This document shows, piece after piece, positions 1 to 64,000 of a stretch of DNA of 64,000 nucleotides. A model generated the notes under the pieces. That model was given only the letters and a program-made list of their open reading frames with translations. It searched no databases and was not told the origin of the DNA. The position numbers were made by a program, and so were the translations under genes. The stretch is from Alphaproteobacteria bacterium (GTDB lineage: Bacteria; Pseudomonadota; Alphaproteobacteria; TMED109): assembly GCA_022825235.1 (NCBI GenBank), contig JAJDYI010000073.1:1-64000 (forward strand). Reading direction: 5' to 3'. Numbering within the stretch: the stretch's first letter is position 1; each line of letters begins with the position of its first letter.

Positions 1-141
1 TGTAAGGCCACGCTTGGGGCATGTCAAGGTCTGCTTATGTAAGTATGCATCCACGCTATGACGCCCTGCCGGCGGCAGGAAGCCATTGCGGTTCAGGAAG
101 TTGGACGCGCGAACGGGCTGTTTACCAGCTTGAAGTTCCGA

Positions 142-1638
142 CTAGGCGTAGACGATGCGGTGCTTGCCCCCGAGTGCCTCGGCAAGCGTCTTGAGGCGCG
201 CCCGAACGACCAGGGCATCGAGGCACCGCGGTACGGTGAGGATCAGGACGCCGTCGTGCAGCTCGAGTCGGCAGCTCTGCAGCGTGTGCGCCGTGCCCCC
301 GCCGATCGTCATCGCAAGCCGCAGGGCCAGACCCACGATTCGTGACGAGTGGGCCTGGACGTCGGGGATCAGCCCGGCGATCGACCGCATCCGCCCGGTG
401 ACGCCTGCGCCTGTGTAGCGCGCGTAGAGCGCCAGTGCCATCCGGATTCGGACCGTCTGGCTGACCGGCAGCAGCGGGCGGAGTGCGACGCGATCGAAGG
501 CATACCGGGCCCGGTGGTCCGGGTGTTCATTCCAGGCGAGATCGACGAGGCGCGCGCAGGCGCGCAGGAACTCTCGGTTCCGGTTCCGAAAGCCGGCGGT
601 CCGGAGGGCTGGCCGAAGCCAGTCGGCAATGATGTCAGTGTCGCCGACGAAGGGCCGGTTCACGGGCCCGAGCGAGGCGCTCGCTTCTTGTAGCGGCGAC
701 ATCGGCCGGCCCGCCGGCGTCTCCAGCAGGTCGAGCAGGATCCCTTCCCGCAGGCCGAACCCGGAAAAGACGACCTTCGAGGGTCGAACGGCCCGCATCA
801 CCGCCAGCATCGCGGCCGCGGCGAAGGGTAACCCGCGCCGGCGGTGGCTGGGGATTGAATGCGGCAACTTGCGGGCCGGCAAGTGAACCAGGTCGGCGAG
901 ATGGCCGAGCAGTTCATCCCGGTTCAGCCGGTACCCGTGAATGATCGGGAGGGGGTGCCGGGTGCGGCTTTGCAGAGCGCGGGCCAGGGCGCGCCAGGAG
1001 CCGCCGATCGCGTAGAACGGTCGCCCGCGGCCGTCGTGGAGCCAGTCGAGCCGCCCTAGTTCGCGCGTCAGTGCGGGCTCCGCATCGGCAGCGACGTGCC
1101 GGCTCAGATCCATGAGGCGGAGCATTCCCGCCGGCAGCGAGTCGTTGGCCAGCACCTTCCCCTGGCGGACGCGCGCGAATTCGATGCTGCCGCCCCCCAT
1201 GTCCCCGAGGATCCCGTCGGCGTCGGGGATCCCGGCCATCAGCCCGTTGGCGGCCAGCCGGGCCTCCCGGTGTGCCCCCATCACCTCGACCTTCACACCG
1301 GTCCGCTGAAGGATCGCCTCGACGAGCGGCCCGCCGTCGGCGGCGTCCCGGATCGCCGCGGTTGCCACCATATGGATGTGTTGCGCGCCCATCGCTTCGG
1401 CGACCCGATGGAAACGCAGCACCGTCGCGAGCGCGACCTCGCGGCCGCGCCGCTGCAGCTTGCCGGAGCGGCCGAGCGTGCGGGCAAGGCCCACGATGAC
1501 CCGTTCGTTGTACAGAACGACTGGGGCGCGGGCTGGCGGCCGGTACACCACCAGCCGGAACGAGTTGGAACCCAGGTCGGCCACGGCGACCGGGCGGTCG
1601 CGCCCGTTTACGGACCCCGGCGCCCGCCGGTTCGTCAT
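142..1638 (-). CDS. ppx: Exopolyphosphatase, Ppx/GppA family
   Basis: This is a 498-residue cytosolic phosphatase of the ASKHA fold that removes terminal phosphate from polyphosphate and, in some members, from pppGpp. The N-terminal phosphate-1 motif is visible as VADLGSNSFRLVVY near residues 20-33, and a GDMGGGSIEF phosphate-2 motif follows near residue 145. The C-terminal 200 residues match the helical HD-like extension of long alphaproteobacterial Ppx proteins. It starts 17 bases after the stop of ppk on the same strand, so the two are probably co-transcribed; synthesis and degradation of polyphosphate are thereby linked. A short hairpin at 65-79 lies beyond its stop but has no T run. Confidence 0.93.
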   Translation of the reverse strand: MTNRRAPGSVNGRDRPVAVADLGSNSFRLVVYRPPARAPVVLYNERVIVGLARTLGRSGKLQRRGREVALATVLRFHRVAEAMGAQHIHMVATAAIRDAADGGPLVEAILQRTGVKVEVMGAHREARLAANGLMAGIPDADGILGDMGGGSIEFARVRQGKVLANDSLPAGMLRLMDLSRHVAADAEPALTRELGRLDWLHDGRGRPFYAIGGSWRALARALQSRTRHPLPIIHGYRLNRDELLGHLADLVHLPARKLPHSIPSHRRRGLPFAAAAMLAVMRAVRPSKVVFSGFGLREGILLDLLETPAGRPMSPLQEASASLGPVNRPFVGDTDIIADWLRPALRTAGFRNRNREFLRACARLVDLAWNEHPDHRARYAFDRVALRPLLPVSQTVRIRMALALYARYTGAGVTGRMRSIAGLIPDVQAHSSRIVGLALRLAMTIGGGTAHTLQSCRLELHDGVLILTVPRCLDALVVRARLKTLAEALGGKHRIVYA

Positions 1639-1655
1639 CCCGTGCGCGACCTGGC

Positions 1656-3860
1656 CTAGTTGGCGGACTTACCGAGCGGCACGGACCGCGGGGCGCCGGT
1701 ACGAAGCGCCTTGCCGCGCCCGGAGAGCGAAGGGTTGTCCATGAAGTACTGATGCGCCGATTCCGATCTGGCGTCACCGTGCATCGGTCGATAGGTTCCG
1801 TCGCCCAGCATTTCCCAACTCTGCGTCCGGTCGTTCAGGTTGGCCACCATGATCTGGTCGAGGACCTGCTGGTGCACGGTGGGATTCAGGATGGGCACCA
1901 TCGTCTCGCAGCGACGGTCCAGGTTGCGCGGCATCAGGTCGGCCGAGGCGATGAACACCTTGGCGCGGCGCGACGGCATCTTGCGGCCGCCCCCGAAGCA
2001 GTAGATCCGGGCATGCTCCAGAAAGCGTCCAACGATGCTCTTCACGCGAATGTTCTCGGACAGGCCGGGCACACCGGGGCGCAGGCAGCATACGCCGCGG
2101 ACCACGAGTTCGATGGCGACGCCGGCCTGTCCGGCCGCGTACAGCGCATCGATCACTTCCGGATCGACCACGGCGTTGGCCTTGATCCAGATCGATGCGG
2201 GACGTCCGGCCCGGGCATGCGCAACCTCCTGCGCGATCAGGTCCAGCAGCGTGCCGCGCAGGTGCGCCGGCGCCACCGTGATGGCCTGCCAGGTCTCGGG
2301 CTCGGCGTAGCCGGTCAGCAGGTTGAACAGGGCGCCCGCGTCGCGGCCGATGACCGGGTCACAGGTAAACAGCGAGAGGTCGGTGTAGATCTTCGCGGTG
2401 GCGGGATGGTAGTTCCCGGTCCCGAAATGGACGTAGCTGATCGGACCGTTAGGTTCCTGGCGGACGACGAGCGAGGCCTTCGCGTGCGTCTTGAGGCCCA
2501 TGAAGCCGTACACGACATGCACCCCGGCCCGTTCCATGTCGCGGGACAGCTTGATGTTCGCCTCCTCGTTGAACCGGGCCTTGAGTTCAACCAGCGCGGT
2601 GACGGACTTCCCGGCCTCGGCGGCTTCGATCAAGGCGTCGACGACCGGAGAGTCCTCGCGCTGCGTCCGGTAGAGGGTCTGCTTGATCGCAAGCACCTGC
2701 GGGTCGCGCGCGGCCTGGCGCAGGAACTGGACGACGACATCGAAACTCTCGTAGGGATGGTGGACGATCAGGTCCTTCTTGCGAATGGCGGCGAAGCAGT
2801 CGTCGCCCGTGCTCCGGATGCGCTCGGGGAAGCGCGGCTCGAAGGACTCGAACCGCAGATCGTCCCGGCCGCACCGCACGATCTCCGCCAGCGCCGCGAC
2901 CCCGATGATGCCGTCGGCCTCGACCACGTTGGCGGGGTCGACGCGCAATTCCTGGAGCACGGTCTCCCGGAGGTCTGACGGCATCCGGGCATTGATCTTG
3001 AGGCGCACAACGTTGCCCCGACGGCGCTTTCGCAGCAAGGTCTGGAACGACCGGACGAGGTCCTCGGCTTCCTCCTGCAGTTCCAGGTCGCTGTCGCGGA
3101 TGATCCGGAACGTCCCGTGGCCCAGCAGTTCACAGTTGTTGTAGATCCGGTCGACAAACGTCCGGATGACGTCCTCGATCATCACGTACCGCAAGGGAGA
3201 TCCCGGCAGCCGGATGAAGCGCGGTAGCACGGCCGGAATCGGGATCAGGGCGTGCAGGCTGCGAGCGGCACCGGTGCGCGGCCGCAGGCTCATCACCAGC
3301 GCGAACCCGAGATTGGCGATGAACGGAAACGGATGGGCCGGATCGATCGCGAGCGGAGTCAGCATCGGGAAGATTTCGCTGCCGAAATGATCGGACAGCC
3401 AGTCGTGCTCGCCTGCGGTGAGCTCGCCTGGATCGATCACGTGGACGTCGGCCGCGGCCAGCTCGGCGCGCAGGCGCCGCCAGCATTCCTGCTGCTCGGC
3501 CATCAGCTGTGCGGCGGCATCGTTGACCGCGACCAGCGTTTCGGCTGGCGTGCGCCCGTCGGGCGAGCGCCGGTTGACGCCAGCCGAGATCTGCCCCATC
3601 AGGGCGGCCACCCGGACCATGTAGAACTCGTCCAGGTTGGCGCCGGAGATCGACAGGAAGTTCACCCGCTCCAGCAGCGGATGATGCGGCTTGCTGGCTT
3701 CACTCAGGACGCGCCGGTTGAAGGCGATCCAGGACAGTTCCCGGTTGACGAAGCGGTCGGAGCCGAATGCTGCCGGTGGTCGGCGGTCGACCTTCGGCCG
3801 GCGGTTCCGGGACACGGCAACCGGCCGCACGGCAACCGCAGTTTCGGCCTGCATGGGCAT
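1656..3860 (-). CDS. ppk: Polyphosphate kinase 1
   Basis: The protein reversibly transfers the gamma phosphate of ATP to polyphosphate. About 734 residues, the usual Ppk1 length. The N-terminal domain begins with FVNRELSWIAFNRRVL and continues with SGANLDEFYMVRVA. The catalytic half contains a LAIKQTLYRT segment and YVHFGTGNYHP, whose His corresponds to the phosphohistidine of E. coli Ppk (His435 region). The open frame runs 34 codons further upstream, into the SDR gene, but the ATG at 3860 (or 3854) follows that gene's stop by 26 bases and fits the family N-terminus, so it is preferred. It is transcribed ahead of ppx in the same direction. Confidence 0.95.
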   Translation of the reverse strand: MPMQAETAVAVRPVAVSRNRRPKVDRRPPAAFGSDRFVNRELSWIAFNRRVLSEASKPHHPLLERVNFLSISGANLDEFYMVRVAALMGQISAGVNRRSPDGRTPAETLVAVNDAAAQLMAEQQECWRRLRAELAAADVHVIDPGELTAGEHDWLSDHFGSEIFPMLTPLAIDPAHPFPFIANLGFALVMSLRPRTGAARSLHALIPIPAVLPRFIRLPGSPLRYVMIEDVIRTFVDRIYNNCELLGHGTFRIIRDSDLELQEEAEDLVRSFQTLLRKRRRGNVVRLKINARMPSDLRETVLQELRVDPANVVEADGIIGVAALAEIVRCGRDDLRFESFEPRFPERIRSTGDDCFAAIRKKDLIVHHPYESFDVVVQFLRQAARDPQVLAIKQTLYRTQREDSPVVDALIEAAEAGKSVTALVELKARFNEEANIKLSRDMERAGVHVVYGFMGLKTHAKASLVVRQEPNGPISYVHFGTGNYHPATAKIYTDLSLFTCDPVIGRDAGALFNLLTGYAEPETWQAITVAPAHLRGTLLDLIAQEVAHARAGRPASIWIKANAVVDPEVIDALYAAGQAGVAIELVVRGVCCLRPGVPGLSENIRVKSIVGRFLEHARIYCFGGGRKMPSRRAKVFIASADLMPRNLDRRCETMVPILNPTVHQQVLDQIMVANLNDRTQSWEMLGDGTYRPMHGDARSESAHQYFMDNPSLSGRGKALRTGAPRSVPLGKSAN

Positions 3861-3886
3861 CTCGAGACCTGAATCCGGCCGGTCGG

Positions 3887-4672
3887 TCAGAACGTACCCG
3901 GGTAGCCGCCGCCGTCCAGCAGGAGGTTCTGTCCGGTGATGTAGCCCGCGTGGGCGCTGCACAGGAACGCACAGGCCGCCCCGAACTCCTCGGGGGTCCC
4001 GAAGCGGCCCGACGGATTGCCGGCGGCCCGTTCGGCCGCGACCTCATCCACGCCGAGCTGCCGCTTCTCGGCCTCGAACTCGATCGTGCCCCGCAGGCGG
4101 TCCGTGTCGAACGGGCCGGGGAGCAGGTTGTTGATGGTCACGTTGTAGGCGACGGTCTTGCGGGCGACGCCGGCGACGAAGCCGGTGAGGCCGCTCCGCG
4201 CGCCGTTCGAAAGCCCGAGAATGTCGATCGGGGCCTTCACGGCGCTGGAGGTGATGTTGACGATTCGTCCGAAGCGACGGGCAATCATGCCGTCGACGGT
4301 GGCCCTGATCAGCTCGATCGGCGTGAACATGTTGGCGGTGCAGGCGGCGGTCCAGTCCGCGCGCGTCCAGTCCCGGAAATCGCCGGGCGGCGGGCCACCG
4401 GCATTGTTGACCAGAATGTCGGGGTCCGGGCAGGCCTCGAGCAAGGCGGTCTGGCCCTCGGGGGTCGTGACGTCGGCGGCGACCGTCTTCACCGTGGCGC
4501 CGTGGGTGGCGACCCGGCCGACGTCGGCGGCCGTGCGTTCAAGGGTCTCGGGGTCGCGCCCGTTCAGGACGACGTGCACGCCCTCTTCGGCGAGCGCCAG
4601 TGCACAGCCGCGCCCCAGTCCGCGGCTGGAGGCACACACGATCGCGGTGCGCCCGGCTATTTGAAGATCCAT
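3887..4672 (-). CDS. Atypical short-chain dehydrogenase/reductase (FabG-like) lacking Tyr-Lys
   Basis: This 261-residue Rossmann-fold protein resembles 3-oxoacyl-ACP reductases. The glycine motif is altered (CASSRGLGRG, residues 13-22), while the structural NNAGG (89-93) is conserved and Ser142/143 sit where the catalytic serine belongs. The YxxxK pair is absent: the aligned segment reads SNGAR (155-159). A recognised branch of SDR-like proteins is known to lack the full catalytic tetrad, and this fits it. The start at 4672 is well supported by GGAGG six bases upstream; the much longer open frame upstream is a shadow of hda. It sits between hda and ppk, which are often close neighbours in related genomes, so it may be an insertion. 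Substrate unknown. Confidence 0.8.
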   Translation of the reverse strand: MDLQIAGRTAIVCASSRGLGRGCALALAEEGVHVVLNGRDPETLERTAADVGRVATHGATVKTVAADVTTPEGQTALLEACPDPDILVNNAGGPPPGDFRDWTRADWTAACTANMFTPIELIRATVDGMIARRFGRIVNITSSAVKAPIDILGLSNGARSGLTGFVAGVARKTVAYNVTINNLLPGPFDTDRLRGTIEFEAEKRQLGVDEVAAERAAGNPSGRFGTPEEFGAACAFLCSAHAGYITGQNLLLDGGGYPGTF

Positions 4673-4701
4673 GCAAGCCTCCCGGCAGTCTGACGGCCCC
4701 G

Positions 4702-5382
4702 TCAGGCGGGCGGGTTCGCGGCGTCCGCGAACCATGCCCGCACGAACGGGATCGTGAGTTTGCGACGACGCGCAAGAGCGGCAGCATCGAGTTCCGCGAC
4801 CAGCCGCCGGGCTGCAGCGAAGGACCGCTGCATGCGCCGCAGGAGAAAGAGTATCACTTCGTTGTCGACCCGCACCCCGCGGTCGCCGAACTGCTTCCGG
4901 ATGACGTGGCCGAGCAGCTCGTCGTCGGGTTGACCGAGGAACACCGACTGCATGGCGCGGAGCCGCGACAGCAGGTCCGGCACGCGCAGGGCGAGCTGGG
5001 CCGGAGGGCGCTGACAGGTGAGCAGCAGGTGTCCGCGCGCGTCGGTCATCGTATTGACGAGGCGAAACAGGCGGTCCTCGTCGGCCCCGGCGTCGACATC
5101 CTCGATCAGCAATGCCCGCCCGCCCCGGCGGGCCGCCTCCAGGGCTGAATCGAGCTGCGTCGCCTCGTGCCGCGCCGCGCCCGAGCGATGGCACCACACG
5201 GCCCCGAGATGCGATTTTCCGGCCCCCGGCGGGCCGATCAGGACCAGGCCGGGCGGAGGCCAGTCCGGCCACCGGTCCACCCACGCGACGGCCGCCGCAT
5301 TGGCCGAGCCCACGACCAGGTCGTCCCGGTCCAATGCCTCGCGAACGTCGAAGTCGAACGTGTACTGGGACACGGGTGTCAC
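4702..5382 (-). CDS. hda: DnaA-related regulatory protein Hda/HdaA
   Basis: About 226 residues forming a single AAA+ module like domain III of DnaA, with a short C-terminal helical part. The Walker A is IGPPGAGKSHL and the Walker B region reads ALLIEDVD. The N-terminus (SQYTFDFDVREAL) carries the QxxLxF-like clamp-binding motif typical of Hda in modified form (QYTFDF). In alphaproteobacteria HdaA works with the DNA polymerase III sliding clamp to inactivate DnaA-ATP after initiation. The GTG at 5382 overlaps the perM stop as GTGA, suggesting coupled translation; a second in-frame GTG at 5373 is an alternative. A DnaA domain IV helix-turn-helix is not evident. Confidence 0.87.
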   Translation of the reverse strand: MTPVSQYTFDFDVREALDRDDLVVGSANAAAVAWVDRWPDWPPPGLVLIGPPGAGKSHLGAVWCHRSGAARHEATQLDSALEAARRGGRALLIEDVDAGADEDRLFRLVNTMTDARGHLLLTCQRPPAQLALRVPDLLSRLRAMQSVFLGQPDDELLGHVIRKQFGDRGVRVDNEVILFLLRRMQRSFAAARRLVAELDAAALARRRKLTIPFVRAWFADAANPPA

Positions 5383-6446
5383 GGTTCCCGGTAGAACGCG
5401 CTTTCGCGGTACCACGCCACCGCCGACCGGAGCAGGACCACGATGACGGCGGCGGCTGGCACGGCCACCAGGATCCCGACGAAGCCCAGGAGGGCACCGC
5501 CGGCGAACAGGGCGAAGATAGTGCCGACCGGGTGCAGGCCCAGGCGCTCGCCGACCAGACGGGGGCGCAGGACGTAGTCGTCGAGCAGCTGGCCGGCGCC
5601 GAAGACCCCCGCGGCGGCCAGCGTCTGCCAGGCCGCCCCGAACTCGAGAGCGGCCAGCCCCACCGAAAGCAGCAGGCCGAGGATCGTCCCGACGTAGGGG
5701 ACGAACGAGATCAGGCCGGCGAACAGGCCGATCAGCACCCCGTTCGGGATGCCAATCAGGCCGAGGCCGAGGGCGTAGGCGCCCGCCAGGATGGCGCACG
5801 TCGTCGACTGGCCGCGGACGAAGCTGGCCAGGACCCGATCGATTTCGGCGAACCGGGCCCGGGCTTCGGCCAGGTTGCGGCGCGGCAGCAGTTCGTCGAT
5901 GCGGGCTACCAGATCATCCCAGTCGCGCAGCAGGTACCAGGCCACCAGCGGGGTCACCAGCAGCAGTCCGCCGACGTTGATGATCGCTGCCCCGGACCGA
6001 AACAGGTTTTGCAGCACCTTGAGCGCCCAGGCGCCGATCTCGCCAGTAAAGAGTGGAACCAGGTCCTGCGCGCTGCCCCCGAGCTCCCAGCCGAAGCGCT
6101 CGGTCACGCGTTGTCGAATCTGATCCAGCCAGGCCAGGATCCTGCGGATTCGGTCGGGCGCCTGGTCCGCGAACGTGTGAGCCTGGTCGATCACCACCGG
6201 AAGCAGGAGGCCGGTGACGGCGAAGACCGCCAGGGTGGCGAAGACCAGGACCAGCGTGGTTGCGAGGCTCCGGCCCAGCCCCAGCTGTTCGCACCGGTCG
6301 ACGAGGGGGTCCAGCAGGTAGGCGATCGCCACGCCGAGGACGAACGGCAGCAGGACCGAGGAGAACAGCCACAGGATAGCGGCGGCGGCCACGAAGAACG
6401 CCAGCCAGATCACGAGAACCGCGCGGGGGCCGGAGAGGAGGGGCAC
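5379..6446 (-). CDS. AI-2E family (PerM-like) membrane permease
   Basis: About 355 residues with seven to eight hydrophobic segments: a pair at the N-terminus (LVIWLAFFVAAAAILWLF, then the FVLGVAIAYLLDPLVDR signature), an amphipathic central region, and four segments at the C-terminus including PYVGTILGLLLSVGLAAL. This is the AI-2E transporter/PerM architecture. Members export small molecules or act as antiporters, but the substrate of this one cannot be read from sequence. The GTG at 6446 lies 5 bases after the DUF2066 stop and has a GAGG upstream; the longer frame to 6557 would overlap that gene by over 100 bases. It ends in a GTGA overlap with hda. Confidence 0.88.
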   Translation of the reverse strand: MPLLSGPRAVLVIWLAFFVAAAAILWLFSSVLLPFVLGVAIAYLLDPLVDRCEQLGLGRSLATTLVLVFATLAVFAVTGLLLPVVIDQAHTFADQAPDRIRRILAWLDQIRQRVTERFGWELGGSAQDLVPLFTGEIGAWALKVLQNLFRSGAAIINVGGLLLVTPLVAWYLLRDWDDLVARIDELLPRRNLAEARARFAEIDRVLASFVRGQSTTCAILAGAYALGLGLIGIPNGVLIGLFAGLISFVPYVGTILGLLLSVGLAALEFGAAWQTLAAAGVFGAGQLLDDYVLRPRLVGERLGLHPVGTIFALFAGGALLGFVGILVAVPAAAVIVVLLRSAVAWYRESAFYREP

Positions 6447-6451
6447 GGGCC

Positions 6452-7639
6452 TCAATCGACGATGGGCGTGACGGGCGGCGGTGCCTCGACCGGCGCTTCG
6501 GAAGTGGGCTCGATGGCCGGCGGGAGCTCGGGCTCGGCTGCGAACCGAACCCGCCACGGGTCATTGACGGTATCGACGTCCAGGCCGATGGCGGCGAGCG
6601 CCGCGCGTACCGTCTCGGGCGTGCCGCTGTAGGCGAGCGCGAGGTCTGCCTGCCGCGTGGTCAGGCGCCGGATCGCCACGTCCGTCAGCCGGCTGGAGCG
6701 CCGGAGTTCGCCGAGCAGGCGGCGCCACTCGGCATGGCTTCCAAAGTCCGCGCGCACGGCCAGGACACCGTCGGCCTGGCGCCGGTCCCGCACAGATTGA
6801 ATCCAGAGATCTGCCGCTGCCCGCGCGGTGGTCGAGGCGGCCCGCAGCAGCAGCTCCGTGTCCGTTTCGTCGACCGTGCGGTTCAGGCGCAGGTGCAGTG
6901 GTTCGGCGATCGGCTGACCCCGGTCAACCAGTCGGACGGAGACCAGCACATGCCCGTCATCCGCTCCCTGGTCGGCCCGGGTCAGCAGGGCGCGGGTCAC
7001 GCCGTAGCGGCGGGCGAGCCCCGCGATCCGGTCCGCCTGGCCGGCGTCGGCGGCGGCCGCGGACAGTGCGGAGACGTCCCCTATCTCACCGTGCGGCACC
7101 AGCAGCGGGATGAAATCGCCGGCGTCAGGCCGGCGCGCCCAGACGTCCAGCCACGGGTTGTGGTCCCAGAGGTCCAGACGGCCATCCCGGCCGAACAGCG
7201 GGATCAGCAGGTGGGTGGGCGGGCGCCGTTCCTCGAAGGTGAGTTCCAGCTCATCCATCAGGCCCCGCACCTGGTTGGGATCGAACTGCACCTCGATCGT
7301 CGCGCGGTAGCGGTTGGCCGCGATGCGTTCGCTTTGCACCGAATAGCCCGTCACGAAGCGGGACGGATCCGCCCGGACATCGCCAGGAACCTGGGCCACG
7401 TCTCGGTCGAGCAGCAGCCATCGCAGCAACCGGTCGAAGGCGACGCGCTCGCCGGCGCGGAGCGCCGCCGCGCGCGCCGCGCTCCCGTCTGCCCCGGTCT
7501 CGTCGACCGCAATTCCGCCGACCGAGTAGATGTCGCCGGGAGCCTGGGCCGCGGCGGGTCCGCCGGGGAGCCCCGCGGTCCAGAGGAGCCCGGCGACGGC
7601 CAGCGCCGGAAGGGTCCGACTCCGCGACAACCTTTGCAT
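6452..7639 (-). CDS. DUF2066 domain exported protein
   Basis: A protein of about 395 residues with an N-terminal signal peptide (hydrophobic segment LPALAVAGLLWTAGL, then AAAQA as a likely cleavage site). The first 150 mature residues match DUF2066: repeated Ala-rich helices with ERVAFDRLLRWLL and a later LTFEERRPPTHLLIPLF stretch. Function is unknown; it is presumably periplasmic. DUF2066 genes commonly sit next to perM, hda and purM, as here. The ATG at 7639 puts the signal peptide at the terminus, but the longer frame to 7681 is possible because neither start has a convincing ribosome-binding site. It is divergent from purM across about 90 bases. Confidence 0.75.
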   Translation of the reverse strand: MQRLSRSRTLPALAVAGLLWTAGLPGGPAAAQAPGDIYSVGGIAVDETGADGSAARAAALRAGERVAFDRLLRWLLLDRDVAQVPGDVRADPSRFVTGYSVQSERIAANRYRATIEVQFDPNQVRGLMDELELTFEERRPPTHLLIPLFGRDGRLDLWDHNPWLDVWARRPDAGDFIPLLVPHGEIGDVSALSAAAADAGQADRIAGLARRYGVTRALLTRADQGADDGHVLVSVRLVDRGQPIAEPLHLRLNRTVDETDTELLLRAASTTARAAADLWIQSVRDRRQADGVLAVRADFGSHAEWRRLLGELRRSSRLTDVAIRRLTTRQADLALAYSGTPETVRAALAAIGLDVDTVNDPWRVRFAAEPELPPAIEPTSEAPVEAPPPVTPIVD

Positions 7640-7730
7640 GACAGCGACTATAAATAGATGGTGCTCCGCTGGCGTCGGCATTCGCCGGCCGGTGCCGGTC
7701 GGGACGGCGACGGGGTGAAGACGAGCGTCG

Positions 7731-8798
7731 ATGACAGGTTCCAGGCATTACACCTACGCCGGGGCCGGCGTCGACACCGATGCCGCGGCAGCGCTGGTGG
7801 AACGGCTCGCGCCGCTGGCCCGCACCACGGCCCGGGCCGGCACGGCGGGCGGCCTGGGTGGCTTCGGGGCGGTCTACGACCTTGAGCGGGAGGGCTTCCG
7901 CGATCCGTTGCTCGTGGCGGCGACCGACGGGGTCGGAACCAAGCTCCTGCTGGCGGAAGCGGTCGGCCGGCACGACGGGATCGGCATCGACCTGGTCGCG
8001 ATGTCGGTCAATGATCTCCTGGTCCAGGGGGCACAGCCGCTCTTCTTCCTCGATTACTTCGCCACCGGCCGGCTCGATCCCGAGCACGCCTTTCAGGTTC
8101 TGGAGGGCGTGGTCGAAGGTTGCCGCCAGGCGGACTGTGCGCTGGCCGGCGGCGAGACGGCGGAACTGCCCGGACTGTATGCCGGCCGGACCTACGACCT
8201 GGCCGGCTTCGCGGTGGGCGCGGTCGAACGCGACCGGCTGCTCCCCCGGAGCGATCTCGAGCCGGGCGACTGCGTGCTGGCGCTCGAGAGCAGCGGACTG
8301 CACGCGAACGGATATTCCCTGGTGCGGGCGATCGTGGCCGGGGAGGGCATCGATCTCGTCGGCGCGGCGCCGTTCGCGCCCGACCAGGCGCTCGGGGACG
8401 TGCTGCTCAGTCCCACCCGGATCTACGCGCGCGCACTGCGCCCCGTGCTGGCGGCCGGCCACGTGAAGGCGCTGGCGCACATCACGGGCGGCGGCTTGGC
8501 GGCCAACCTGGCCCGTGTTCTCCCGGCCGGCACGCAGGTCACGCTCGATGGCGCGGCCCTCCGCCTGCCCCCGCTGTTCGACTGGCTGCGCGTGGCCGGC
8601 GGACTGAACGCCGGTACCTTGTTCGGCACGTTCAACTGCGGTGCAGGGATGCTCCTGATCGCGGCCGCCGGAGCGGCCGAGCGAATTCGGCAAGATCTCG
8701 AAGACAAGGGGGTGCGCGCCTGGCCGGTGGGGGCGGTGACCGCGGGCCGGGGGCCCGCCGTGGTGATCGAGAGCCCGGAGGCCGCGTGGCAGTCTTGA
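7731..8798 (+). CDS. purM: Phosphoribosylformylglycinamidine cyclo-ligase (AIR synthetase)
   Basis: This enzyme closes the imidazole ring in the fifth step of purine biosynthesis, using ATP to convert FGAM to AIR. The 355 residues match the normal PurM size. Visible family features are the YAGAGVDTDAA N-terminus, ATDGVGTKLLLAEA near residue 63, VNDLLVQGAQPLFFLDY around residue 95, the AGGETAELPGLY segment, and HITGGGLAANLARVLP in the C-terminal half. Its last codons overlap the start of purN, so the two purine genes form a small operon that diverges from the DUF2066-perM-hda run. Confidence 0.97.
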   Translation: MTGSRHYTYAGAGVDTDAAAALVERLAPLARTTARAGTAGGLGGFGAVYDLEREGFRDPLLVAATDGVGTKLLLAEAVGRHDGIGIDLVAMSVNDLLVQGAQPLFFLDYFATGRLDPEHAFQVLEGVVEGCRQADCALAGGETAELPGLYAGRTYDLAGFAVGAVERDRLLPRSDLEPGDCVLALESSGLHANGYSLVRAIVAGEGIDLVGAAPFAPDQALGDVLLSPTRIYARALRPVLAAGHVKALAHITGGGLAANLARVLPAGTQVTLDGAALRLPPLFDWLRVAGGLNAGTLFGTFNCGAGMLLIAAAGAAERIRQDLEDKGVRAWPVGAVTAGRGPAVVIESPEAAWQS

Positions 8799-9376
8799 AC
8801 GTGGCCGTGCTGGTCTCCGGGCGCGGCTCCAACCTGCGGGCGCTGCTGGACCGGGCGGCTTCCCAGGCCGGCTTCCGGGTGGCCGTCGTGGTGTCCGATC
8901 AGCCGGAGGCGCCAGCCCTCGAACGGGCAGCGTCGGCCGGAGTCCCCGTGGCGATGGTCGCGCCCGCGCCCGGCGAGGGGCGGGCCGCGTTCGACGCTCG
9001 GCTGGACGCCGAGCTGGCCCGCCGGGGCGTGGAGCTGGTGTGTCTGGCGGGCTTCATGCGGATCCTCGGGTCGGCCTTCGTCGGGCGCTGGCGCGGCCGG
9101 CTGGTCAACATCCACCCGTCGCTGCTGCCGGCGTATCCCGGGCTCGATACGCACGCCCGTGCGCTCCGCGACGGCGCCACCCGCCACGGGTGCACGGTGC
9201 ACTGGGTCCGCCCGGAGGTGGATGCGGGCCCGATCATCGCCCAAGCGGCCGTGCCGGTGCGGCGGACCGATGACCCGGCGACGCTCGCGGCGCGGGTGCT
9301 GTCAGCCGAGCACGGGCTCTATCCGGAGGTGGTGGCCGGAATCGCGGCCGGTCGGCTCCAGGATCCGGGAGCCTGA
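8786..9376 (+). CDS. purN: Phosphoribosylglycinamide formyltransferase
   Basis: The protein transfers a formyl group from 10-formyl-tetrahydrofolate to GAR in purine biosynthesis. It has about 196 residues, as usual for PurN. VSGRGSNLRALLDRA forms the nucleotide loop. The catalytic Asn-His-Asp set appears in NIHPSLLPAYPGLDTHARAL and the downstream VRPEVDAGPIIAQ. The likely GTG start at 8786 has GGAGG four bases upstream and overlaps the end of purM by 13 bases; a TTG at 8795 or GTG at 8801 are weaker alternatives. The open frame continues far upstream only because it shadows purM. Confidence 0.95.
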   Translation: MAVLNVAVLVSGRGSNLRALLDRAASQAGFRVAVVVSDQPEAPALERAASAGVPVAMVAPAPGEGRAAFDARLDAELARRGVELVCLAGFMRILGSAFVGRWRGRLVNIHPSLLPAYPGLDTHARALRDGATRHGCTVHWVRPEVDAGPIIAQAAVPVRRTDDPATLAARVLSAEHGLYPEVVAGIAAGRLQDPGA

Positions 9377-9387
9377 CCGGGCCCGGG

Positions 9388-10383
9388 TCAGCCCACGATG
9401 TCGAGCGCGGAGAAGAAGTAGGCGATTTCGCGGGCAGCGGATGCCGGGCTGTCCGAACCGTGAACCGCGTTCTGTTCGATCGAGGATCCGAAGTCCTTCC
9501 GCAGCGTCCCGGCGTCCGCGTCCGCGGGATCGGTGGCGCCCATGACCTCCCGGTTGCGGACGATCGCGTCCTCGCCCTCCAGCACCTGCACCACTACGGG
9601 CCCGGACGTCATGAACTCGCAGAGCGACCCGAAGAACGGGCGCTCGCGGTGTTCGGCGTAGAAGCCCTCGGCGGCCCGACGCGTCAGGCGGAGGCGGCGC
9701 TGCGCGACGATCCGCAGGCCCGCCTCTTCCAGCCGGGCCACGATACGGCCGGTTACGTTGGCCCCTGTTGCATCGGGCTTGATGATCGACAGCGTGCGTT
9801 CGACCGGTGCCGGGTCGTGACGGGGCGACGGATCGTCGCTCGGCCCCTCGCCCTGTTCCTGGTCGCCGCCCATAGCACCGTCGTCCGGTGCATCGGGCGC
9901 GGCCAACGGCGTCGCGGGGGCCGTGTCGGCGGGCGGTACGGGCGCCTCCTCCCACCCACCGGACGCGGTCTGGACCGACCACTGCACGCGGTCAGCACCG
10001 GACCGGGCCCGCCCGAAGGCCTCAGCCGCGCGCGCCGCCTCCGGATCCGCTGCGTCATAGAGCATGCAGATCCGCTGGAACGCGTCGGCATCCGACGCAT
10101 CGGCGCCGTCCAGCAACACCAAGAGCTGCGCCCGGTTCGGCACCGCCGTGGTGGTGGTGAGGAACACCGGGAGTTCCTCGGGATGCTCGTCGCCGTCGGC
10201 ACCGTGCGGCAGAAATGCCGTACCGCCCTCCCACAGGCTGGTGTTGAGGGCCTCGATTCGCCCGGCATCGCGGGAGCGGACGACGGCCCGCAGGTCCTGC
10301 CGAAGCGCCGCGTGCAGCAGTTTCGGGACGACCGAGTCAACCGGCTGCGTGCACCCGTAGAGGTGAATCTGCGGTGCGCTCAT
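9388..10383 (-). CDS. Fusion of DNA polymerase III chi subunit (HolC) with nucleoside diphosphate kinase (Ndk)
   Basis: One uninterrupted 331-codon frame carries two proteins that are normally separate. Residues 1-148 match HolC: KLLHAAL near 21, LW(E)GGTAFLPHG around 50-61, VLLDGAD near 89, and [17 protein letters not shown] near 123. Residues 150-193 are a Pro/Ala/Asp-rich linker. Residues 195-326 match Ndk: [41 protein letters not shown] and the catalytic His308 in NAVHGSDS. The ATG overlaps the pepA stop as ATGA. In many alphaproteobacteria pepA-holC-ndk are three genes in this order, so a fused form by loss of the intergenic stop is the simplest reading. An internal in-frame ATG at 9873 (Met171) could also give a free Ndk. 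Expected roles are clamp-loader/SSB contact and NTP balancing. Confidence 0.88.
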
Positions 10384-11876
10384 TCAAGGTTGTCCGCGAC
10401 GTAGCGGTCGAGCAGGCGCACGCCGAACGCGGTGCCGCCGGGCGGCACCAGGGGCCGTCCACGGGTCCGCCAGGTCACGCCGGCGATATCCAGATGCGCC
10501 CAGGGGATGCCGTCGATGAACCGTTCCAGCAGCTTGGCGCCGGCGATACTCCCGGCGAAGCGGCCGGCGCCCACGTTCTTCATGTCGGCGATGCGCGACT
10601 CGATGTGCCGGTCATAGTCGCTGTCGAGCGGGAAGCGCCAGATCTTCTCGTGCACCGCGTCGCCGGCCGCGCTCAGGCGTTCGGCCAGCTGGTCATCGTT
10701 GCAGAAGAGCCCGGCGCGCTCCTGGCCCAGCGCCACCAGAATGGCGCCCGTCAGCGTGGCGAGATCGATCACCGACTTGGGCTTGAACTTCTGCTGGGCG
10801 AACCAGAGCGCATCGGCGAGCACCAGCCGGCCTTCGGCATCGGTGTTGATCACCTCGATCGTCTGGCCGTTCATGGTGGTCACCACGTCGCCGGGCCGCT
10901 GGGCCGTGCCTGAGGGCATGTTCTCGACCAGCCCGACCACGCCGACGACGTGGGCCTTCGCTTTCCGGCCGGCGATCGCCTTCATGGTCCCGAGCACCAC
11001 GCCGGCGCCGCCCATGTCCCATTTCATGTCTTCCATCGACGCCGACGGCTTGATGGAGATCCCGCCTGTGTCGAACGTGACCCCCTTGCCCACTAGCGCG
11101 AGCTCAGGTCGGGTCGTCCGGCGCCCGCGCCAGCGGAGCGTTACCACCCTGGGTTCATTGGCGCTGCCCTGGGCCACGCCGAGCAGCGCCCCCATGCCCA
11201 ACGCCTTGAGGCGCGCTGGCGCCAGCACGTCGACCTCGACCCCGAGCGGACGCAGGCTGCGGGCCGCCGCGGCCAACTGGACGGGAGTCAGGATGTTGGC
11301 TGGCTCGGAGACCAGGTCGCGCGTGAAGAACACCCCGTCCGCAACCCGGTCGAGCGCCGCGAACCGCTTGGCCGCTGCGTCCGCCGGGGCGGCGGTCACC
11401 TCCACGGTGCTGGTGACGGGCTTTTGCTCGTCCTTGAGCCGCGTGTGATACCGGTCGAACCGGTAGCTCTGGAGACGAATCCCGTAGGCAATCTGGGCGG
11501 CGGCCTCCGTCGCGTCCACCGTTACCCCGTCCGGAAGTTCCGAGAACACCGTCGCGCGCACTACCCGGTGGCGGTCGAGCGCCTGGGCGATCGCGGCCCC
11601 CATCCGGGCCACCGCTTCGGCATCGACCTTCGCAACGTCGTCCAGCCCGACCAGAATGACGCTGTCGGCTGCGATGCCGGCCGGGGCCGGAAACAGCATG
11701 GTCTTGCCGAAGCCGGCCTGGAACCGGTGCGCCTTGGCCCCTTTCAGCAGCGCTCCTTTGAGGCGCCGGTCAAGGTCTCGACCGCTGGCGGAGAGCTTGC
11801 CGCCCTTGCCGACGGCAACGACGACTGCGCCGCTGCGGGGGAGCGACGGCTTGATGAAACTTAAGTCAATGGACAT
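10380..11876 (-). CDS. pepA: Leucyl aminopeptidase (cytosol aminopeptidase)
   Basis: A 498-residue two-domain M17 metallopeptidase that removes N-terminal amino acids from peptides in the cytosol. The catalytic C-terminal half contains [33 protein letters not shown] and the family signature [14 protein letters not shown], which supply the di-metal ligands and the catalytic Lys and Arg. The C-terminus [11 protein letters not shown] is also conserved. The N-terminal macro-like domain is more divergent, as is usual. The start has no overlapping upstream gene; its stop overlaps the HolC-Ndk start, so the pair is translationally coupled. Confidence 0.96.
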
Positions 11877-11924
11877 GGGCGAAGTTCCGATGGTGGGCCG
11901 GCTGGCGGCCGGCGCGTTTCGAAA

Positions 11925-12032
11925 TCAGTAGTTGAGAACCTGTACCAGCACGTAGATCGCGACTGCGGCGAACACGATCGTGCCGATCGTGACCCACACT
12001 AGGCTCCGGTCGTTGGAAGGAGAATTAGCCAT
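11925..12032 (-). CDS. Single-pass membrane miniprotein, 35 residues
   Basis: A short frame upstream of pepA on the same strand. It encodes a polar start (MANSPSNDRS) followed by one continuous hydrophobic helix of about 22 residues and a short LNY end. An AGGGA element lies about 6 bases before the ATG, a good distance for a ribosome-binding site. The larger frame that contains it continues upstream to 12350 with Arg/Pro-rich sequence that does not look like protein. I do not recognise a family. The hydrophobic helix and the binding site are the only support. Confidence 0.5.
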   Translation of the reverse strand: MANSPSNDRSLVWVTIGTIVFAAVAIYVLVQVLNY

Positions 12033-12403
12033 GAGAATTCCCTGTCGTCGGCGTTGCTGCACGATACGGCTCGCCCGCGAAACGGGGCCAGCTGCGCGCA
12101 GGATGGAAGCCGGACCCGGAAGTTTCAAGGCACGCAGCCCGTCCGCGAACCCGGCGCGTCCCGGTTCGGGGCGTTCGCGTTCGTGACGACCGGCGCGGGC
12201 CCGACGAAACACGATCCGGCGGCAGGGCAGGGTAGACCAACCTGCGCCGACCGGCACCGACGCGGAGATTTCGCTACGATGCGCGATGCAATGAGGCGCT
12301 TGGGCCGGATCTGGTTGCCTGCCTGCCCACAGGGCAGAGGTGCGACCCACCTCCGTGTCTTGTACCCGGACGCCCTGGATTTCCCAAAGGCAGGACAGGG
12401 CGC
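12033..12403. other. Intergenic region between the miniprotein and maeB
   Basis: About 370 bases with no convincing gene. Frames open on the minus strand give Arg/Pro-rich low-quality translations. The region should contain the divergent promoters for the pepA side and for maeB, but no clear -35/-10 pair or terminator hairpin with a T run was found. Confidence 0.5.
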
Positions 12404-14716
12404 GTGGCCGGCCAGCTCGGCCTGACGAAGCCCGAATCGCACATGATCGATCAGACGCCGCTGCACAGCTACACCACCGAAGAGGCTCTCGAGTTTCATC
12501 GCCGTGGCAAGCCGGGCAAGCTGGAAATCGCTCCCACCAAGCCGCTGGTCACGGCCCGGGACCTCTCCCTCGCGTACTCGCCAGGTGTCGCCATTCCCTG
12601 TCTGGAGATCGAGCGCGACCCCGCGGCGGCATTTGACCTGACGTCCAAGGGCAACACCGTCGCCGTAATCTCGAACGGCAGCGCCGTGCTGGGTCTCGGC
12701 AATCTCGGTGCCCTGGCCTCCAAACCCGTGATGGAAGGCAAGGCGGTCCTGTTCAAGCGCTTTGCGGACATCGATGCCATCGACATCGAAGTCGATACGG
12801 AAGACGTGGACGAGTTCGTCCAGACGGTCCGCATGGTTGCCCGCAGCTGGGGCGGCATCAACCTCGAGGACATCAAGGCGCCCGAGTGTTTCATTATCGA
12901 GCAGCAGCTGTCGGCCGCACTGGACATTCCGGTCTTTCATGACGATCAGCACGGAACGGCGATCATCGCGGTGGCCGGGCTGCTGAACGCGCTCGATCTG
13001 ACCGGGCGGACGCTTGAGGACACGCGCATCGTGATGAACGGCGCCGGCGCGGCGGGGATCGCCTGCGCCGAACTGCTCCAGGCCATGGGCTGCCAGCCAG
13101 GCAGCATCATCCTGTGTGACCGCACCGGGGTCATCTATCAGGGGCGGGACGGGCTCAACCAGTGGAAGTCGGGCCATGCCGTCCGGACCAGCGCGCGGAC
13201 GCTGGCGGATGCCCTGAAGGGCGCGGACGTGGCGTTCGGGCTGTCGGCCAAGGGGGCGTTCACCGCTGACATGATGCGCTCGATGGCCGCCAAGCCGGTC
13301 GTGTTTGCAATGGCCAACCCGGACCCCGAGATCCGGCCCGAGGACCTGGCCGAGGTGCGCGAGGACGCGATTGTCGCGACCGGTCGATCCGACTACCCGA
13401 ACCAGGTCAACAATGTCCTGGGGTTCCCGTACATTTTCCGGGGCGCCCTGGACGTGCGGGCTTCCACGATCAACATGGAGATGAAGATTGCCGCCACCGA
13501 GGCCCTGGCCGCGCTCGCGCGCGAGGATGTCCCCGACGAGGTGGCGGCTGCCTATGCCGACCGGGCGCTCCGCTACGGCCCCGAACACATCATTCCCAAG
13601 CCGTTCGATCCGCGCCTGATCACGCAGATTCCGCCGGCGGTCGCCGAGGCCGCGATCGCCTCGGGCGTGGCCAAGCGACCGATCCGCGAATCCGACGAGT
13701 ACCGGCGCACGCTGGCGACGCGACTGGACCGAACCGCCTCGTTCATGCAGGTGCTGGGCGACCGCGTGCGGGCCACCCCGCGCCGCATGGTGTTTGCCGA
13801 AGGGGACGAGAGCCGGATGATCCGCGCGGCGGCGCGCTGGCGAGACGAGGGGTACGGCACGCCGGTCCTCGTCGGCAACGAAGAACGCGTGCTGGCCAGC
13901 ATGGACCGGCTGGGCATTCGCTCGGCTACGGGGCTTGAGATCCTCAACGCCGCCGTCAGCCAGCGGACCGATGACTACACGGATTTCCTTTACGGGCGCC
14001 TTGCCCGCCGGGGGTACTTGCGGCGTGATTGCCAGCGCTTGGTCAACCGCAACCGCAATGTGTTTTCGGCCTGCGCAGTCGCGCTCGGCGATGCGGATGC
14101 GCTGGTCACCGGCACGACCCGGAATCACTATTCGGCGCTCGCCGACATCCGTCGCGTCATCGACCCCCCGGCCAACGGCGAGCTCTTCGGCCTCTCGATC
14201 GCGGTCACCGGGGGGCGGACTCTGTTCATCGCCGACAGCACGATCCACGAGACCCCGTCGCCGTCGCAGCTTGCCGATATCGCGGTCGGCGCGGCGTCGG
14301 CGGCGCGCCGCTTCGGCCATGAACCGAAGGTAGCCTTGCTGTCATTCGCGAATTTCGGCCAGCCGATGAGCGCGGAAACCGGCCGGGTGCGCCGGGCCGT
14401 TGAAATCCTCGACGAGCGAGAAGCCGATTTCGCCTACGACGGCGAGATGGCCCCGGACATCGCGCTGCGGACCGACCTGCAAGAGCATTATCCGATCTGC
14501 CGGCTGAATGGGCCGGCCAACGTGCTGGTGATGCCGGGTCTGCACGCTGCCAGCATCGCCGTCCACCTCCTGTGCGAGACGGGCGGATGCCAGATTCTGG
14601 GCCCCATGCTGACGGGCCTCACGCACTCGGCGCAGATCACCCGGATGGGCGCGCGCGTATCGGAAATCGTGACGGCCGCCATTCTCGCGGCGCAAGGGGT
14701 GGAAGGCGGGGACTAA
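12404..14716 (+). CDS. maeB: NADP-dependent malic enzyme with C-terminal phosphotransacetylase-like domain
   Basis: This 770-residue hybrid protein oxidatively decarboxylates malate to pyruvate, making NADPH. Residues about 15-440 are the malic enzyme: LSLAYSPGVAIPCLEI, TSKGNTVAVISNGSAVLGLGN, the FHDDQHGTAIIAVAGL metal-site segment and the NAD(P) motif MNGAGAAGIACAELL. Residues about 450-770 match phosphate acetyltransferase-type domains (RRMVFAEGDESRMIRAA, VLVMPGLHAASIAVHLL), which in malic enzymes of this class are thought to act in regulation by acetyl-CoA rather than catalysis. The GTG start at 12404 has only a weak binding site; the ATG at 12443 is equally possible. Confidence 0.94.
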   Translation: MAGQLGLTKPESHMIDQTPLHSYTTEEALEFHRRGKPGKLEIAPTKPLVTARDLSLAYSPGVAIPCLEIERDPAAAFDLTSKGNTVAVISNGSAVLGLGNLGALASKPVMEGKAVLFKRFADIDAIDIEVDTEDVDEFVQTVRMVARSWGGINLEDIKAPECFIIEQQLSAALDIPVFHDDQHGTAIIAVAGLLNALDLTGRTLEDTRIVMNGAGAAGIACAELLQAMGCQPGSIILCDRTGVIYQGRDGLNQWKSGHAVRTSARTLADALKGADVAFGLSAKGAFTADMMRSMAAKPVVFAMANPDPEIRPEDLAEVREDAIVATGRSDYPNQVNNVLGFPYIFRGALDVRASTINMEMKIAATEALAALAREDVPDEVAAAYADRALRYGPEHIIPKPFDPRLITQIPPAVAEAAIASGVAKRPIRESDEYRRTLATRLDRTASFMQVLGDRVRATPRRMVFAEGDESRMIRAAARWRDEGYGTPVLVGNEERVLASMDRLGIRSATGLEILNAAVSQRTDDYTDFLYGRLARRGYLRRDCQRLVNRNRNVFSACAVALGDADALVTGTTRNHYSALADIRRVIDPPANGELFGLSIAVTGGRTLFIADSTIHETPSPSQLADIAVGAASAARRFGHEPKVALLSFANFGQPMSAETGRVRRAVEILDEREADFAYDGEMAPDIALRTDLQEHYPICRLNGPANVLVMPGLHAASIAVHLLCETGGCQILGPMLTGLTHSAQITRMGARVSEIVTAAILAAQGVEGGD

Positions 14717-14734
14717 GTCGGGAGGCCCACCTCT

Positions 14735-16087
14735 GTGCCGATGGCCGAACTGTTCCGTGCGGTGCTGCGCACCGCCGCCCCGGCGACCGCCGTGTTGCTG
14801 GCCGTGTCGGCGGCCGGGCAGCTGGACTGGCAGGTTGCTGCCGGAATCTGGGCGGCCATGCTCCTGCTCGGCGCCGGCGCCGCCTTCGTGCAGGTCCGCG
14901 ATACGGCCCGGCTGGTCAGGTGGATCCGGGCGATGCGCGACGGCGAGTCCGGAGCGCATGCCGATGTCCAGGCCTGCGGCCTGCGGGAACTTTCCCGGCA
15001 TCTCGCCCAACTGGAGTCCGAAGTGGGCCGGGTCCGTGCCGGGACCGCCGAGCGCGATCGGTTCATCCACGCGCTCCTGGAAACGTTGCCCATGCCGGTG
15101 CTGGCGCTGGCTCCCGATGGTCGCGTCACCCACGCCAATGCCGCCGCGACCAAACTGTTCGAGAAATCCCCGTCCGGCCATGCACTGGCGGAACTCACTC
15201 GGGTGCCGGCTTGCCTGCAGGCATTCGATGCGGCCGGGGACAGCGGCGCGGCCCAGACCATCCAGTGCCGACTTCCGGCTGAGGACGGGACCCTGCACCA
15301 GGTGTCGGTGCATCCGTTCGATCGGGATGCCGGGGCGCCGCCAAGGCGCGTGATGATCTGCCAGGGGCTCGCCGACAGCACGCCGCGCGAGACAGCCAGG
15401 ACCACGTTCCTGGCCAACGCCAGCCACGAATTCCGCACCCCGCTGACGGCGATTCTCGGCATGGTGGAGACGCTGCAGGGACCCGGGCGCGATGACCCCG
15501 AGGTGCAGGAGCTCTACCTGGACCGGCTCGGCAAGCAGGCGAGCCGGATGGTGACGCTGGTGGACGACATGATCCATCTGTCGGCGGTGGAGATGAGCGA
15601 GGCCTTGCCGCCCGAAGGCCGGGTGGACCTGGTGCCGCTGGCCCGCGAGGTCTCGGAGGATCTGGCGTGGCAGGCGGCGGCGCGGTCGATGCACGTCAAT
15701 GTCGAGGTGCCGGGTGATCCCGTGACGGTCACCGGGGACGCCGAACAACTCCGCCAGCTACTGACCAACCTGCTCAGCAACGCGATTAAGCATGGCAACG
15801 AAGACGGGCGCATCGGCGTCGAGGTGGGCGCCAACCCGCCCCGAATCACCGTGACCGACGACGGAGAAGGCATTTCGCCGGGAGAAACGGACCGCGTGTT
15901 CGAGCGCTTCTACCGGTCGGCACAGGCCCGCAACCGGCGGATTCCCGGCCATGGTCTGGGGCTCGCGATCGTGAAGCACGTCGCCCGTCGACACGGCGCT
16001 GCCCTGGACGTGCGCAGCGAGCCCGGCGTCGGTTGCGCCATCAGCGTGACGTTCGAGGGCCCGGCAACGGCGCCGCAACCGACGTGA
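14735..16087 (+). CDS. phoR: Phosphate-regulon sensor histidine kinase
   Basis: A 450-residue membrane histidine kinase. Two hydrophobic segments span residues 11-53, then a PAS domain (about 108-215; LPMPVLALAPDGRVTHANAAA), the dimerisation/phosphoacceptor helix with His231 in NASHEFRTPLTAIL, and an ATPase domain with LLSNAIKHG, DDGEGISPG and GHGLGLAIVKH boxes. It heads phoR-pstSCAB-phoU-phoB, a standard alphaproteobacterial order, so its partner is the PhoB encoded at 21.4 kb. A GGAGG lies 9 bases before the GTG at 14735; the ATG at 14741 is 6 bases further. It has no large periplasmic domain, consistent with sensing through the Pst transporter and PhoU. Confidence 0.94.
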   Translation: MPMAELFRAVLRTAAPATAVLLAVSAAGQLDWQVAAGIWAAMLLLGAGAAFVQVRDTARLVRWIRAMRDGESGAHADVQACGLRELSRHLAQLESEVGRVRAGTAERDRFIHALLETLPMPVLALAPDGRVTHANAAATKLFEKSPSGHALAELTRVPACLQAFDAAGDSGAAQTIQCRLPAEDGTLHQVSVHPFDRDAGAPPRRVMICQGLADSTPRETARTTFLANASHEFRTPLTAILGMVETLQGPGRDDPEVQELYLDRLGKQASRMVTLVDDMIHLSAVEMSEALPPEGRVDLVPLAREVSEDLAWQAAARSMHVNVEVPGDPVTVTGDAEQLRQLLTNLLSNAIKHGNEDGRIGVEVGANPPRITVTDDGEGISPGETDRVFERFYRSAQARNRRIPGHGLGLAIVKHVARRHGAALDVRSEPGVGCAISVTFEGPATAPQPT

Positions 16088-16105
16088 CTGTCACATAATT
16101 TTCGT
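16088..16105 (+). promoter_or_regulatory. Candidate Pho box upstream of pstS
   Basis: The element directly after the phoR stop reads CTGTCAC, a 4-base spacer ATAA, then TTTTCGT. PhoB sites consist of two 7-base CTGTCAT-like repeats spaced by 4 bases. The first half matches 6 of 7 positions, the second only 4 of 7. It lies in the only AT-rich patch between phoR and pstS, about 95 bases before the pstS start, as expected for a PhoB-activated promoter. Confidence 0.55.
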
Positions 16106-16197
16106 ATTCCATACACAATTGGATACGACTGGGTCCCGTACCAATGACGGCAACGGGCCGCATCGGCCCCTTACCGTCTTCGGGAGCATTCCGCACC

Positions 16198-17247
16198 ATG
16201 CACAATCGTCTCGTCGCTGCGGTCTTCGTCGCCTGTGCCGCAGTTGCCGCGGCCGGTGCCGCACAGGCACGTGACCAGATCAACATCGTTGGGTCCTCGA
16301 CCGTGTACCCCTTCGCGACCGTGGTCGCGGAGACCTTCGGCCGGGGTTCCGACTTCAAGACCCCCAAGATTGAAGCCACCGGGTCCGGCGGAGGCCTGAA
16401 GCTCTTCTGCGCCGGCCTCGGAACCGATCATCCGGACATCACCAACGCTTCTCGCCGTATGAAGAGCAGCGAGCTCGAGAAGTGCCGCGAGAACGGCGTC
16501 ATGGACGTCGTCGAGATCAAGATCGGCTACGACGGCATCGTCATCGCCAACGCCAAGGCCGCTCCCGAGGTACAGTTCACGCTGCGCCACCTGTTCCTCG
16601 CCCTGGCCAAGCAGGTGCCCGAAGGAAATCAGGAAGGTGGACAGCTGGTCGACAACCCGAACCAGGCGTGGTCAGACGTCGACCCCTCCCTGCCCGACGT
16701 TGCCATCGAAGTGCTCGGCCCCCCGCCGACCTCCGGCACGCGGGACGCCTTCAACGAGCTTGCGATCGAGGGCGGCTGCAAGACGTTCCCGGGGCTGAAA
16801 ACCATCAAGAAGGAAGACAAGAATCGCTACAAGGCAATCTGCCGCGGCATTCGCGAAGACGGGGCCTACATCGAAGCCGGTGAGAACGACAACCTGATCG
16901 TTCAGAAGCTGGCAGAGAATCCCAACGCCTTCGGCGTCTTCGGGTTCTCGTTCCTCGACCAGAACCGCGACGCCGTGAAGGGTGCATCGATCGACGGGGT
17001 GGCGCCGGAGTTCGAGAACATCGCAACCCGCGCCTACCCGGTGTCCCGCCCCCTTTACTTCTACGTGAAGAAAGCGCACGTGGACGTGATCCCCGGGATC
17101 CGCGAATACATCGCCGCGTTTACCAGCGACGACGCGTGGGGGGACGAGGGCTATCTGACCGACCGGGGTTTAATCCCCCTGCCGACCGACGAGCGGGCGC
17201 AGTTTGGCGACAATGCCGTTAATCTCATCCCGCTAGAGAGCCTCTAG
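16198..17247 (+). CDS. pstS: Phosphate ABC transporter, periplasmic phosphate-binding protein
   Basis: About 349 residues. A signal peptide (hydrophobic LVAAVFVACAAVAAAGAA, cleaved after AQA) precedes the mature start RDQINIVGSSTVYPF. The phosphate-binding loops typical of PstS are visible as GSSTVYPF, TGSGGG and the later PTSGTRDAF. This is the longer PstS type found with extended PstC and PstA proteins in alphaproteobacteria. The ATG at 16198 is chosen because it places the signal peptide at the terminus; the upstream ATG at 16144 would add 18 unlikely residues. It is probably the most strongly expressed gene of the cluster under phosphate starvation. Confidence 0.94.
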   Translation: MHNRLVAAVFVACAAVAAAGAAQARDQINIVGSSTVYPFATVVAETFGRGSDFKTPKIEATGSGGGLKLFCAGLGTDHPDITNASRRMKSSELEKCRENGVMDVVEIKIGYDGIVIANAKAAPEVQFTLRHLFLALAKQVPEGNQEGGQLVDNPNQAWSDVDPSLPDVAIEVLGPPPTSGTRDAFNELAIEGGCKTFPGLKTIKKEDKNRYKAICRGIREDGAYIEAGENDNLIVQKLAENPNAFGVFGFSFLDQNRDAVKGASIDGVAPEFENIATRAYPVSRPLYFYVKKAHVDVIPGIREYIAAFTSDDAWGDEGYLTDRGLIPLPTDERAQFGDNAVNLIPLESL

Positions 17248-17262
17248 CCGCCATTTACTGAG

Positions 17263-17292
17263 GGGGACGGTCGAAGCCTTCGCGCCGTCCCC
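17263..17292 (+). terminator. Stable hairpin between pstS and pstC, possible partial terminator or mRNA stabiliser
   Basis: GGGGACGG at 17263-17270 pairs perfectly with CCGTCCCC at 17285-17292, and an inner CGAAG/CTTCG pair closes the loop. No T run follows, so full termination is unlikely. Hairpins in this position commonly reduce read-through into permease genes or protect the 3' end of the binding-protein mRNA. The pstC start follows 10 bases later. Confidence 0.6.
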
Positions 17293-17302
17293 TATTCGTC
17301 CC

Positions 17303-18652
17303 ATGCTGACGTACCTGCCCCTCCTGATTATCGTCCTGTTCGGTGTCGGCGCGTTCTATGCCTCGCGCGCGCGAATTGGCGCGGCGCCGGAGCAGCCGTT
17401 ACCGGGTCTGCCGGGGCACTACGGCTGGTACGGGACGCTCTGGACCGTGGTGCCGGCTACCCTCGTCTATGCGGCGTGGGCCGTCATCGACGGACAGATC
17501 ATCCGCAACATCGTCCTCTCCGATCACCCGGGCCTGTCGGGTGCGGAAGCCACGCTCCTGTTCGTTTCGATCGAGAATGCCGCTGCCGGCGTGATGACCG
17601 AGGACGTCCCCATGGCGTCGGTGGAACTGCTCCTCAAGCTCGAGAATCTCAGCACGACAGCCCGCTTCGCCGTGGTGACAGCGGTGTCCGTACTTGGCTT
17701 TTTCTGGGCCTGGCAGCGGATCCGGCCGGAACTGACGGCGCGTGACCGGGTCGAGACGGCCCTGCTCGTCGCCCTGTTCATCGCGTCCATCATCGCGATC
17801 CTGACGACCGTGGGGATCGTGCTGTCCCTGGTGGTCGAGACGTTCCGGTTCTTCCAGCTGGTCTCCCCGTTCGAGTTTTTCTTCGGCCTCGAATGGTCCC
17901 CGCAGATCGCGTTACGCGAGGATCAGGTGGCGGCATCCGGCGCATTCGGAGCCGTGCCGGTGTTTGCCGGCACCCTGCTGATCACGGTCATCGCCATGCT
18001 GGTGGCTGGCCCGATCGGCCTGATGTCGGCCATCTACCTCGCGGAATACGCCCATCCCCGGGTCCGCGCCGTGATCAAGCCGCTGCTCGAAATCCTCGCC
18101 GGGATCCCGACGGTCGTCTACGGGTTCTTCGCGGCTCTCGTGCTGGCGCCGAGCATGCGCAACCTGGGCGTGGACCTGGGGCTAACCATTTCCTCGGAGA
18201 GCGCGCTGGCCGCAGGACTGATCATGGGCATCATGATCATTCCGTTCGTGTCGTCCCTTTCCGACGACATCATGACGTCGGTCCCGATGTCCCTCCGGGA
18301 GGGCTCCTACGGCCTCGGTGCCACGGCCTCGGAGACGATCAAGCGCGTGGTGCTGCCGGCAGCCACGCCGGGCATCGTCGGCGGGTTCATGCTCGCGATT
18401 TCGCGCGCGATCGGGGAAACGATGATTGTCGTCATGGCGGCGGGCCTGGCCGCCAACCTGACGGCCAATCCGTTCGAGGCGGTGACGACGGTGACGGTGC
18501 AGATCGCCACGCTGCTGGTCGGCGACCATGAGTTTGATTCCGAGAAGACCATGGCGGCGTTCGCCCTGGGGCTCACGCTGTTCTTCGTGACCCTGGCCCT
18601 CAACGTGGTGGCCCTTCGGGTCGTCCAGAAGTACAGCGAGCGCTATGACTAG
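17303..18652 (+). CDS. pstC: Phosphate ABC transporter permease PstC
   Basis: A 449-residue inner-membrane permease. The N-terminal third has extra hydrophobic segments (LPLLIIVLFGVGAFYA; TLWTVVPATLVYAAWAVI; AVVTAVSVLGFFWAWQRI) beyond the classical PstC core. The core permease domain runs from about residue 220 with GPIGLMSAIYLAEYA, the EILAGIPTVVYGFFAAL coupling region and the EAA-like loop SLREGSYGLGATASETIKRVVLPAATPGI. It forms the channel with PstA. Its end overlaps pstA by 8 bases. Confidence 0.94.
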   Translation: MLTYLPLLIIVLFGVGAFYASRARIGAAPEQPLPGLPGHYGWYGTLWTVVPATLVYAAWAVIDGQIIRNIVLSDHPGLSGAEATLLFVSIENAAAGVMTEDVPMASVELLLKLENLSTTARFAVVTAVSVLGFFWAWQRIRPELTARDRVETALLVALFIASIIAILTTVGIVLSLVVETFRFFQLVSPFEFFFGLEWSPQIALREDQVAASGAFGAVPVFAGTLLITVIAMLVAGPIGLMSAIYLAEYAHPRVRAVIKPLLEILAGIPTVVYGFFAALVLAPSMRNLGVDLGLTISSESALAAGLIMGIMIIPFVSSLSDDIMTSVPMSLREGSYGLGATASETIKRVVLPAATPGIVGGFMLAISRAIGETMIVVMAAGLAANLTANPFEAVTTVTVQIATLLVGDHEFDSEKTMAAFALGLTLFFVTLALNVVALRVVQKYSERYD

Positions 18653-19913
18653 CACCGGCCTCTCCGCGATCAGCTCCCAGGCTGCGGCCAACCGGCTGCT
18701 GCTGCGGCGCAAGCGGGCGGAACGCCGGTTCCAGCTGTACGGGATCCTCGCCATCTCGGCGGCGGTCGGTTTCCTGATCGTGTTTCTCGCCAGCATCGTC
18801 AGCCGGGGCTACATGGGCTTCGTGCAGACCGAAGTGCAGCTGACGGTCAATTTCGACGCGGAGCTGATCGAGGCCGGAAGCTACCGGAAGATCCTGCGCA
18901 CGAGCCTGGTGGAGCTTTTTCCCGAGGCTGGCAGCTCGCGGGCCGAACGGCGGGCGCTGGCGGGCATGGTGAGTGCTGGCACGGTCTTCGTCCTGCGGGA
19001 AACGGTCGAGGCGGATCCGGCCATCGTCGGCACCGTGCAGGACGTCTGGGTGCTGGCGTCGGATCCGGTCGACCAGTTCTACAAGGGACGCATCGACGCG
19101 GCGCTTCCGGAAGGGGAGCGCCCGATCTCGGACGCCTCGCTGGCCCGCATAGCCGGACTCGAGGAAGCCGGGCGCATCGCGCTGCGTTTCAATCGCAATT
19201 TCTTCTCCCGCGGCGACAGCCGCAACCCGGAGGAAGCTGGGATCCTGGGCGCCATCGTCGGTTCGGCGCTGGCACTGGTGGTGACCCTGGTGGTGTCGTT
19301 CCCGATCGGCGTGATGACGGCCGTGTATCTCGAGGCGTTCGCGCCGCGGAACCGGATTACCCGGCTGATCGAGATCAACATCAACAATCTGGCCGCCGTG
19401 CCCTCGATCGTCTTCGGGCTGCTCGGCCTCGCGGTGTTCCTCAACCTGTTCGGTCTGCCCCGCTCGGCACCGGTATCCGGCGGGCTCGTGCTGAGCCTGA
19501 TGACGCTGCCGACGATCATCATCTCCTCGCGTGCCGCCATCCGGGCCGTGCCGCCGTCGTTTGCCGAGGCGGCGATGGGGCTGGGGGCGAGCCGGGTGCA
19601 GGCCATCTTCCACCACGTGCTGCCGGCGGCCGCGCCAGGGACGCTGACGGGCGCGATCATCGGTATGGCCCAAGCGCTGGGGGAAACGGCGCCGCTGCTG
19701 ATGATGGGGATGGTGGCCTTCGTCGTGGAGGTGCCGGGCGGGTTCACCGATCCGTCCACGGTGCTGCCGGCGCAGGTCTACCTGTGGGCCGACAGTCCGG
19801 AACGCGGCTTCGCCGAAAAGACGGCCGCCGCGATTATCGTGCTCCTGGGATTCCTGCTCGTGATGAATGGGCTTGCCGTCTATCTCCGCCGAAAGTTCGA
19901 GAAGCAATGGTGA
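18645..19913 (+). CDS. pstA: Phosphate ABC transporter permease PstA
   Basis: A 422-residue permease. After a cytosolic N-terminus rich in Arg and one membrane segment ([18 protein letters not shown]) comes a periplasmic insert of about 140 residues, matching the DUF3333-type extension of long PstA proteins. The permease domain follows with [18 protein letters not shown], the [19 protein letters not shown] segment and the coupling loop [27 protein letters not shown]. Start and stop overlap pstC and pstB respectively, so the three transporter genes are translated as a unit. Confidence 0.94.
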
Positions 19914-20692
19914 TCACGAGCGTGTCTTCCAACCCGCAGCCAACACTGGTGGCGCGCGAGTTGTCGGTGTTCTACGGCGAGAAGCAGGCGGTGTTCGATG
20001 TCGACCTGGACATCATGCCGCGCGAGGTCACCGCGTTCATCGGCCCGTCCGGGTGCGGCAAGTCGACCCTCCTGCGCTGTTTCAACCGCATGAACGACCT
20101 GATCGAGATTTGCCGGACGACGGGAAGCATGCTGCTTGACGGCCACGACATCGCCGGGCCCGACGTGGATGTGGTCCAGTTGCGCTCACGGATCGGCATG
20201 GTGTTCCAGAAACCAAATCCTTTTCCCAAGTCGGTTTACGACAATGTCGCCTACGGTCCGCGGCTCCACGGCCTCGCGCCGTCCCGCAGCGACCTCGACG
20301 AGCTCGTCGAGACCAGCCTGCGGCGGGCCGGCATCTGGGACGAGGTCAAGGACCGGGTCGACCAGCCGGGAACGAGCCTGTCGGGCGGGCAGCAGCAGCG
20401 TCTGTGCATCGCCCGGGCGATCGCCGTGCGGCCGGACGTGCTGCTGATGGATGAACCGTGCTCGGCGCTTGATCCGATCGCCACAGCGACCATCGAGGAG
20501 CTGATTGACGAACTTCGGTCGGAGTACACGATCATCATCGTGACCCACAACATGCAGCAGGCGGCCCGAGTCTCGCAGAAGACCGCCTTCCTGAACCTGG
20601 GGCGGCTGATCGAGTTTGACGAGACGACGAAGATTTTCACCAATCCATCTGAACAGTCGACCCAGGACTACATCACCGGTCGCTTCGGATAG
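19907..20692 (+). CDS. pstB: Phosphate ABC transporter ATP-binding protein
   Basis: A 261-residue ABC ATPase with Walker [14 protein letters not shown]-loop VFQKPNPFP, signature LSGGQQQR and Walker [14 protein letters not shown] followed by the switch His in VTHNMQQA. The [14 protein letters not shown] stretch is characteristic of PstB. The ATG at 19907 overlaps the pstA stop by 7 bases and has GAGAAG upstream; the open frame upstream of it only shadows pstA. PstB energises PstCA and, with PhoU, conveys phosphate status to PhoR. Confidence 0.97.
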
Positions 20693-20707
20693 CCTCGGGA
20701 GCCGCGC

Positions 20708-21430
20708 ATGCCTGCCGAACATACGGTCAAAGCCTTTACCGAAGATCTTGCCAAGATCGAGCGCAGCCTGCTTGAGATGGGCGGGCTGGTGGAGGCCCAG
20801 ATTGCCCGCGCCGTCACGGCGGTCACGCAGCGCGACAGCGAGCTGGCCCCGCGGATCATCGAGCAGGACTCGGAGATCGACCGCTACGAGCAGGACGTGC
20901 AGGACCAGGTCGAGCGACTGTTTGCGCTGCGCCAGCCGGTGGCGCAGGATCTGCGGATGACGATTTCGGCGATCCAGATCGCGGGCTATCTGGAGCGGGC
21001 CGGGGACCTCGCCGCCAGCATGGCGCGGCGGGCCATCGTCCTGTGCGAGACGCGTGAGGTGCCGGGGCTCTACGCGCTGCCCAAGCTAGGCGACGCGTCG
21101 CATACCATGCTCAAGGACTCGCTCGACGCCTACCGCGACCGGAACGTCGCACAGGCAAAGTCGATCCGGCACCGTGACCGGGAACTTGACGAAATGTACG
21201 TCGTGCTCTGCCGGGAACTCCTGACCCACATGCTGGAGGACCCGCATCGCATTACCCCCGGGGTGCATCTCCTGTTCGTGGCCAAGAATCTGGAACGCAT
21301 CGCGGACCACGCGACCAATATCGCCGAGCTCGTGGACTACGTGACGACCGGAACCCGGGCGTCCGATGACCGCCCGCGGGGCCGCGGCTTCCTGATGGAG
21401 GGCGCGCCCACACCCGATGATTCGCTATGA
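20708..21430 (+). CDS. phoU: Phosphate signalling regulator PhoU
   Basis: A 240-residue all-helical protein made of two PhoU repeats. Each contains the metal-binding pattern of the family: ...QIAGYLERAGDLAASMARR in the first half and VAKNLERIADHATNIAELV in the second. It bridges the Pst transporter and the PhoR kinase and keeps the regulon off when phosphate is plentiful. It follows pstB by 15 bases and overlaps phoB as ATGA. Confidence 0.95.
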   Translation: MPAEHTVKAFTEDLAKIERSLLEMGGLVEAQIARAVTAVTQRDSELAPRIIEQDSEIDRYEQDVQDQVERLFALRQPVAQDLRMTISAIQIAGYLERAGDLAASMARRAIVLCETREVPGLYALPKLGDASHTMLKDSLDAYRDRNVAQAKSIRHRDRELDEMYVVLCRELLTHMLEDPHRITPGVHLLFVAKNLERIADHATNIAELVDYVTTGTRASDDRPRGRGFLMEGAPTPDDSL

Positions 21431-22125
21431 CGGACCGCGTTCTGGTCGTCGAAGACGACGACGAGATCCGTGACCTGATCCGCTACAACCTCGTGGCCGG
21501 CGGTCTCGAGGTCGAGGAAGCCGACGACGGCGCCCAGGCGCTTGACATGCTCCGCCGGAAACTGCCCGACCTCGCGGTGGTCGACTGGATGCTCCCCACC
21601 GTGTCCGGTGTCGACATCTGCCGCGCGGTCCGGCGCGAGCCCGCGACCAGCAAGCTTCCGATCCTGATCCTCACCGCCCGCAAGGCGGAGAAGGACATGC
21701 TGCAGGGGTTCTCCGGCGGCGCCGACGACTACATGGTGAAGCCGTTCTCCACCGCGGAGCTGCTGGCGCGGGTGCGGGCGCTCCTGCGGCGCAGCCGGCA
21801 GGCATCGGACGATCGCGAGACATCGTACTTCTACCATGACCTCGAACTGAGCCCGGTGACCCATCGGGTAAGCCGGTCGGGGCGGCGGGTGCACCTGGGG
21901 CCGACCGAGTTCCGGCTGCTGCGCAAGCTGATCGAGGCGCCGGAACGGGTGTTCACGCGTCAGCAGTTGCTGGATTCGGTCTGGGGCGAGAACATCTACG
22001 TGGAGGAGCGCACGGTGGACGTGCATATCCGCCGGCTGCGCAAGGCGCTCAACGAGGGCGACGGCCCCGACCTGATCCGCACCGTGTGGGCCACGGGGTA
22101 CGCACTTGACGCCGACAGCACGTAG
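21427..22125 (+). CDS. phoB: Phosphate regulon response regulator
   Basis: A 232-residue OmpR-type regulator. The receiver has the acidic pocket at residues 10-12, phosphoacceptor Asp53 in VVDWMLP, and the conserved Lys in DDYMVKPFS. The C-terminal winged helix (about 130-228) contains LGPTEFRLLRKLIEAPERVFTRQQLLDSVWG and the recognition-helix region ERTVDVHIRRLRKAL. It is the partner of PhoR and is expected to bind the Pho box at 16.1 kb. Its start overlaps phoU by 4 bases. Beyond its stop a CCGGCC/GGCCGG hairpin near 22196-22212 lacks a T run. Confidence 0.95.
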   Translation: MTDRVLVVEDDDEIRDLIRYNLVAGGLEVEEADDGAQALDMLRRKLPDLAVVDWMLPTVSGVDICRAVRREPATSKLPILILTARKAEKDMLQGFSGGADDYMVKPFSTAELLARVRALLRRSRQASDDRETSYFYHDLELSPVTHRVSRSGRRVHLGPTEFRLLRKLIEAPERVFTRQQLLDSVWGENIYVEERTVDVHIRRLRKALNEGDGPDLIRTVWATGYALDADST

Positions 22126-22246
22126 CCTGAGCCGGGCCCGGGCCGGTCGGATCGCGGTTGCAATTCAGGCGACCAACTGGAATGGTGCGGTCTGCCCGGC
22201 CGCATGGGCCGGCGCCCTCCCACATTGAGCTTCAGGAGATCCGCAC

Positions 22247-23350
22247 ATGCGGAATGCAGTCCTCTTTGGCGTGGCTGGAATCGTCATCGGCGCCCTGGTC
22301 ACGTATCTCGCCAGCGGCGACGGCGAACCGGCCGGCGAACCGGGCTCCCACACGGAAGCGGCCGCGCCTGCCCCGGCGGAGGAGGAGAACGTCCGCTGGA
22401 AGATGGCAAGCACGTTTGCCGGCTCGCTCACGCAACTGGGGTCGCTCGGGATCCGGGTTCAGGACCAGGTCGAAGCGGTCTCGGGCGGCGCGATCCAGAT
22501 CAAGTTCTTCGATCCCGGCGCGCTGGTGCCCGCGCTCGAGATCTTCGATGCCGTGTCCAGCGGCGGCCTCGACGCCGGCTGGTCCACGCCGGGGTATTGG
22601 GCCGGGAAGGTGCCCGCGCTGCAACTCTTCGCGGCCGTGCCGTTCGGGCCGCCGGCCAACGAGTACATGGCGTGGTTCTACTTCGGCGGCGGCAAGGAAA
22701 TGTTCGAGGAGATCTACGCGGAGCACAACATTCGCGGCATCCTGTGCGGGGTGATCCCGCCGGAGGCGTCCGGCTGGTTCCGGCAGCCGATCGAGAGTGT
22801 CGACGACTTGCAGGGCCTGAAAATGCGGTTCTTCGGGCTGGGGGCCAAGGTGATGGACCGGGTCGGGGCCTCCACGCAGCTGCTGGCCGGCGGCGACATC
22901 TTCCCGGCGCTAGAACTAGGCACGATCGACGCGACTGAATTCTCGATGCCGGCGATCGATCTGAACCTCGGGTTCTACCAGGTGGCCAAGCACTACTACT
23001 TCCCGGGCTGGCACCAGCAGTCCACGAACTTCGAGCTGATGATCAACCAGGAACGCTGGGACAGCCTTTCGCCGCTCCAGCAGGTGCAGATCGAAACCGT
23101 GTGCGGGGACAATTTCCGGCACTCGATCGCGGAGGGAGAAACCATCCAGATCGCTGCGCTTGAGGAACTTCAGAGCAAGGGCGTGACGATTCACACGTGG
23201 CCGGACGAGATGCTCGCAACCTTCCGCACGGCCTGGGAGGAGGTCGTGGCCGAGGAGGCTGCGGCGAATGCGGACTTCGCGCGCGTGTGGGAGTCGCTGA
23301 GTACGTTCCGGGAGCGCTACCAGCTCTGGCGCGACCTCGGCTACCTCTAG
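22247..23350 (+). CDS. TRAP transporter solute-binding protein, DctP family (orphan)
   Basis: A 367-residue periplasmic binding protein of tripartite ATP-independent transporters. An N-terminal hydrophobic segment (residues 5-22) acts as signal or anchor; it is followed by an acidic Ala/Pro/Glu linker rather than a normal cleavage site. The body shows family features: RWKMASTFAG start, FDAVSSGGLDAGWSTPGYW, the conserved Arg region GLKMRFFGLGAKVMDRVGA and EFSMPAIDLNLGFYQVAKHYYFPGWHQ. That last region resembles TakP/DctP members for oxo- and hydroxy-acids, but substrate is not assigned. No DctQ or DctM membrane gene is near. AGGAG lies 8 bases before the ATG. It converges with phyH, 2 bases apart. 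Confidence 0.88.
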   Translation: MRNAVLFGVAGIVIGALVTYLASGDGEPAGEPGSHTEAAAPAPAEEENVRWKMASTFAGSLTQLGSLGIRVQDQVEAVSGGAIQIKFFDPGALVPALEIFDAVSSGGLDAGWSTPGYWAGKVPALQLFAAVPFGPPANEYMAWFYFGGGKEMFEEIYAEHNIRGILCGVIPPEASGWFRQPIESVDDLQGLKMRFFGLGAKVMDRVGASTQLLAGGDIFPALELGTIDATEFSMPAIDLNLGFYQVAKHYYFPGWHQQSTNFELMINQERWDSLSPLQQVQIETVCGDNFRHSIAEGETIQIAALEELQSKGVTIHTWPDEMLATFRTAWEEVVAEEAAANADFARVWESLSTFRERYQLWRDLGYL

Positions 23351-23352
23351 CG

Positions 23353-24150
23353 TCAGCGGTCGGTCGCGACGCTGTTCTGCCCGGACACGTCGCGACCGCG
23401 TACCAGATACAGATCCCGCTTGGCGAACTCGATGACACCGGAGCGTTTCTCCAGGTTCGCGCCGAGCTTGCGATCCCACACCGACGTGGCCGGCATGTAG
23501 CGGCAGACGAATCCGGCCCGCCGCCGGCCTGAGCGGTTGGGCGCGCTGCCGTGCGCCAGGAAGACGTCGTGAAAGGAGATCTGCCCGGCTTCGAGGACCA
23601 CATCACGGGCCGTCCGGTAGTCGATGGCGGGGTCGCACAGTTCCTCGTTCAACGTGATGTCGTCGCCTTCGCGCCGATGGTGCTGGAGGATCCTGCGTTG
23701 GCGGTGGGTGCCCGGGAGCACGCGGAGACAACCGTTGTCCGGAGTCGCGTCGTCGATCGCGATCCAGGCCGAGCAGCTCGCAAGCGGCCGAATCGGCCAG
23801 TACTCGCCGTCCTGATGCCAGGGAGTCTCCTTGCCGTCGCGCGCCGGCTTCCCGAACACTGTCGTGCCCCAGAGCAGAAAATCGGGCCCGATCAGCTGCT
23901 CCACCATGTCGAGAACTTCGGGAATGCGGGCAAATCCAAGCCAGGAATCATCGCCCGCCAGTCCCTGGGCGCCGGCCTTGCGCAGGTGCGGACAAAACAC
24001 GTTGTCGCTCGACATGTGGCCGTTGGCGTCCACGAGCCTCTCGAGGGCCGCCCGCATCGCATCGACCGTCTCGGCAGGTAGGCGCCAGTTGGCGGTCACG
24101 TGGCCGTCGCGCCGGTAGGCCTCGACTTGCGCGGGCGATAGTCGCGCCAT
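23353..24150 (-). CDS. Phytanoyl-CoA dioxygenase (PhyH) family protein
   Basis: A 265-residue non-haem iron, 2-oxoglutarate-dependent oxygenase. The iron-binding facial triad is visible as His112-x-Asp114 in TPWHQDGEYW and His200 in FLAHGSAPNRSG, with Arg208-211 positioned to bind 2-oxoglutarate. The family hydroxylates varied small molecules, so the substrate stays open. The ATG at 24150 has a strong GGAGGAG site about 3 bases upstream; the reading frame remains open further upstream through a ZIP-transporter remnant. Its neighbours do not indicate a pathway. Confidence 0.88.
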   Translation of the reverse strand: MARLSPAQVEAYRRDGHVTANWRLPAETVDAMRAALERLVDANGHMSSDNVFCPHLRKAGAQGLAGDDSWLGFARIPEVLDMVEQLIGPDFLLWGTTVFGKPARDGKETPWHQDGEYWPIRPLASCSAWIAIDDATPDNGCLRVLPGTHRQRRILQHHRREGDDITLNEELCDPAIDYRTARDVVLEAGQISFHDVFLAHGSAPNRSGRRRAGFVCRYMPATSVWDRKLGANLEKRSGVIEFAKRDLYLVRGRDVSGQNSVATDR

Positions 24151-24657
24151 GCTCTCCTCCCGCGGCGCCCGGCCGCGCGCTGCGACCCCCGCTCGTCCTG
24201 GTGCGCCGATGCTGGAAGGTAGGTGAGAACCGCTGGCCGGTGCAACCGCAGCGGGTCGAAAGCGCGCCCCGGCGCCCTCGGCGTCGGCCGCGAACATGCC
24301 ACCGAGCGCCAGCGATTCAGGCAGGAAATCGGCGGCCATGGCGGCAAACTGCGGGGTGGCGTGCCGGCGTCTGGCCTGACAGCGGTCGAGCAGCAAGAAG
24401 GCCGCTCCGCCGGTCAGGAGCAGAGCGGTGGTGGTCAGGGGATGAGGAAGATGCCGGGCGCCCTCGGGAACGAGCACCAGAGCGACCGCGCCCACCAGCA
24501 CGCCGCCGCCAAAGGCGATGACGAATTGGCGAAACTCGTCCTCCAGCCAGCGCGGACGAATGCGTTCGACGCGGGCGAGGGCCGCTCCGGCCGGGATGCA
24601 GGCGCCGGCGAGCGTGGTCCACAGCACCAGTTCCGGTAGCCGGTCCAGGTGCTCCAC
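24151..24657 (-). pseudogene. Truncated ZIP-family metal transporter remnant
   Basis: About 120 residues with three or four hydrophobic segments (LVLWTTLAGACIPAGAAL; FVIAFGGGVLVGAVALVLV; TTTALLLTGGAAFLLL) and then AMAADFLPESLALGGMFA, which matches the metal-site helix of ZIP transporters. A normal ZIP protein would continue for another 100-130 residues; here the similarity stops and the frame runs through Pro/Ala-rich sequence straight into phyH without a stop. Other frames do not supply the missing half. The GTG at 24657 lacks a ribosome-binding site. A decayed gene is most likely; a functional ZIP-PhyH fusion is unlikely because phyH has its own strong start. Confidence 0.6.
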
Positions 24658-24724
24658 GGCGCTCGACTCGCGAGATTGCCTGGGGTGAGCGAACGGGGCC
24701 TGCCGGTCGCCGGCGTGCCCCGCT

Positions 24725-26977
24725 TCAGTCCTTGACGGCGGCCACCGCCGGTGTCGGTCGGGCGGTCAAGTCCGGCGCGACCTGCCGGCGCCGAGCCCGA
24801 ACCAGCGGCGGGCACACGTGCTCATCGTGGTAAATCACCTGGCAGTCGAGGCAGTAGAAGCACTCGTCCATGCGGATCGCGCCACTAGGTGCGATCGCGT
24901 TGATCGGGCACCGACGCGCGCATAGCTGGCAGGGCGTGCCGCACTCTTCGCGCCGCTTCAGCGGGTTCCGGATCCGCAACTTGCCGCCGATGGCCAATGC
25001 TGCACCGAGCGGGCAGAGAAACCGGCAGAAGAAGCGCTCGATGAACACCCCTGCCACCAGCAGGCCGCCGGCATAGAGGACGAACGGCCATGCCCGGTCA
25101 AACCGCAGTGAAATGGCGGTCTTGAACGGTTCGACTTCCGAAGCGGTGCCCGCCAGGTCCATGTCGTGGAATGACAGTGCGACCAGGACGGCCAGGACCA
25201 CGTATTTCACCGGCCAGAGCCACTGATGTGCCCGATAGCTCGGCACGAATTGGCGGATTCGCAGCGCCTGTGCCGCCTTGCCCAGCAGTTCCTGGAGCGC
25301 GCCGAAGGGACACAGCCAGCCGCAGTAGATTCCGCGGCCAAACAGGAAGAACGTGACCAGGACGAACACCGCTAGGAGCACGATCAGGGGATCCGACAGC
25401 AGAACGGCGAGCCCGGTCTGGGAGACCGCCGACTGCAGCCATGTCAGGATGTTCAGAATGGTGACCTGGGCACCCGCGTACCAGCCCATCCAGACCAGCA
25501 CGAAACCCAGGAACCCGAGCCGGACCCACTGCAGCAGGACCGGCCTCCGGGACAACCTGCCATGCACTGCCAGGATGCCGCTCAGGACCACCAGAGACGT
25601 CACGAGAATGGCAATGTTCACGCGCTGGGCGTCCCATGCGGCTACCCAGACCGGCGCGTCGTGATCGGCCGCGAGCACTTCGGTATTGGTCGGCAGAAGC
25701 ACAAACTGGTCGTCCAGCATGTAATCCAGCCTGAACCAGGCCCCGTTGGTTCCCTCCTGATCCTCCACCAGCACTTCCAGCGTCCAGGGCTTGACCGGGT
25801 CGATACCGGTCTCGGCCGGAATCCAGTAGAGACCGATCTCGCCGAAGTCCGGCTTGTCCGTTCCGTGGAGGAACCCGAGATAGCGATAGCGGTCCTTGCT
25901 GAGCTCGAAGGTCTGGCCCGCCTGCAGCAGGCGCAGACGACGGAACGGACCGCTCGACAGATGTCGTTCGCCATCGATGGAGTACGGACCGATCGTCATG
26001 ATGCAAAGCATGAGATCGTTCGGGTTGCGCCCGCTGACGAACAGGTCATGCCACGTGTTCCCGAGCAGGTTCCGGCCGACGGTCGGTGTCATGGCCGGGC
26101 CAGCGTAGATGTCCAGCAGCAGGTCCTCCGGGAACGGCGGGGTGGCGGCGCGGCTCTCGCGTTCGTTGGCGTAGACGTAGAGATCGGCCGCACCCTTGCC
26201 GCTTGCGGACAGGTCGGGTTCCGCGATACCCGCCGCCGCCGCCGCGTCCTTCGAAATCCGCAACCGCCCGATAGTGTCCTGGTCAACCAACGCGTCGAAA
26301 CGCATGGGGTTGAAAGTCACGATGTCGAGAACCGGCTGATCGTGCAGACGGATGCCCTTGGCCCGGGCAACGATCCGGGCGGCTCGGAGGATCGCCTCGT
26401 TGAACAGTACGGCGCTGATCGTGGCCGAAGAGATACCGTCGATGGAGCCGGGTTCACTGGACTGGGTCAGCTGGACCCTCAGGGGTGCCCGAATGTCGAC
26501 GTCGACGTACTGGCGCGCAAACCGGGGCACCAAGTCCTGCAGCATGATGAGGTCGATGATCGGTTCGCGATGTGCGACCACCCGGGCCCCGGCGAGTGTC
26601 CCGTCGAGCCGCAGGCCGACGGCGATCAGGAACTCGAGCGACGAAAACCCGAGTGATTCCGTGATGTCCCGGGTTACGAACACGTACCCCTGCAGGACGC
26701 CGCCGGCAAATACGGGAGCCACGGGCGGCTCACTTTCCAGCGGTTCGACGGCATCGGCGTCCGTGAAGAGCTTCTGCGCCAACTCAACCGACAGCCAGTC
26801 CGCGCCCAGCCCCGGGGTAAAGGCCTCCAAGGGCACGGGATAAGCCTCGCCCTCAGCGTATCCCTCGGCCTTCGTAGGTGTGGAATCGTCGGCCTGCGCC
26901 GCCGCGCCGGGCAGGCGCGGGATCAGGCCGGCTACCAGCAGCGCACAAACGATAGGCAATGCCCGCATGGGCCTCAC
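24725..26977 (-). CDS. NosR/NirI-like membrane iron-sulfur flavoprotein
   Basis: A 750-residue protein. A signal peptide (1-28) leads into a periplasmic FMN-binding domain (about 80-210) with the flavin-attachment motif SSAT at 183-186. A long periplasmic region follows, then membrane segments from about 453 to 650. Between them are the polyferredoxin-type motifs CGWLCP (552-557) and CRFLCP (651-656). The C-terminal cytosolic end has two cysteine clusters, C679-x3-C683-x2-C686-x3-C690 and C706, C709, C712, C722. This is the NosR/NirI layout, which moves electrons to a periplasmic reductase. No nosZ, nir or other obvious reductase gene lies nearby, so its partner is unknown. Confidence 0.88.
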   Translation of the reverse strand: MRPMRALPIVCALLVAGLIPRLPGAAAQADDSTPTKAEGYAEGEAYPVPLEAFTPGLGADWLSVELAQKLFTDADAVEPLESEPPVAPVFAGGVLQGYVFVTRDITESLGFSSLEFLIAVGLRLDGTLAGARVVAHREPIIDLIMLQDLVPRFARQYVDVDIRAPLRVQLTQSSEPGSIDGISSATISAVLFNEAILRAARIVARAKGIRLHDQPVLDIVTFNPMRFDALVDQDTIGRLRISKDAAAAAGIAEPDLSASGKGAADLYVYANERESRAATPPFPEDLLLDIYAGPAMTPTVGRNLLGNTWHDLFVSGRNPNDLMLCIMTIGPYSIDGERHLSSGPFRRLRLLQAGQTFELSKDRYRYLGFLHGTDKPDFGEIGLYWIPAETGIDPVKPWTLEVLVEDQEGTNGAWFRLDYMLDDQFVLLPTNTEVLAADHDAPVWVAAWDAQRVNIAILVTSLVVLSGILAVHGRLSRRPVLLQWVRLGFLGFVLVWMGWYAGAQVTILNILTWLQSAVSQTGLAVLLSDPLIVLLAVFVLVTFFLFGRGIYCGWLCPFGALQELLGKAAQALRIRQFVPSYRAHQWLWPVKYVVLAVLVALSFHDMDLAGTASEVEPFKTAISLRFDRAWPFVLYAGGLLVAGVFIERFFCRFLCPLGAALAIGGKLRIRNPLKRREECGTPCQLCARRCPINAIAPSGAIRMDECFYCLDCQVIYHDEHVCPPLVRARRRQVAPDLTARPTPAVAAVKD

Positions 26978-27231
26978 TCCCGGTGCAGCTAGGGTTACCG
27001 GTCCAAACCCCGCGATTGTCCATCACGGTCGGGAACGGTCAACGGCCCGGTGCCGGTCAGCACCATAGTCGTTTGTCGCCCGGGAGGGGATGCCCACGAC
27101 CGGCGGGAAGGTTTTGGCCGAACCGTGGGCCCCAGCTGCTGACGGGTGCCACTATGCTTGAGGGCCAGCGCCGCCCGGCATCCCCCTGCCCCACGACGGA
27201 CGCTTGGGTGGCCTACGGGGAGGGCCGAGCC

Positions 27232-28227
27232 ATGGCGACAGACCTGTTGTTTGGCATCCAGACCAACGGAATCAAGCACGCGCACGCAGACCCGATGCCG
27301 GACATTGACACCCGGTTCCGGATGGTTCGGGATGCCGGCGTCTTCGATTACGTGGACAAGACCCCGGCGCCAGGCGAGGTGAAGGAATTCCTCGCGGCCA
27401 GGGACAAGTACGGGATCCCGGTGCGGGCGGGGGGCTGGTTCTACACGCTGGGGCGTGACGAGGATCTCCTTGTCCACAATCTCGAGGTTGGCCGGGAACT
27501 CGGGTCGGTCGCGCACAACGTGCAGTTCATGGCGAACCATGCGGACGGTCATGCGGTGACGGACGATGAAGTGGTCGATGCGTGTCTGCGGGCGGCCGAG
27601 GCTGGCGACCGGATCGGGGTCACGCCCTGTTTCGAGGTGCACGTAAACATGTGGTCGGAGGACTTTCGCCGCGTGGAAACCGTGGGCCGGGCCGTCGAGT
27701 CGCACGGCGTACGGTTTGCGATGACCCTCGACCACAGCCACGTGATCTTCAAGATGGACAATCCCGAAGAGCAGGACATCAGCGGGATTCGCGACGCCGT
27801 GGCGAGCGGCGAGGTCGTGCTCGATCCGGGCGTGTCGGGGAACGTCTGCCAGCGCTGGATCGACGCCGGCTGGGTGCGGCACTGTCACGCGCGCGCCGCC
27901 GTTCCCAACAATCCGAAGAACACCGCCGTGGTCGACGAAGAGGGCAATCCGGGCCGCGGCATCCAGTACCCGTTCAAGCAGCCGGCGCCAGGTGAGTATC
28001 ACGCCGAGTGGGACGCGGCCGCCCTGGAGCCCTGGAAGGAAGTCATCCGGGCGCTGCTGCGCCATCATGCGGCGGACGACGCATCGACGCTGGGCCAGAT
28101 CTCGACGGAGTTCATCCCCAACTTCGATTACGGCGAGGGGTGCCAGTACTCGCTGTTCGAGCAGGCCATCGCCTGTGTGGAATGGATGCGCGCCACCTGG
28201 GCGGAGTTGCGCCCGAGCACCCGCTGA
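27232..28227 (+). CDS. Xylose isomerase-like TIM-barrel protein
   Basis: A 331-residue soluble protein whose alternating strands and helices, and motifs such as FEVHVNMWSEDF, RFAMTLDHSHVIF and HCHARAAVPNNP, fit a sugar isomerase/epimerase-type TIM barrel with metal-binding Glu, Asp and His residues. The ATG at 27232 has AGGG 9 bases upstream; the frame is open much further upstream without protein-like sequence. It is the first of three co-directional genes (27.2-30.5 kb) that look catabolic. I cannot name the substrate; isomerisation or epimerisation of a sugar or sugar acid is an inference from the fold. Confidence 0.65.
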   Translation: MATDLLFGIQTNGIKHAHADPMPDIDTRFRMVRDAGVFDYVDKTPAPGEVKEFLAARDKYGIPVRAGGWFYTLGRDEDLLVHNLEVGRELGSVAHNVQFMANHADGHAVTDDEVVDACLRAAEAGDRIGVTPCFEVHVNMWSEDFRRVETVGRAVESHGVRFAMTLDHSHVIFKMDNPEEQDISGIRDAVASGEVVLDPGVSGNVCQRWIDAGWVRHCHARAAVPNNPKNTAVVDEEGNPGRGIQYPFKQPAPGEYHAEWDAAALEPWKEVIRALLRHHAADDASTLGQISTEFIPNFDYGEGCQYSLFEQAIACVEWMRATWAELRPSTR

Positions 28228-28251
28228 ACGACCGCCGCGGCCGGAGGACCC

Positions 28252-29361
28252 ATGAAGATCACCGACGTCACCGTCACGCTGTTCCGATGGGACGGCATCC
28301 CCGCCACGTCCTATAACCGCCACACCGGCACGTTCGGCGGCACCAGTGAAATGGGACTGGTGACGATCCAGACCGACGAGGGCCTCGAGGGCCACGCATT
28401 CCTGGGATCGGCCCTGGACGGCGCGCACGCCGATGGCCCGGACTTCATCCGCCATCTCAAGCCGCTCCTCATGGACCGGAATCCGCTCGACCGCGAGCGG
28501 CTCTACGACGACCTGTGCCACCGCAACCGGGCCGTGGCCTGGCGCGCCATCGGCGCCGCGGACATCGCGCTGTGGGACCTTGCCGGGAAGGCCGCGGGGC
28601 TCCCCGTGCACCAGCTCATCGGCACGTACCGGCACAGCGTTCCGGCGTACGCGTCGTCCGCGGTGCTGGCCTCGAAAGAGGCCTATGCCGAGGAGGCCGT
28701 CAAGATCAAGGAGGCCGGCTGGGCGGCCTACAAGATCCATCCGCCGACCCGGTGGGCGGAGGACATCGAGGTGTGCCGCGCCGTGCGGAAGGCGGTCGGC
28801 GACGACTACCGCGTGATGCTGGATTCGACCTGGAGCTACTCCTTCCAGCACGCGATCCGCGTGGGCCGCGCGATCGAGGAGCTCGGGTTCTACTGGTACG
28901 AGGACCCGCTCGCTGATGACGACATCTACAACTGCGTCAAGCTGCGCGAGCAGCTGGACATCCCGCTCATGGCAACCGAATACTCGCCGGGCGGATTCAC
29001 CGCCTACGTCCCGTGGATCATGATGCGGGCCACCGACTACCTGCGTGGCGACGTCGCCGTCAAGGGCGGCATTACCGGCATCCTGAAGACCGCGCATCTC
29101 GCGGAGGCGTTCGGGATGAACTACGAGGTTCATCACGGCGGCAACTCGCACAACAACTGGGCCAATCTGCACGTGATCGCTGCGATTCCCAACACGGAAT
29201 TCTTCGAGGTGCTGCTCCCGGCCGATGCGCAGAAGTACGGCCTGGTCGAGGACCTGAGCCCGGATCGTGACGGCCTCGTCTATCCCCCGGACCGGCCAGG
29301 CATCGGCGCCGAGATCGACTTCGACCTGATCGAACGCCAGACGACTGCCGTGCTGGGCTGA
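28252..29361 (+). CDS. Mandelate racemase/muconate lactonizing enzyme family protein (probable acid-sugar dehydratase)
   Basis: A 369-residue enolase-superfamily enzyme. The capping domain precedes a barrel with K161-I-H163 (general acid/base strand), metal ligands Asp191, Glu217 and Glu243, and His294/295 in YEVHHGGNSHNNW as the opposite catalytic base. The K-x-H rather than K-x-K pattern is compatible with acid-sugar dehydratases, although assignment to one sugar acid is not possible by eye. It follows the TIM-barrel gene by 24 bases and precedes the iron-alcohol dehydrogenase by 28, so an operon is likely. Confidence 0.85.
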   Translation: MKITDVTVTLFRWDGIPATSYNRHTGTFGGTSEMGLVTIQTDEGLEGHAFLGSALDGAHADGPDFIRHLKPLLMDRNPLDRERLYDDLCHRNRAVAWRAIGAADIALWDLAGKAAGLPVHQLIGTYRHSVPAYASSAVLASKEAYAEEAVKIKEAGWAAYKIHPPTRWAEDIEVCRAVRKAVGDDYRVMLDSTWSYSFQHAIRVGRAIEELGFYWYEDPLADDDIYNCVKLREQLDIPLMATEYSPGGFTAYVPWIMMRATDYLRGDVAVKGGITGILKTAHLAEAFGMNYEVHHGGNSHNNWANLHVIAAIPNTEFFEVLLPADAQKYGLVEDLSPDRDGLVYPPDRPGIGAEIDFDLIERQTTAVLG

Positions 29362-29389
29362 GCCGCGGACGGGCTGCCGGGGCATCGCC

Positions 29390-30454
29390 ATGGAGGGGTT
29401 CATCCACACCGGCCTGCCCGGCCGGGTCGTCTTCGGCCCCGGGGCCGTCGGTTCCCTGGGAGACGAGATCGGCCGGCTCGGCGCCGCCCGGGCCCTGATC
29501 TGCAGCACGCCGGGCAGGCGCGACGCGGCGGAGGCCCTGGTCGCGCAATTTCCGGGCCGGATCCGCGCGGTCTGCGCCGAGGCCCGCACCCACGTTCCCG
29601 CCGACGTCGTCGCAGTCGGTCGGGCGGCCGCCCGGGATGCCGAGGCGGACAGCCTGGTCGCGTACGGCGGCGGATCTGCCATCGGGCTCGCGAAGATGAT
29701 CGCCCACACGACGGAGGTCCCCATCATCGCCGTCCCGACCACGTTCTCGGGATCCGAATCGACCGACATGGAGGGCATGCTGGAGGACGGCGTCAAGCGG
29801 CTCCACCAGTCGGCGCGCATGCTGCCCGCGACCGTCATCTACGATCCCGAACTCGTGCGGGCCCTGCCGCCGGCGGTGGCCATCGCCAGCGGCTTCAACG
29901 CGATTGCCCATGCCGTCGAGGCGTTCTACAGCCCCGGTGCCAACCCCTTTGCCTCGCTTCTGGCGGAGGAGGGGCTGCGGACGATGGCCCTCGCGCTCGA
30001 ACGCCTGACGGCCGAGCCCCGCAGCCTGGACGGATGGGGGCTCGGGCTGCGTGCCGCTTGGCTGTGCGGCCAGCCGATCGTGTCCGCCGGCATTGCGCTC
30101 CATCACAAGGCGGCCCACGTGGTCGGGGGGAGTTGGGGACTGCCGCACGCCGAGACGCACTCGGCTCTTTTGCCGCATTCGATTGCGTACAACGCGGCCG
30201 CGGCGCCGGCGGCGATGGTCCGCATCGGTCGCGCGCTCGGTGCCGCCGGCTCGGATGCGGCCAGCGCCATGTACGACCTGATGCGCCGTATCGAGGCGCC
30301 TCTGGCGCTACAGGATCTCGGCTTCCCGGAAGCGGGCATCGAGGAGGCGGTCGCCATGATCCTGGCCGCCCCGTGCGCGAACCCGCGCCCGCTCTCGGCG
30401 GGGCCCCTCCGGGTCATGCTGACCAACGCCTGGCGCGGATCTGCTCCCGTGTGA
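29390..30454 (+). CDS. Iron-containing alcohol dehydrogenase, maleylacetate reductase type
   Basis: A 354-residue group III dehydrogenase. The dinucleotide site is at YGGGSAIGLAK, the nicotinamide loop at VPTTFSGSESTDM, and the metal-site segment at SGFNAIAHAVEAFYSP with further His residues in ALHHKAAHVVGGSWGLPHAETH. These match maleylacetate reductases, which complete hydroxyquinol or chlorocatechol degradation to 3-oxoadipate. No ring-cleaving dioxygenase is nearby, so a different carbonyl substrate within this cluster is quite possible. It closes the three-gene catabolic run. Confidence 0.82.
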   Translation: MEGFIHTGLPGRVVFGPGAVGSLGDEIGRLGAARALICSTPGRRDAAEALVAQFPGRIRAVCAEARTHVPADVVAVGRAAARDAEADSLVAYGGGSAIGLAKMIAHTTEVPIIAVPTTFSGSESTDMEGMLEDGVKRLHQSARMLPATVIYDPELVRALPPAVAIASGFNAIAHAVEAFYSPGANPFASLLAEEGLRTMALALERLTAEPRSLDGWGLGLRAAWLCGQPIVSAGIALHHKAAHVVGGSWGLPHAETHSALLPHSIAYNAAAAPAAMVRIGRALGAAGSDAASAMYDLMRRIEAPLALQDLGFPEAGIEEAVAMILAAPCANPRPLSAGPLRVMLTNAWRGSAPV

Positions 30455-30486
30455 ACGTGGGCGGGGTGCCGCCGCGCGGCGGCGCT

Positions 30487-30876
30487 TCAGGCAGCCGGCC
30501 GCTGCTGGTCGAAGACGATCTCGATCTTCACGCCGTCGGGGTCCCTGACGAACAGCTGCCGGAAGCGCCCGTCCGGAGTTTCGCGCTCGTCGAAGGCGAT
30601 GTTCCTCGCCGTCAGCTCGGCCTTGGCGGTTTCCGGGGAGCCCGCGCCGGCGATTGCGAAATGGTCGACGGCGCCGTCGGGGTCGGCCACGGCCCGCCCG
30701 GCGACCAGGTGCACCACGGCGTGCCCGGCCAGCGCCAGCCACGCCCCGTCGAAGCGGAACGGGGGCCGCCAGTCGGCAAGTTCCAATCCAAGGACCTCAC
30801 GATAGAACGCCAGCGATGCGTCGAGATCGCGGGTGCAAACCGTCACATGGTCGAGAGCGCGTAGTTGGACCGCCAT
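30487..30876 (-). CDS. VOC (glyoxalase/bleomycin-resistance) family protein
   Basis: A 129-residue protein made of two beta-alpha-beta-beta-beta units of the vicinal oxygen chelate fold: ALDHVTVCTRDLDASLAFYREVLGL at the N-terminus, VDHFAIAG in the middle and RQLFVRDPDGVKIEIVF at the C-terminus, with likely metal ligands His9, His72 and Glu119. The family includes lyases, dioxygenases and resistance proteins; nothing specifies which. It converges with the preceding dehydrogenase gene and diverges from nhaD. Confidence 0.85.
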   Translation of the reverse strand: MAVQLRALDHVTVCTRDLDASLAFYREVLGLELADWRPPFRFDGAWLALAGHAVVHLVAGRAVADPDGAVDHFAIAGAGSPETAKAELTARNIAFDERETPDGRFRQLFVRDPDGVKIEIVFDQQRPAA

Positions 30877-31005
30877 TCCGGCCTCCCCATCCTAAGTCGG
30901 CGTGGGGCAAGCATAGTGCACCCGGCGTCAGGCAGTGGCAGCGGACGGAGTGCTCGGCTATACGGGTCCAAGTCGCTTCCGGCAGTTCCCACTCGAGTGT
31001 ATTCC

Positions 31006-32406
31006 ATGCGCATCATCGCCGCCTTGCTGCTGCTCGCCCCGACCCCGGCTCTGGCTGCCGAGGCGACCGGCGGAATGAATCTTGGTCTTACGTCAGCGCC
31101 GATCGGGCTGTTTGCGGTGGTGATCTTCGTCGTCGCCTACCTCGTGGTGATGACGGAGGAGTTCACCCACATCCGGAAATCCAAGCCGGTGCTGATCGGC
31201 GGTGCCGCGATCTGGGTCCTGCTGGCGGTTGCGGCCGGGGAGGTCGGGGCCGAGCAGCACGCGCTGCAGGACGCCTTCCGGCACACCTTCCTGGAATTCG
31301 CCGAGCTCTTCTTCTTCCTCCTCGTGGCGATCACGTACATCAATGCGATGACCGAGCGAAACGTCTTCGAGTGGCTTCGTGCGTGGCTGGTGTCGCGCGG
31401 TTTTGGCCTCCGAAAGGTGTTCTGGATCACCGGCATCATCGCTTTCTTCCTGTCGCCCATTGCAGACAACCTGACCACCGCCCTCGTGATGTGTGCCGTG
31501 GTGATGGCCGTCGGCAAGGGAAAGCCGCGGTTTGTCGCCCTCGCGGCCACCAACATCGTGGTGGCGGCCAATGCCGGCGGTGCGTTCAGCCCGTTCGGCG
31601 ACATCACGACACTGATGGTGTGGCAGAAAGGGGTGCTGTCGTTCTGGGATTTCTTCGCGATCTTCGTGCCGTCGGCCGTCAGCTTCCTCATCCCGGCGGC
31701 GGTCATGCACTTCGCGGTGCCGAATGAGCAGCCCACGGTCGCTTCGGACACCGTGCAGCTTCGCACGGGCGCCCTGATGATCGTCGCCCTGTTCCTCGCG
31801 ACCATCTGCTTCACGGTGTCGTCCCACCAGCTGTTCCACGTGCCGCCGGCCTTCGGCATGCTGGCGGGCTTCGGCGTGCTTTGCTGGTTCAGCCTGCTCC
31901 TGCGGCGCCACGACGTCCGCCAAGAACGCGACGCCGACGACATCTTCGACATTTTCCAGACGGTCGGACGCGGCGAGTGGGACACGTTGTTCTTCTTCTA
32001 TGGGGTGCTCATGTGCGTGGGCGGCCTGGCCAACTTCGGCTATCTCGCCCTGTCCACCGAGGTGGTCTACGGCGGGCTCGGCAACACGTGGGCCAACTCG
32101 CTGGTTGGGGTGCTGTCCGCCATCGTCGACAACATCCCGGTGATGTTCGCGGTGCTCACCGCGTTCCCTCCCATGGACGAAGGGCAGTGGCTGCTGGTGA
32201 CGTACGCCGCGGGGGTCGGCGGCAGCATGATCTCGATCGGCTCGGCCGCGGGCGTGGCCCTGATGGGACAGGCGCGCGGCATCTACACCTTCTTCTCGCA
32301 CCTGCGCTGGACGCCCGTGATCGCGGTGGGCTACGCGGTCGGCATCTGGGTTCACCTGCTGTGGAACGAATCGCTGTTTGACAACGTTCCGATCGTATTG
32401 CCGTAG
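31006..32406 (+). CDS. nhaD: Na+/H+ antiporter NhaD
   Basis: A 466-residue integral membrane protein with about twelve hydrophobic segments. Motifs of the NhaD branch are clear: FFLSPIADNLTTALVM, NIVVAANAGGAFSPFGDITTLMVW, and VGVLSAIVDNIPVMFAVL near the C-terminus, which carry acidic and polar residues in the membrane. It exports sodium in exchange for protons. The ATG at 31006 is preferred because it starts a signal-like hydrophobic segment (IIAALLLLAPTPALA); the frame is open back to 30865 but that part overlaps the VOC gene start. No strong ribosome-binding site is visible. Confidence 0.92.
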   Translation: MRIIAALLLLAPTPALAAEATGGMNLGLTSAPIGLFAVVIFVVAYLVVMTEEFTHIRKSKPVLIGGAAIWVLLAVAAGEVGAEQHALQDAFRHTFLEFAELFFFLLVAITYINAMTERNVFEWLRAWLVSRGFGLRKVFWITGIIAFFLSPIADNLTTALVMCAVVMAVGKGKPRFVALAATNIVVAANAGGAFSPFGDITTLMVWQKGVLSFWDFFAIFVPSAVSFLIPAAVMHFAVPNEQPTVASDTVQLRTGALMIVALFLATICFTVSSHQLFHVPPAFGMLAGFGVLCWFSLLLRRHDVRQERDADDIFDIFQTVGRGEWDTLFFFYGVLMCVGGLANFGYLALSTEVVYGGLGNTWANSLVGVLSAIVDNIPVMFAVLTAFPPMDEGQWLLVTYAAGVGGSMISIGSAAGVALMGQARGIYTFFSHLRWTPVIAVGYAVGIWVHLLWNESLFDNVPIVLP

Positions 32407-32457
32407 TCTGCCCGGTGCAGGGCTGGCGCTGCGTTCAATCCACGGGAGCCCCTTGAC

Positions 32458-33513
32458 ATGGAGGCCTACAGCCTGAGTCCGTTCCTTATCTTCGTCCTAG
32501 CGGTCGTGGCCGTGATGGCGGTCGTGGTCCTGGCCGGGGTGAAGCAAGTGCCGCAAGCCGAGCAGTGGACGGTTGAACGGTTCGGCCGCTACGTCCGCAC
32601 CCTGCCGCCGGGCTTGCGCATGATCGTGCCCATCATCGACCGCGTCGGCCAACGGCTGTCAATGCGCGAAACCGTCCTCGACATCCCGTCGCAGGATGTG
32701 ATTTCCCAGGACAACGCCACCATCACCGCCGACGGCGTCGCTTTCTACCAGGTGGTCGATGCCCCCCGCGCCGCCTACGAGGTGCAGAACCTCAAAGGCG
32801 CGATGATCAACCTCGCCATGACCAACATCCGGAGCGTCCTGGGCGCCATGTCCCTGGACGACATCCTGTCGAAGCGGGACGACATCAACGCGCGGCTGCT
32901 GCGGGTGATCGACGCCGCCACCAATCCCTGGGGGGTCAAGGTGACGCGCGTGGAGATCAAGGATCTCCGGCCGCCCGCGGACCTGGTCGAAGCCATGGGC
33001 CGGCAGATGAAGGCGGAGCGGGACAAGCGCGCCGAGGTGCTCCAGGCAGAGGGGGAGAAGCAATCGGCCATCCTGCGGGCCGAGGGGCTCAAGCAGGCCG
33101 CGATCCTCGAAGCCGAGGGCCGGCGGGAGGCGGCGTTCCGCGATGCGGAGGCGAGGGAGCGCGAAGCACAGGCCGAAGCCCACGCCACGGCCTCCGTGTC
33201 GGCCGCGATCGCCGCCGGGGACACCAATGCGATCAACTATTTCGTGGCGCAGAAGTACGTGGAGGCGATCGGCGGCCTGGCGACCGCACCCAACCAGCGA
33301 TTGGTGCTGTTTCCGGTCGAGGCGTCCAGCCTGATCGGGAGCCTCGGGGGCATTGCTGAAATCGCGAAATCGGTGTTCGGGGCGGACGGGGATCGGCCCT
33401 CGCCTGCCGCGGCAGCGGCTCCGGTCGCAAGTGCTCCCGCCGGCGTCGCCGCCGGCCGGCCGACGGAGCCGGCGCCACCGGCGCGGGGGTCGGTGCCGAA
33501 CGCGGGCGACTAG
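32458..33513 (+). CDS. SPFH/Band 7 family protein, QmcA type
   Basis: A 351-residue protein with one N-terminal membrane anchor (FLIFVLAVVAVMAVVVLAG), an SPFH domain (VPQAEQWTVERFGRYVRTLPPGL through TRVEIKDLRPP), a long Ala/Glu/Arg coiled coil (about 180-245) and a C-terminal Pro/Ala-rich tail of about 50 residues. QmcA-like proteins oligomerise at the inner membrane and help membrane quality control. The nfeD gene follows 12 bases later, the normal partner arrangement. Confidence 0.9.
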   Translation: MEAYSLSPFLIFVLAVVAVMAVVVLAGVKQVPQAEQWTVERFGRYVRTLPPGLRMIVPIIDRVGQRLSMRETVLDIPSQDVISQDNATITADGVAFYQVVDAPRAAYEVQNLKGAMINLAMTNIRSVLGAMSLDDILSKRDDINARLLRVIDAATNPWGVKVTRVEIKDLRPPADLVEAMGRQMKAERDKRAEVLQAEGEKQSAILRAEGLKQAAILEAEGRREAAFRDAEAREREAQAEAHATASVSAAIAAGDTNAINYFVAQKYVEAIGGLATAPNQRLVLFPVEASSLIGSLGGIAEIAKSVFGADGDRPSPAAAAAPVASAPAGVAAGRPTEPAPPARGSVPNAGD

Positions 33514-33525
33514 GAGCAGGGCACA

Positions 33526-33999
33526 GTGGATGTCCTGATTGGGTGGCTCTGGGCCATAGAGTTCTGGCACTGGTGGGCGTTCGGGCTCGCGCTCCTGGCG
33601 TTGGAGGCATTCGTCACGACGACCGTCCTCGTGTGGCCGGCCGCGGGATGTTTCGTGGCAGGGGCGGTTGTCGCATTCGCGCCCGAACTCGATTGGCGCT
33701 ATCAGGTGCTGATCCTGGCGCTGGCTTCCGGTGCCGCCGCCTTCGCCTGGGAGCACGTGATTGGGCGGCGACGGCGGGCCGGAAGCGACCGTCCCGACCT
33801 GAACGTGCGAACTGCCCAGTACCTCGGCCGGCGCGCCGTGCTTGCTGACGAGCTGCGTGGCGGGCGGGGCCGCGTGACGTTCGACGACAGCGTCTGGCAA
33901 GTGCGAAGCGAGACGGGCGAGACACTTGCGCCCGGCACGGAAGTCGAGGTCATCGGCGCAGACGGTGTGACGCTTTTGGTCCGCCGCGTTCGCGCTTGA
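33526..33999 (+). CDS. NfeD-family membrane protein (short form)
   Basis: A 157-residue protein with two or three N-terminal membrane segments (WWAFGLALLALEAFV; VWPAAGCFVAGAVVAFAP; YQVLILALASGAAAFAW) and a C-terminal OB-fold domain (about 95-157, ending GTEVEVIGADGVTLLVRRV). It is the short, protease-less NfeD type that pairs with SPFH proteins. The GTG at 33526 has AGGAG eight bases upstream. An overlapping ATG two bases later is out of frame. Confidence 0.88.
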   Translation: MDVLIGWLWAIEFWHWWAFGLALLALEAFVTTTVLVWPAAGCFVAGAVVAFAPELDWRYQVLILALASGAAAFAWEHVIGRRRRAGSDRPDLNVRTAQYLGRRAVLADELRGGRGRVTFDDSVWQVRSETGETLAPGTEVEVIGADGVTLLVRRVRA

Positions 34000-34035
34000 C
34001 GGCGATGATGTCGTGGAGCCCTGGCGCTTGACGGC
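33992..34035 (+). repeat. 12-bp direct repeat spanning the nfeD stop
   Basis: GCGCTTGACGGC occurs at 33992-34003, including the nfeD stop codon, and again at 34024-34035. Each copy contains TTGACG, which resembles a -35 element. No matching -10 was found, so the role is unknown. Confidence 0.45.
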
Positions 34036-34351
34036 AGGCCATGGTCGCCAGTCCGCTGGCCGCGTCGGCTACCATGCTCCGGGCGGTCGGCCGCCGACCG
34101 GAGGCCCCCACGTGCCCGCCGAATAGCGTCGGGTGCGGAAATCGCCGTACGTGGGCGCGGAACGATGGCCGCTGTGACCAACGGGATGAATTGATTGGCC
34201 GGATCACCTTGCCCGGCTGCCGGCGCCGGCGGACAACGTGGACGCCCCGGATCAGGTGGCGGGTTGCGAGCCGCGCCGGGAGTTCCCGCCGCGTATCGTC
34301 CGGCGATGCGACCAGTCATGCCCTCGGCCCGCTGACGAAAGCGTGTGGAGG
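34000..34351. other. Intergenic region between nfeD and the TolC-like gene
   Basis: About 350 bases without a convincing gene. It contains a perfect hairpin (CGGTCGGC at 34084-34091, CGCCGACCG region to 34100) with a very short loop and no T run. A wider inverted pair, CCCACGT at 34107-34113 and ACGTGGG at 34149-34155, follows. These may terminate the nhaD-qmcA-nfeD transcripts or regulate the next gene, but neither is proven. Confidence 0.45.
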
Positions 34352-35728
34352 ATGATGGAACCTGACGTGCGCCCGAAGCGGATCCGGAACGTCATCCTGG
34401 CCGTGTCGGCAGGAGTCATGGCCACCATCCCGCCGGCCCACGGTCTGACGCTGACCGAGGCCCTCGCGCTGGCCGCCTCGGCCAATCCGACGGTGCGGGC
34501 GGCCCGCGAAGCGGCCAACGCGGATTTCGCCGCCGTCGCCGTCGCGCGCTCCGCGTGGTTTCCCACGGTCTATGGGTTCGCCAACGCCGACGCCGCCTAC
34601 AACTGGCTGGATACGACCGCCATTCGAGAGGGCGACCATTCAGGCGCGTCCACTACCGGACAGGTCACGCTTGGGCTGGTGTACCAGCACAGCCTCTACC
34701 GTGGCGGCAGCGATACCGCGACGCTGCGTCAGGCCCGCCGCACCGCACGCCGGAGCATTGCGGCGGCACAGGAGGTCCAGCAAGGTGTGCTGCTGCGCGT
34801 TGCCATCACGTACCTGGACACCCTCCTGGCGGAACATACAGTCGTACTCCGGGAGGAAGCACTGGCGGCGTTCGAGGAGCGCGCCCGGGAGGCGCGTGTC
34901 CTGTTCGAGGTAGGGGAGCGCACGCGCAGCGACGTCGCGCAGGCGGAAGCCGAACGGGCAGTTGCCGCCACCGCGATCCTGTCCGCCCGAGCGGAACTCG
35001 CGATCGAGCGGTCCCTGCTGGAAAAACTCGTGGGCGCGGCACCGGGTGCACTCGAATCCGTTACCGAGCCCGATCCCATGCTGCTGCCGCCCACGCTCGA
35101 TGACGCTCGCCGTGCCGCCGAGCACGTGGGACCGTCCGTGCGCGTGGCCGAACACGCTCTGCGTGCGGCTCAGCATGCCATGCGGGCCGTGCAGGGTGAG
35201 GCCGGCCCGACGCTGGATCTCGTGGGATCGATGTCCGTGACCAACAAGCAGGACCGCGGCCAGCGGTTCTTCCTCCCCGGCGCCCCCCTGACGAGTCCCG
35301 ATTCGGCGGCGACGGAGCGTCGGGGAGACATCAGCGCGGGGATCCGTCTGCGTGTGCCGATTTACCAGGCCGGCGCCGTCAAGGCCCGGCTGGGCCAGGC
35401 CAAGCGGCTGTACCTGCAGCGCCGCGAGGAGTGGATGGCGGCCCGTTTGGAAGCCGTGCAGAAGTCGGAGAGTGCCTGGTACAAACTGCAAGCTGCGCGG
35501 GAGCGCAGCGCCGCCATCTCGACCGCAGTGGCGGCATCGGCAACCGCACTGGAGCACATCCGGAACGAAGCGGAGGTCGGCCAGCGTTCGCTGCGGGAAG
35601 TGCTGGATGCCCAGCGCGTCCTGGTCGAGCAGAAGATTGACGCTCTGCGGGCCGAGCGGGACCGGATCGTGGAAACCTATCGCCTGCTCGAGGCCGTGGG
35701 CGGGCTCAGAACGAAGGACCTGCGGTAG
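34352..35728 (+). CDS. TolC-family outer membrane channel protein
   Basis: About 458 residues. A signal peptide (hydrophobic VILAVSAGVMATI, cleavage near AHG) precedes LTLTEALALAASANPTVRAA, the classic TolC start. Two internally similar halves of long Ala/Arg/Glu-rich helices follow, with the family YRGG(S)DTATLRQA motif in the first half and YQAGAVKARLGQAKRLY in the second. It should form a trimeric channel for type I secretion or efflux. No membrane-fusion or inner-membrane partner gene is adjacent. The tandem ATGs at 34352 and 34355 follow GGAGG directly; the frame open to 34238 is not protein-like. Confidence 0.88.
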   Translation: MMEPDVRPKRIRNVILAVSAGVMATIPPAHGLTLTEALALAASANPTVRAAREAANADFAAVAVARSAWFPTVYGFANADAAYNWLDTTAIREGDHSGASTTGQVTLGLVYQHSLYRGGSDTATLRQARRTARRSIAAAQEVQQGVLLRVAITYLDTLLAEHTVVLREEALAAFEERAREARVLFEVGERTRSDVAQAEAERAVAATAILSARAELAIERSLLEKLVGAAPGALESVTEPDPMLLPPTLDDARRAAEHVGPSVRVAEHALRAAQHAMRAVQGEAGPTLDLVGSMSVTNKQDRGQRFFLPGAPLTSPDSAATERRGDISAGIRLRVPIYQAGAVKARLGQAKRLYLQRREEWMAARLEAVQKSESAWYKLQAARERSAAISTAVAASATALEHIRNEAEVGQRSLREVLDAQRVLVEQKIDALRAERDRIVETYRLLEAVGGLRTKDLR

Positions 35729-35746
35729 CCGCCGGCTGGCAATACG

Positions 35747-36601
35747 TCAGTGCGCCGGCCGCCGGAGGATCCGCGCGAGGCTCGAATAGGCGGGTTCCCC
35801 ATCCGGATCGAGCAGGCCGTGCCGCAGCAGGAAGTCCACCAATACCGGGCCGCAATTGAACTTGAAGGGCGTGCCGTCGCGCAGCAGCTCGAGCACCTGT
35901 TGCCAGGGCATCAGCGAGAAGTCCTGGACCTCGCCATCCAGATTGCACGGCCGGATTTCCGGGGGCATGGGGAGGTCGTAGACGAACAGGGTGTCGTCCC
36001 GGAGGAACTCCCCTTCCTGATGCAGGTACGCGAGTGCGCCTGCCGGTCGCGCGGCGTCCACGAGAGCACGTTCCAGGCCCGCCTCTTCCCGGGCCTCCTT
36101 GCGCAGCGTTTCGGCCGCGCTCATCCCCGCGGCGATGCCGCCGGCGACGGTGTTGTCGAGTTGACCGGGCGCGACGTCCCGGTCGTGCGCCCGCCGGGGG
36201 ATCCAGATCAGGGGGCCGTCGGCACGGGCCACGTAGCCCACCACGTGGACTCCGTACCCGGGAAAGCCGAACGTCGGAAGCAGGGCCCGGTCGCACTGTG
36301 CCAGCGGTGTTCCGCCGAACGGGCGCACCACGTCGAACAGTTCGCCGGTCGGTGCACGGGACAGCCCGGCGCCCGCCAGGACAGGCAGCGCCTCCGCGAG
36401 CCTCTGCGTGCGCTCGGCAGTGTTGCTGCCGTCCCACCGAAGCATCTCGGCGTCCTGCCGCAGCCAGGGGAGTCGTTCGAGCAGGAATGGCGCCCGCCGA
36501 TGGTGGACGTGACCCGCAGTTCTGCCGTCGATTTCCAGCCTGCGGAAATCCCGGAGGTTCGCGTTGGCGCAGGCGGCGACGATGGTCGCGAGTTCCTGCA
36601 T
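35747..36601 (-). CDS. Nudix hydrolase with DUF4743 N-terminal domain
   Basis: About 284 residues. The first 120 match DUF4743 (LRDFRRLEIDGRTAGHVHHRRAPFLL), which occurs joined to a Nudix domain in a conserved protein group related to plant and yeast thiamine-pyrophosphate hydrolases. The Nudix box is at about residues 155-177: GGIAAGMSAAETLRKEAREEAGL, with Lys in place of the usual Arg of the REUxEE core. Substrate is likely a diphosphate such as an altered cofactor, by inference. The ATG at 36601 begins one base after the stop of the MFS gene upstream (TGA-G-ATG). Confidence 0.85.
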   Translation of the reverse strand: MQELATIVAACANANLRDFRRLEIDGRTAGHVHHRRAPFLLERLPWLRQDAEMLRWDGSNTAERTQRLAEALPVLAGAGLSRAPTGELFDVVRPFGGTPLAQCDRALLPTFGFPGYGVHVVGYVARADGPLIWIPRRAHDRDVAPGQLDNTVAGGIAAGMSAAETLRKEAREEAGLERALVDAARPAGALAYLHQEGEFLRDDTLFVYDLPMPPEIRPCNLDGEVQDFSLMPWQQVLELLRDGTPFKFNCGPVLVDFLLRHGLLDPDGEPAYSSLARILRRPAH

Positions 36602-36602
36602 C

Positions 36603-37766
36603 TCAGTTCCCCGGGGGGTACCGTTTGAACAGTACCAGTGCTCCGATGGCCATGGCCGCGGCAAACACCGCCCCCGCCGTGTACGGCCAGGTCAGGCTGA
36701 CATGATGGAACCCCGCGCCCGCCACGGCCGGACCGACGATCCGGGCGAATGCAGCGGCCGATTGCGCCAGGCCGAACGCCGCGCCGGCGTTGCCGCTGCT
36801 GACGGTGCCAGCGATCAGGGCCCCCAGCGCGGGATTGGCCAATCCCAAGCCGAACACCAAGGCGACGGTGGACGGCATCAGCAGCACGAGGTCGGTGCTG
36901 GCGGCAATGCCGCCCATGCCGAACGCCACCAGGACGATCCCGATTCCGGTGGTGGCCGGATTGCCGATCCGGCTGGCCAGCCGTCCCACCAGCACGCCTT
37001 GCACCAGCACCCCGAGCACGCTGGCGCCGGCAAAGAGGTAGCCATTCTGCATGGGCCCCCATTGCAGCACCCGCTCCGACCACAGGGCGAACGTCGACTC
37101 CATCCCCGCGAACACCAGCGTCACGCCGAAATAGAGGAGCACGAGACCGGCGCAGAAAGCGCTGGCAAAGGCCGGTAGCAGACGGCGAACCGGGTTGCGG
37201 CCGTTGTCCGGGGGGCGTCGGCGTGCAGGTTCGCGCATACTGATCGTGCCCAGCACGAGGGCCACGCCCGAGACCCCGATCGCGGCGATGGGCGGCGCGG
37301 CAAAATCGGCCTCGGCGGGATCCATCCCGGCCAACACGCCACCGACGGCGGGCCCGGCGACGAATCCAACCGACAGGGCCGCACCGAACAGCCCCATGCC
37401 CCGCGTACGGTCCTCCGGCGCCGTCACATCGGCGATATATGCCTGGGCTACCGCAAGATTCCCCGCCATCGCGCCGGCGGCGGCGCGGGCGATCACCAGG
37501 TCGGTCAGGGACTGGGCATGGAGCAGCAGCAGATAGGCACCGATGCCGCCGGCGAGCGTTGCGAGGAGGATCGGTTTCCGGCCCCAGCGATCCGACAGCC
37601 CGCCCCACAGCGGCGAGGTCAGCAGCTGCGCCGCCGAGAACGTTGTCATCAGCAGGGCGACCTGCTGGGGGTTGGCGCCGTGGCTTTCCGCGTAGAACGG
37701 GAGCATCGGGATGATGATCCCGAACCCCATCATGTCGATCGCGACGATTAACAGGACAACCGGCAT
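36603..37766 (-). CDS. MFS transporter, TetA-like
   Basis: A 387-residue major facilitator protein with twelve hydrophobic segments. The N-terminal helix LLIVAIDMMGFGIIIPMLPFYA and the loop 2-3 motif GGLSDRWGRKPILL are typical of drug:H+ antiporters of the TetA/Bcr group; the motif C-like GPAVGGVLAG is in the fifth helix. The natural substrate is not known. It follows accA on the same strand by 30 bases and is followed directly by the Nudix gene. Confidence 0.85.
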   Translation of the reverse strand: MPVVLLIVAIDMMGFGIIIPMLPFYAESHGANPQQVALLMTTFSAAQLLTSPLWGGLSDRWGRKPILLATLAGGIGAYLLLLHAQSLTDLVIARAAAGAMAGNLAVAQAYIADVTAPEDRTRGMGLFGAALSVGFVAGPAVGGVLAGMDPAEADFAAPPIAAIGVSGVALVLGTISMREPARRRPPDNGRNPVRRLLPAFASAFCAGLVLLYFGVTLVFAGMESTFALWSERVLQWGPMQNGYLFAGASVLGVLVQGVLVGRLASRIGNPATTGIGIVLVAFGMGGIAASTDLVLLMPSTVALVFGLGLANPALGALIAGTVSSGNAGAAFGLAQSAAAFARIVGPAVAGAGFHHVSLTWPYTAGAVFAAAMAIGALVLFKRYPPGN

Positions 37767-37796
37767 GGGACGGCCCCCAGGCCGGAACGGGCGGAT

Positions 37797-38744
37797 CTAG
37801 ATGCGGCGGAAGTCTATGTACTTCTTGCGCCGCGCCGCGACCAGTGTGCGGGGGGCCTTGCCCTCGAGCGCCGTTAGGGCTGTTTCCAGGTGCCGGCCCA
37901 CGGACTTGAGGACCGGGTCCGGGTCGCGGTGGGCCCCGCCGACAGGTTCAGGGATGACGGTATCAGCCACGCCCAGGTTCTTCATGTCCGCTGCGGTCAG
38001 GCGGAGCGCTTCGGCGGCGGCATCGGCCTGGTCGTTGGTGCGCCACAGAATCGATGCGCATCCTTCGGGAGAGATCACAGAGTACACGCTGTTTTCAAGC
38101 ATCAGGACCCGGTCGGCCGACGCGATGGCGACGGCGCCGCCGGAGCCGCCCTCGCCGATGATGACGCTCACGATGGGGGTCCCGACGGACAGGCAGGTCC
38201 GGATTGCCTGCGCGATCGCTTCCGCCTGGCCCCGCTGTTCAGCGCCGACGCCCGGATACGCTCCGGCCGTGTCCACGAAGCTCACGATCGGCAACTGGAA
38301 CCGGTCGGCCAGCCGCATCAGGCGCACTGCCTTGCGGTAGCCCTCCGGCCGGGCCATCCCGAAGTTGCGGTGTACCCGTTCCGCCGTCTCGCGCCCCTTC
38401 TCGTGCCCGAGCACGACCACGGAACGCGACCGGAACCGGCCCAGGCCGCCCACCATCGCATGGTCCTCGCCGAAGCACCGGTCGCCGGCCAGGGGTTGAA
38501 AGTCCTCGATCAGCGCCCGGACGTAATCCAACGTGTGCGGCCGATCCGGATGTCGGGCGACCTGTGTCAGCTGCCACGGCGTGAGCTTGGCGTAGGTCTG
38601 CTGGAGGAGGAGCTGCGCCTTCGACTGCAGGCGCGAGACTTCCTCGACGATGTTGAGGTCGCTTTCGCCGCTCAAGTGGCGGAGCTCGCGAATCTTGCCT
38701 TCGAGCTCGGCGATCGGCCCTTCGAAGTCGAGGAAATGCTGCAT
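37797..38744 (-). CDS. accA: Acetyl-CoA carboxylase carboxyltransferase subunit alpha
   Basis: About 315 residues, the normal AccA length. The protein pairs with AccD to carboxylate acetyl-CoA to malonyl-CoA, the first committed step of fatty-acid synthesis. Visible segments are FEGPIAELEGKIRELR, TPWQLTQVARHPDRPHTLDYV, SFVDTAGAYPGVGAEQRGQ, IIGEGGSGGAVAIA and YSVISPEGCASILWR. The ATG at 38744 is best: GGTGGA lies five bases before it, and the TTG at 38756 and GTG at 38753 would be unusual. It follows the malyl-CoA lyase-like gene by 16 bases. Confidence 0.96.
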   Translation of the reverse strand: MQHFLDFEGPIAELEGKIRELRHLSGESDLNIVEEVSRLQSKAQLLLQQTYAKLTPWQLTQVARHPDRPHTLDYVRALIEDFQPLAGDRCFGEDHAMVGGLGRFRSRSVVVLGHEKGRETAERVHRNFGMARPEGYRKAVRLMRLADRFQLPIVSFVDTAGAYPGVGAEQRGQAEAIAQAIRTCLSVGTPIVSVIIGEGGSGGAVAIASADRVLMLENSVYSVISPEGCASILWRTNDQADAAAEALRLTAADMKNLGVADTVIPEPVGGAHRDPDPVLKSVGRHLETALTALEGKAPRTLVAARRKKYIDFRRI

Positions 38745-38760
38745 CGGATCCACCAAGCGC

Positions 38761-39738
38761 CTAGCAGAACGTCATCTGGTCCGCTTTCCGGACCAGATTC
38801 TCGGCCTGCCTGATCGAGGCGATGTCGATCATGCGGCCGTCAAGCGCCACAGCCCCCGCCCCGTCCCGCTGAGCCTTGTCCATCGCCGCCAGGATTCGCC
38901 GGGCCCGGGCGACGTCCTGCTCGGAAGGGCTGAACAGTTCGTTGGCCATTGCCACTTGGGAAGGATGAACGGCCCATTTCCCCTCACAGCCGAGCACCCC
39001 TGCGCGGTGCCCCTGCGCACGATAGCCGTCCGGATCCGAGAAGTCGCCGAAGGCGCCGTCGATCGGGCGAAGCCCGGCTGCCCGGGCCGCCACGACCATC
39101 CGTGACACGGCGTAATGCCACATGTCCCCCCAGTGGTAGGCACGCTCTCCCCCTTCCATCGCGTCCGTGAGGACGCCGTAGTCCGGATGCGGGCCGCCGA
39201 TGTTGGTGGTCCGGGCGTGGGTCGAGGCCGCGTAGTCGGCGACGCCGAAATGCAGGGCTTCGTTGCGTGGCGACGCCGCGGCGATCGCGTCGACGTTGGC
39301 CATGCCCTGTGCGGTTTCGATGATCAGTTCGAAACCAACGCGCTTGGTCCGGCCTCTCGCCCACTCGACTTGCGAGACCAGCATGTCGACGGCGTAGACA
39401 TCGGCGGCGTTGCCAACCTTGGGGAGCATCATCAGGTCCAGCCGGTCGCCGGTCTGCTCGAGCAGGTCGATGACGTCACGGTACATGTAACCGGTATCGA
39501 GCCCGTTGATGCGCACCGAGAGGGCCCGGTGGCCCCAGTCGATCTCGTCGAGGGCGGCGATGACATTCTGGCGGGCCCGCTCCTTGTCGTCGGGCGCAAC
39601 GGCGTCCTCGAGATCCAGGACCACGATGTCCGCGGCGGACGCCGCCGCCTTCTCGAAGAACTCGGGCCGGCTGCCGGGAACGGACAGTTCGCTGCGATTC
39701 AGGCGCGCGGCGGCCTGTTCGACGATCTGAAAGCTCAT
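38761..39738 (-). CDS. HpcH/HpaI aldolase/citrate lyase family protein, malyl-CoA lyase-like
   Basis: A 325-residue TIM-barrel lyase. ELSVPGSRPEFFEKAAAS, VVLDLEDAVAPDDKERAR, ALSVRINGLDTGYMYRDVIDLLEQ and the CEGKWAVHPSQVAMANELF segment closely follow the pattern of L-malyl-CoA/beta-methylmalyl-CoA lyases of alphaproteobacteria. The Asp and Glu in LDLEDAVAP and the Glu in ELIIETAQGMAN are the expected metal ligands. It would cleave malyl-CoA to glyoxylate and acetyl-CoA, as in the ethylmalonyl-CoA pathway or the serine cycle; no other genes of those routes are in view. Its start overlaps the xerD stop as ATGA. Confidence 0.82.
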   Translation of the reverse strand: MSFQIVEQAAARLNRSELSVPGSRPEFFEKAAASAADIVVLDLEDAVAPDDKERARQNVIAALDEIDWGHRALSVRINGLDTGYMYRDVIDLLEQTGDRLDLMMLPKVGNAADVYAVDMLVSQVEWARGRTKRVGFELIIETAQGMANVDAIAAASPRNEALHFGVADYAASTHARTTNIGGPHPDYGVLTDAMEGGERAYHWGDMWHYAVSRMVVAARAAGLRPIDGAFGDFSDPDGYRAQGHRAGVLGCEGKWAVHPSQVAMANELFSPSEQDVARARRILAAMDKAQRDGAGAVALDGRMIDIASIRQAENLVRKADQMTFC

Positions 39739-40652
39739 AGCGGCCCCTTGGCTCGCCCGTCCTGGGCCTCGCCTGAGCGGGGCCGGCCCGAGGGCCTCCG
39801 CGCCAGCGGGTGGGCGTCCAGGGCGCGGCGTACGGCCGCATCCACGACGTGCGTGTAAATCTGCACCGTCGAGATGTCCTCGTGCCCCAGCAGTTTCTGC
39901 AGGGTACGTAGATCGGCACCGCGGGCAAGCATGTGGCTCGCGAACGCGTGGCGCAGCACGTGCGGAGACACGCGGGCGGGTGCGATACCGGCCCGGGCGG
40001 CGAGTTCCTTGAGCGATTGGGACAGGCGCTGACGTGACAGGTGGCCGCGGCCGGAGGGAAACAGCCAGCGGGCGGGCGCGCCGGACGACAGCCTGGCCTG
40101 CCGAACCTGGAGCCAGGCCCGGATCGCGTCGCGGGCGGGCTCCCCGAGGGGCAGGCGCCGTTCCTTGTTCCCTTTTCCGATGACCGAGAGGGCCGTGAGG
40201 TCGGGTTCCAGCGCGGTGATCGGAATGCCGAGCAGTTCCGAAACCCGAAGCCCGGTGCCGTAGAGGATCTCCAGAGCGGCCCGGAGCCGGAGTCCCCGCG
40301 GCGTCGAATCGGCCGCGGCGGTCTCGAGCAGCCGCGCGACTTCACCCTCGTCCAGCACCTTCGGGAGACTTCGTGCCCGCTTGGGAAACTGCAGCGTTTC
40401 GGCCGGGTTGTCGTCGCGGCGGCCGTCCGTCAGGAGAAATCGGTAAAACTCGCGGATGGATGACAGGTGGCGTGCCTGCGTCCGACGTGCGTAGCCGCGC
40501 TCCGCGAGCTCGCCCAGATAGCGGCGGAGATCATCCGCGCCCGCCGCTTCCAGCGTGGTCGCGCGGGCGTGCAGGGCCCGCTGCAGGCGGCGAAGGTCGC
40601 GGGCGTAGGCGTCCTGCGTGTGGGGGGAGGCTTGCCGCTCCGCCGCGAGCAT
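39735..40652 (-). CDS. xerD: Site-specific tyrosine recombinase XerD
   Basis: About 305 residues. The N-terminal core-binding domain is present (SPHTQDAYARDLRRLQRAL). The catalytic domain shows Arg in GTGLRVSELLG, Lys in VIGKGNKERRLPL, HVLRHAFASHML (His-x-x-Arg), LLGHEDISTVQIYTHV with the second His and the nucleophile Tyr. XerD resolves chromosome dimers at dif with XerC. The ATG at 40652 leaves the N-terminus about 15 residues short of the family; the frame continues in perfect sense to a CTG at 40700, which has GGAGG seven bases upstream and overlaps the preceding stop as CTGA. The longer form may be the true one. Confidence 0.93.
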   Translation of the reverse strand: MLAAERQASPHTQDAYARDLRRLQRALHARATTLEAAGADDLRRYLGELAERGYARRTQARHLSSIREFYRFLLTDGRRDDNPAETLQFPKRARSLPKVLDEGEVARLLETAAADSTPRGLRLRAALEILYGTGLRVSELLGIPITALEPDLTALSVIGKGNKERRLPLGEPARDAIRAWLQVRQARLSSGAPARWLFPSGRGHLSRQRLSQSLKELAARAGIAPARVSPHVLRHAFASHMLARGADLRTLQKLLGHEDISTVQIYTHVVDAAVRRALDAHPLARRPSGRPRSGEAQDGRAKGPL

Positions 40653-40696
40653 GTCGACGAAGAGCGCGATCGAATCCGGTGCCCGTGGCGGGGTGA

Positions 40697-42610
40697 TCAG
40701 ATGACCGCCTCCAACGCGAGCGCGCGCGCGTCCTCCGTCAGGCCGATTGCCCGCAGGCTGCGGATGGCGGCATTCAGGGTCAGCGGGTCCGCTCCGGCCG
40801 GGCCGCCGGCGCCGAGGATCGCCAACACGAACAGGACGGTTTCCGCGGTCCGCGCTTGCGCGACCGCGTCACGCAGCTGGTAGCGGGCAGGCGCGCTTGG
40901 GATCGTGGCGGTGGTCCGCACGGCCGCGTCATCGAGCAGCGTCACCCAGGACCCGCGCGGGACCGGTACATCCATCGCCTCCAGCACGACCAGCAACCGG
41001 CTCAGCTGATCGGCATGGTCGGCCGGCGGTCCCGTCACCGGCAGCGTGGCCCGCACGTCTTCGCGCGGAAAGACCTCGAACGGCTCGGGCACCGGCCGGC
41101 CCGCCAGGGCCAGGGCCGGGAACAGCGAGTAGAGCCGGCCGGACGTCATGAAGTCGAGGTCGGCGGAACCCGCCAGCATCGCGACCCACGCTTCGGCTTC
41201 GACGTATCGGCCGCTGGCGAGAAGTGCCCGGGCGGCCGCCACCGAGAACCAGGCAAGGTCCTGGCGGGGCTTTACGGTCGCCGCGACCGGGGCGGTCGCC
41301 TTGGCCATCACCGTGAAGCCCGGTTCCGGGTCGGCCTGGTCCCAAAGGAGTCGCAGGAAGCGGGCACGGTCGATCGCGGTCGTGGCCTTGAGCGCGGCCT
41401 GGAACAGCAGCGCGCGGGCAAGCACGGGATGCAGGGCGTTGGCTTCGGTTCCTGCGCTGCGCAGCTGGTCCGGCGTGAATTCGATCGCGGCGTACGCTTC
41501 GACAAGGGCCCCGTTGCGCAGCGCCCCGACGCGTGCCGTCTGCTCGGCGGCGTAGATCCGACGCACCGTGTCGCCGGACGCGCCTTCCGCGATCGACCGG
41601 AGGACGGGCAGCCCGGCCGAGTTCTGGTGCCGGACGAGGGACTCGCCACCGCTCGCGAGCAGCGCCAGGGCCAGGTAGTCGTCATCGGGGAAGGTCATCC
41701 CTTCCGGCAGCGGGGTACCGTCCAGGACCGCGTACGCCAGCGCCGTCAGGGGGGCATCGGCGGGCAGCTCGTCCTCGAGCAGTTGCAGCGTGAGGTATGC
41801 GGCGTCCAGCGCGCCCTGCCGGATCTGGCAGACCGCGAGCGCCACGCGGAGCCGGGCCGTCGGTCGACTGGCCAGCCGGCGCTGCACTTCCGCGCACGCC
41901 AGTTCCGTGTCGCCGGCCAGGAGCCGGCCTTCGAGCACGCGTTCATCGAGGGCCGCACCGACCGTGTCCGGCGCCACGACGTCGGCAAGCAGGGCAAGGC
42001 CTTCTCCATCCGCCAGCTGCACCAGCAGGCGAATCCGCTCATCGAGGAAGTGCGCCACCTCTCCCGTGTCCGTGTCGACCGGCTGCCCGTCCGGCCCAAG
42101 CTGGACGATCTCGCGCTGGGGCGGGCGTTCCGGGGCCGCGGCACGGCTCAGCAGCAGACGCCGGGTAAGGCTCCGCATGGCGGGCGATTCCATCGCCGCC
42201 GGCACCGCGGCCAGCAGCCGCCCCGCGAGTGCTGCGTCGGTGCCTTCCCACATCGTCCAGCCGAGACCGCCCTCGCTTCCGGTCAGGGCCCCGATCCAGC
42301 CAGGTCGAGCGGAGGGCAGGTCGGACACCATGACCCCTTCCGCCGGTTCAGGGACCCGGAACGCGGGCGGCACGTCCTCTTCCTCGCCTGCATCGACGTT
42401 CGCGTCGGCGGGGTCCGCCACCTTGTCGGGCAGGATCTGGATCGGGACTTCGCCGGAAGTCTCGGCTGCCGGCGCCCCGCTCGGGCCCTCGGCGGGTACC
42501 GTCGTGTCGGAGTCAGGTGCCTGCGCCGCCGCGGCGACCGGCAACGTCAACACTAGGCAGGCGGTGGCATGGACCAGGAAGCGCGCGAGGCGCTCAAAAG
42601 AAGCGATCAT
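40697..42610 (-). CDS. Large exported protein of unknown function
   Basis: A 637-residue protein with a signal peptide (FLVHATACLVLTLPVAAAAQA) and an acidic, Pro-rich linker to about residue 90. The rest is almost entirely Ala/Leu/Arg-rich helices in repeating pairs, resembling tetratricopeptide-like or other solenoid repeats, without a catalytic motif that I can identify. Its length and good codon use mark it as a real gene. It overlaps the 60-residue membrane protein by 17 bases upstream and touches xerD downstream, so the three are probably co-expressed. I do not recognise the family. Confidence 0.75.
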   Translation of the reverse strand: MIASFERLARFLVHATACLVLTLPVAAAAQAPDSDTTVPAEGPSGAPAAETSGEVPIQILPDKVADPADANVDAGEEEDVPPAFRVPEPAEGVMVSDLPSARPGWIGALTGSEGGLGWTMWEGTDAALAGRLLAAVPAAMESPAMRSLTRRLLLSRAAAPERPPQREIVQLGPDGQPVDTDTGEVAHFLDERIRLLVQLADGEGLALLADVVAPDTVGAALDERVLEGRLLAGDTELACAEVQRRLASRPTARLRVALAVCQIRQGALDAAYLTLQLLEDELPADAPLTALAYAVLDGTPLPEGMTFPDDDYLALALLASGGESLVRHQNSAGLPVLRSIAEGASGDTVRRIYAAEQTARVGALRNGALVEAYAAIEFTPDQLRSAGTEANALHPVLARALLFQAALKATTAIDRARFLRLLWDQADPEPGFTVMAKATAPVAATVKPRQDLAWFSVAAARALLASGRYVEAEAWVAMLAGSADLDFMTSGRLYSLFPALALAGRPVPEPFEVFPREDVRATLPVTGPPADHADQLSRLLVVLEAMDVPVPRGSWVTLLDDAAVRTTATIPSAPARYQLRDAVAQARTAETVLFVLAILGAGGPAGADPLTLNAAIRSLRAIGLTEDARALALEAVI

Positions 42611-42776
42611 TCGGAATCTGCTCTTCCACGAGTGCAGGTTCGGGAGTGATGTCCACAGAAAGAAGCACGTACACGCCGAAGCCGAGAACAGTCGCCGTCG
42701 CCAGCAGGAACAGCACCGTCAGGATCTGCATCCTGCGCCGCGCCTCCAAACGAGTCTGTTCTTGACGGGCGAACAT
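42594..42776 (-). CDS. Small single-pass membrane protein, 60 residues
   Basis: The protein begins with a charged segment (FARQEQTRLEARRRM), has one hydrophobic helix (ILTVLFLLATATVLGFGVYVLL) and ends in an acidic tail exposed to the periplasm. It shares 17 bases with the start of the large exported protein, suggesting coupled expression. It is the first gene of the run that continues through xerD and accA. No family recognised. Confidence 0.6.
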   Translation of the reverse strand: MFARQEQTRLEARRRMQILTVLFLLATATVLGFGVYVLLSVDITPEPALVEEQIPNDRFF

Positions 42777-43014
42777 TGCTCAATGCGGTCCTTGCCTAGT
42801 TCTTGCGCAACAATATAGACCACAAGGTGCCGGCCAGAGGCAACCGGGCCGCGACCGAAAAAACGGCCTTGATTCCCACACACCGATGCCCCGTCTGCCG
42901 GCCAAATTCGGGTGGGAAGGGAAGCGCGCCCGGGCGTGATAGACTGACGCCGTGTTGCGACGCAGCAGGGCGGACGCGCTCAGGCCTGCCGGATCGTCAT
43001 GGGGAGCGTCACCG

Positions 43015-43596
43015 GTGGAGACTGGGAGCGCACACGCATTGGGCCGTGCTTCCGATGCCCGTGCCGCCGCGCAGGTGCTCGGTCATCGACACTTGGTACT
43101 CGTAGGATTGATGGGTGCGGGGAAGTCGGCAATCGGGCGGCGGCTGGCCGAGGCGCTTGCCCGGCCGTTTGCCGACAGCGACACGGTGATCGAGGAAGAG
43201 GCCGGCCAGACCATTGCGGACATGTTTGCGCGCGATGGCGAGGAAGCCTTTCGGCGGATGGAGGAGGCAGTCCTCGGGCGCTTGCTTGAGGGTGTTCCCG
43301 CCGTCATCGCCACCGGTGGCGGTGCGTTCCTGCGGTCGACGAACCGCGCGCGCATCCGGCGGGCTGCGGTGTCGGCGTGGCTGCGCGCCGACCTCGACGT
43401 GCTGGTCGGCCGCATCCGGCGGCCCGCCACGCGGCCGCTGCTTGCCGGTGAGGACCTCCGCGAGACCCTGGCCGGCCTGATGCGCGCGCGTTATCCGGTT
43501 TACGCGGAGGCCGACGTCGTCGTCGATTCCGAAGACGTCGACCGCGCGGTGACGGTGCGTCGCGCGCTCGCGGCCGTGGCGGCCCTCAGCGCATGA
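43015..43596 (+). CDS. aroK: Shikimate kinase
   Basis: About 193 residues. The P-loop is LMGAGKSAIGRRLA, with the shikimate-binding Asp in ADSDTVIEEEAG, the GGG in IATGGGAFL, and the lid Arg in RRPATRPLL. The enzyme phosphorylates shikimate in aromatic amino-acid synthesis. The GTG at 43015 has GGGGAG eight bases upstream and is preferred to the GTG at 42952, which has no binding site and would add 21 unlike residues. It overlaps aroB by 4 bases (ATGA). Confidence 0.94.
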   Translation: METGSAHALGRASDARAAAQVLGHRHLVLVGLMGAGKSAIGRRLAEALARPFADSDTVIEEEAGQTIADMFARDGEEAFRRMEEAVLGRLLEGVPAVIATGGGAFLRSTNRARIRRAAVSAWLRADLDVLVGRIRRPATRPLLAGEDLRETLAGLMRARYPVYAEADVVVDSEDVDRAVTVRRALAAVAALSA

Positions 43597-44714
43597 ATAC
43601 GCCGCACCGCCGGGTCCCCGTCGCGCTGGGGGATCGTGCCTACGAAGTGGTGGTGGGGCCGGAGGTCCTTGGTGCGGCCGGCCAGTACCACCGGGAACTG
43701 GGACTCGGGCCCGCACTGATCGTCACCGAGCCCGAAGTGGCCGCCCACCACGCCCCAGCCCTGGTTGATTCCCTCCGGGATGCCGGCGTGTCGGTGCGGG
43801 CGGTCCTCGAGGTGCCGTCGGGCGAGCCGGCGAAGTCTCACGCGTCGTTCGAACAACTGGTCGAGCGCCTGCTGGCGGCGGAAATCCGGCGCGACTGCAG
43901 CGTCTACGCGGTGGGCGGAGGCTGCGTCGGCGATCTTGCCGGGTTTGCCGCCGGGACCGTGCTCCGCGGGGTGTCGTTCGTGCAGGCGCCGACCACCCTC
44001 CTTGCCCAAGTGGACAGTTCGGTGGGCGGCAAGACCGCGATCAATACGCGCGCCGGGAAGAATCTCCTCGGGGTGTTCCACCAGCCCCGCCTTGTGCTCG
44101 CTGACATCGCGACGCTCCGAACCCTTCCGCTCCGCGAACTGCGGGCGGGCTACGGGGAAGTGGTGAAGTACGGGCTGCTCGGCGATGCCGACCTGTTCGT
44201 CTGGCTGGAGCGGCACGGACCGGCGCTGCTGGCTGGCGACGAAGAGCTTCGCACCGAGGCGGTAGAGCGCTGCTGCCGGATCAAGGCGCAGGTGATCGTC
44301 GACGATGAGCGCGAGCAGGGCGGGCGGGCCCTGCTGAATCTGGGGCACACCTTCGGGCACGCACTGGAGGCCGAGGCCGGGATGGACGGAACGCTTCGCC
44401 ACGGCGAGGCGGTGGCGGTCGGCTGCGTCCTGGCCTTCCGGTTTTCGGAACGACGCGGGCTCGTTCCCGCCGGCACCGCGGATCGCGTTGCCCGGCACTT
44501 CGCGCAAGCGGGATTGCCGACGTCCCCGCGGGAAGCGCTCGGCCGGCCGTGGCCCGCGGCGACCGCCCTGCAGCAGATGCAGTCGGACAAGAAGATCCGC
44601 AGCGACAACCGGCTGCCGCTGGTGCTCGCCCGGGCGATCGGCGCCGCGTTCCTGACCCGGGACTGCAGCCGCGACGAACTCGCCCGCTTTCTGTGCGCGG
44701 AGGCTGCGAATTGA
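43593..44714 (+). CDS. aroB: 3-dehydroquinate synthase
   Basis: A 373-residue NAD-dependent enzyme that cyclises DAHP in the second step of the shikimate pathway. Family segments: VGGGCVGDLAGFAAGTVLRG, the PTTLLAQVDSSVGGKTAIN block, KNLLGVFHQP, GYGEVVKYGLLGD with a zinc-ligand Glu, and LNLGHTFGHALE and RHGEAVAVG with zinc-ligand His. The order aroK-aroB-corC is typical for alphaproteobacteria. Translation is coupled to aroK. Confidence 0.97.
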   Translation: MNTPHRRVPVALGDRAYEVVVGPEVLGAAGQYHRELGLGPALIVTEPEVAAHHAPALVDSLRDAGVSVRAVLEVPSGEPAKSHASFEQLVERLLAAEIRRDCSVYAVGGGCVGDLAGFAAGTVLRGVSFVQAPTTLLAQVDSSVGGKTAINTRAGKNLLGVFHQPRLVLADIATLRTLPLRELRAGYGEVVKYGLLGDADLFVWLERHGPALLAGDEELRTEAVERCCRIKAQVIVDDEREQGGRALLNLGHTFGHALEAEAGMDGTLRHGEAVAVGCVLAFRFSERRGLVPAGTADRVARHFAQAGLPTSPREALGRPWPAATALQQMQSDKKIRSDNRLPLVLARAIGAAFLTRDCSRDELARFLCAEAAN

Positions 44715-44748
44715 CCGGCACCGCCGCTCCCGCCACCAGGACCAACCA

Positions 44749-46002
44749 TTGAACCCGCTGCCTGTTGACATTGCCGCCATCGGCGCGCTGCTGCTGCTCT
44801 CCGCCTTCTTTTCCGGGTCCGAGACGGCCTTGACGGCCGCGTCGCGCCCGTGGATCCACCTCCATGCTGCCCGCGGCGACCGCCGGGCGGTCCGGGTGCA
44901 GCGGCTCCTTGACCGCCGCGAACAGATGATCAGCGCCATTCTGCTTGGCAACAACCTGGTCAACATCCTGGCGTCAGCGCTTGCCACCCGTGCCCTGATC
45001 GAGCGGTTCGGCGGCGCGGGTGTGGTCTACGCAACAGTGGTCATGACGGCGCTGGTGCTGGTGTTTGCAGAGATCCTGCCCAAGACCATCGCGATCCGGC
45101 ACGCCGACCGCATCGCCCCGTGGGTGGCGATTCCGATTGCGCCGCTCGTGACGCTCCTGACGCCGTTGACGACGGTCGTCGCGGCGGTGTTCCGATTGGG
45201 CGGCCGGCTGGGCCGGGCCCGGTCGACGGGCGGGACCGCGCGGGAGGAACTCCGCGGCGCAATCGAACTGGCCGCGACCGCAGGCGTCCGTCGTCGTGAC
45301 CGCAACATGCTGCGGAGCGTGCTGGACCTGGATCACGTCACCGTGCGGAGCGTCATGGTTCCCAGGGTCCGGATGCTGACCCTGGATGCGTCGCAGCCAC
45401 CCGACGTCCTGGCGTCCGAGGTGCTCCGGAATCCCTACACCCGCTACCCGGTCTGGGCGGACGAGCGGGAAAACATCATCGGGATCCTCCACGCGCGGAA
45501 GCTCTTCATGCGGATTCAGGAGATGGGCGGAGCGCAGTCGATCGCGATCCGTGAGGTGCTGGACGAGCCCTGGTATGTGCCGGACGTCACGACGCTCGCC
45601 CATCAACTGGATTCATTCCGTGAGCGGCAGACGCCCATGGCGCTGGTCGTCGACGAATACGGTGCGCTCGAAGGCCTGGTGACCCTGAAGGACATCCTCG
45701 AGGACATCGTCGGGGACATCCCGGACGAGTTCGATCCGGTGCGGACGCTCCCACCGCCGGGGATGGATCAAAGCGTCGTCGTGCCCGGCGACACGTCGGT
45801 GCGCGATCTGAACCGGCGCTACGACTGGCAACTGCCCACGGACGGGGCGCCGACGATTGCCGGGCTGGTGATCGATGCAGCGGAGGAACTTCCGGAGGAG
45901 GGCGCCGAAGTGCAGGTGCCCGGCTTCGCGGTGCAGGTCCTGAGAAAGGACGGCGCCCGGCTGGTCCGCCTGCGGCTGCGGCCCCGCCCGGCGTCGTCAT
46001 AA
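44749..46002 (+). CDS. CNNM/CorC-type membrane protein (HlyC/CorC family transporter)
   Basis: A 417-residue protein. The DUF21 membrane domain occupies about 1-165, with SAFFSGSETALTAA and LLGNNLVNILASALATR motifs. Two CBS domains follow (VRSVMVPRVRMLTLD; IREVLDEPWYVPDVTTL through MALVVDEYGALEGLVTLKDILEDIVGDI). The C-terminal CorC_HlyC domain completes it. Proteins of this group take part in magnesium or cobalt transport. Its TTG start (44749) is the normal position for the family but has no strong binding site. Confidence 0.92.
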   Translation: MNPLPVDIAAIGALLLLSAFFSGSETALTAASRPWIHLHAARGDRRAVRVQRLLDRREQMISAILLGNNLVNILASALATRALIERFGGAGVVYATVVMTALVLVFAEILPKTIAIRHADRIAPWVAIPIAPLVTLLTPLTTVVAAVFRLGGRLGRARSTGGTAREELRGAIELAATAGVRRRDRNMLRSVLDLDHVTVRSVMVPRVRMLTLDASQPPDVLASEVLRNPYTRYPVWADERENIIGILHARKLFMRIQEMGGAQSIAIREVLDEPWYVPDVTTLAHQLDSFRERQTPMALVVDEYGALEGLVTLKDILEDIVGDIPDEFDPVRTLPPPGMDQSVVVPGDTSVRDLNRRYDWQLPTDGAPTIAGLVIDAAEELPEEGAEVQVPGFAVQVLRKDGARLVRLRLRPRPASS

Positions 46003-46272
46003 CCACCCGCCCCGGCGGGAACCGGGCCGGGACAGCGCCGTGATCGTGGGCCCGGCCGGCCGGCCGGGTGCGGGCAAACCGGAGTCTCCGACCGCCTGAC
46101 GCCGGACCGCGGGGTCGCTTGCGTGCGTGGAAGCGGAGCAGTACTGCTGACGATGAGCGCTCCGGATGCATCGGTCGGTGTCGACGGCTGGAGGCCCGCA
46201 TCGATGCGGCGATGCCGGTGTCCCGGAGTGCCTGGCCTCCGGCCGGCGGCGGTTACTGGAACTGGAATTGCT

Positions 46273-47175
46273 GTGATCGCTTCCCTCGGCACCGTCGTGC
46301 TGGCGCTCCTGCCCATCCTCGCGCCGGTCTTCGCGATAGCCGGGCTCGGTTATCTGTGGGTGAAGGGCGGGTTCAACTTCGACACGCGGCAGGTCACGGA
46401 TCTCGTCAGCCGAATCGGAGCCCCGTGCCTGATCTTCACGACGCTGGCAACGCTCGATTCGCCGGCCGCCCTCGCGATCGATGTGGCGCTGGCAGCCATC
46501 CTGATGATCCTGGGGGCGATGATCGTCGGCGCTGTCACGCTCCCGCTGGTGGGCCTGTCGCGGCGAACATTTCTCGCCCCGCTCATGTTCCCGAACAGCG
46601 GCAATCTGGGGATCTCGATCTGTCTGTTTGCGTTTGCGGCGGCGGGCCTGGAACTCGGGATCGTCTACTTCACGGTCACCGCGACTTTGCATTTCACGCT
46701 GGGCGTCCTGATCTGGTCCGGGAGCGCCAACCCCGTTGCCCTTCTGCGCACGCCGTTCCCGTACGCGGTCGCCGCCGGGCTGGCCGTCTTGCTGACCGAC
46801 GCGGCGGTGCCGGAATGGGTGTTTGCGACCACGTCCCTGCTCGGGGGTATCGCGATTCCCCTGATGCTGTTCACGCTGGGCGCCACGATCGCCAACTTCC
46901 GCGTCGTACGGATCGGTCGCACCGCCCGCGCGGTCACCATGAAGTACGCCGTCGGCCTGCTGCTGGCGTTCGGGGTCACCGAACTCCTCGTGCTCGAGGG
47001 CGTGGCGCGCGGGGTCGTGTTGATCCAGGCGGTCCTGCCGACACCGGTGTTTGCGGCCCTGTTCGCCCAGCACTATCGGCGTAGCCCCGACGAGGTTGCC
47101 AGTGTCGTGGTGGTCACGACCGTTGCGTCGCTCCTGCTGGTGCCCATCATGCTCACGTACTTGTTGCTACCCTGA
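46273..47175 (+). CDS. AEC (auxin efflux carrier) family transporter
   Basis: About 300 residues with ten hydrophobic segments in two halves, each having a conserved Asn/Gly break: FPNSGNLGISICLFAF in the fourth segment and the matching second-half region PTPVFAALFAQHYRR. These are AEC features. Substrates in bacteria include malate and other organic acids; nothing specifies this one. The GTG at 46273 gives the standard N-terminus; the open frame back to 46123 is Arg/Pro-rich and unlikely. About 270 bases separate it from corC with no gene seen. Confidence 0.82.
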   Translation: MIASLGTVVLALLPILAPVFAIAGLGYLWVKGGFNFDTRQVTDLVSRIGAPCLIFTTLATLDSPAALAIDVALAAILMILGAMIVGAVTLPLVGLSRRTFLAPLMFPNSGNLGISICLFAFAAAGLELGIVYFTVTATLHFTLGVLIWSGSANPVALLRTPFPYAVAAGLAVLLTDAAVPEWVFATTSLLGGIAIPLMLFTLGATIANFRVVRIGRTARAVTMKYAVGLLLAFGVTELLVLEGVARGVVLIQAVLPTPVFAALFAQHYRRSPDEVASVVVVTTVASLLLVPIMLTYLLLP

Positions 47176-47229
47176 CCCGCCGCCGGGCGGGGCCCTCACA
47201 AATCTGTTCCGCATCCGGAGATTGCTGCG

Positions 47230-47823
47230 ATGCCCCTGCCTGAACCCGAAACCCGTGCCCCGTTGCACTGCCGCCAGCTGATCTGTCGCGGCTACCAGCG
47301 CCAGGACGGCCTTTGGGATATCGAGGGGCACCTCTGTGACACCAAGGATTACGACTTCACGTCCCGCTGGCGTGGCGATGTCCCGGCCGGGGACCCAATC
47401 CACGACATGTGGATCCGGCTGACCGTCGACGACCAGTTCATCGTTCGGGACGTGCAGGTGGCGGTCGAGAAGTCGCCGTATCCGATCTGTCCGGCCGTGA
47501 TTCCGAACCTGCAGCGCCTCAAGGGGATCCCGATTGCGCGCGGCTGGCGGCGCGCGGTGCGCGAGCGGCTGGGCGGTATCGAGGGCTGTACCCATTTGGT
47601 GGAAATGCTGTTTCCGCTGGCCACAGCTGCCTTTCAGACGATCTATCCGGCGCGGATTCGCGATCAGGGACAGCCGGTGGAAGACCTCAAGGCAGGCGAT
47701 CGGCCCATGCTGTTGAACACGTGCCACGCCTACGCCGAAAGCAGCCCGGTGGTCCGCGATCTCTACCCCGCGCATTACCGCGCCGCGCCAGCCCGGAACG
47801 GCGCGGCGCAACGGCGCACTTAG
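47230..47823 (+). CDS. DUF2889 family protein
   Basis: A 197-residue soluble protein. CRGYQRQDGLWDIEGHLCDTKDYDF near the N-terminus and the central HDMWIRLTVDDQFIVRDVQVAVEKSPYPICP match DUF2889, a conserved domain of unknown function found in many proteobacteria. A later GCTHLVEMLFPLATAAFQ helix is also conserved. Its stop overlaps the bolA stop tail to tail at 47820-47823. Confidence 0.78.
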   Translation: MPLPEPETRAPLHCRQLICRGYQRQDGLWDIEGHLCDTKDYDFTSRWRGDVPAGDPIHDMWIRLTVDDQFIVRDVQVAVEKSPYPICPAVIPNLQRLKGIPIARGWRRAVRERLGGIEGCTHLVEMLFPLATAAFQTIYPARIRDQGQPVEDLKAGDRPMLLNTCHAYAESSPVVRDLYPAHYRAAPARNGAAQRRT

Positions 47824-48110
47824 GAGTTGGCCGCCGCTCCGGGATCCGGTGGAGGCACGGACAGCTCGAGAGCCAGCGCATGGACGCCCGCAGCCAGTTC
47901 CTCCTTCAGAATGTCGTGGATCAGCCGGTGGCGCTCAATTCGGCTCAGGCCGCGGAAGGCGGCGCTCTCGACCCGGACGCGATAGTGACTTTCCCCGCCC
48001 CGCGGAGCCCCGGCGTGGCCCGCATGCAGGTGCGATTCATCCTCAACTTCGATGCTTGCCTCGCCGAGCTGCGCCTGGAGCGCCGCCAGCATGCGTTCCG
48101 CTCGGGTCAC
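47820..48110 (-). CDS. bolA: BolA-like protein
   Basis: A 96-residue protein of the BolA fold: helix AERMLAALQAQLG, the ESHLHAGHAGAPRGGESHYRVRVES segment with His residues that can join a [2Fe-2S] cluster with a monothiol glutaredoxin, and FRGLSRIERHRLIHDIL. The GTG at 48110 is the usual start; the frame upstream is a shadow. Divergent from the J-protein gene at 48.25 kb, with which it is commonly paired in alphaproteobacteria. Confidence 0.93.
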   Translation of the reverse strand: MTRAERMLAALQAQLGEASIEVEDESHLHAGHAGAPRGGESHYRVRVESAAFRGLSRIERHRLIHDILKEELAAGVHALALELSVPPPDPGAAANS

Positions 48111-48250
48111 CCTTTGGTCTCCTCTCCGGTCAGCGGCCGAACGGACACCCTGACGGATGGATCGGATCGCCGCAACCGGGCGGGTTCCGGTGCCCATTGC
48201 CGGGGTGCCGCCCCTTTGCCTGAATCGATCTCTGCCACCATGATGCGGCC

Positions 48251-48841
48251 ATGACCGCTCGCCGCTCGCGCCGCAACCCTCCTCGTGGAGCGCCCGAATG
48301 CCTGGGCGACGACGCCCGCATGCCCCCGCGCATCTGCGAGCATCCGGACTGCACCGATCTCGGACAGTATCCGGCGCCACGCTCGCGCCATGCGCTGCGC
48401 AACTGGCGCTGGTTCTGCCTGATGCACGTCCGCGAGTACAACCGCCGCTGGAACTACTTCGAAGGGTGCGACGAGGTTGAGATCGGCCGCGAGGTCCGCG
48501 AGGACATTGGCTGGCAGCGTCCGACCTGGCCGCTCGGGCAGCACGCCTACGTACCGGAGCCCCGCCTGGCCGACTGGTTCGGTCTGTTTCGTGAGAGCGG
48601 CCGGTCGCGCGGCAGCGGACCCGCGACCCGCCCGGAGCGGCACCCTGCGCACGTCACCCGCGCTCTCCGCGAGTTCGGCCTGCGCGAGGGCGCATCGCTC
48701 GAAGCCATCAAGGCGCGCTATAAGTCACTCGTGAAGTCGCATCATCCGGATGCCAACGGCGGCGATACGGAGGCTTCGGACCGGTTGGTCCGGATCAATG
48801 CGGCGTATGCCGTCCTTACCCGTCACCACGGCAAGGCCTGA
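48251..48841 (+). CDS. J-domain protein upstream of cobST
   Basis: A 196-residue protein. The C-terminal 65 residues form a J domain with HPD in KSLVKSHHPDANGGD, which stimulates an Hsp70. The N-terminal part has Cys and His residues in a pattern (ICEHPDC, then WFCLMHVREYN) that suggests metal binding. It is the usual neighbour of cobS-cobT and bolA in alphaproteobacteria. A role in cobaltochelatase assembly is inferred from position only. Confidence 0.85.
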   Translation: MTARRSRRNPPRGAPECLGDDARMPPRICEHPDCTDLGQYPAPRSRHALRNWRWFCLMHVREYNRRWNYFEGCDEVEIGREVREDIGWQRPTWPLGQHAYVPEPRLADWFGLFRESGRSRGSGPATRPERHPAHVTRALREFGLREGASLEAIKARYKSLVKSHHPDANGGDTEASDRLVRINAAYAVLTRHHGKA

Positions 48842-48877
48842 GCGGGCCGGGCTGCCCTTACGATCGAACACGCACGC

Positions 48878-49903
48878 ATGTCGAATATTCCAGCTGGCTC
48901 TGAAGCCGTCCGCACGCCTGTACCTGATTCCGTCGTATCGGTCCGGGATGTGTTCGGGATCGATACCGATCTCGAGGTTCCCGCGTACTCGCAGCCGGAC
49001 GAGCATGTTCCCGACATCGATGACTCGTACCGGTTCGATCCCGAAACTACGCTGGCCATTCTGGCCGGGTTCCGCGACAACCGCCGGGTACTGATTCAGG
49101 GCTATCACGGCACAGGCAAGTCCACGCACATCGAACAGGTGGCGGCGCGCCTCAACTGGCGTTGCGTCCGAATCAATCTGGACAGCCATATCAGCAGGAT
49201 CGATCTCGTCGGCCGGGACGCCATCGTGGTGCGCGACGGTCACCAGATCACCGAGTTTCGGGAAGGGATGCTGCCTTGGGCGCTCCAGTCGCCCACGGCG
49301 CTGGTGTTCGACGAGTACGACGCCGGGCGACCCGACGTCATGTTCGTGATTCAGCGGGTGCTGGAGGTCGACGGCAGGCTCACGCTGCTCGACCAGAACC
49401 GCGTCCTGCGCCCGCACCCGGGCTTTCGGCTGTTCGCGACGGCCAACACCATCGGTCTGGGCGACGCCAGCGGGCTTTATCACGGCACGCAGCAGATCAA
49501 TCAGGGGCAGATGGACCGCTGGAACGTGGTGGCGACGCTGAACTATCTGGCCGAAGATGCGGAAGTCGACATCGTCCACGCGAAGGTGCCGGCCTTCTCC
49601 GAACCTCCGCACGCGGAGATCGTGCAGGCCATGGTCGCCGTCGCCAACCTGACGCGGCGCGGGCTTGCGGCAGGGGACATCTCGACGGTGATGTCGCCGC
49701 GGACGGTGATCACGTGGGCCGAGAACGCGCTTATCTTCGAAGCTGGCGGCGGCGACCGGGAAGAGGCCTATGCACTGGCGTTCCGGCTGACGTTCCTGAA
49801 CAAGTGCGACGAGGTCGAGCGCCCGGTGGTAGCGGAGTATTTTCAGCGCTGTTTCGGGCGTGACCTGCCGGAGAGCTGGGTCAATGGGATGCCGGACGGA
49901 TGA
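48878..49903 (+). CDS. cobS: Aerobic cobaltochelatase subunit CobS
   Basis: A 341-residue AAA+ ATPase. Walker A is [14 protein letters not shown], Walker B ALVFDEYD, and the [11 protein letters not shown] segment carries sensor 1. CobS and CobT form the motor that, with CobN, inserts cobalt into hydrogenobyrinate a,c-diamide in oxygen-dependent B12 synthesis. The N-terminal [24 protein letters not shown] is typical for the family. It overlaps cobT by 4 bases. Confidence 0.96.
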
Positions 49904-51735
49904 CGGTGGCCGGAGCACGCGGCCGGCTGGATGATTTCAAGCGGGCCACGGCCGGGGCGGTTCGCGCGCTGGCTGGCCAGTCCGGCGTAGAGGTGCGATT
50001 CGGCAATGCTGCACCGGACAGCAGCGCGGTCGCCATTCCCGTGCCCGCCCGCAACGCCGATGATGCGGCGTCGATCCGGGGCATCGCCGACACGGCCGCG
50101 CTCAGGCTGCGGTACCACGACGAAACGCTCCACCGTGAACTGGGCTCTCCCAGTCCGCTCGGCCAAGCGCTGCTCGACGCGGCCGAGCGGGCCCGGTACG
50201 AGGCGCTGGGCGCCAACGCCATGCGGGGGGTGGCCGACAATCTCGACGCGGCGCTGGTCGTCGAGGCGCGCCGATCCGCCCGGGTGGATGCGGGCGACGA
50301 CGGCAACGAGGCGCTCGCGAGCGCGTTGCGTCTCATGGTCCGGGAACGTTTGACGGGTCGACCGGTTCCCACGGCTGCCACCGCCCTGGTGCAGCGCTGG
50401 CAGAATACGTTCCGTTTCGCAAGCGGCCGGTCGCTCGACTCGCTCGTGGAGGTGATGGACGATCAGGCGGCCTTTGCCCAGCATCTTTGGGAATTGCTGG
50501 ACGATCTCGACCTGCACGCCCTGGCTCGCGAGGAAGACGAGCAGGGCGAAGAGGAGGAGAGCGCTACCGACGACGAGCAGTCACAGGGAAATACTGACGC
50601 CGACGACGAGGACGACGGTGAAACCGAGGGTATGCCCGGGACCGGCGCCCTGGACGACGAACTGCCAGACGAGGAGGGCGGCGACAGTACGTCCGGGCTC
50701 GATGGCGAGGGCGAGGAAGAGGAGGAGGAGGGCGCGCCGCCCGCCTGGCACAATTTGTCGGCAGACAATTCCAGGCAGGCCCCGTACTCGATCTTCACTC
50801 GCAAGCACGACGAAATCATTGCGGCCGAGGACCTGTGTGCGCCGGACGAACTGGTCCGGTTGCGTGAGGCACTGGACCGGCATCTCGTGCAATTCGAAAG
50901 CCTCATCGCGCGCCTGGCCCACCGGCTGCAGCGCCTGCTCCTCGCTCAGCAGGTGCGCTGGTGGGAGTTCGATCTCGAGGAGGGGCTCCTCGACTGCGCG
51001 CGTCTGGCCCGCGCAGTGGTTGACCCCGCCACGCCGCTGTCCTTCAAGCGGGAGGCGGAGACCCGTTTCCGTGACACCGTGGTGACCCTGCTTCTGGATA
51101 ATTCGGGTTCAATGCGCGGCAGACCGATCACGGTGGCCGCGATCAGTGCGGACATTCTCGCCCGCACGCTGGAGCGATGTGGCGTGAAGGTGGAAATCCT
51201 TGGTTTCACCACTCGCGCCTGGAAGGGTGGAAAGGCTAGGGCGGCGTGGCTGGAAGCGGGCCGGCCGGCTGACCCGGGCCGCCTCAACGACCTTCGGCAC
51301 ATCGTGTACAAGGCTGCCGACACGCCCTGGCGCCGGTCGCGCCGGAACCTCGGACTGATGCTGCGGGAAGGACTGTTAAAGGAGAATATTGACGGCGAGG
51401 CCCTGTTGTGGGCACACCAGCGCCTCCTCGCGCGCACCGAGCAGCGACGCATTCTCACGGTCATTTCGGACGGTGCGCCCGTCGACGACAGCACCCTGTC
51501 AGCCAATCATGGGCACTATCTCGACCGCCATCTTCGGGAAGTGATCGACACGATCCAGCGGACCTCCCCGGTGGAACTGGTGGCCGTCGGAATCGGGCAC
51601 GATGTCACGCGCTACTACCGGCGGGCGATCACGATCTTCGACGTCGCGCAGCTGGGCGGCGCGATCACCGAACAATTGGCCGATCTGTTCTCGGAAGAAA
51701 TGCAGGCCGGGCGGGTGGGCCCACTTGCGGTCTGA
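49900..51735 (+). CDS. cobT: Aerobic cobaltochelatase subunit CobT
   Basis: A 611-residue protein. Residues 1-210 are helical, followed by a very acidic linker (about 210-285, dozens of Asp and Glu). The C-terminal von Willebrand A domain starts near 390 with the metal site [11 protein letters not shown] (Asp-x-Ser-x-Ser). These match CobT, the regulatory partner of CobS. Translation is coupled to cobS by ATGA. No cobN or other cobalamin genes lie in this window. Confidence 0.95.
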
Positions 51736-51741
51736 AGGCGC

Positions 51742-52029
51742 CTAGGCGCTGGCTTGGCGTTTCGCAATCCGAGTGCGGAGCGCCCGGGCACGGTCCGACA
51801 GGGACTGCGGATCCGCGTCCAACAAGAACGGATCGAGGCCGCCTTTCCGGTCCACTGACCGGAGGGTCGAAGCGGCGACACGGAACCGTACGGTCTGGTT
51901 GAGCAGGTCACTGTGCAACGACACCCGCTGCAGGTTCGGAAGGAACCGACGACGCGTCTTGTTGTGGGCGTGACTCACGTTGTTGCCCGTGAGCACACCC
52001 TTTCCGGTGAGTTCGCAGCGTCGTGACAT
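51742..52029 (-). CDS. rpmB: 50S ribosomal protein L28
   Basis: A 95-residue basic protein. [29 protein letters not shown] is the L28 signature; [35 protein letters not shown] is the normal continuation. It ends 6 bases from the cobT stop, convergently. The upstream region to the aminotransferase gene (52030-52299) has no other gene and should hold both promoters. Confidence 0.96.
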
Positions 52030-52299
52030 GGGACGGTGTCCTGAGTTGGCTTCGGCGCAGACCGATACTGAAATGGAAGCGGCGCAGTATACACCTGCCG
52101 TGCGAACCGGTGCTGGCCCGCAGCGCCGCGCCACTGTATCCCGAGCCGGAGCCAACGCCAACACGTCTGGCCCCATCGGACCGACGGCAGCCTAATATTT
52201 GGTCTGCAGGGACTCTGCCGACCAGGGACATGTGCGCCGCCCGAGTCCGGCCACAGCGCCCTGGTCAGAAACGATCGCTCAGGTAGCGGGAGCCCAAAG

Positions 52300-53451
52300 G
52301 TGTTCGGCAAATTGTCCAAGCGGTCGAACGTGCCGCAGTTTCACGCCATGGGCGTACTCGCCGAAGCGAATCGCCAGGCCGCCCTCGGTCGGGACATCCT
52401 GCATCTCGAGGTGGGGGAGCCGGACGCTCGTGCTCCGGCCCGAGTGCGCGACGCCGCCCGCGCCGCGATAGCAGCGGGCCGGACCGGGTACACGGAAGCG
52501 CTCGGCCTGCCGGAGCTCCGACGGGCCATCGCTACGCATTATCAGGACTTCTACGGCGTGGACGTCGAACCCGAACGCATCATCGTGACGACCGGTGCGT
52601 CTGGTGCGTTCATCCTCGTGTTCCTCGCGCTGTTCGATCCCGGGGCCCGCGTGGCGCTCGCCTCGCCCGGCTACCCCGCCTACCGCAGCATCCTGGCTGC
52701 GCTGGGCATTGAGGTGGTCACGATTCCCGGGGCCCACGACAGCGCCTACCAGCCGGTCGTTGATCTCCTGGAACCCGTTGCCGCCGACCTCGACGGAGTG
52801 ATCCTGGCCAGCCCCGCGAACCCGACCGGGTCGGTCATGCCGGAACCCGAGCTGATCAGACTGGTGGCATTCTGTCGGGAACGCAACATTCGGCTGGTGG
52901 CTGACGAGATCTACCACGGGATCGCGTATGAGGCCGCATGCCCGACCGTGCTGGGCCTGGATGGCGAGGCCGTCGTGGTGAACAGCTTTTCGAAGTATTT
53001 CGCGATGACGGGCTGGCGGCTGGGCTGGGTCGCAGGACCCCCGGAACTCATCGAGGCCGCCGAGCGCCTCGCCATGAACTTTTTTCTGTGTGCCCCCACG
53101 GTCGCGCAAGTGGGAGCGTGCGAGGTGTTCGGCTGCTATGCGGAACTCGACGCCCATGTCGAGCGGTATCGCGCGAACCGCGATGTGCTGCTCGCCGGGC
53201 TGCTGAAATCCGGCTTCCGCAAGGTCGCCGCCGCTGACGGCGCGTTCTATCTCTACGTGGACGTCTCCGACTTCGCGGATGACTCCTTCGAGTTCGCCCG
53301 ACAGCTCCTGCAAGACGAAGGGCTGGCAGTCGCGCCCGGAGTCGATTTCGATCGCGAGCGGGGGCACCGGTTCGTACGGATGAGCTACTCCGGCGCCCCC
53401 GAGACCATCCGGGAGACCGTCAACCGTCTGGGCAACTGGACCCTTCGCTAG
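52300..53451 (+). CDS. Class I/II pyridoxal-phosphate aminotransferase
   Basis: A 383-residue fold-type I enzyme. LEVGEPDARAPARVRDA, GYTEALGLPELRRAIA, TTGASGAFILVF, the SPANPTGSVM segment (Asn binding the cofactor), ADEIYHG and the cofactor Lys in NSFSKYFAMTGWRLGW are all present. The family includes aspartate, alanine and branched-chain aminotransferases; donor and acceptor cannot be told. The GTG start at 52300 gives the family N-terminus. It converges on rne, 15 bases away. Confidence 0.9.
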   Translation: MFGKLSKRSNVPQFHAMGVLAEANRQAALGRDILHLEVGEPDARAPARVRDAARAAIAAGRTGYTEALGLPELRRAIATHYQDFYGVDVEPERIIVTTGASGAFILVFLALFDPGARVALASPGYPAYRSILAALGIEVVTIPGAHDSAYQPVVDLLEPVAADLDGVILASPANPTGSVMPEPELIRLVAFCRERNIRLVADEIYHGIAYEAACPTVLGLDGEAVVVNSFSKYFAMTGWRLGWVAGPPELIEAAERLAMNFFLCAPTVAQVGACEVFGCYAELDAHVERYRANRDVLLAGLLKSGFRKVAAADGAFYLYVDVSDFADDSFEFARQLLQDEGLAVAPGVDFDRERGHRFVRMSYSGAPETIRETVNRLGNWTLR

Positions 53452-53466
53452 GCTGACGGTCGTCCA

Positions 53467-56400
53467 TCACGACCGGCTCCGAAGCGGATTCCACCAGCGC
53501 GCGGCTTTCGGCATCGCCTCATCTTCGGATAGTGGCTGCGACTTGCCGTTCAGATCGCCATCGGCCGGCAGAGTCGGACGCATCTCCGGCGAAGGTTCCT
53601 GACGGGCGAAGGGATCCTCAGGGCTCTTTGCCGCCCTGGCGTCATCGCCCGCCAAACCGGTGTCGGAGGGCACCTGAGCCGCCGCTCCGAACGGATCATC
53701 GGTGGCCGGCGACAGTTCCGGGCCCCCGGCGGCACCGACCTCCCGCGCGTCCTGGAGGACTCGCTCGTCGGACCCCCCGAACGGGTGAGTCGGTTCGGTA
53801 GCGAAGTTGGGGGCCTGCGCCTTTGCACCCGCCCCCGATCCTTCGAGCGCGGCTCCGAAGGGGTCCGGATTCTGGGCGGCTACCGCGAGATCGGCAGATT
53901 GCTCGGACTCTGACAGGTCCGTCGGCCCGGCCAAGGCATCGCCTGCTTCCGGCCCGGACTGCTCAAGCCGATCCGGTGCCTGGGCGTCGCCGCGCTTTGC
54001 CCGCAATCCCCTGCGCCTGCTGCCCCCGCGGGAGCCGCGACGCGTGCGCCGGCCGGAGCGGTCGCTGCGACTTGGAAGCAACGACTCCGACTGCGCCCCG
54101 AAGGGGGAATCTGCCGCCCCGTCCGGATAATCGCCGGCTTCGGCGAGGTCGGCGGGTGTATCCGGTGCTTCGGGCCTGTCGCCCGCAGCCCCTTCGCCGT
54201 CGTCCCGCAGCGCGGAGTCGATGCTGTCGGCCGAATCGGGACGGTCCTCGAGCATGTCCCGTGCGGCCCGTGCGCGCCGCGGGCGGTTGTCATCGGCGCC
54301 GTCGCTACGTCGCCCGTCCGGCGCTATCGACCGCGTCCGCCGGCTTCGCCCGCGCGGTTCGTCTGCAGCGGCCTCTTCGTCATAGGCGGAGAGCTCGGAA
54401 TCCGATCGCTTGCCTCTGGCGCGCGGTTCGTCGTCCAGCCCGTTCATGGTCTCGCTGCTTGCCGATGGCTGCGCAAGCCGCCGCCGGGGCCGCGGTTCCT
54501 CCGCGAACTCATCGTCATAGTCGGGGCGCGCGGGACCACGGGCGCGCCTGCCGCGCGGGCGGGGCCGGTCGGCCGCATCGTCCTCGACATCATGCCGCGA
54601 TTGCGCGCGCGACCGACGCCTGCGTGAACGAACGCCCTCCTCGAACTCGTCGTCGCCACCCCCGTCGCGTTCCACGTACCTCGACCGTTGACGTGGGCGT
54701 CGGCGGTTTTCTTCGGCGTCGTGGTCATCGTCATCGACCGCCCTGGTCCGGCCCTCGTAGCGGGATCGGTCATCGTCCGGGGCGTCATCGAGTTCCTCGC
54801 GCTCGAGGGTCCGACCGCGGCGATTCCGGGGCCCACGCCTCTCCTCCGTCTCGTCGTACCCGTTCCGGGCACTCGCTCGGGCGCGACGGGTCCTGGGGAG
54901 GCGGTCCCCGTCGCCCTCCTCGTCGTACTCGTCATCGGCCATCAGCGGCCGCCGCTCCATGACGTCGTCCACGGCATCGTCTTCGAAATCTGCGCGGGCG
55001 GCGGGGCGCCGGCGGCCGTTGCGCGAACGGCGTCGATCGTCGTCGGTGCTGCGGCGTGCGGACGCCCTGCCGTTCCGGCTTCGGGAACGCCGGTCCTCGT
55101 CGCCCTCGTCACCGCCGTCGTCGGCGTCCGCTGATCGGGCCCGCCTCGCCCTTGCCGGGCGTTCGTCGACAGCTTCGTCCTCCCGTGCGGCACCCCGACT
55201 CCGCGCGCCGCGGCGGCTCCGCTCGCCCTGCCTGGCGGTCCCGGCATCCGATTCGCCGGCCTGGGAGGGGCTGAGCGACACGGTGGCGCCATCTGCCCGG
55301 ATGACCTCGAGGAGGTAGTTGTCAACCATTGGCTCGGTCGTCGCGAGAATCTCGATTCGTACCTCGAACTGCGTTTCGAGCTGGTGTACGGAGCGCCACA
55401 TGGTCTCGGAAAGGTGTTGGGCGCAAGCAGGCGGGACCGACACCCTGAACCGGCATCCGCGATAGTTCGCGACCTCGCATTCCAACGCCCGGATCACCAT
55501 CAGCGCGTGGGCTTCGGGCCGGTAGATCCATCCGTGGCCCTGGCAGTTGGCGCACGGCTCGTGCTGCGTATCGTGGATGCTGGCACGGAGTCGCTGGCGC
55601 GACATCTCGATCAGGCCGAATTCCGACATGCGGCCGACGTGGGTGCGGGCGCGATCGTGCTTCAAGGCCTCCTTGAGGCGTTGCTCGACCTGGTCGTTGT
55701 TGCGTCGCCGTTCCATCCCGATGAAGTCGATGACGATCAGCCCGGCCAAATCCCGGAGCCGGAATTGCCGGGCAAGTTCGTCAACCGCTTCCAGATTGGT
55801 CTTGAGCGCCGTTTCCTCGATGTGCCGTTCACGGATGGCGCGGCCCGAGTTGATGTCAACGGTGACCAGAGCCTCGGTCTGGGCGATGACCATCGACCCG
55901 CCGGAGGGCAGCCGCACCTCCGGCCGATGGACGCTGGCCAGCGGTCGTTCGATTGCGTAGGAGTGAAAGAACGGCAGGTCGCCCCGGTACAGCTTGACGT
56001 GTCGCGCCTTCGACGGTGACAGGGTCTTCGTGATCTCCTTGGCTCGTCGGTAGGCTCCCTCGCCGGCGACGATGACCTCGTCCACGTCGGACTGAAACAT
56101 GTCGCGCACCGCCCGCTTGACCAGGTCGTTTTCCTTGTGAACCAGTGACGCGCCGACCGAATTGAGGGTCCGCTCCCGGATGTCGGACCAAAGCGAGACG
56201 ACGTAGTCAAAGTCACGGCGGATTTCCGCCCGGGTGCGGCCCTTGGCGACGGTGCGCAGTATCACCGACATGCCGTCCGCCACCTCAAGCTCCTTCACGA
56301 CCTTCCGAAGGCGCTTGCGGTCGTCGGGGCTGCCGATCTTTCGGCTGACGCCGCCACTGTGGGGCGTGTTCGGCATAAGCACCGTGTACCGCCCAGGCAA

Positions 56401-56997
56401 CGAGATATAGCTCGAAAACACGGCACCCTTGGTGCCTCGCTGTTCCTTCGTCGCCTGAACCAGAATCAGCTGCCCATTGCGAATGACTTCCTGGATCCGG
56501 TAGTTCCGGTACAGTTCCGCCCGGCGCTGCTTTTCCGAACGCCTGCGGCTGACGCGCCGCCGCGGACGCCCGCCGCGGCTGTCCCCGTTGGCGACCTGCT
56601 CGTCGTCCTCGTCGGCTCGGTCGGCCGCCAGTTCGTCGGCCGGTTCCCCGGCATCGATGTCGTCGTCGCCATCGTCATCCAGCTCGTCTGCCTCGGCCTC
56701 CTGGCGGGCAAGTTCGCTGTCGCGAGCAACGATCGCCTCCCGGTCGGCGACGGGGATCTGGAAGTAGTCCGGGTGTATTTCCGTGAAGCTGAGAAATCCG
56801 TGCTTCTCGTGCCCGTAGTCGACAAAGGCCGCTTGCAGCGACGCCTCGACGCGAACCACCTTCGCGAGGTAGATGTTGCCCTTGATCTGCGGGCGCGAGG
56901 CGAGTGCTACATCGTAATCCTCTAGTTGGGCTCCATCAGCAACGACGACGCGCGTCTCTTCGGGACGCGCGGCGTCGATCAGCATTCGTTTGGACAT
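53467..56997 (-). CDS. rne: Ribonuclease E with a long low-complexity C-terminal tail
   Basis: About 1,176 residues. The N-terminus MSKRMLIDAARPEETRVVV leads into the S1 domain, which here is interrupted by an acidic and basic insert at about 115-170 (many Asp, Glu, then Arg). The RNase H/DNase I-like catalytic region has SVHRPEVRLPSGGSMVI, VDINSGRA and LIVIDFIGMERRRNNDQVE with the catalytic Asp residues, and the zinc-link Cys pair is in EPCANCQGHGW. From about residue 590 the protein is an extended chain of Arg/Asp/Glu/Ser-rich sequence, normally the degradosome scaffold. The start at 56997 is preferred over 57030. It is divergent from amiC as in related genomes. Confidence 0.93.
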   Translation of the reverse strand: MSKRMLIDAARPEETRVVVADGAQLEDYDVALASRPQIKGNIYLAKVVRVEASLQAAFVDYGHEKHGFLSFTEIHPDYFQIPVADREAIVARDSELARQEAEADELDDDGDDDIDAGEPADELAADRADEDDEQVANGDSRGGRPRRRVSRRRSEKQRRAELYRNYRIQEVIRNGQLILVQATKEQRGTKGAVFSSYISLPGRYTVLMPNTPHSGGVSRKIGSPDDRKRLRKVVKELEVADGMSVILRTVAKGRTRAEIRRDFDYVVSLWSDIRERTLNSVGASLVHKENDLVKRAVRDMFQSDVDEVIVAGEGAYRRAKEITKTLSPSKARHVKLYRGDLPFFHSYAIERPLASVHRPEVRLPSGGSMVIAQTEALVTVDINSGRAIRERHIEETALKTNLEAVDELARQFRLRDLAGLIVIDFIGMERRRNNDQVEQRLKEALKHDRARTHVGRMSEFGLIEMSRQRLRASIHDTQHEPCANCQGHGWIYRPEAHALMVIRALECEVANYRGCRFRVSVPPACAQHLSETMWRSVHQLETQFEVRIEILATTEPMVDNYLLEVIRADGATVSLSPSQAGESDAGTARQGERSRRGARSRGAAREDEAVDERPARARRARSADADDGGDEGDEDRRSRSRNGRASARRSTDDDRRRSRNGRRRPAARADFEDDAVDDVMERRPLMADDEYDEEGDGDRLPRTRRARASARNGYDETEERRGPRNRRGRTLEREELDDAPDDDRSRYEGRTRAVDDDDHDAEENRRRPRQRSRYVERDGGGDDEFEEGVRSRRRRSRAQSRHDVEDDAADRPRPRGRRARGPARPDYDDEFAEEPRPRRRLAQPSASSETMNGLDDEPRARGKRSDSELSAYDEEAAADEPRGRSRRTRSIAPDGRRSDGADDNRPRRARAARDMLEDRPDSADSIDSALRDDGEGAAGDRPEAPDTPADLAEAGDYPDGAADSPFGAQSESLLPSRSDRSGRRTRRGSRGGSRRRGLRAKRGDAQAPDRLEQSGPEAGDALAGPTDLSESEQSADLAVAAQNPDPFGAALEGSGAGAKAQAPNFATEPTHPFGGSDERVLQDAREVGAAGGPELSPATDDPFGAAAQVPSDTGLAGDDARAAKSPEDPFARQEPSPEMRPTLPADGDLNGKSQPLSEDEAMPKAARWWNPLRSRS

Positions 56998-57422
56998 GAA
57001 AACTCCAGGTGGGCGCGTGAGCCCTCGCATGGCGAGCGGGGCCAGCAGCCGTGAGATATCGTGAACCCGGGCAGGGTTCGGCCCGCCCGTGCGCGTTGAA
57101 CAGTGTGCCGATGCTCGAGGTCACCGCGCCGTCCAGGTTCGATTTGGCGGTGCAGCGCGCCATCGTTGCGATATGATTCAGCACGAGCTAGGACATTGAA
57201 GGTCGACGGCCGTGTTAAGAGGGCCGCCCTTAGGTAAAGTCTTTCCGAGCAGCGCCGTGCGCCACGTGGTCGCGCGATCTTGGCACTGTCTGATATGCAC
57301 ATAGAGTCTCGCATATTTTGCAGTTTTTCGCAAGTTTGATATTCCGATGAGGCCTTCACATTGGAACAAACAGGGGAAATAAAAGCATATAGCCACAGTC
57401 CTCCGCGCACTGTTGGACGCGG
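56998..57422. other. Divergent promoter region of rne and amiC
   Basis: About 425 bases, AT-rich between 57295 and 57400. The amiC side has TTGCAG near 57318 and AT-rich sequence downstream, but spacing to a good -10 is poor. The rne leader is long (over 100 bases) and includes a near-palindrome around 57217-57232. RNase E mRNA leaders commonly mediate feedback control by the enzyme; whether this one does is not shown. Confidence 0.45.
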
Positions 57423-58571
57423 GTGGTCGACTGGGACTTGATGGCGCGGCAAGGACCCTGTTGGGCGCCGCCGTGGGCGAGTGTCACCATTCTCGGCGTC
57501 GTGACCATTGGCGCGCTGATGTCGGCGGGCGCCGCAACCGGCGCTACGGTGGAAGGCATCCGCATAGGGCTCCCCGACAGCGCGGTGACGCGGGTCGTCG
57601 TCGACTTGTCGGCGCCCGCCACCTACAAGACCTTCGTCCTCCAGGACCCCAGCCGTCTGGTCGTCGACGTGTCGGCCGAACTCGGCGAACTGGGCTCGGT
57701 CCCGGCCACGGGTGCAGTGCAGCGGATTCGCGTCGGTCTGCGTGAAGGGCGGGTGACGCGCCTGGTGTTCGATACTGCGGGCACCTTTCAGCTGGACCGG
57801 CACTTCACGCTTCCTCCGGGCAACGGCCGGCCGGACCGGATCGTCCTTGATCTGAGGGGCGGCCTGGCGGCGCCTCGGGCCCGCGACACGCCGTTCACCG
57901 TCATCGTCGATGCGGGCCACGGCGGGAAGGACCCCGGCGCGATGCGGGGTTCGTTGCAAGAAAAGAGCCTGACGCTCGCGGCCGCGAAGGAGCTGCGAGA
58001 GATCCTGCGGAGGCGGAAATACCGGGTCGTGCTCACCCGCGAAACCGACGTGTACATCCCCCTCCGACGACGGGTGGACATTTCGGTCCAGGCGGGGGGC
58101 GATCTGTTCATTTCATTGCATGCCGACGCAGTCGAACGCCCCCACACCCGGGGACTGAGTGCGTACACCCTGTCCGACAAGGCATCGGACCGACTGGCTG
58201 CAAAACTTGCGAGCGATGCGGATGCAGTCGACGCCGAGTTGGATGTCGCGAACTTCGAAACGTACGATGAGCAGGTCCAGAGCACGATGATCGAATTGAC
58301 GCGTACCGGAACGCGTAATCTCTCAGCGCAGTTCGCCGAATCGCTGGTCGTATCGCTCGGGGAACGCGGCATCGGTCTCCTTCGGCGGCCCCACCGGCAG
58401 GCGAATTTCGCCGTGCTGCGCGGTTTTCACATACCGTCGGTGTTGATCGAGATGGGATTCGTATCCAATGCGAAGGACGCAAAGCTCCTCTCCAGCGCCA
58501 AGTACCGGCGCCAGCTGATGACCGCCATCGCCGACTATGTCGATGAGTATTTCAAGACACGGGGATTCTGA
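57423..58571 (+). CDS. amiC: N-acetylmuramoyl-L-alanine amidase (AmiC type)
   Basis: A 382-residue exported peptidoglycan amidase used in cell separation. After a hydrophobic export segment comes an AMIN domain (about 43-150; RIGLPDSAVTRVVVDLS) for localisation, then an Amidase_3 zinc domain from about 155. Zinc ligands and catalytic Glu are in DAGHGGKDPGA, QEKSLTLAAAKEL, FISLHADA and VLIEMGFVSN. The GTG at 57423 or ATG at 57441 are both possible. The usual downstream neighbour in related genomes, a class A penicillin-binding protein, is missing; an AT-richer insert follows. Confidence 0.94.
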   Translation: MVDWDLMARQGPCWAPPWASVTILGVVTIGALMSAGAATGATVEGIRIGLPDSAVTRVVVDLSAPATYKTFVLQDPSRLVVDVSAELGELGSVPATGAVQRIRVGLREGRVTRLVFDTAGTFQLDRHFTLPPGNGRPDRIVLDLRGGLAAPRARDTPFTVIVDAGHGGKDPGAMRGSLQEKSLTLAAAKELREILRRRKYRVVLTRETDVYIPLRRRVDISVQAGGDLFISLHADAVERPHTRGLSAYTLSDKASDRLAAKLASDADAVDAELDVANFETYDEQVQSTMIELTRTGTRNLSAQFAESLVVSLGERGIGLLRRPHRQANFAVLRGFHIPSVLIEMGFVSNAKDAKLLSSAKYRRQLMTAIADYVDEYFKTRGF

Positions 58572-58851
58572 GTAGCGGCTCAACATCAGGGTTGACCAGG
58601 CTGAAGCGTGCTCCCCGTCTGCGTTGGGAAACGTCGATTGGATTCGTAGCCGCCAGGGTTGTTGGCTCGGTGAAAACGCGATGCCTTCCCGTTGATCCGG
58701 TGTATTGGTCAAGCCGCTCTGCACGACGAAGCCGCCCGATACGCCTCGGCATGGCCGTGCCGCTCAGCGCCACCGGAGAAGTAACGGCGCCGGCAAGCGG
58801 ATGAACCAGCCGGAGCGCGACTTCTCTTCCCAGATACTCCGCCCTGCAAAT

Positions 58852-58955
58852 TTGCGCTAAAGCCTCGGATGCGCGCAATATGCAAGAATGGAAGCCATTA
58901 TTGCTGCGCGGATAGTTTATTATTGCGCATAAGCCTGTTATATTGCGCGTATACT
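58852..58955 (+). promoter_or_regulatory. Repeated TATTGCGC operator-like motifs and promoter of the Fic gene
   Basis: TATTGCGC occurs directly at 58921-58928 and 58941-58948, exactly 20 bases (two helical turns) apart, and inverted (GCGCAATA) at 58873-58880; a partial TTGCGC lies at 58852-58857. A TATACT element at 58950-58955 resembles a -10 box and lies 25 bases before the GTG start. The repeats overlap the likely promoter, so they could bind a repressor, possibly the winged-helix part of the Fic protein itself. Confidence 0.55.
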
Positions 58956-58980
58956 TCGGCAGCTCATCCGGAATCGCATC

Positions 58981-60381
58981 GTGGCGCGACGCATTCGTGA
59001 AGAAGACCTTCGGGCAATCGAAGAAGTGGTGGGACAACGGCCTGACGGCATGACCACGTCAGGGATCATGGACGCACTGCAGGCAGGCCCGCCACGTCGG
59101 ACCTTGCAATACCGTTTGAAGGCACTGTTCGACGCCAAGCGCTTGATACGGGACGGGTCTGGTCGCTGGGCGCGCTACCGCTTGCCCAAAGATGTCTCAT
59201 TGTCGACTCAGACGGATGCTGGACTCCCGAGAGTCACTACGCCCCTCACGACACCGATTCCGCTGTCAAAGTCAGGTAAAGAGATTCGTGACTATGTCCG
59301 ACGGCCTGTCGTAGCCCGTGAACCCGCTGGCTACGACCGGAACTTCCTGGATCGCTATCTCTCGAACGTGACCTTCTATCTCTCTGAAATGGAGAGGGTA
59401 GGGCTAAACGAGTACGGCGAGACCGAAATCGTTCGACAACCTGCGGGTACCTATGCAAAGCGGGTGTTGAACCGGTTGCTGATCGACCTGTCGTGGAACT
59501 CGAGCCGCCTGGAGGGCAATACCTATTCCCTGCTCGACACCAAACGCCTGATCGAACTCGGTGAGGAGGCGGAAGGCAAAGACCGGCGCGAAGCGCAGAT
59601 GATTCTCAACCACAAGGAAGCCATCGAGATTCTGATCGACGGCGCAGAGGGCATTGGCTTCAACCGCCACACCATCCTCAATCTGCACGCCGCGCTGGCA
59701 GACAACCTCCTTCCCGATCCCGAGGCGCCCGGTCGGCTTCGGCGCGCCAGCGTGGGCATCGAGGGTTCGGTCTTTCATCCATTGGAAATTCCGCACCTCA
59801 TCGAGGAATGCTTCGATCGGACCTTGACCAAGGCTTCACAGATCGAGAATCCATTCGAACAGGCAATGTTCGCGCTGGTGCAACTGCCGTATCTGCAACC
59901 TTTCGACGACGTGAACAAGCGGGTCTCCAGACTTGCGGCGAACATTCCGCTCATCAGGGCAAATCTGTCGCCTCTGTCCTTCGAGGAGGTGCCACGGGAG
60001 CTCTATACGGAAGCGATTCTCGGCGTGTACGAGCTCAATCGCACGGAACTATTGCGCGATGTCTTCGTTTGGGCGTACAGGCGGTCTGCGGCGCGGTACG
60101 CCGCAGTGCGGATGTCGCTCGGCGAGCCGGATCCCTTCCGGATGATTCATCGGACGGCGATCCGCCAGCTCATAGGCGAGATCATCCGAGCGGGCTTGGA
60201 CAACACAACGGCGATCACACACATCGGCGCGTGGACTGCAAAGCACATCGAGGATGCAGACGGCGCACGGTTCCGTGAAGTTGTCGAGCGGGAACTGCTG
60301 AGCCTTCACGAAGGGAACTTCTCGCGCTACAGGGTCACGCCTTCCGAATTTGCCGCGTGGCAGTCGGTGTGGGGTGCGTAG
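58981..60381 (+). CDS. Winged-helix/Fic domain protein with Gln in place of the catalytic His
   Basis: A 466-residue protein. Residues 1-70 look like a winged helix-turn-helix (EVVGQRPDGMTTSGIMDAL; TLQYRLKALFDAKRLIRDG). A helical region and the inhibitory motif SSRLEGN (S-x-x-x-E-G type, near residue 175) follow. The Fic core motif is at 306-317: QPFDDVNKRVSR instead of HPFxxGNGRxxR. The first residue, normally the catalytic His, is Gln306 (codon CAA at 59896). Fic proteins usually transfer AMP to target proteins. A Fic subgroup with the DVNKR form is known to me, and Gln may be natural within it, but I cannot confirm this. The GTG start has a weak binding site. It is not clearly paired with an antitoxin gene; the inhibitory motif is internal. 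Confidence 0.85.
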   Translation: MARRIREEDLRAIEEVVGQRPDGMTTSGIMDALQAGPPRRTLQYRLKALFDAKRLIRDGSGRWARYRLPKDVSLSTQTDAGLPRVTTPLTTPIPLSKSGKEIRDYVRRPVVAREPAGYDRNFLDRYLSNVTFYLSEMERVGLNEYGETEIVRQPAGTYAKRVLNRLLIDLSWNSSRLEGNTYSLLDTKRLIELGEEAEGKDRREAQMILNHKEAIEILIDGAEGIGFNRHTILNLHAALADNLLPDPEAPGRLRRASVGIEGSVFHPLEIPHLIEECFDRTLTKASQIENPFEQAMFALVQLPYLQPFDDVNKRVSRLAANIPLIRANLSPLSFEEVPRELYTEAILGVYELNRTELLRDVFVWAYRRSAARYAAVRMSLGEPDPFRMIHRTAIRQLIGEIIRAGLDNTTAITHIGAWTAKHIEDADGARFREVVERELLSLHEGNFSRYRVTPSEFAAWQSVWGA

Positions 60382-60669
60382 GGGTTGTTTGGCATGACGC
60401 CTGCTTGTTCCTGAGTGGAGCCGCCGTACGAGTTCTGCGGTAATCGGCGTGGCATGCCGAGTGTTCATTGGTACGCTGGTTAGGTCGATACGCGAACAGT
60501 TGCCTCCCGGCAGTAAATCCGGCTCGCCACCCGCCCAGCCCTAAATTTAATTTGCCAACACGGATGTCGGCGCATGGTGGGCTTGGGCTTGTCCCCAACG
60601 GTGAGCGCAAATCCGCTGCAAACTAAGGATTGTCATGGGCCACCAACCTGCCTGACCCTGCAAACAACT

Positions 60670-61350
60670 TTAGCTGTGCTCATTCAATAGTTTTGCGATC
60701 AATTTTGCATGGAGGTGTTTCATTTTTACAATCTCGCTTAGAAAGAACTCAACGTTATCATCGCAATCATTCTTCCTGGATGTAACAATTTCATCGTAGT
60801 CAATTTCCAGCAACTTGCAGAACTCTCGTCCAGTCATAGCCTCACGAAGAGAAATTTTCTTCTTGAATCCTTCCCAGATTGCAGATCTTTCATCTTGGTT
60901 AAATGCACAGAAATGCGATTCGAAACGATATGGGATATGCGGCGCGTTATGTTCAATGAACGCATGCATCGCCCGCCGTTCCGCACTTGCCTTCTTCGTG
61001 TCAAATACGTGACCGTCTTTCAATTCAACAATATGGCACTTCTGTACACCTTTGCGCCTTTTGAACACCATAAAGTCTGGTTCAGACCCGGGGAACTCCA
61101 ACGTTGTTGATTTCTTGATTTGAGACTTTTGCGCCAGCAGAACGCCCTCGGGCATGATCTCGGTTTCTAGAAACGCATCTAAGTCGTCAATAACATCGAC
61201 CCGGTCAGTAATCATGCGCTGCAACTCATTGCCAGCGGCAATTACGGCAGACTGAATTTTGCTCGCTAGTGCGCCTATTTCGGCGTCACCGAAAAGCCGT
61301 TCGTACGATCCAGAAACGTTCTTGGGCCTAGCTGCCCGAATTCGAGCCAC
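60670..61350 (-). CDS. Putative type II restriction endonuclease, PD-(D/E)xK type
   Basis: A 226-residue protein whose AT-rich coding sequence differs from its surroundings. A nuclease-like core is suggested by Pro91-Asp92 in SEPDFMVFKRRK and Glu109-x-Lys111 in HIVELKDGH, the normal spacing of a PD-(D/E)xK site. The remaining sequence is Lys/Glu-rich and helical. It begins 4 bases after the methyltransferase stop, so the two are one operon with the methylase first. Recognition sequence unknown. The function rests on this context plus the motif, with no family recognised by name. Confidence 0.68.
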   Translation of the reverse strand: MARIRAARPKNVSGSYERLFGDAEIGALASKIQSAVIAAGNELQRMITDRVDVIDDLDAFLETEIMPEGVLLAQKSQIKKSTTLEFPGSEPDFMVFKRRKGVQKCHIVELKDGHVFDTKKASAERRAMHAFIEHNAPHIPYRFESHFCAFNQDERSAIWEGFKKKISLREAMTGREFCKLLEIDYDEIVTSRKNDCDDNVEFFLSEIVKMKHLHAKLIAKLLNEHS

Positions 61351-61354
61351 CCAC

Positions 61355-62113
61355 CTATCCCTCTAAGTCACAACCTAAGAATGTCCTCCTCCGATTGATT
61401 GCCGCATCCAAGACCGAGAACGACCCTGCCGCTGGATCAATCACATAATCGCCCTCGTTGCTGACTGCTGTCATAAGCTCACCTTGAAGATCAACAGGCT
61501 TCGCATGAGGGTGATCGCGCTTCTTTGTGGCGGGTTCCGATATTACGTCAGTGAGATTATGTATCTTCCAAACCCCTTTAGCCTTACGTGGTTGCTTCTG
61601 CAAAACAACGCAGTATTCGGCACGCCGCCTGGTCCGGTAGCCCATTCCTGTCGTTCCCTTGTCCCAAGTGACAAGATCAACAATGTCGAGATTGGTCCCA
61701 TCAAACCATTCTCGGACGCCTTGGCACAGATGAAATTTGTCAACCCACAAAAACAAATGGCCAGATGGAATAAGTGTGCGATCAATCCCGATCATAAATT
61801 TCTTAATTAAATCCATCGTCATCTGTTGCAGAACAAAACGGCGCTTGCCACGAGTTTGACCTTCATTCCCATAGGCGAGCTTGTCTAGAACTCCCCGATA
61901 CTGTGGGTCGAAAAACGCTACCGGGACGGAATCTCCAGGAAGCATGGAAAGAAATTTGATCCCATCCATCTTTAGACGCGTGTTTGGCAGTATTTCCTTA
62001 GGCAGGTCTAGCGGCGGAGCTTGGACAGTCCTGATCCCCGAAAAGACCGATGCTCTGAGTGGGTCCGTGGTGGCGGGAACCGGACGGTTTAGCTTCCGCG
62101 GCTTTCTCGACAT
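61355..62113 (-). CDS. DNA adenine/cytosine-N4 methyltransferase (beta-class order)
   Basis: A 252-residue enzyme. The catalytic motif IV reads DPQY (69-72) in VAFFDPQYRGVLDK, where DPPY is common. Motif X appears as HAKPVDLQ (about 203-210) and motif I as VIDPAAGSFSVLDAA (224-238), so the order IV, X, I places it in the beta class. It should protect host DNA against the nuclease encoded directly downstream. Its own GC is low. A 5'-end ATG at 62113 is plausible; no strong binding site is visible. Confidence 0.8.
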   Translation of the reverse strand: MSRKPRKLNRPVPATTDPLRASVFSGIRTVQAPPLDLPKEILPNTRLKMDGIKFLSMLPGDSVPVAFFDPQYRGVLDKLAYGNEGQTRGKRRFVLQQMTMDLIKKFMIGIDRTLIPSGHLFLWVDKFHLCQGVREWFDGTNLDIVDLVTWDKGTTGMGYRTRRRAEYCVVLQKQPRKAKGVWKIHNLTDVISEPATKKRDHPHAKPVDLQGELMTAVSNEGDYVIDPAAGSFSVLDAAINRRRTFLGCDLEG

Positions 62114-62163
62114 TGATCAGCCCCAATCGATTAGTCCAAGCGCAATGTTAGCGCGCAACGGGT

Positions 62164-63130
62164 TGAGCCTGCCCCCGACATTGGACCACCTGGAGTGAGG
62201 AAATCTCGGCTGATCCGCCTCAAGACCGACATGCCGGCCCTGAAGATTTTGCCAGCTCAATCGGAGGGTTCTGGCCAATTGAGGTGTTCGGGCGGACGGT
62301 ATTGTAATCCGTTCAACACGCTTGACATTTTGACCCGGGATTTGCCGGATACAGGCACTTGCAGACGTTCAGGCGCTCGGCCTGGGACGACCCGTTGAAC
62401 GGCTCGTTGAGGGTGTTGTCGGTAGGCTTTCCGGGCCGGCAGAAGTCGGACGTCACACCGTTGATCTAGGCCCAGAGATCGAGTGCCTTGCCGATGATTT
62501 CGGACCCGTTATCGGGACGAATCGTCTTCGGTATGCCGTGGATCCCGGTCATTCGTTCTTGCGTCTTGACCACGTCCGTGCCGCGGTAGTGCGCCCTGAC
62601 TTCGACACCGCCGGCGCGACTCGGCGCTTCGGCGTCTTGTGGCGCAGTTGCAGACCTTCTTCGGTGTAGGCCGATAGATCCGTTTGGCGTACATCTGCCA
62701 GCCGTCGCGCCGCTGCAGCGAGTGGTTCCGGCGATACCCTTAGTGCCCACGGGTCCCCACGATCTCCCGGTTGCAGCGACCGATTGGCGGCGTAGTGGTA
62801 CTGCCGGTTGGCCTCAACCACCGCGCACACAAGCCGAATGCTCACCTGCCAGACCTGCTGGGTCTCGTCGACCGGCCCCAGTCGCCGCCCCGGCGTCAGA
62901 GCTTTCCGCGCACCACTTTCTGTAGCAATCTCCTTGTCCGGGCTGAGGTTTGCCACCAGCCAGTTGAGCTGCTGGCTCTCCCCCTCGAGCTGCTTCAGGC
63001 GCTTCATCTCCGAGGGCATCAGCCCGCTGTACTTCTTCCGTTAGCTGAATTACGTCTGCACCAAGACCCCCCTTCCGGCAGTCCTCCCCGACCAGTATCC
63101 CTTCCTTTGTCTGGCGCAGATCGCTTGGTG
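62164..63130 (-). pseudogene. Decayed IS3-family element (IS407-like) with orfA/orfB remnants
   Basis: Reading on the minus strand from about 63130: a broken orfA end (RKKYSGLMPSEMKRLKQLE, then LSPDKE and KALTPGRR) merges into orfB fragments in different frames. These include IPKTIRPDNGSEIIGKALDLWA, then after an in-frame stop, FCRPGKPTDNTLNEPFNG, and finally VRPNTSIGQNPPIELAKSSG at the orfB C-terminus ending at 62220. Each matches the conserved DDE transposase pattern but several frameshifts and stops interrupt it. The + strand at 62164 reads TGAGCCTGCCCCC, close to the TGACCTGCCCC type ends of IS407-group elements. The other end is not clear. No active transposase remains. Confidence 0.75.
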
Positions 63131-63307
63131 ATCATCTGCGATCCTGACGATAATTTTTCGATATCGATACGAAATATCCGAAGAGTTTCGGTAGATGGAC
63201 GATCGCCCTACGCTCTGTCTGTCGGCCCAAGTGCGACAACAACAGCGATCTGTGACTGACAATTTCTGTGGTCGTTTACAGAGCTGCCGGAACAGCCTGC
63301 TCTGAGT

Positions 63308-63383
63308 TGGTGACCCCTAGGGGAATCGAACCCCTGTTTCCGCCGTGAGAGGGCGGCGTCCTGGACCGCTAGACGAAGGGGCC
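63308..63383 (-). tRNA. tRNA-Glu (anticodon CTC)
   Basis: The cloverleaf folds well on the minus strand. The 7-base acceptor stem has one G-U pair, the anticodon stem CCGCC/GGCGG encloses the loop CTCTCAC with anticodon CTC, and the T arm is GGGG-TTCGATT-CCCC. Discriminator A is followed by an encoded CCA (63308-63310). The 3' end faces the island, the usual target side for integrases. Confidence 0.95.
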
Positions 63384-63832
63384 CCGCGTGTTTCCGGTAC
63401 GTGCGGGACAGCGCCGCCTCGGCTCCGAACCCGTCAGGGCTTGATGGCGCTTGAACCCGGGCGACGTGACGCCGGAGATGGCGAGTGTGCCAACGAAGCC
63501 CTCTCAACGCAACAAACCGGGGAAGGTTGCCCGCCCCAAGACATGCCCATGATTGGCCGGGGAACGAGCAATCGTGAATTGTGTGCGGTCTCCCGCACGG
63601 ATGTCTGGTCCGGCCGACGGCCCTCCAGCGACAGAATTGGCGGCCGACGCTTCGGCAAAGAACGAAACGTTCGAGCGGCCGGCGAACGTAGTCGGTCGCG
63701 CCCAGTAACCATGGTATGGTGTCAGTGCCGTCTGAAAGCGCAAGATGTTGCGTCGCTGACGTCCGGAACCTGGTTGTCGCCGGGCGGCTCGCGCTCCATC
63801 CTCAAGGGTCCTGAGATGCCGTGGAGCGGGTC
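63384..63832. other. Intergenic region between tRNA-Glu and lnt
   Basis: About 450 bases without a convincing gene. Open frames on both strands are short and unlike protein. It should contain the tRNA promoter (minus strand) and the lnt promoter, but no clear elements were identified. Confidence 0.45.
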
Positions 63833-64000
63833 GTGATTGCGCCTCGAATCTCGGAACGCCTCCTCCTCCGCCTCGGTTTGGCGATGGTGGCCGGGGCGGT
63901 ATCCGCACTGGCGTTTGCACCGGTCCACGCACTTCCCGTTCTGTGGGTGTCCTTTCCCCTGCTTGCCTGGCTCATCAGCAGCGGTGGGGTTCACCGGGCG
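63833..64000 (+). CDS. lnt: Apolipoprotein N-acyltransferase, N-terminal fragment cut by the window end
   Basis: Only the first 56 codons are present. After a short Arg-rich start (MIAPRISERLLLRLG) comes a membrane helix, AMVAGAVSALAFAPVHALPVLWVSFPLLAWLIS, whose Ala-Leu-Ala-Pro-Pro-type pattern is typical of Lnt. The enzyme adds the third acyl chain to lipoproteins in the inner membrane. The GTG at 63833 has GGAG about seven bases upstream. The call would fail only if the missing nitrilase domain is absent downstream. Confidence 0.75.
   Translation, partial: MIAPRISERLLLRLGLAMVAGAVSALAFAPVHALPVLWVSFPLLAWLISSGGVHRA

What the first reader, a model, noticed from the sequence alone, without database searches (positions are those of the whole stretch)
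58981..60381. Winged-helix/Fic protein whose expected catalytic His is Gln306
The core reads QPFDDVNKRVSR where HPFxxGNGRxxR is expected, and the change is one base in the codon (CAA). The internal inhibitory motif SSRLEGN is intact, as in class II Fic proteins. The protein might be inactive for AMP transfer, use another chemistry, or serve mainly as a DNA-binding regulator through its N-terminal winged helix. A natural subgroup with Gln cannot be excluded.
Basis: partly seen in the sequence, partly recalled or inferred. Interest (0 to 1): 0.6.

Follow-up and report, generated by a model that had tools for sequence, protein, structure and literature searches.

The report
Self-repressing Fic protein, glutamine active site
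This bacterial gene belongs to a widespread, natural branch of the Fic enzyme family whose usual catalytic histidine is always a glutamine; it carries its own DNA-reading head that very probably binds a row of short repeats over its own promoter to switch itself off, while what the altered active site does is still unknown.

Summary
The 466-aa protein at 58981-60381 has Gln306 (CAA, 59896-59898) where Fic enzymes have His; the class II inhibitory motif SSRLEGN is intact. It is not a recent mutation: Gln is invariant in 101/101 homologues, by CAA or CAG, and only distant relatives (about 31% identity or less) have His. A 94%-identical orthologue sits at the same site in a sister species (dN/dS about 0.3). 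This Gln branch was described in silico in 2015 ('clade D2', PMC4454073); I found no experiment on it in the papers searched.

What I add: the branch has an unannotated N-terminal winged helix, and most members have 3-6 short repeats, 19-21 bp apart, over their own promoter. Repeat sequence switches with recognition-helix residue 44 (Tyr/His with TTGCGC, Arg with TGGCGC/TGTCGC), including in two members nested inside the other clade. Own-promoter autorepression is therefore very likely. No other promoter nearby carries the array and no partner gene travels with it, so 'mainly a regulator' is unlikely to be the whole story. The nucleotide-pocket residues are invariant, so the Gln-Fic domain probably still binds a nucleotide and does something other than ordinary AMP transfer (inferred).

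The parts
58981..60381 (+). Fic-family gene, 466 aa, GTG start: winged helix + Gln-type Fic domain + C-terminal helical part
   Evidence: intact orthologue at the same site in a sister species, dN/dS 0.28-0.36
58981..59190 (+). N-terminal winged helix-turn-helix, residues 1-70
   Evidence: AlphaFold models; Z about 10 to winged-helix proteins; Pfam HTH_20 weakly in 42 of 85 members
59095..59133 (+). Recognition helix, residues 39-51 (contains RRTLQYRLK); Tyr44 and Lys47 covary with the promoter repeat type
59500..59520 (+). Class II inhibitory helix motif SSRLEGN, residues 174-180; Glu178 invariant
59896..59931 (+). Fic core QPFDDVNKRVSR, residues 306-317; Gln306 codon CAA at 59896-59898
   Evidence: Gln 101/101, Lys313 101/101, Asp310 99/101
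58923..58931 (+). Promoter repeat TTGCGCATA (exact)
   Evidence: same position in the sister species
58943..58951 (+). Promoter repeat TTGCGCGTA (exact), 20 bp after the previous one
58904..58912 (+). Degenerate third repeat CTGCGCGGA, 19 bp before the first exact one; TTGCGTGTA in the sister species
   Evidence: alignment
58852..58878 (.). Two outlying weak repeats: TTGCGCTAA (+, from 58852) and TTGCGCGCA (-, 58870-58878)
58916..58943 (+). Weak promoter-like pair TTTATT / TTATAT (16 bp apart) interleaved with the repeats, where relatives have TTGATA-17-TTTAAT
   Evidence: inferred by comparison with the family consensus

Best explanation
A stand-alone, mobile, self-repressing class II-type Fic protein of a natural Gln branch. 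(1) Strongly supported, not bench-tested: the N-terminal winged helix reads 9-bp half-sites (TTGCG[CT][ACG]TA here) laid 19-21 bp apart over its own promoter, so the protein turns its own gene down; recognition-helix residue 44 reads the second base of the half-site (Tyr/His with T, Arg with G). (2) Shown by conservation and predicted fold: the Fic domain keeps the fold, the inhibitory Glu178 and the residues that in FICD bind Mg and phosphate (Asp310, Asn312, Arg314, Arg317), but has Gln for the catalytic His and Lys for the second Gly. (3) Inferred: because no other promoter carries the array and no partner gene travels with it, the output must come from the Fic domain, which probably binds a nucleotide and, once the inhibitory helix moves, acts on an unknown target by a chemistry other than His-based AMP transfer.
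For: Gln: invariant in A1 and in 101/101 non-redundant homologues; CAA and CAG both used, His only in distant GNGR relatives; a motif-independent profile search finds only Gln among strong hits. Repeats: mean maximum 6-mer copy number 4.43 in 101 upstream regions against 2.27 in shuffles and 2.37 in 980 control upstream regions; 5 or more copies in 46/101 against 4/980. They interleave with a consensus TTGATA-17-TTTAAT promoter. Repeat type has its highest mutual information in the whole protein with residue 44, second with residue 47, both in the recognition helix. On a tree built without the N-terminus, repeat class switches at least 3-4 times and residue 44 follows. L069 and L079 have the TTGCG clade's residue at 26/33 and 23/33 diagnostic columns but have TGGCG repeats and Arg44. 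Own promoter only. Purifying selection. Fold: Z 25.6 to FICD.
Against: No binding or activity experiment. Residue-repeat co-variation is partly shared ancestry: only 3-4 independent switches for residue 44, so the formal sign test is underpowered. The window's own array is weaker than most (two exact sites plus degenerate ones). Absence of other operators in the genome was tested only as spaced pairs of exact TTGCGY. His-to-Ala in FICD abolishes both AMPylation and deAMPylation (PMC8373988), so the domain could be catalytically dead and kept as a scaffold or sensor.
Confidence: 0.7

Rival explanations
1. Pseudoenzyme regulator: the Gln-Fic domain is catalytically dead and serves as a nucleotide sensor that controls the winged helix; the protein is essentially a transcription factor.
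For: Winged helix with a conserved operator array; catalytic His absent in all members; nucleotide-pocket residues invariant, which a sensor would also require.
Against: The array occurs only at its own promoter within 873 kb of flanks (three apparent chance clusters) and within its own genome; no neighbour family recurs in more than 2 of 111 neighbours. A repressor of itself alone has no obvious benefit.
Confidence: 0.2
2. Canonical AMP transferase despite Gln: Gln orients the nucleophile well enough and the protein AMPylates a bacterial target when the inhibitory helix is displaced.
For: Fold, Glu178, Asp310, Asn312, Arg314 and Arg317 all kept. Khater and Mohanty cite residual activity of His mutants in IbpA and in an unrelated enzyme (PMC4454073).
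Against: In FICD the His is needed for both directions of the reaction (PMC8373988); CccR H192A is inactive (PMC9755527). The second Gly is Lys in every member, as in NKR motifs of the Doc clade (PMC4454073).
Confidence: 0.09
3. Recent loss-of-function point mutation in an otherwise His-type Fic gene.
Against: Gln in 101/101 homologues down to about 40% identity, both Gln codons in use, orthologue with Gln in a sister species, dN/dS about 0.3.
Confidence: 0.01

Closest known systems
Fic clade D2 of Khater and Mohanty 2015 (PMC4454073)
   Same: Consensus Qx[FY]x[DE][GV]NKR; QPFDDVNKR fits exactly
   Different: They call clade D2 proteins usually single-domain; this group has an N-terminal winged helix, a C-terminal part and a promoter repeat array, none of which they report in the section read
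CccR (Yersinia), CbFic2 (Coxiella), SoFic (Shewanella): class II Fic with winged helix
   Same: Class II inhibitory motif plus a winged helix; CccR binds its own promoter and represses itself (PMC9755527)
   Different: They have the catalytic His and GNGR, and their winged helix is C-terminal (PMC10628234); here it is N-terminal and the core has Gln and NKR
FICD/HYPE
   Same: Closest solved Fic domain by sequence and fold; same inhibitory Glu arrangement
   Different: His363 and GNGR; TPR domain instead of winged helix; eukaryotic
Doc (Phd-Doc) toxin
   Same: Lys instead of Gly in the core, NKR (PMC4454073)
   Different: Doc has His and a separate antitoxin/repressor gene; here repressor, inhibitor and Fic domain are one chain
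PADLOC PDC-S04 candidate defence Fic models
   Same: HMM matches in 94/94 members
   Different: Match covers the Fic domain only; no defence test, and neighbours are not consistently defence genes

Membership tests
Fic/Fido superfamily (PF02661) | Fic domain by profile and fold | tested here: met
   40.5 bits vs cut-off 24; Z 25.6, rmsd 2.6, 235 residues aligned to FICD
Canonical Fic AMP transferase | HPFx[DE]GN[GK]R core with catalytic His | tested here: not met
   Gln306 in 101/101 members
Canonical Fic AMP transferase | AMP transfer to protein | not testable with these tools
   needs an assay
Class II Fic | (S/T)xxxE(G/N) motif N-terminal to the core in the same chain | tested here: met
   SSRLEGN 174-180; Glu178 101/101
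Clade D2 (Khater and Mohanty 2015) | Qx[FY]x[DE][GV]NKR motif | tested here: met
   QPFDDVNKR; paper text read
Clade D2 (Khater and Mohanty 2015) | placement in their Doc clade on a full Fic/Doc tree | not tested
   I built a tree of this group only
Clade D2 (Khater and Mohanty 2015) | usually single-domain (a stated tendency, not a defining feature) | tested here: not met
   winged helix plus Fic plus C-terminal part
Autoregulating winged-helix repressor | winged-helix fold | tested here: met
Autoregulating winged-helix repressor | repeated sites over its own promoter | tested here: met
   array statistics and promoter consensus
Autoregulating winged-helix repressor | sequence-specific DNA binding and repression | not testable with these tools
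   inferred from residue 44/47 co-variation
SoFic/CccR/CbFic2 architecture | C-terminal winged helix after a His-type Fic domain | tested here: not met
   the winged helix found is residues 1-70 and the core has Gln; the C-terminal part was not folded or searched on its own
FicTA-type two-gene toxin-antitoxin | conserved adjacent partner gene | tested here: not met
   neighbour orientation near random, no recurrent family in 111 neighbours of 130-700 aa; very small partners could have been missed
PDC-S04 candidate defence | protection from phage | not testable with these tools
   HMM match only

The most novel reading that the evidence does not exclude
A single-chain toxin-antitoxin-like module in which repressor, built-in inhibitor and effector are one polypeptide, whose effector is a Fic domain using Gln (and Lys) for a not yet described nucleotide chemistry, and whose operator specificity evolves by swapping one recognition-helix residue.
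Probability: 0.3. Interest if true: 0.8.

Novelty: new variant of a known kind. Interest (0 to 1): 0.55.

Why it matters
The Gln branch of Fic proteins has been noted since 2015, and I found no experiment on it in the papers searched. The operator arrays give a concrete handle: they suggest that the proteins are under self-control, predict the exact DNA they bind, and supply natural specificity variants (residue 44) for direct tests. If the Gln domain is active, it would add a new catalytic arrangement to a family so far defined by its His.

Tried and rejected
Point mutation: rejected. Partner gene or operon: none recurrent. Other operators in flanks or own genome: none convincing; 11 spaced pairs in the genome against 13 in the reversed control, only the fic promoter having TTGCGC[AG]TA in both copies. 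TTGCGCRTA with one mismatch alone is not enriched in the window (14 against 19 expected), so the evidence is the clustering and conservation, not single sites. NCBIfam: no family. TGGCG versus TGTCG repeat type: no single residue explains it; residue 38 combined with Met41 fits most, but that rule was made after looking at the data. Literature searches for QPF-type motifs or Fic operators found nothing beyond PMC4454073, PMC9755527 and PMC10628234.

Full report
OBSERVATION. The gene at 58981-60381 encodes 466 residues from a GTG start that matches the start of homologues. Residue 306 is Gln (CAA, 59896-59898) in QPFDDVNKRVSR, and SSRLEGN is at 174-180. Pfam Fic scores above its cut-off; alignment with FICD equates Gln306 with His363 and Glu178 with Glu234.

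IS GLN A MUTATION? No. In a first alignment of 21 sequences (relatives at 35-68% identity) Gln306 is invariant together with Phe308, Asp310, Asn312, Lys313, Arg314 and Arg317 and with the inhibitory Ser174, Ser175, Glu178, Gly179 and Asn180. Scans of genome and viral contigs and a motif-independent profile search of 398 genomes enlarged the set: of 143 sequences, 127 had a readable core beginning with Gln and 6 with His; those with His are only about 28-31% identical and have GNGR. The rest were fragments or slightly deviant cores; the full-length ones also have Gln. In 101 non-redundant full-length members Gln306, Glu178 and Lys313 are 101/101 and Asp310 is 99/101. Both CAA and CAG occur. One of its two patterns contained the Gln, so the count from that scan alone is biased; the other pattern and one search are not.

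THE COPY ITSELF IS KEPT. A genome of the same genus (G745) has a full orthologue at the same place after amiC, 94% identical, with the same CAA codon; dN/dS is 0.28 (NG86) to 0.36 (YN00). Another (G286) keeps only the 3' end at that site, and G364 has none there. The six other Fic genes of the window's own genome all have His and GNGR, so within this genome Gln is particular to this gene.

KNOWN BRANCH. Khater and Mohanty (PMC4454073) described 45 sequences, clade D2, with consensus Qx[FY]x[DE][GV]NKR, and argued that they may not be catalytically dead. The motif here fits exactly. They call these proteins usually single-domain. I did not repeat their full Fic/Doc tree.

THE N-TERMINAL DOMAIN. 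AlphaFold on 94 homologues gives mean pLDDT 90.7. Residues 1-70 form a winged helix (39-51 as recognition helix), also when folded alone (pLDDT 78); the best solved matches are winged-helix domains, among them TtgV and ArsR, and Pfam HTH_20 is seen weakly in 42 of 85 members. The Fic domain (about 135-381) matches FICD with Z 25.6.

THE PROMOTER ARRAYS. Reading the upstream regions showed rows of a short repeat. Within 150 nt upstream, the most repeated 6-mer occurs 4.43 times on average in 101 members, against 2.27 in dinucleotide shuffles and 2.37 upstream of 980 other ORFs in the same loci; five or more copies in 46/101 against 4/980. Three main kinds exist: TTGCG (50 members), TGGCG (20), TGTCG (17); 14 were unassigned. 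Same-direction neighbours are mostly 19-21 bp apart. In the TTGCG group with 21-bp spacing the consensus is TTGAtaaTTGCGCaTA.atGtGtTtTAaTTGCGCaTAgA, a sigma-70-like promoter interleaved with the repeats. The window gene has two exact sites (58923, 58943) and a degenerate one (58904) that is better preserved in the sister species. Of more distant Gln members with a winged helix, L119, L121, L122, L133, L134, L145, L027 and L160 carry arrays of other sequences; L120 shows none, and L013, L014, L030 and L159 are borderline; the six His-type GNGR relatives show neither winged helix nor array.

WHO READS THE ARRAY. Over all protein columns, repeat kind has the highest mutual information with residue 44 (Tyr or His with TTGCG in 48 of 50; Arg with TGGCG/TGTCG in 36 of 37) and the second highest with residue 47; both lie in the recognition helix. 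Shared ancestry could inflate this. On a tree built from residues 105 onward the class switches about four times (three on well-supported branches) and residue 44 changes with it in nearly all random pairings, though so few pairs cannot reach significance. The clearest case: L069 and L079 lie in the TTGCG clade and carry that clade's residue at 26 and 23 of 33 diagnostic columns, but have TGGCG repeats and Arg44; only columns 44 and 389 have switched in both. L046, with Asp44, has TCGCGC repeats. An Arg for a G at base two is chemically reasonable (my inference).

IS IT A GENERAL REGULATOR? Within 873 kb of locus DNA only three further clusters were found, apparently by chance. In the window's genome, of 11 spaced TTGCGY pairs (13 in the control) only the fic promoter has the full half-site twice. 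Neighbouring genes have near-random orientation (53:41 and 50:48) and no family recurs in more than 2 of 111 neighbours. A protein that represses only itself must have another output, so I place the function in the Fic domain.

THE ACTIVE SITE. FICD needs its His as base for AMPylation and as likely acid for deAMPylation (PMC8373988), and CccR H192A is inactive (PMC9755527). Ordinary AMP transfer is therefore unlikely; yet the Mg and phosphate residues and the inhibitory Glu are invariant or nearly so, which argues against simple decay. Nucleotide binding with another transfer or hydrolysis, or a sensor role, are the open readings. This step is inference.

VERDICT. Observation confirmed; a natural, already described but functionally open branch; a new variant of a known kind through its N-terminal winged helix and co-evolving operator arrays.

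Noticed in passing
60670-62113 (-): A probable type II restriction endonuclease (PADLOC REase_II, 1.2e-43) and its N6/N4 DNA methyltransferase (1.2e-75) lie next to each other; absent from the same site in the sister species, where fic is followed directly by tRNA-Glu, so probably inserted after the fic gene.
   Followed up: partly
58641-63308: The stretch between amiC and tRNA-Glu is variable in the genus: fic only in G745, a 3' remnant in G286, no fic in G364.
   Followed up: partly
62466-63019 (-): ORFs resembling transposase remnants near the tRNA-Glu gene at 63308-63383; read by eye only.
   Followed up: no
L016-L022, L111-L118: Several members lie on contigs classed as viral in IMG/VR, and others on plasmids, suggesting mobility.
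   Followed up: no
L071:2800-2925: The upstream region of this member is a long tandem array of CTTCGCGAATAG units, with Lys44 in the recognition helix.
   Followed up: no
L013:1495-2571: A distant Gln member with one internal TGA; frameshift, error or recoding not resolved.
   Followed up: no
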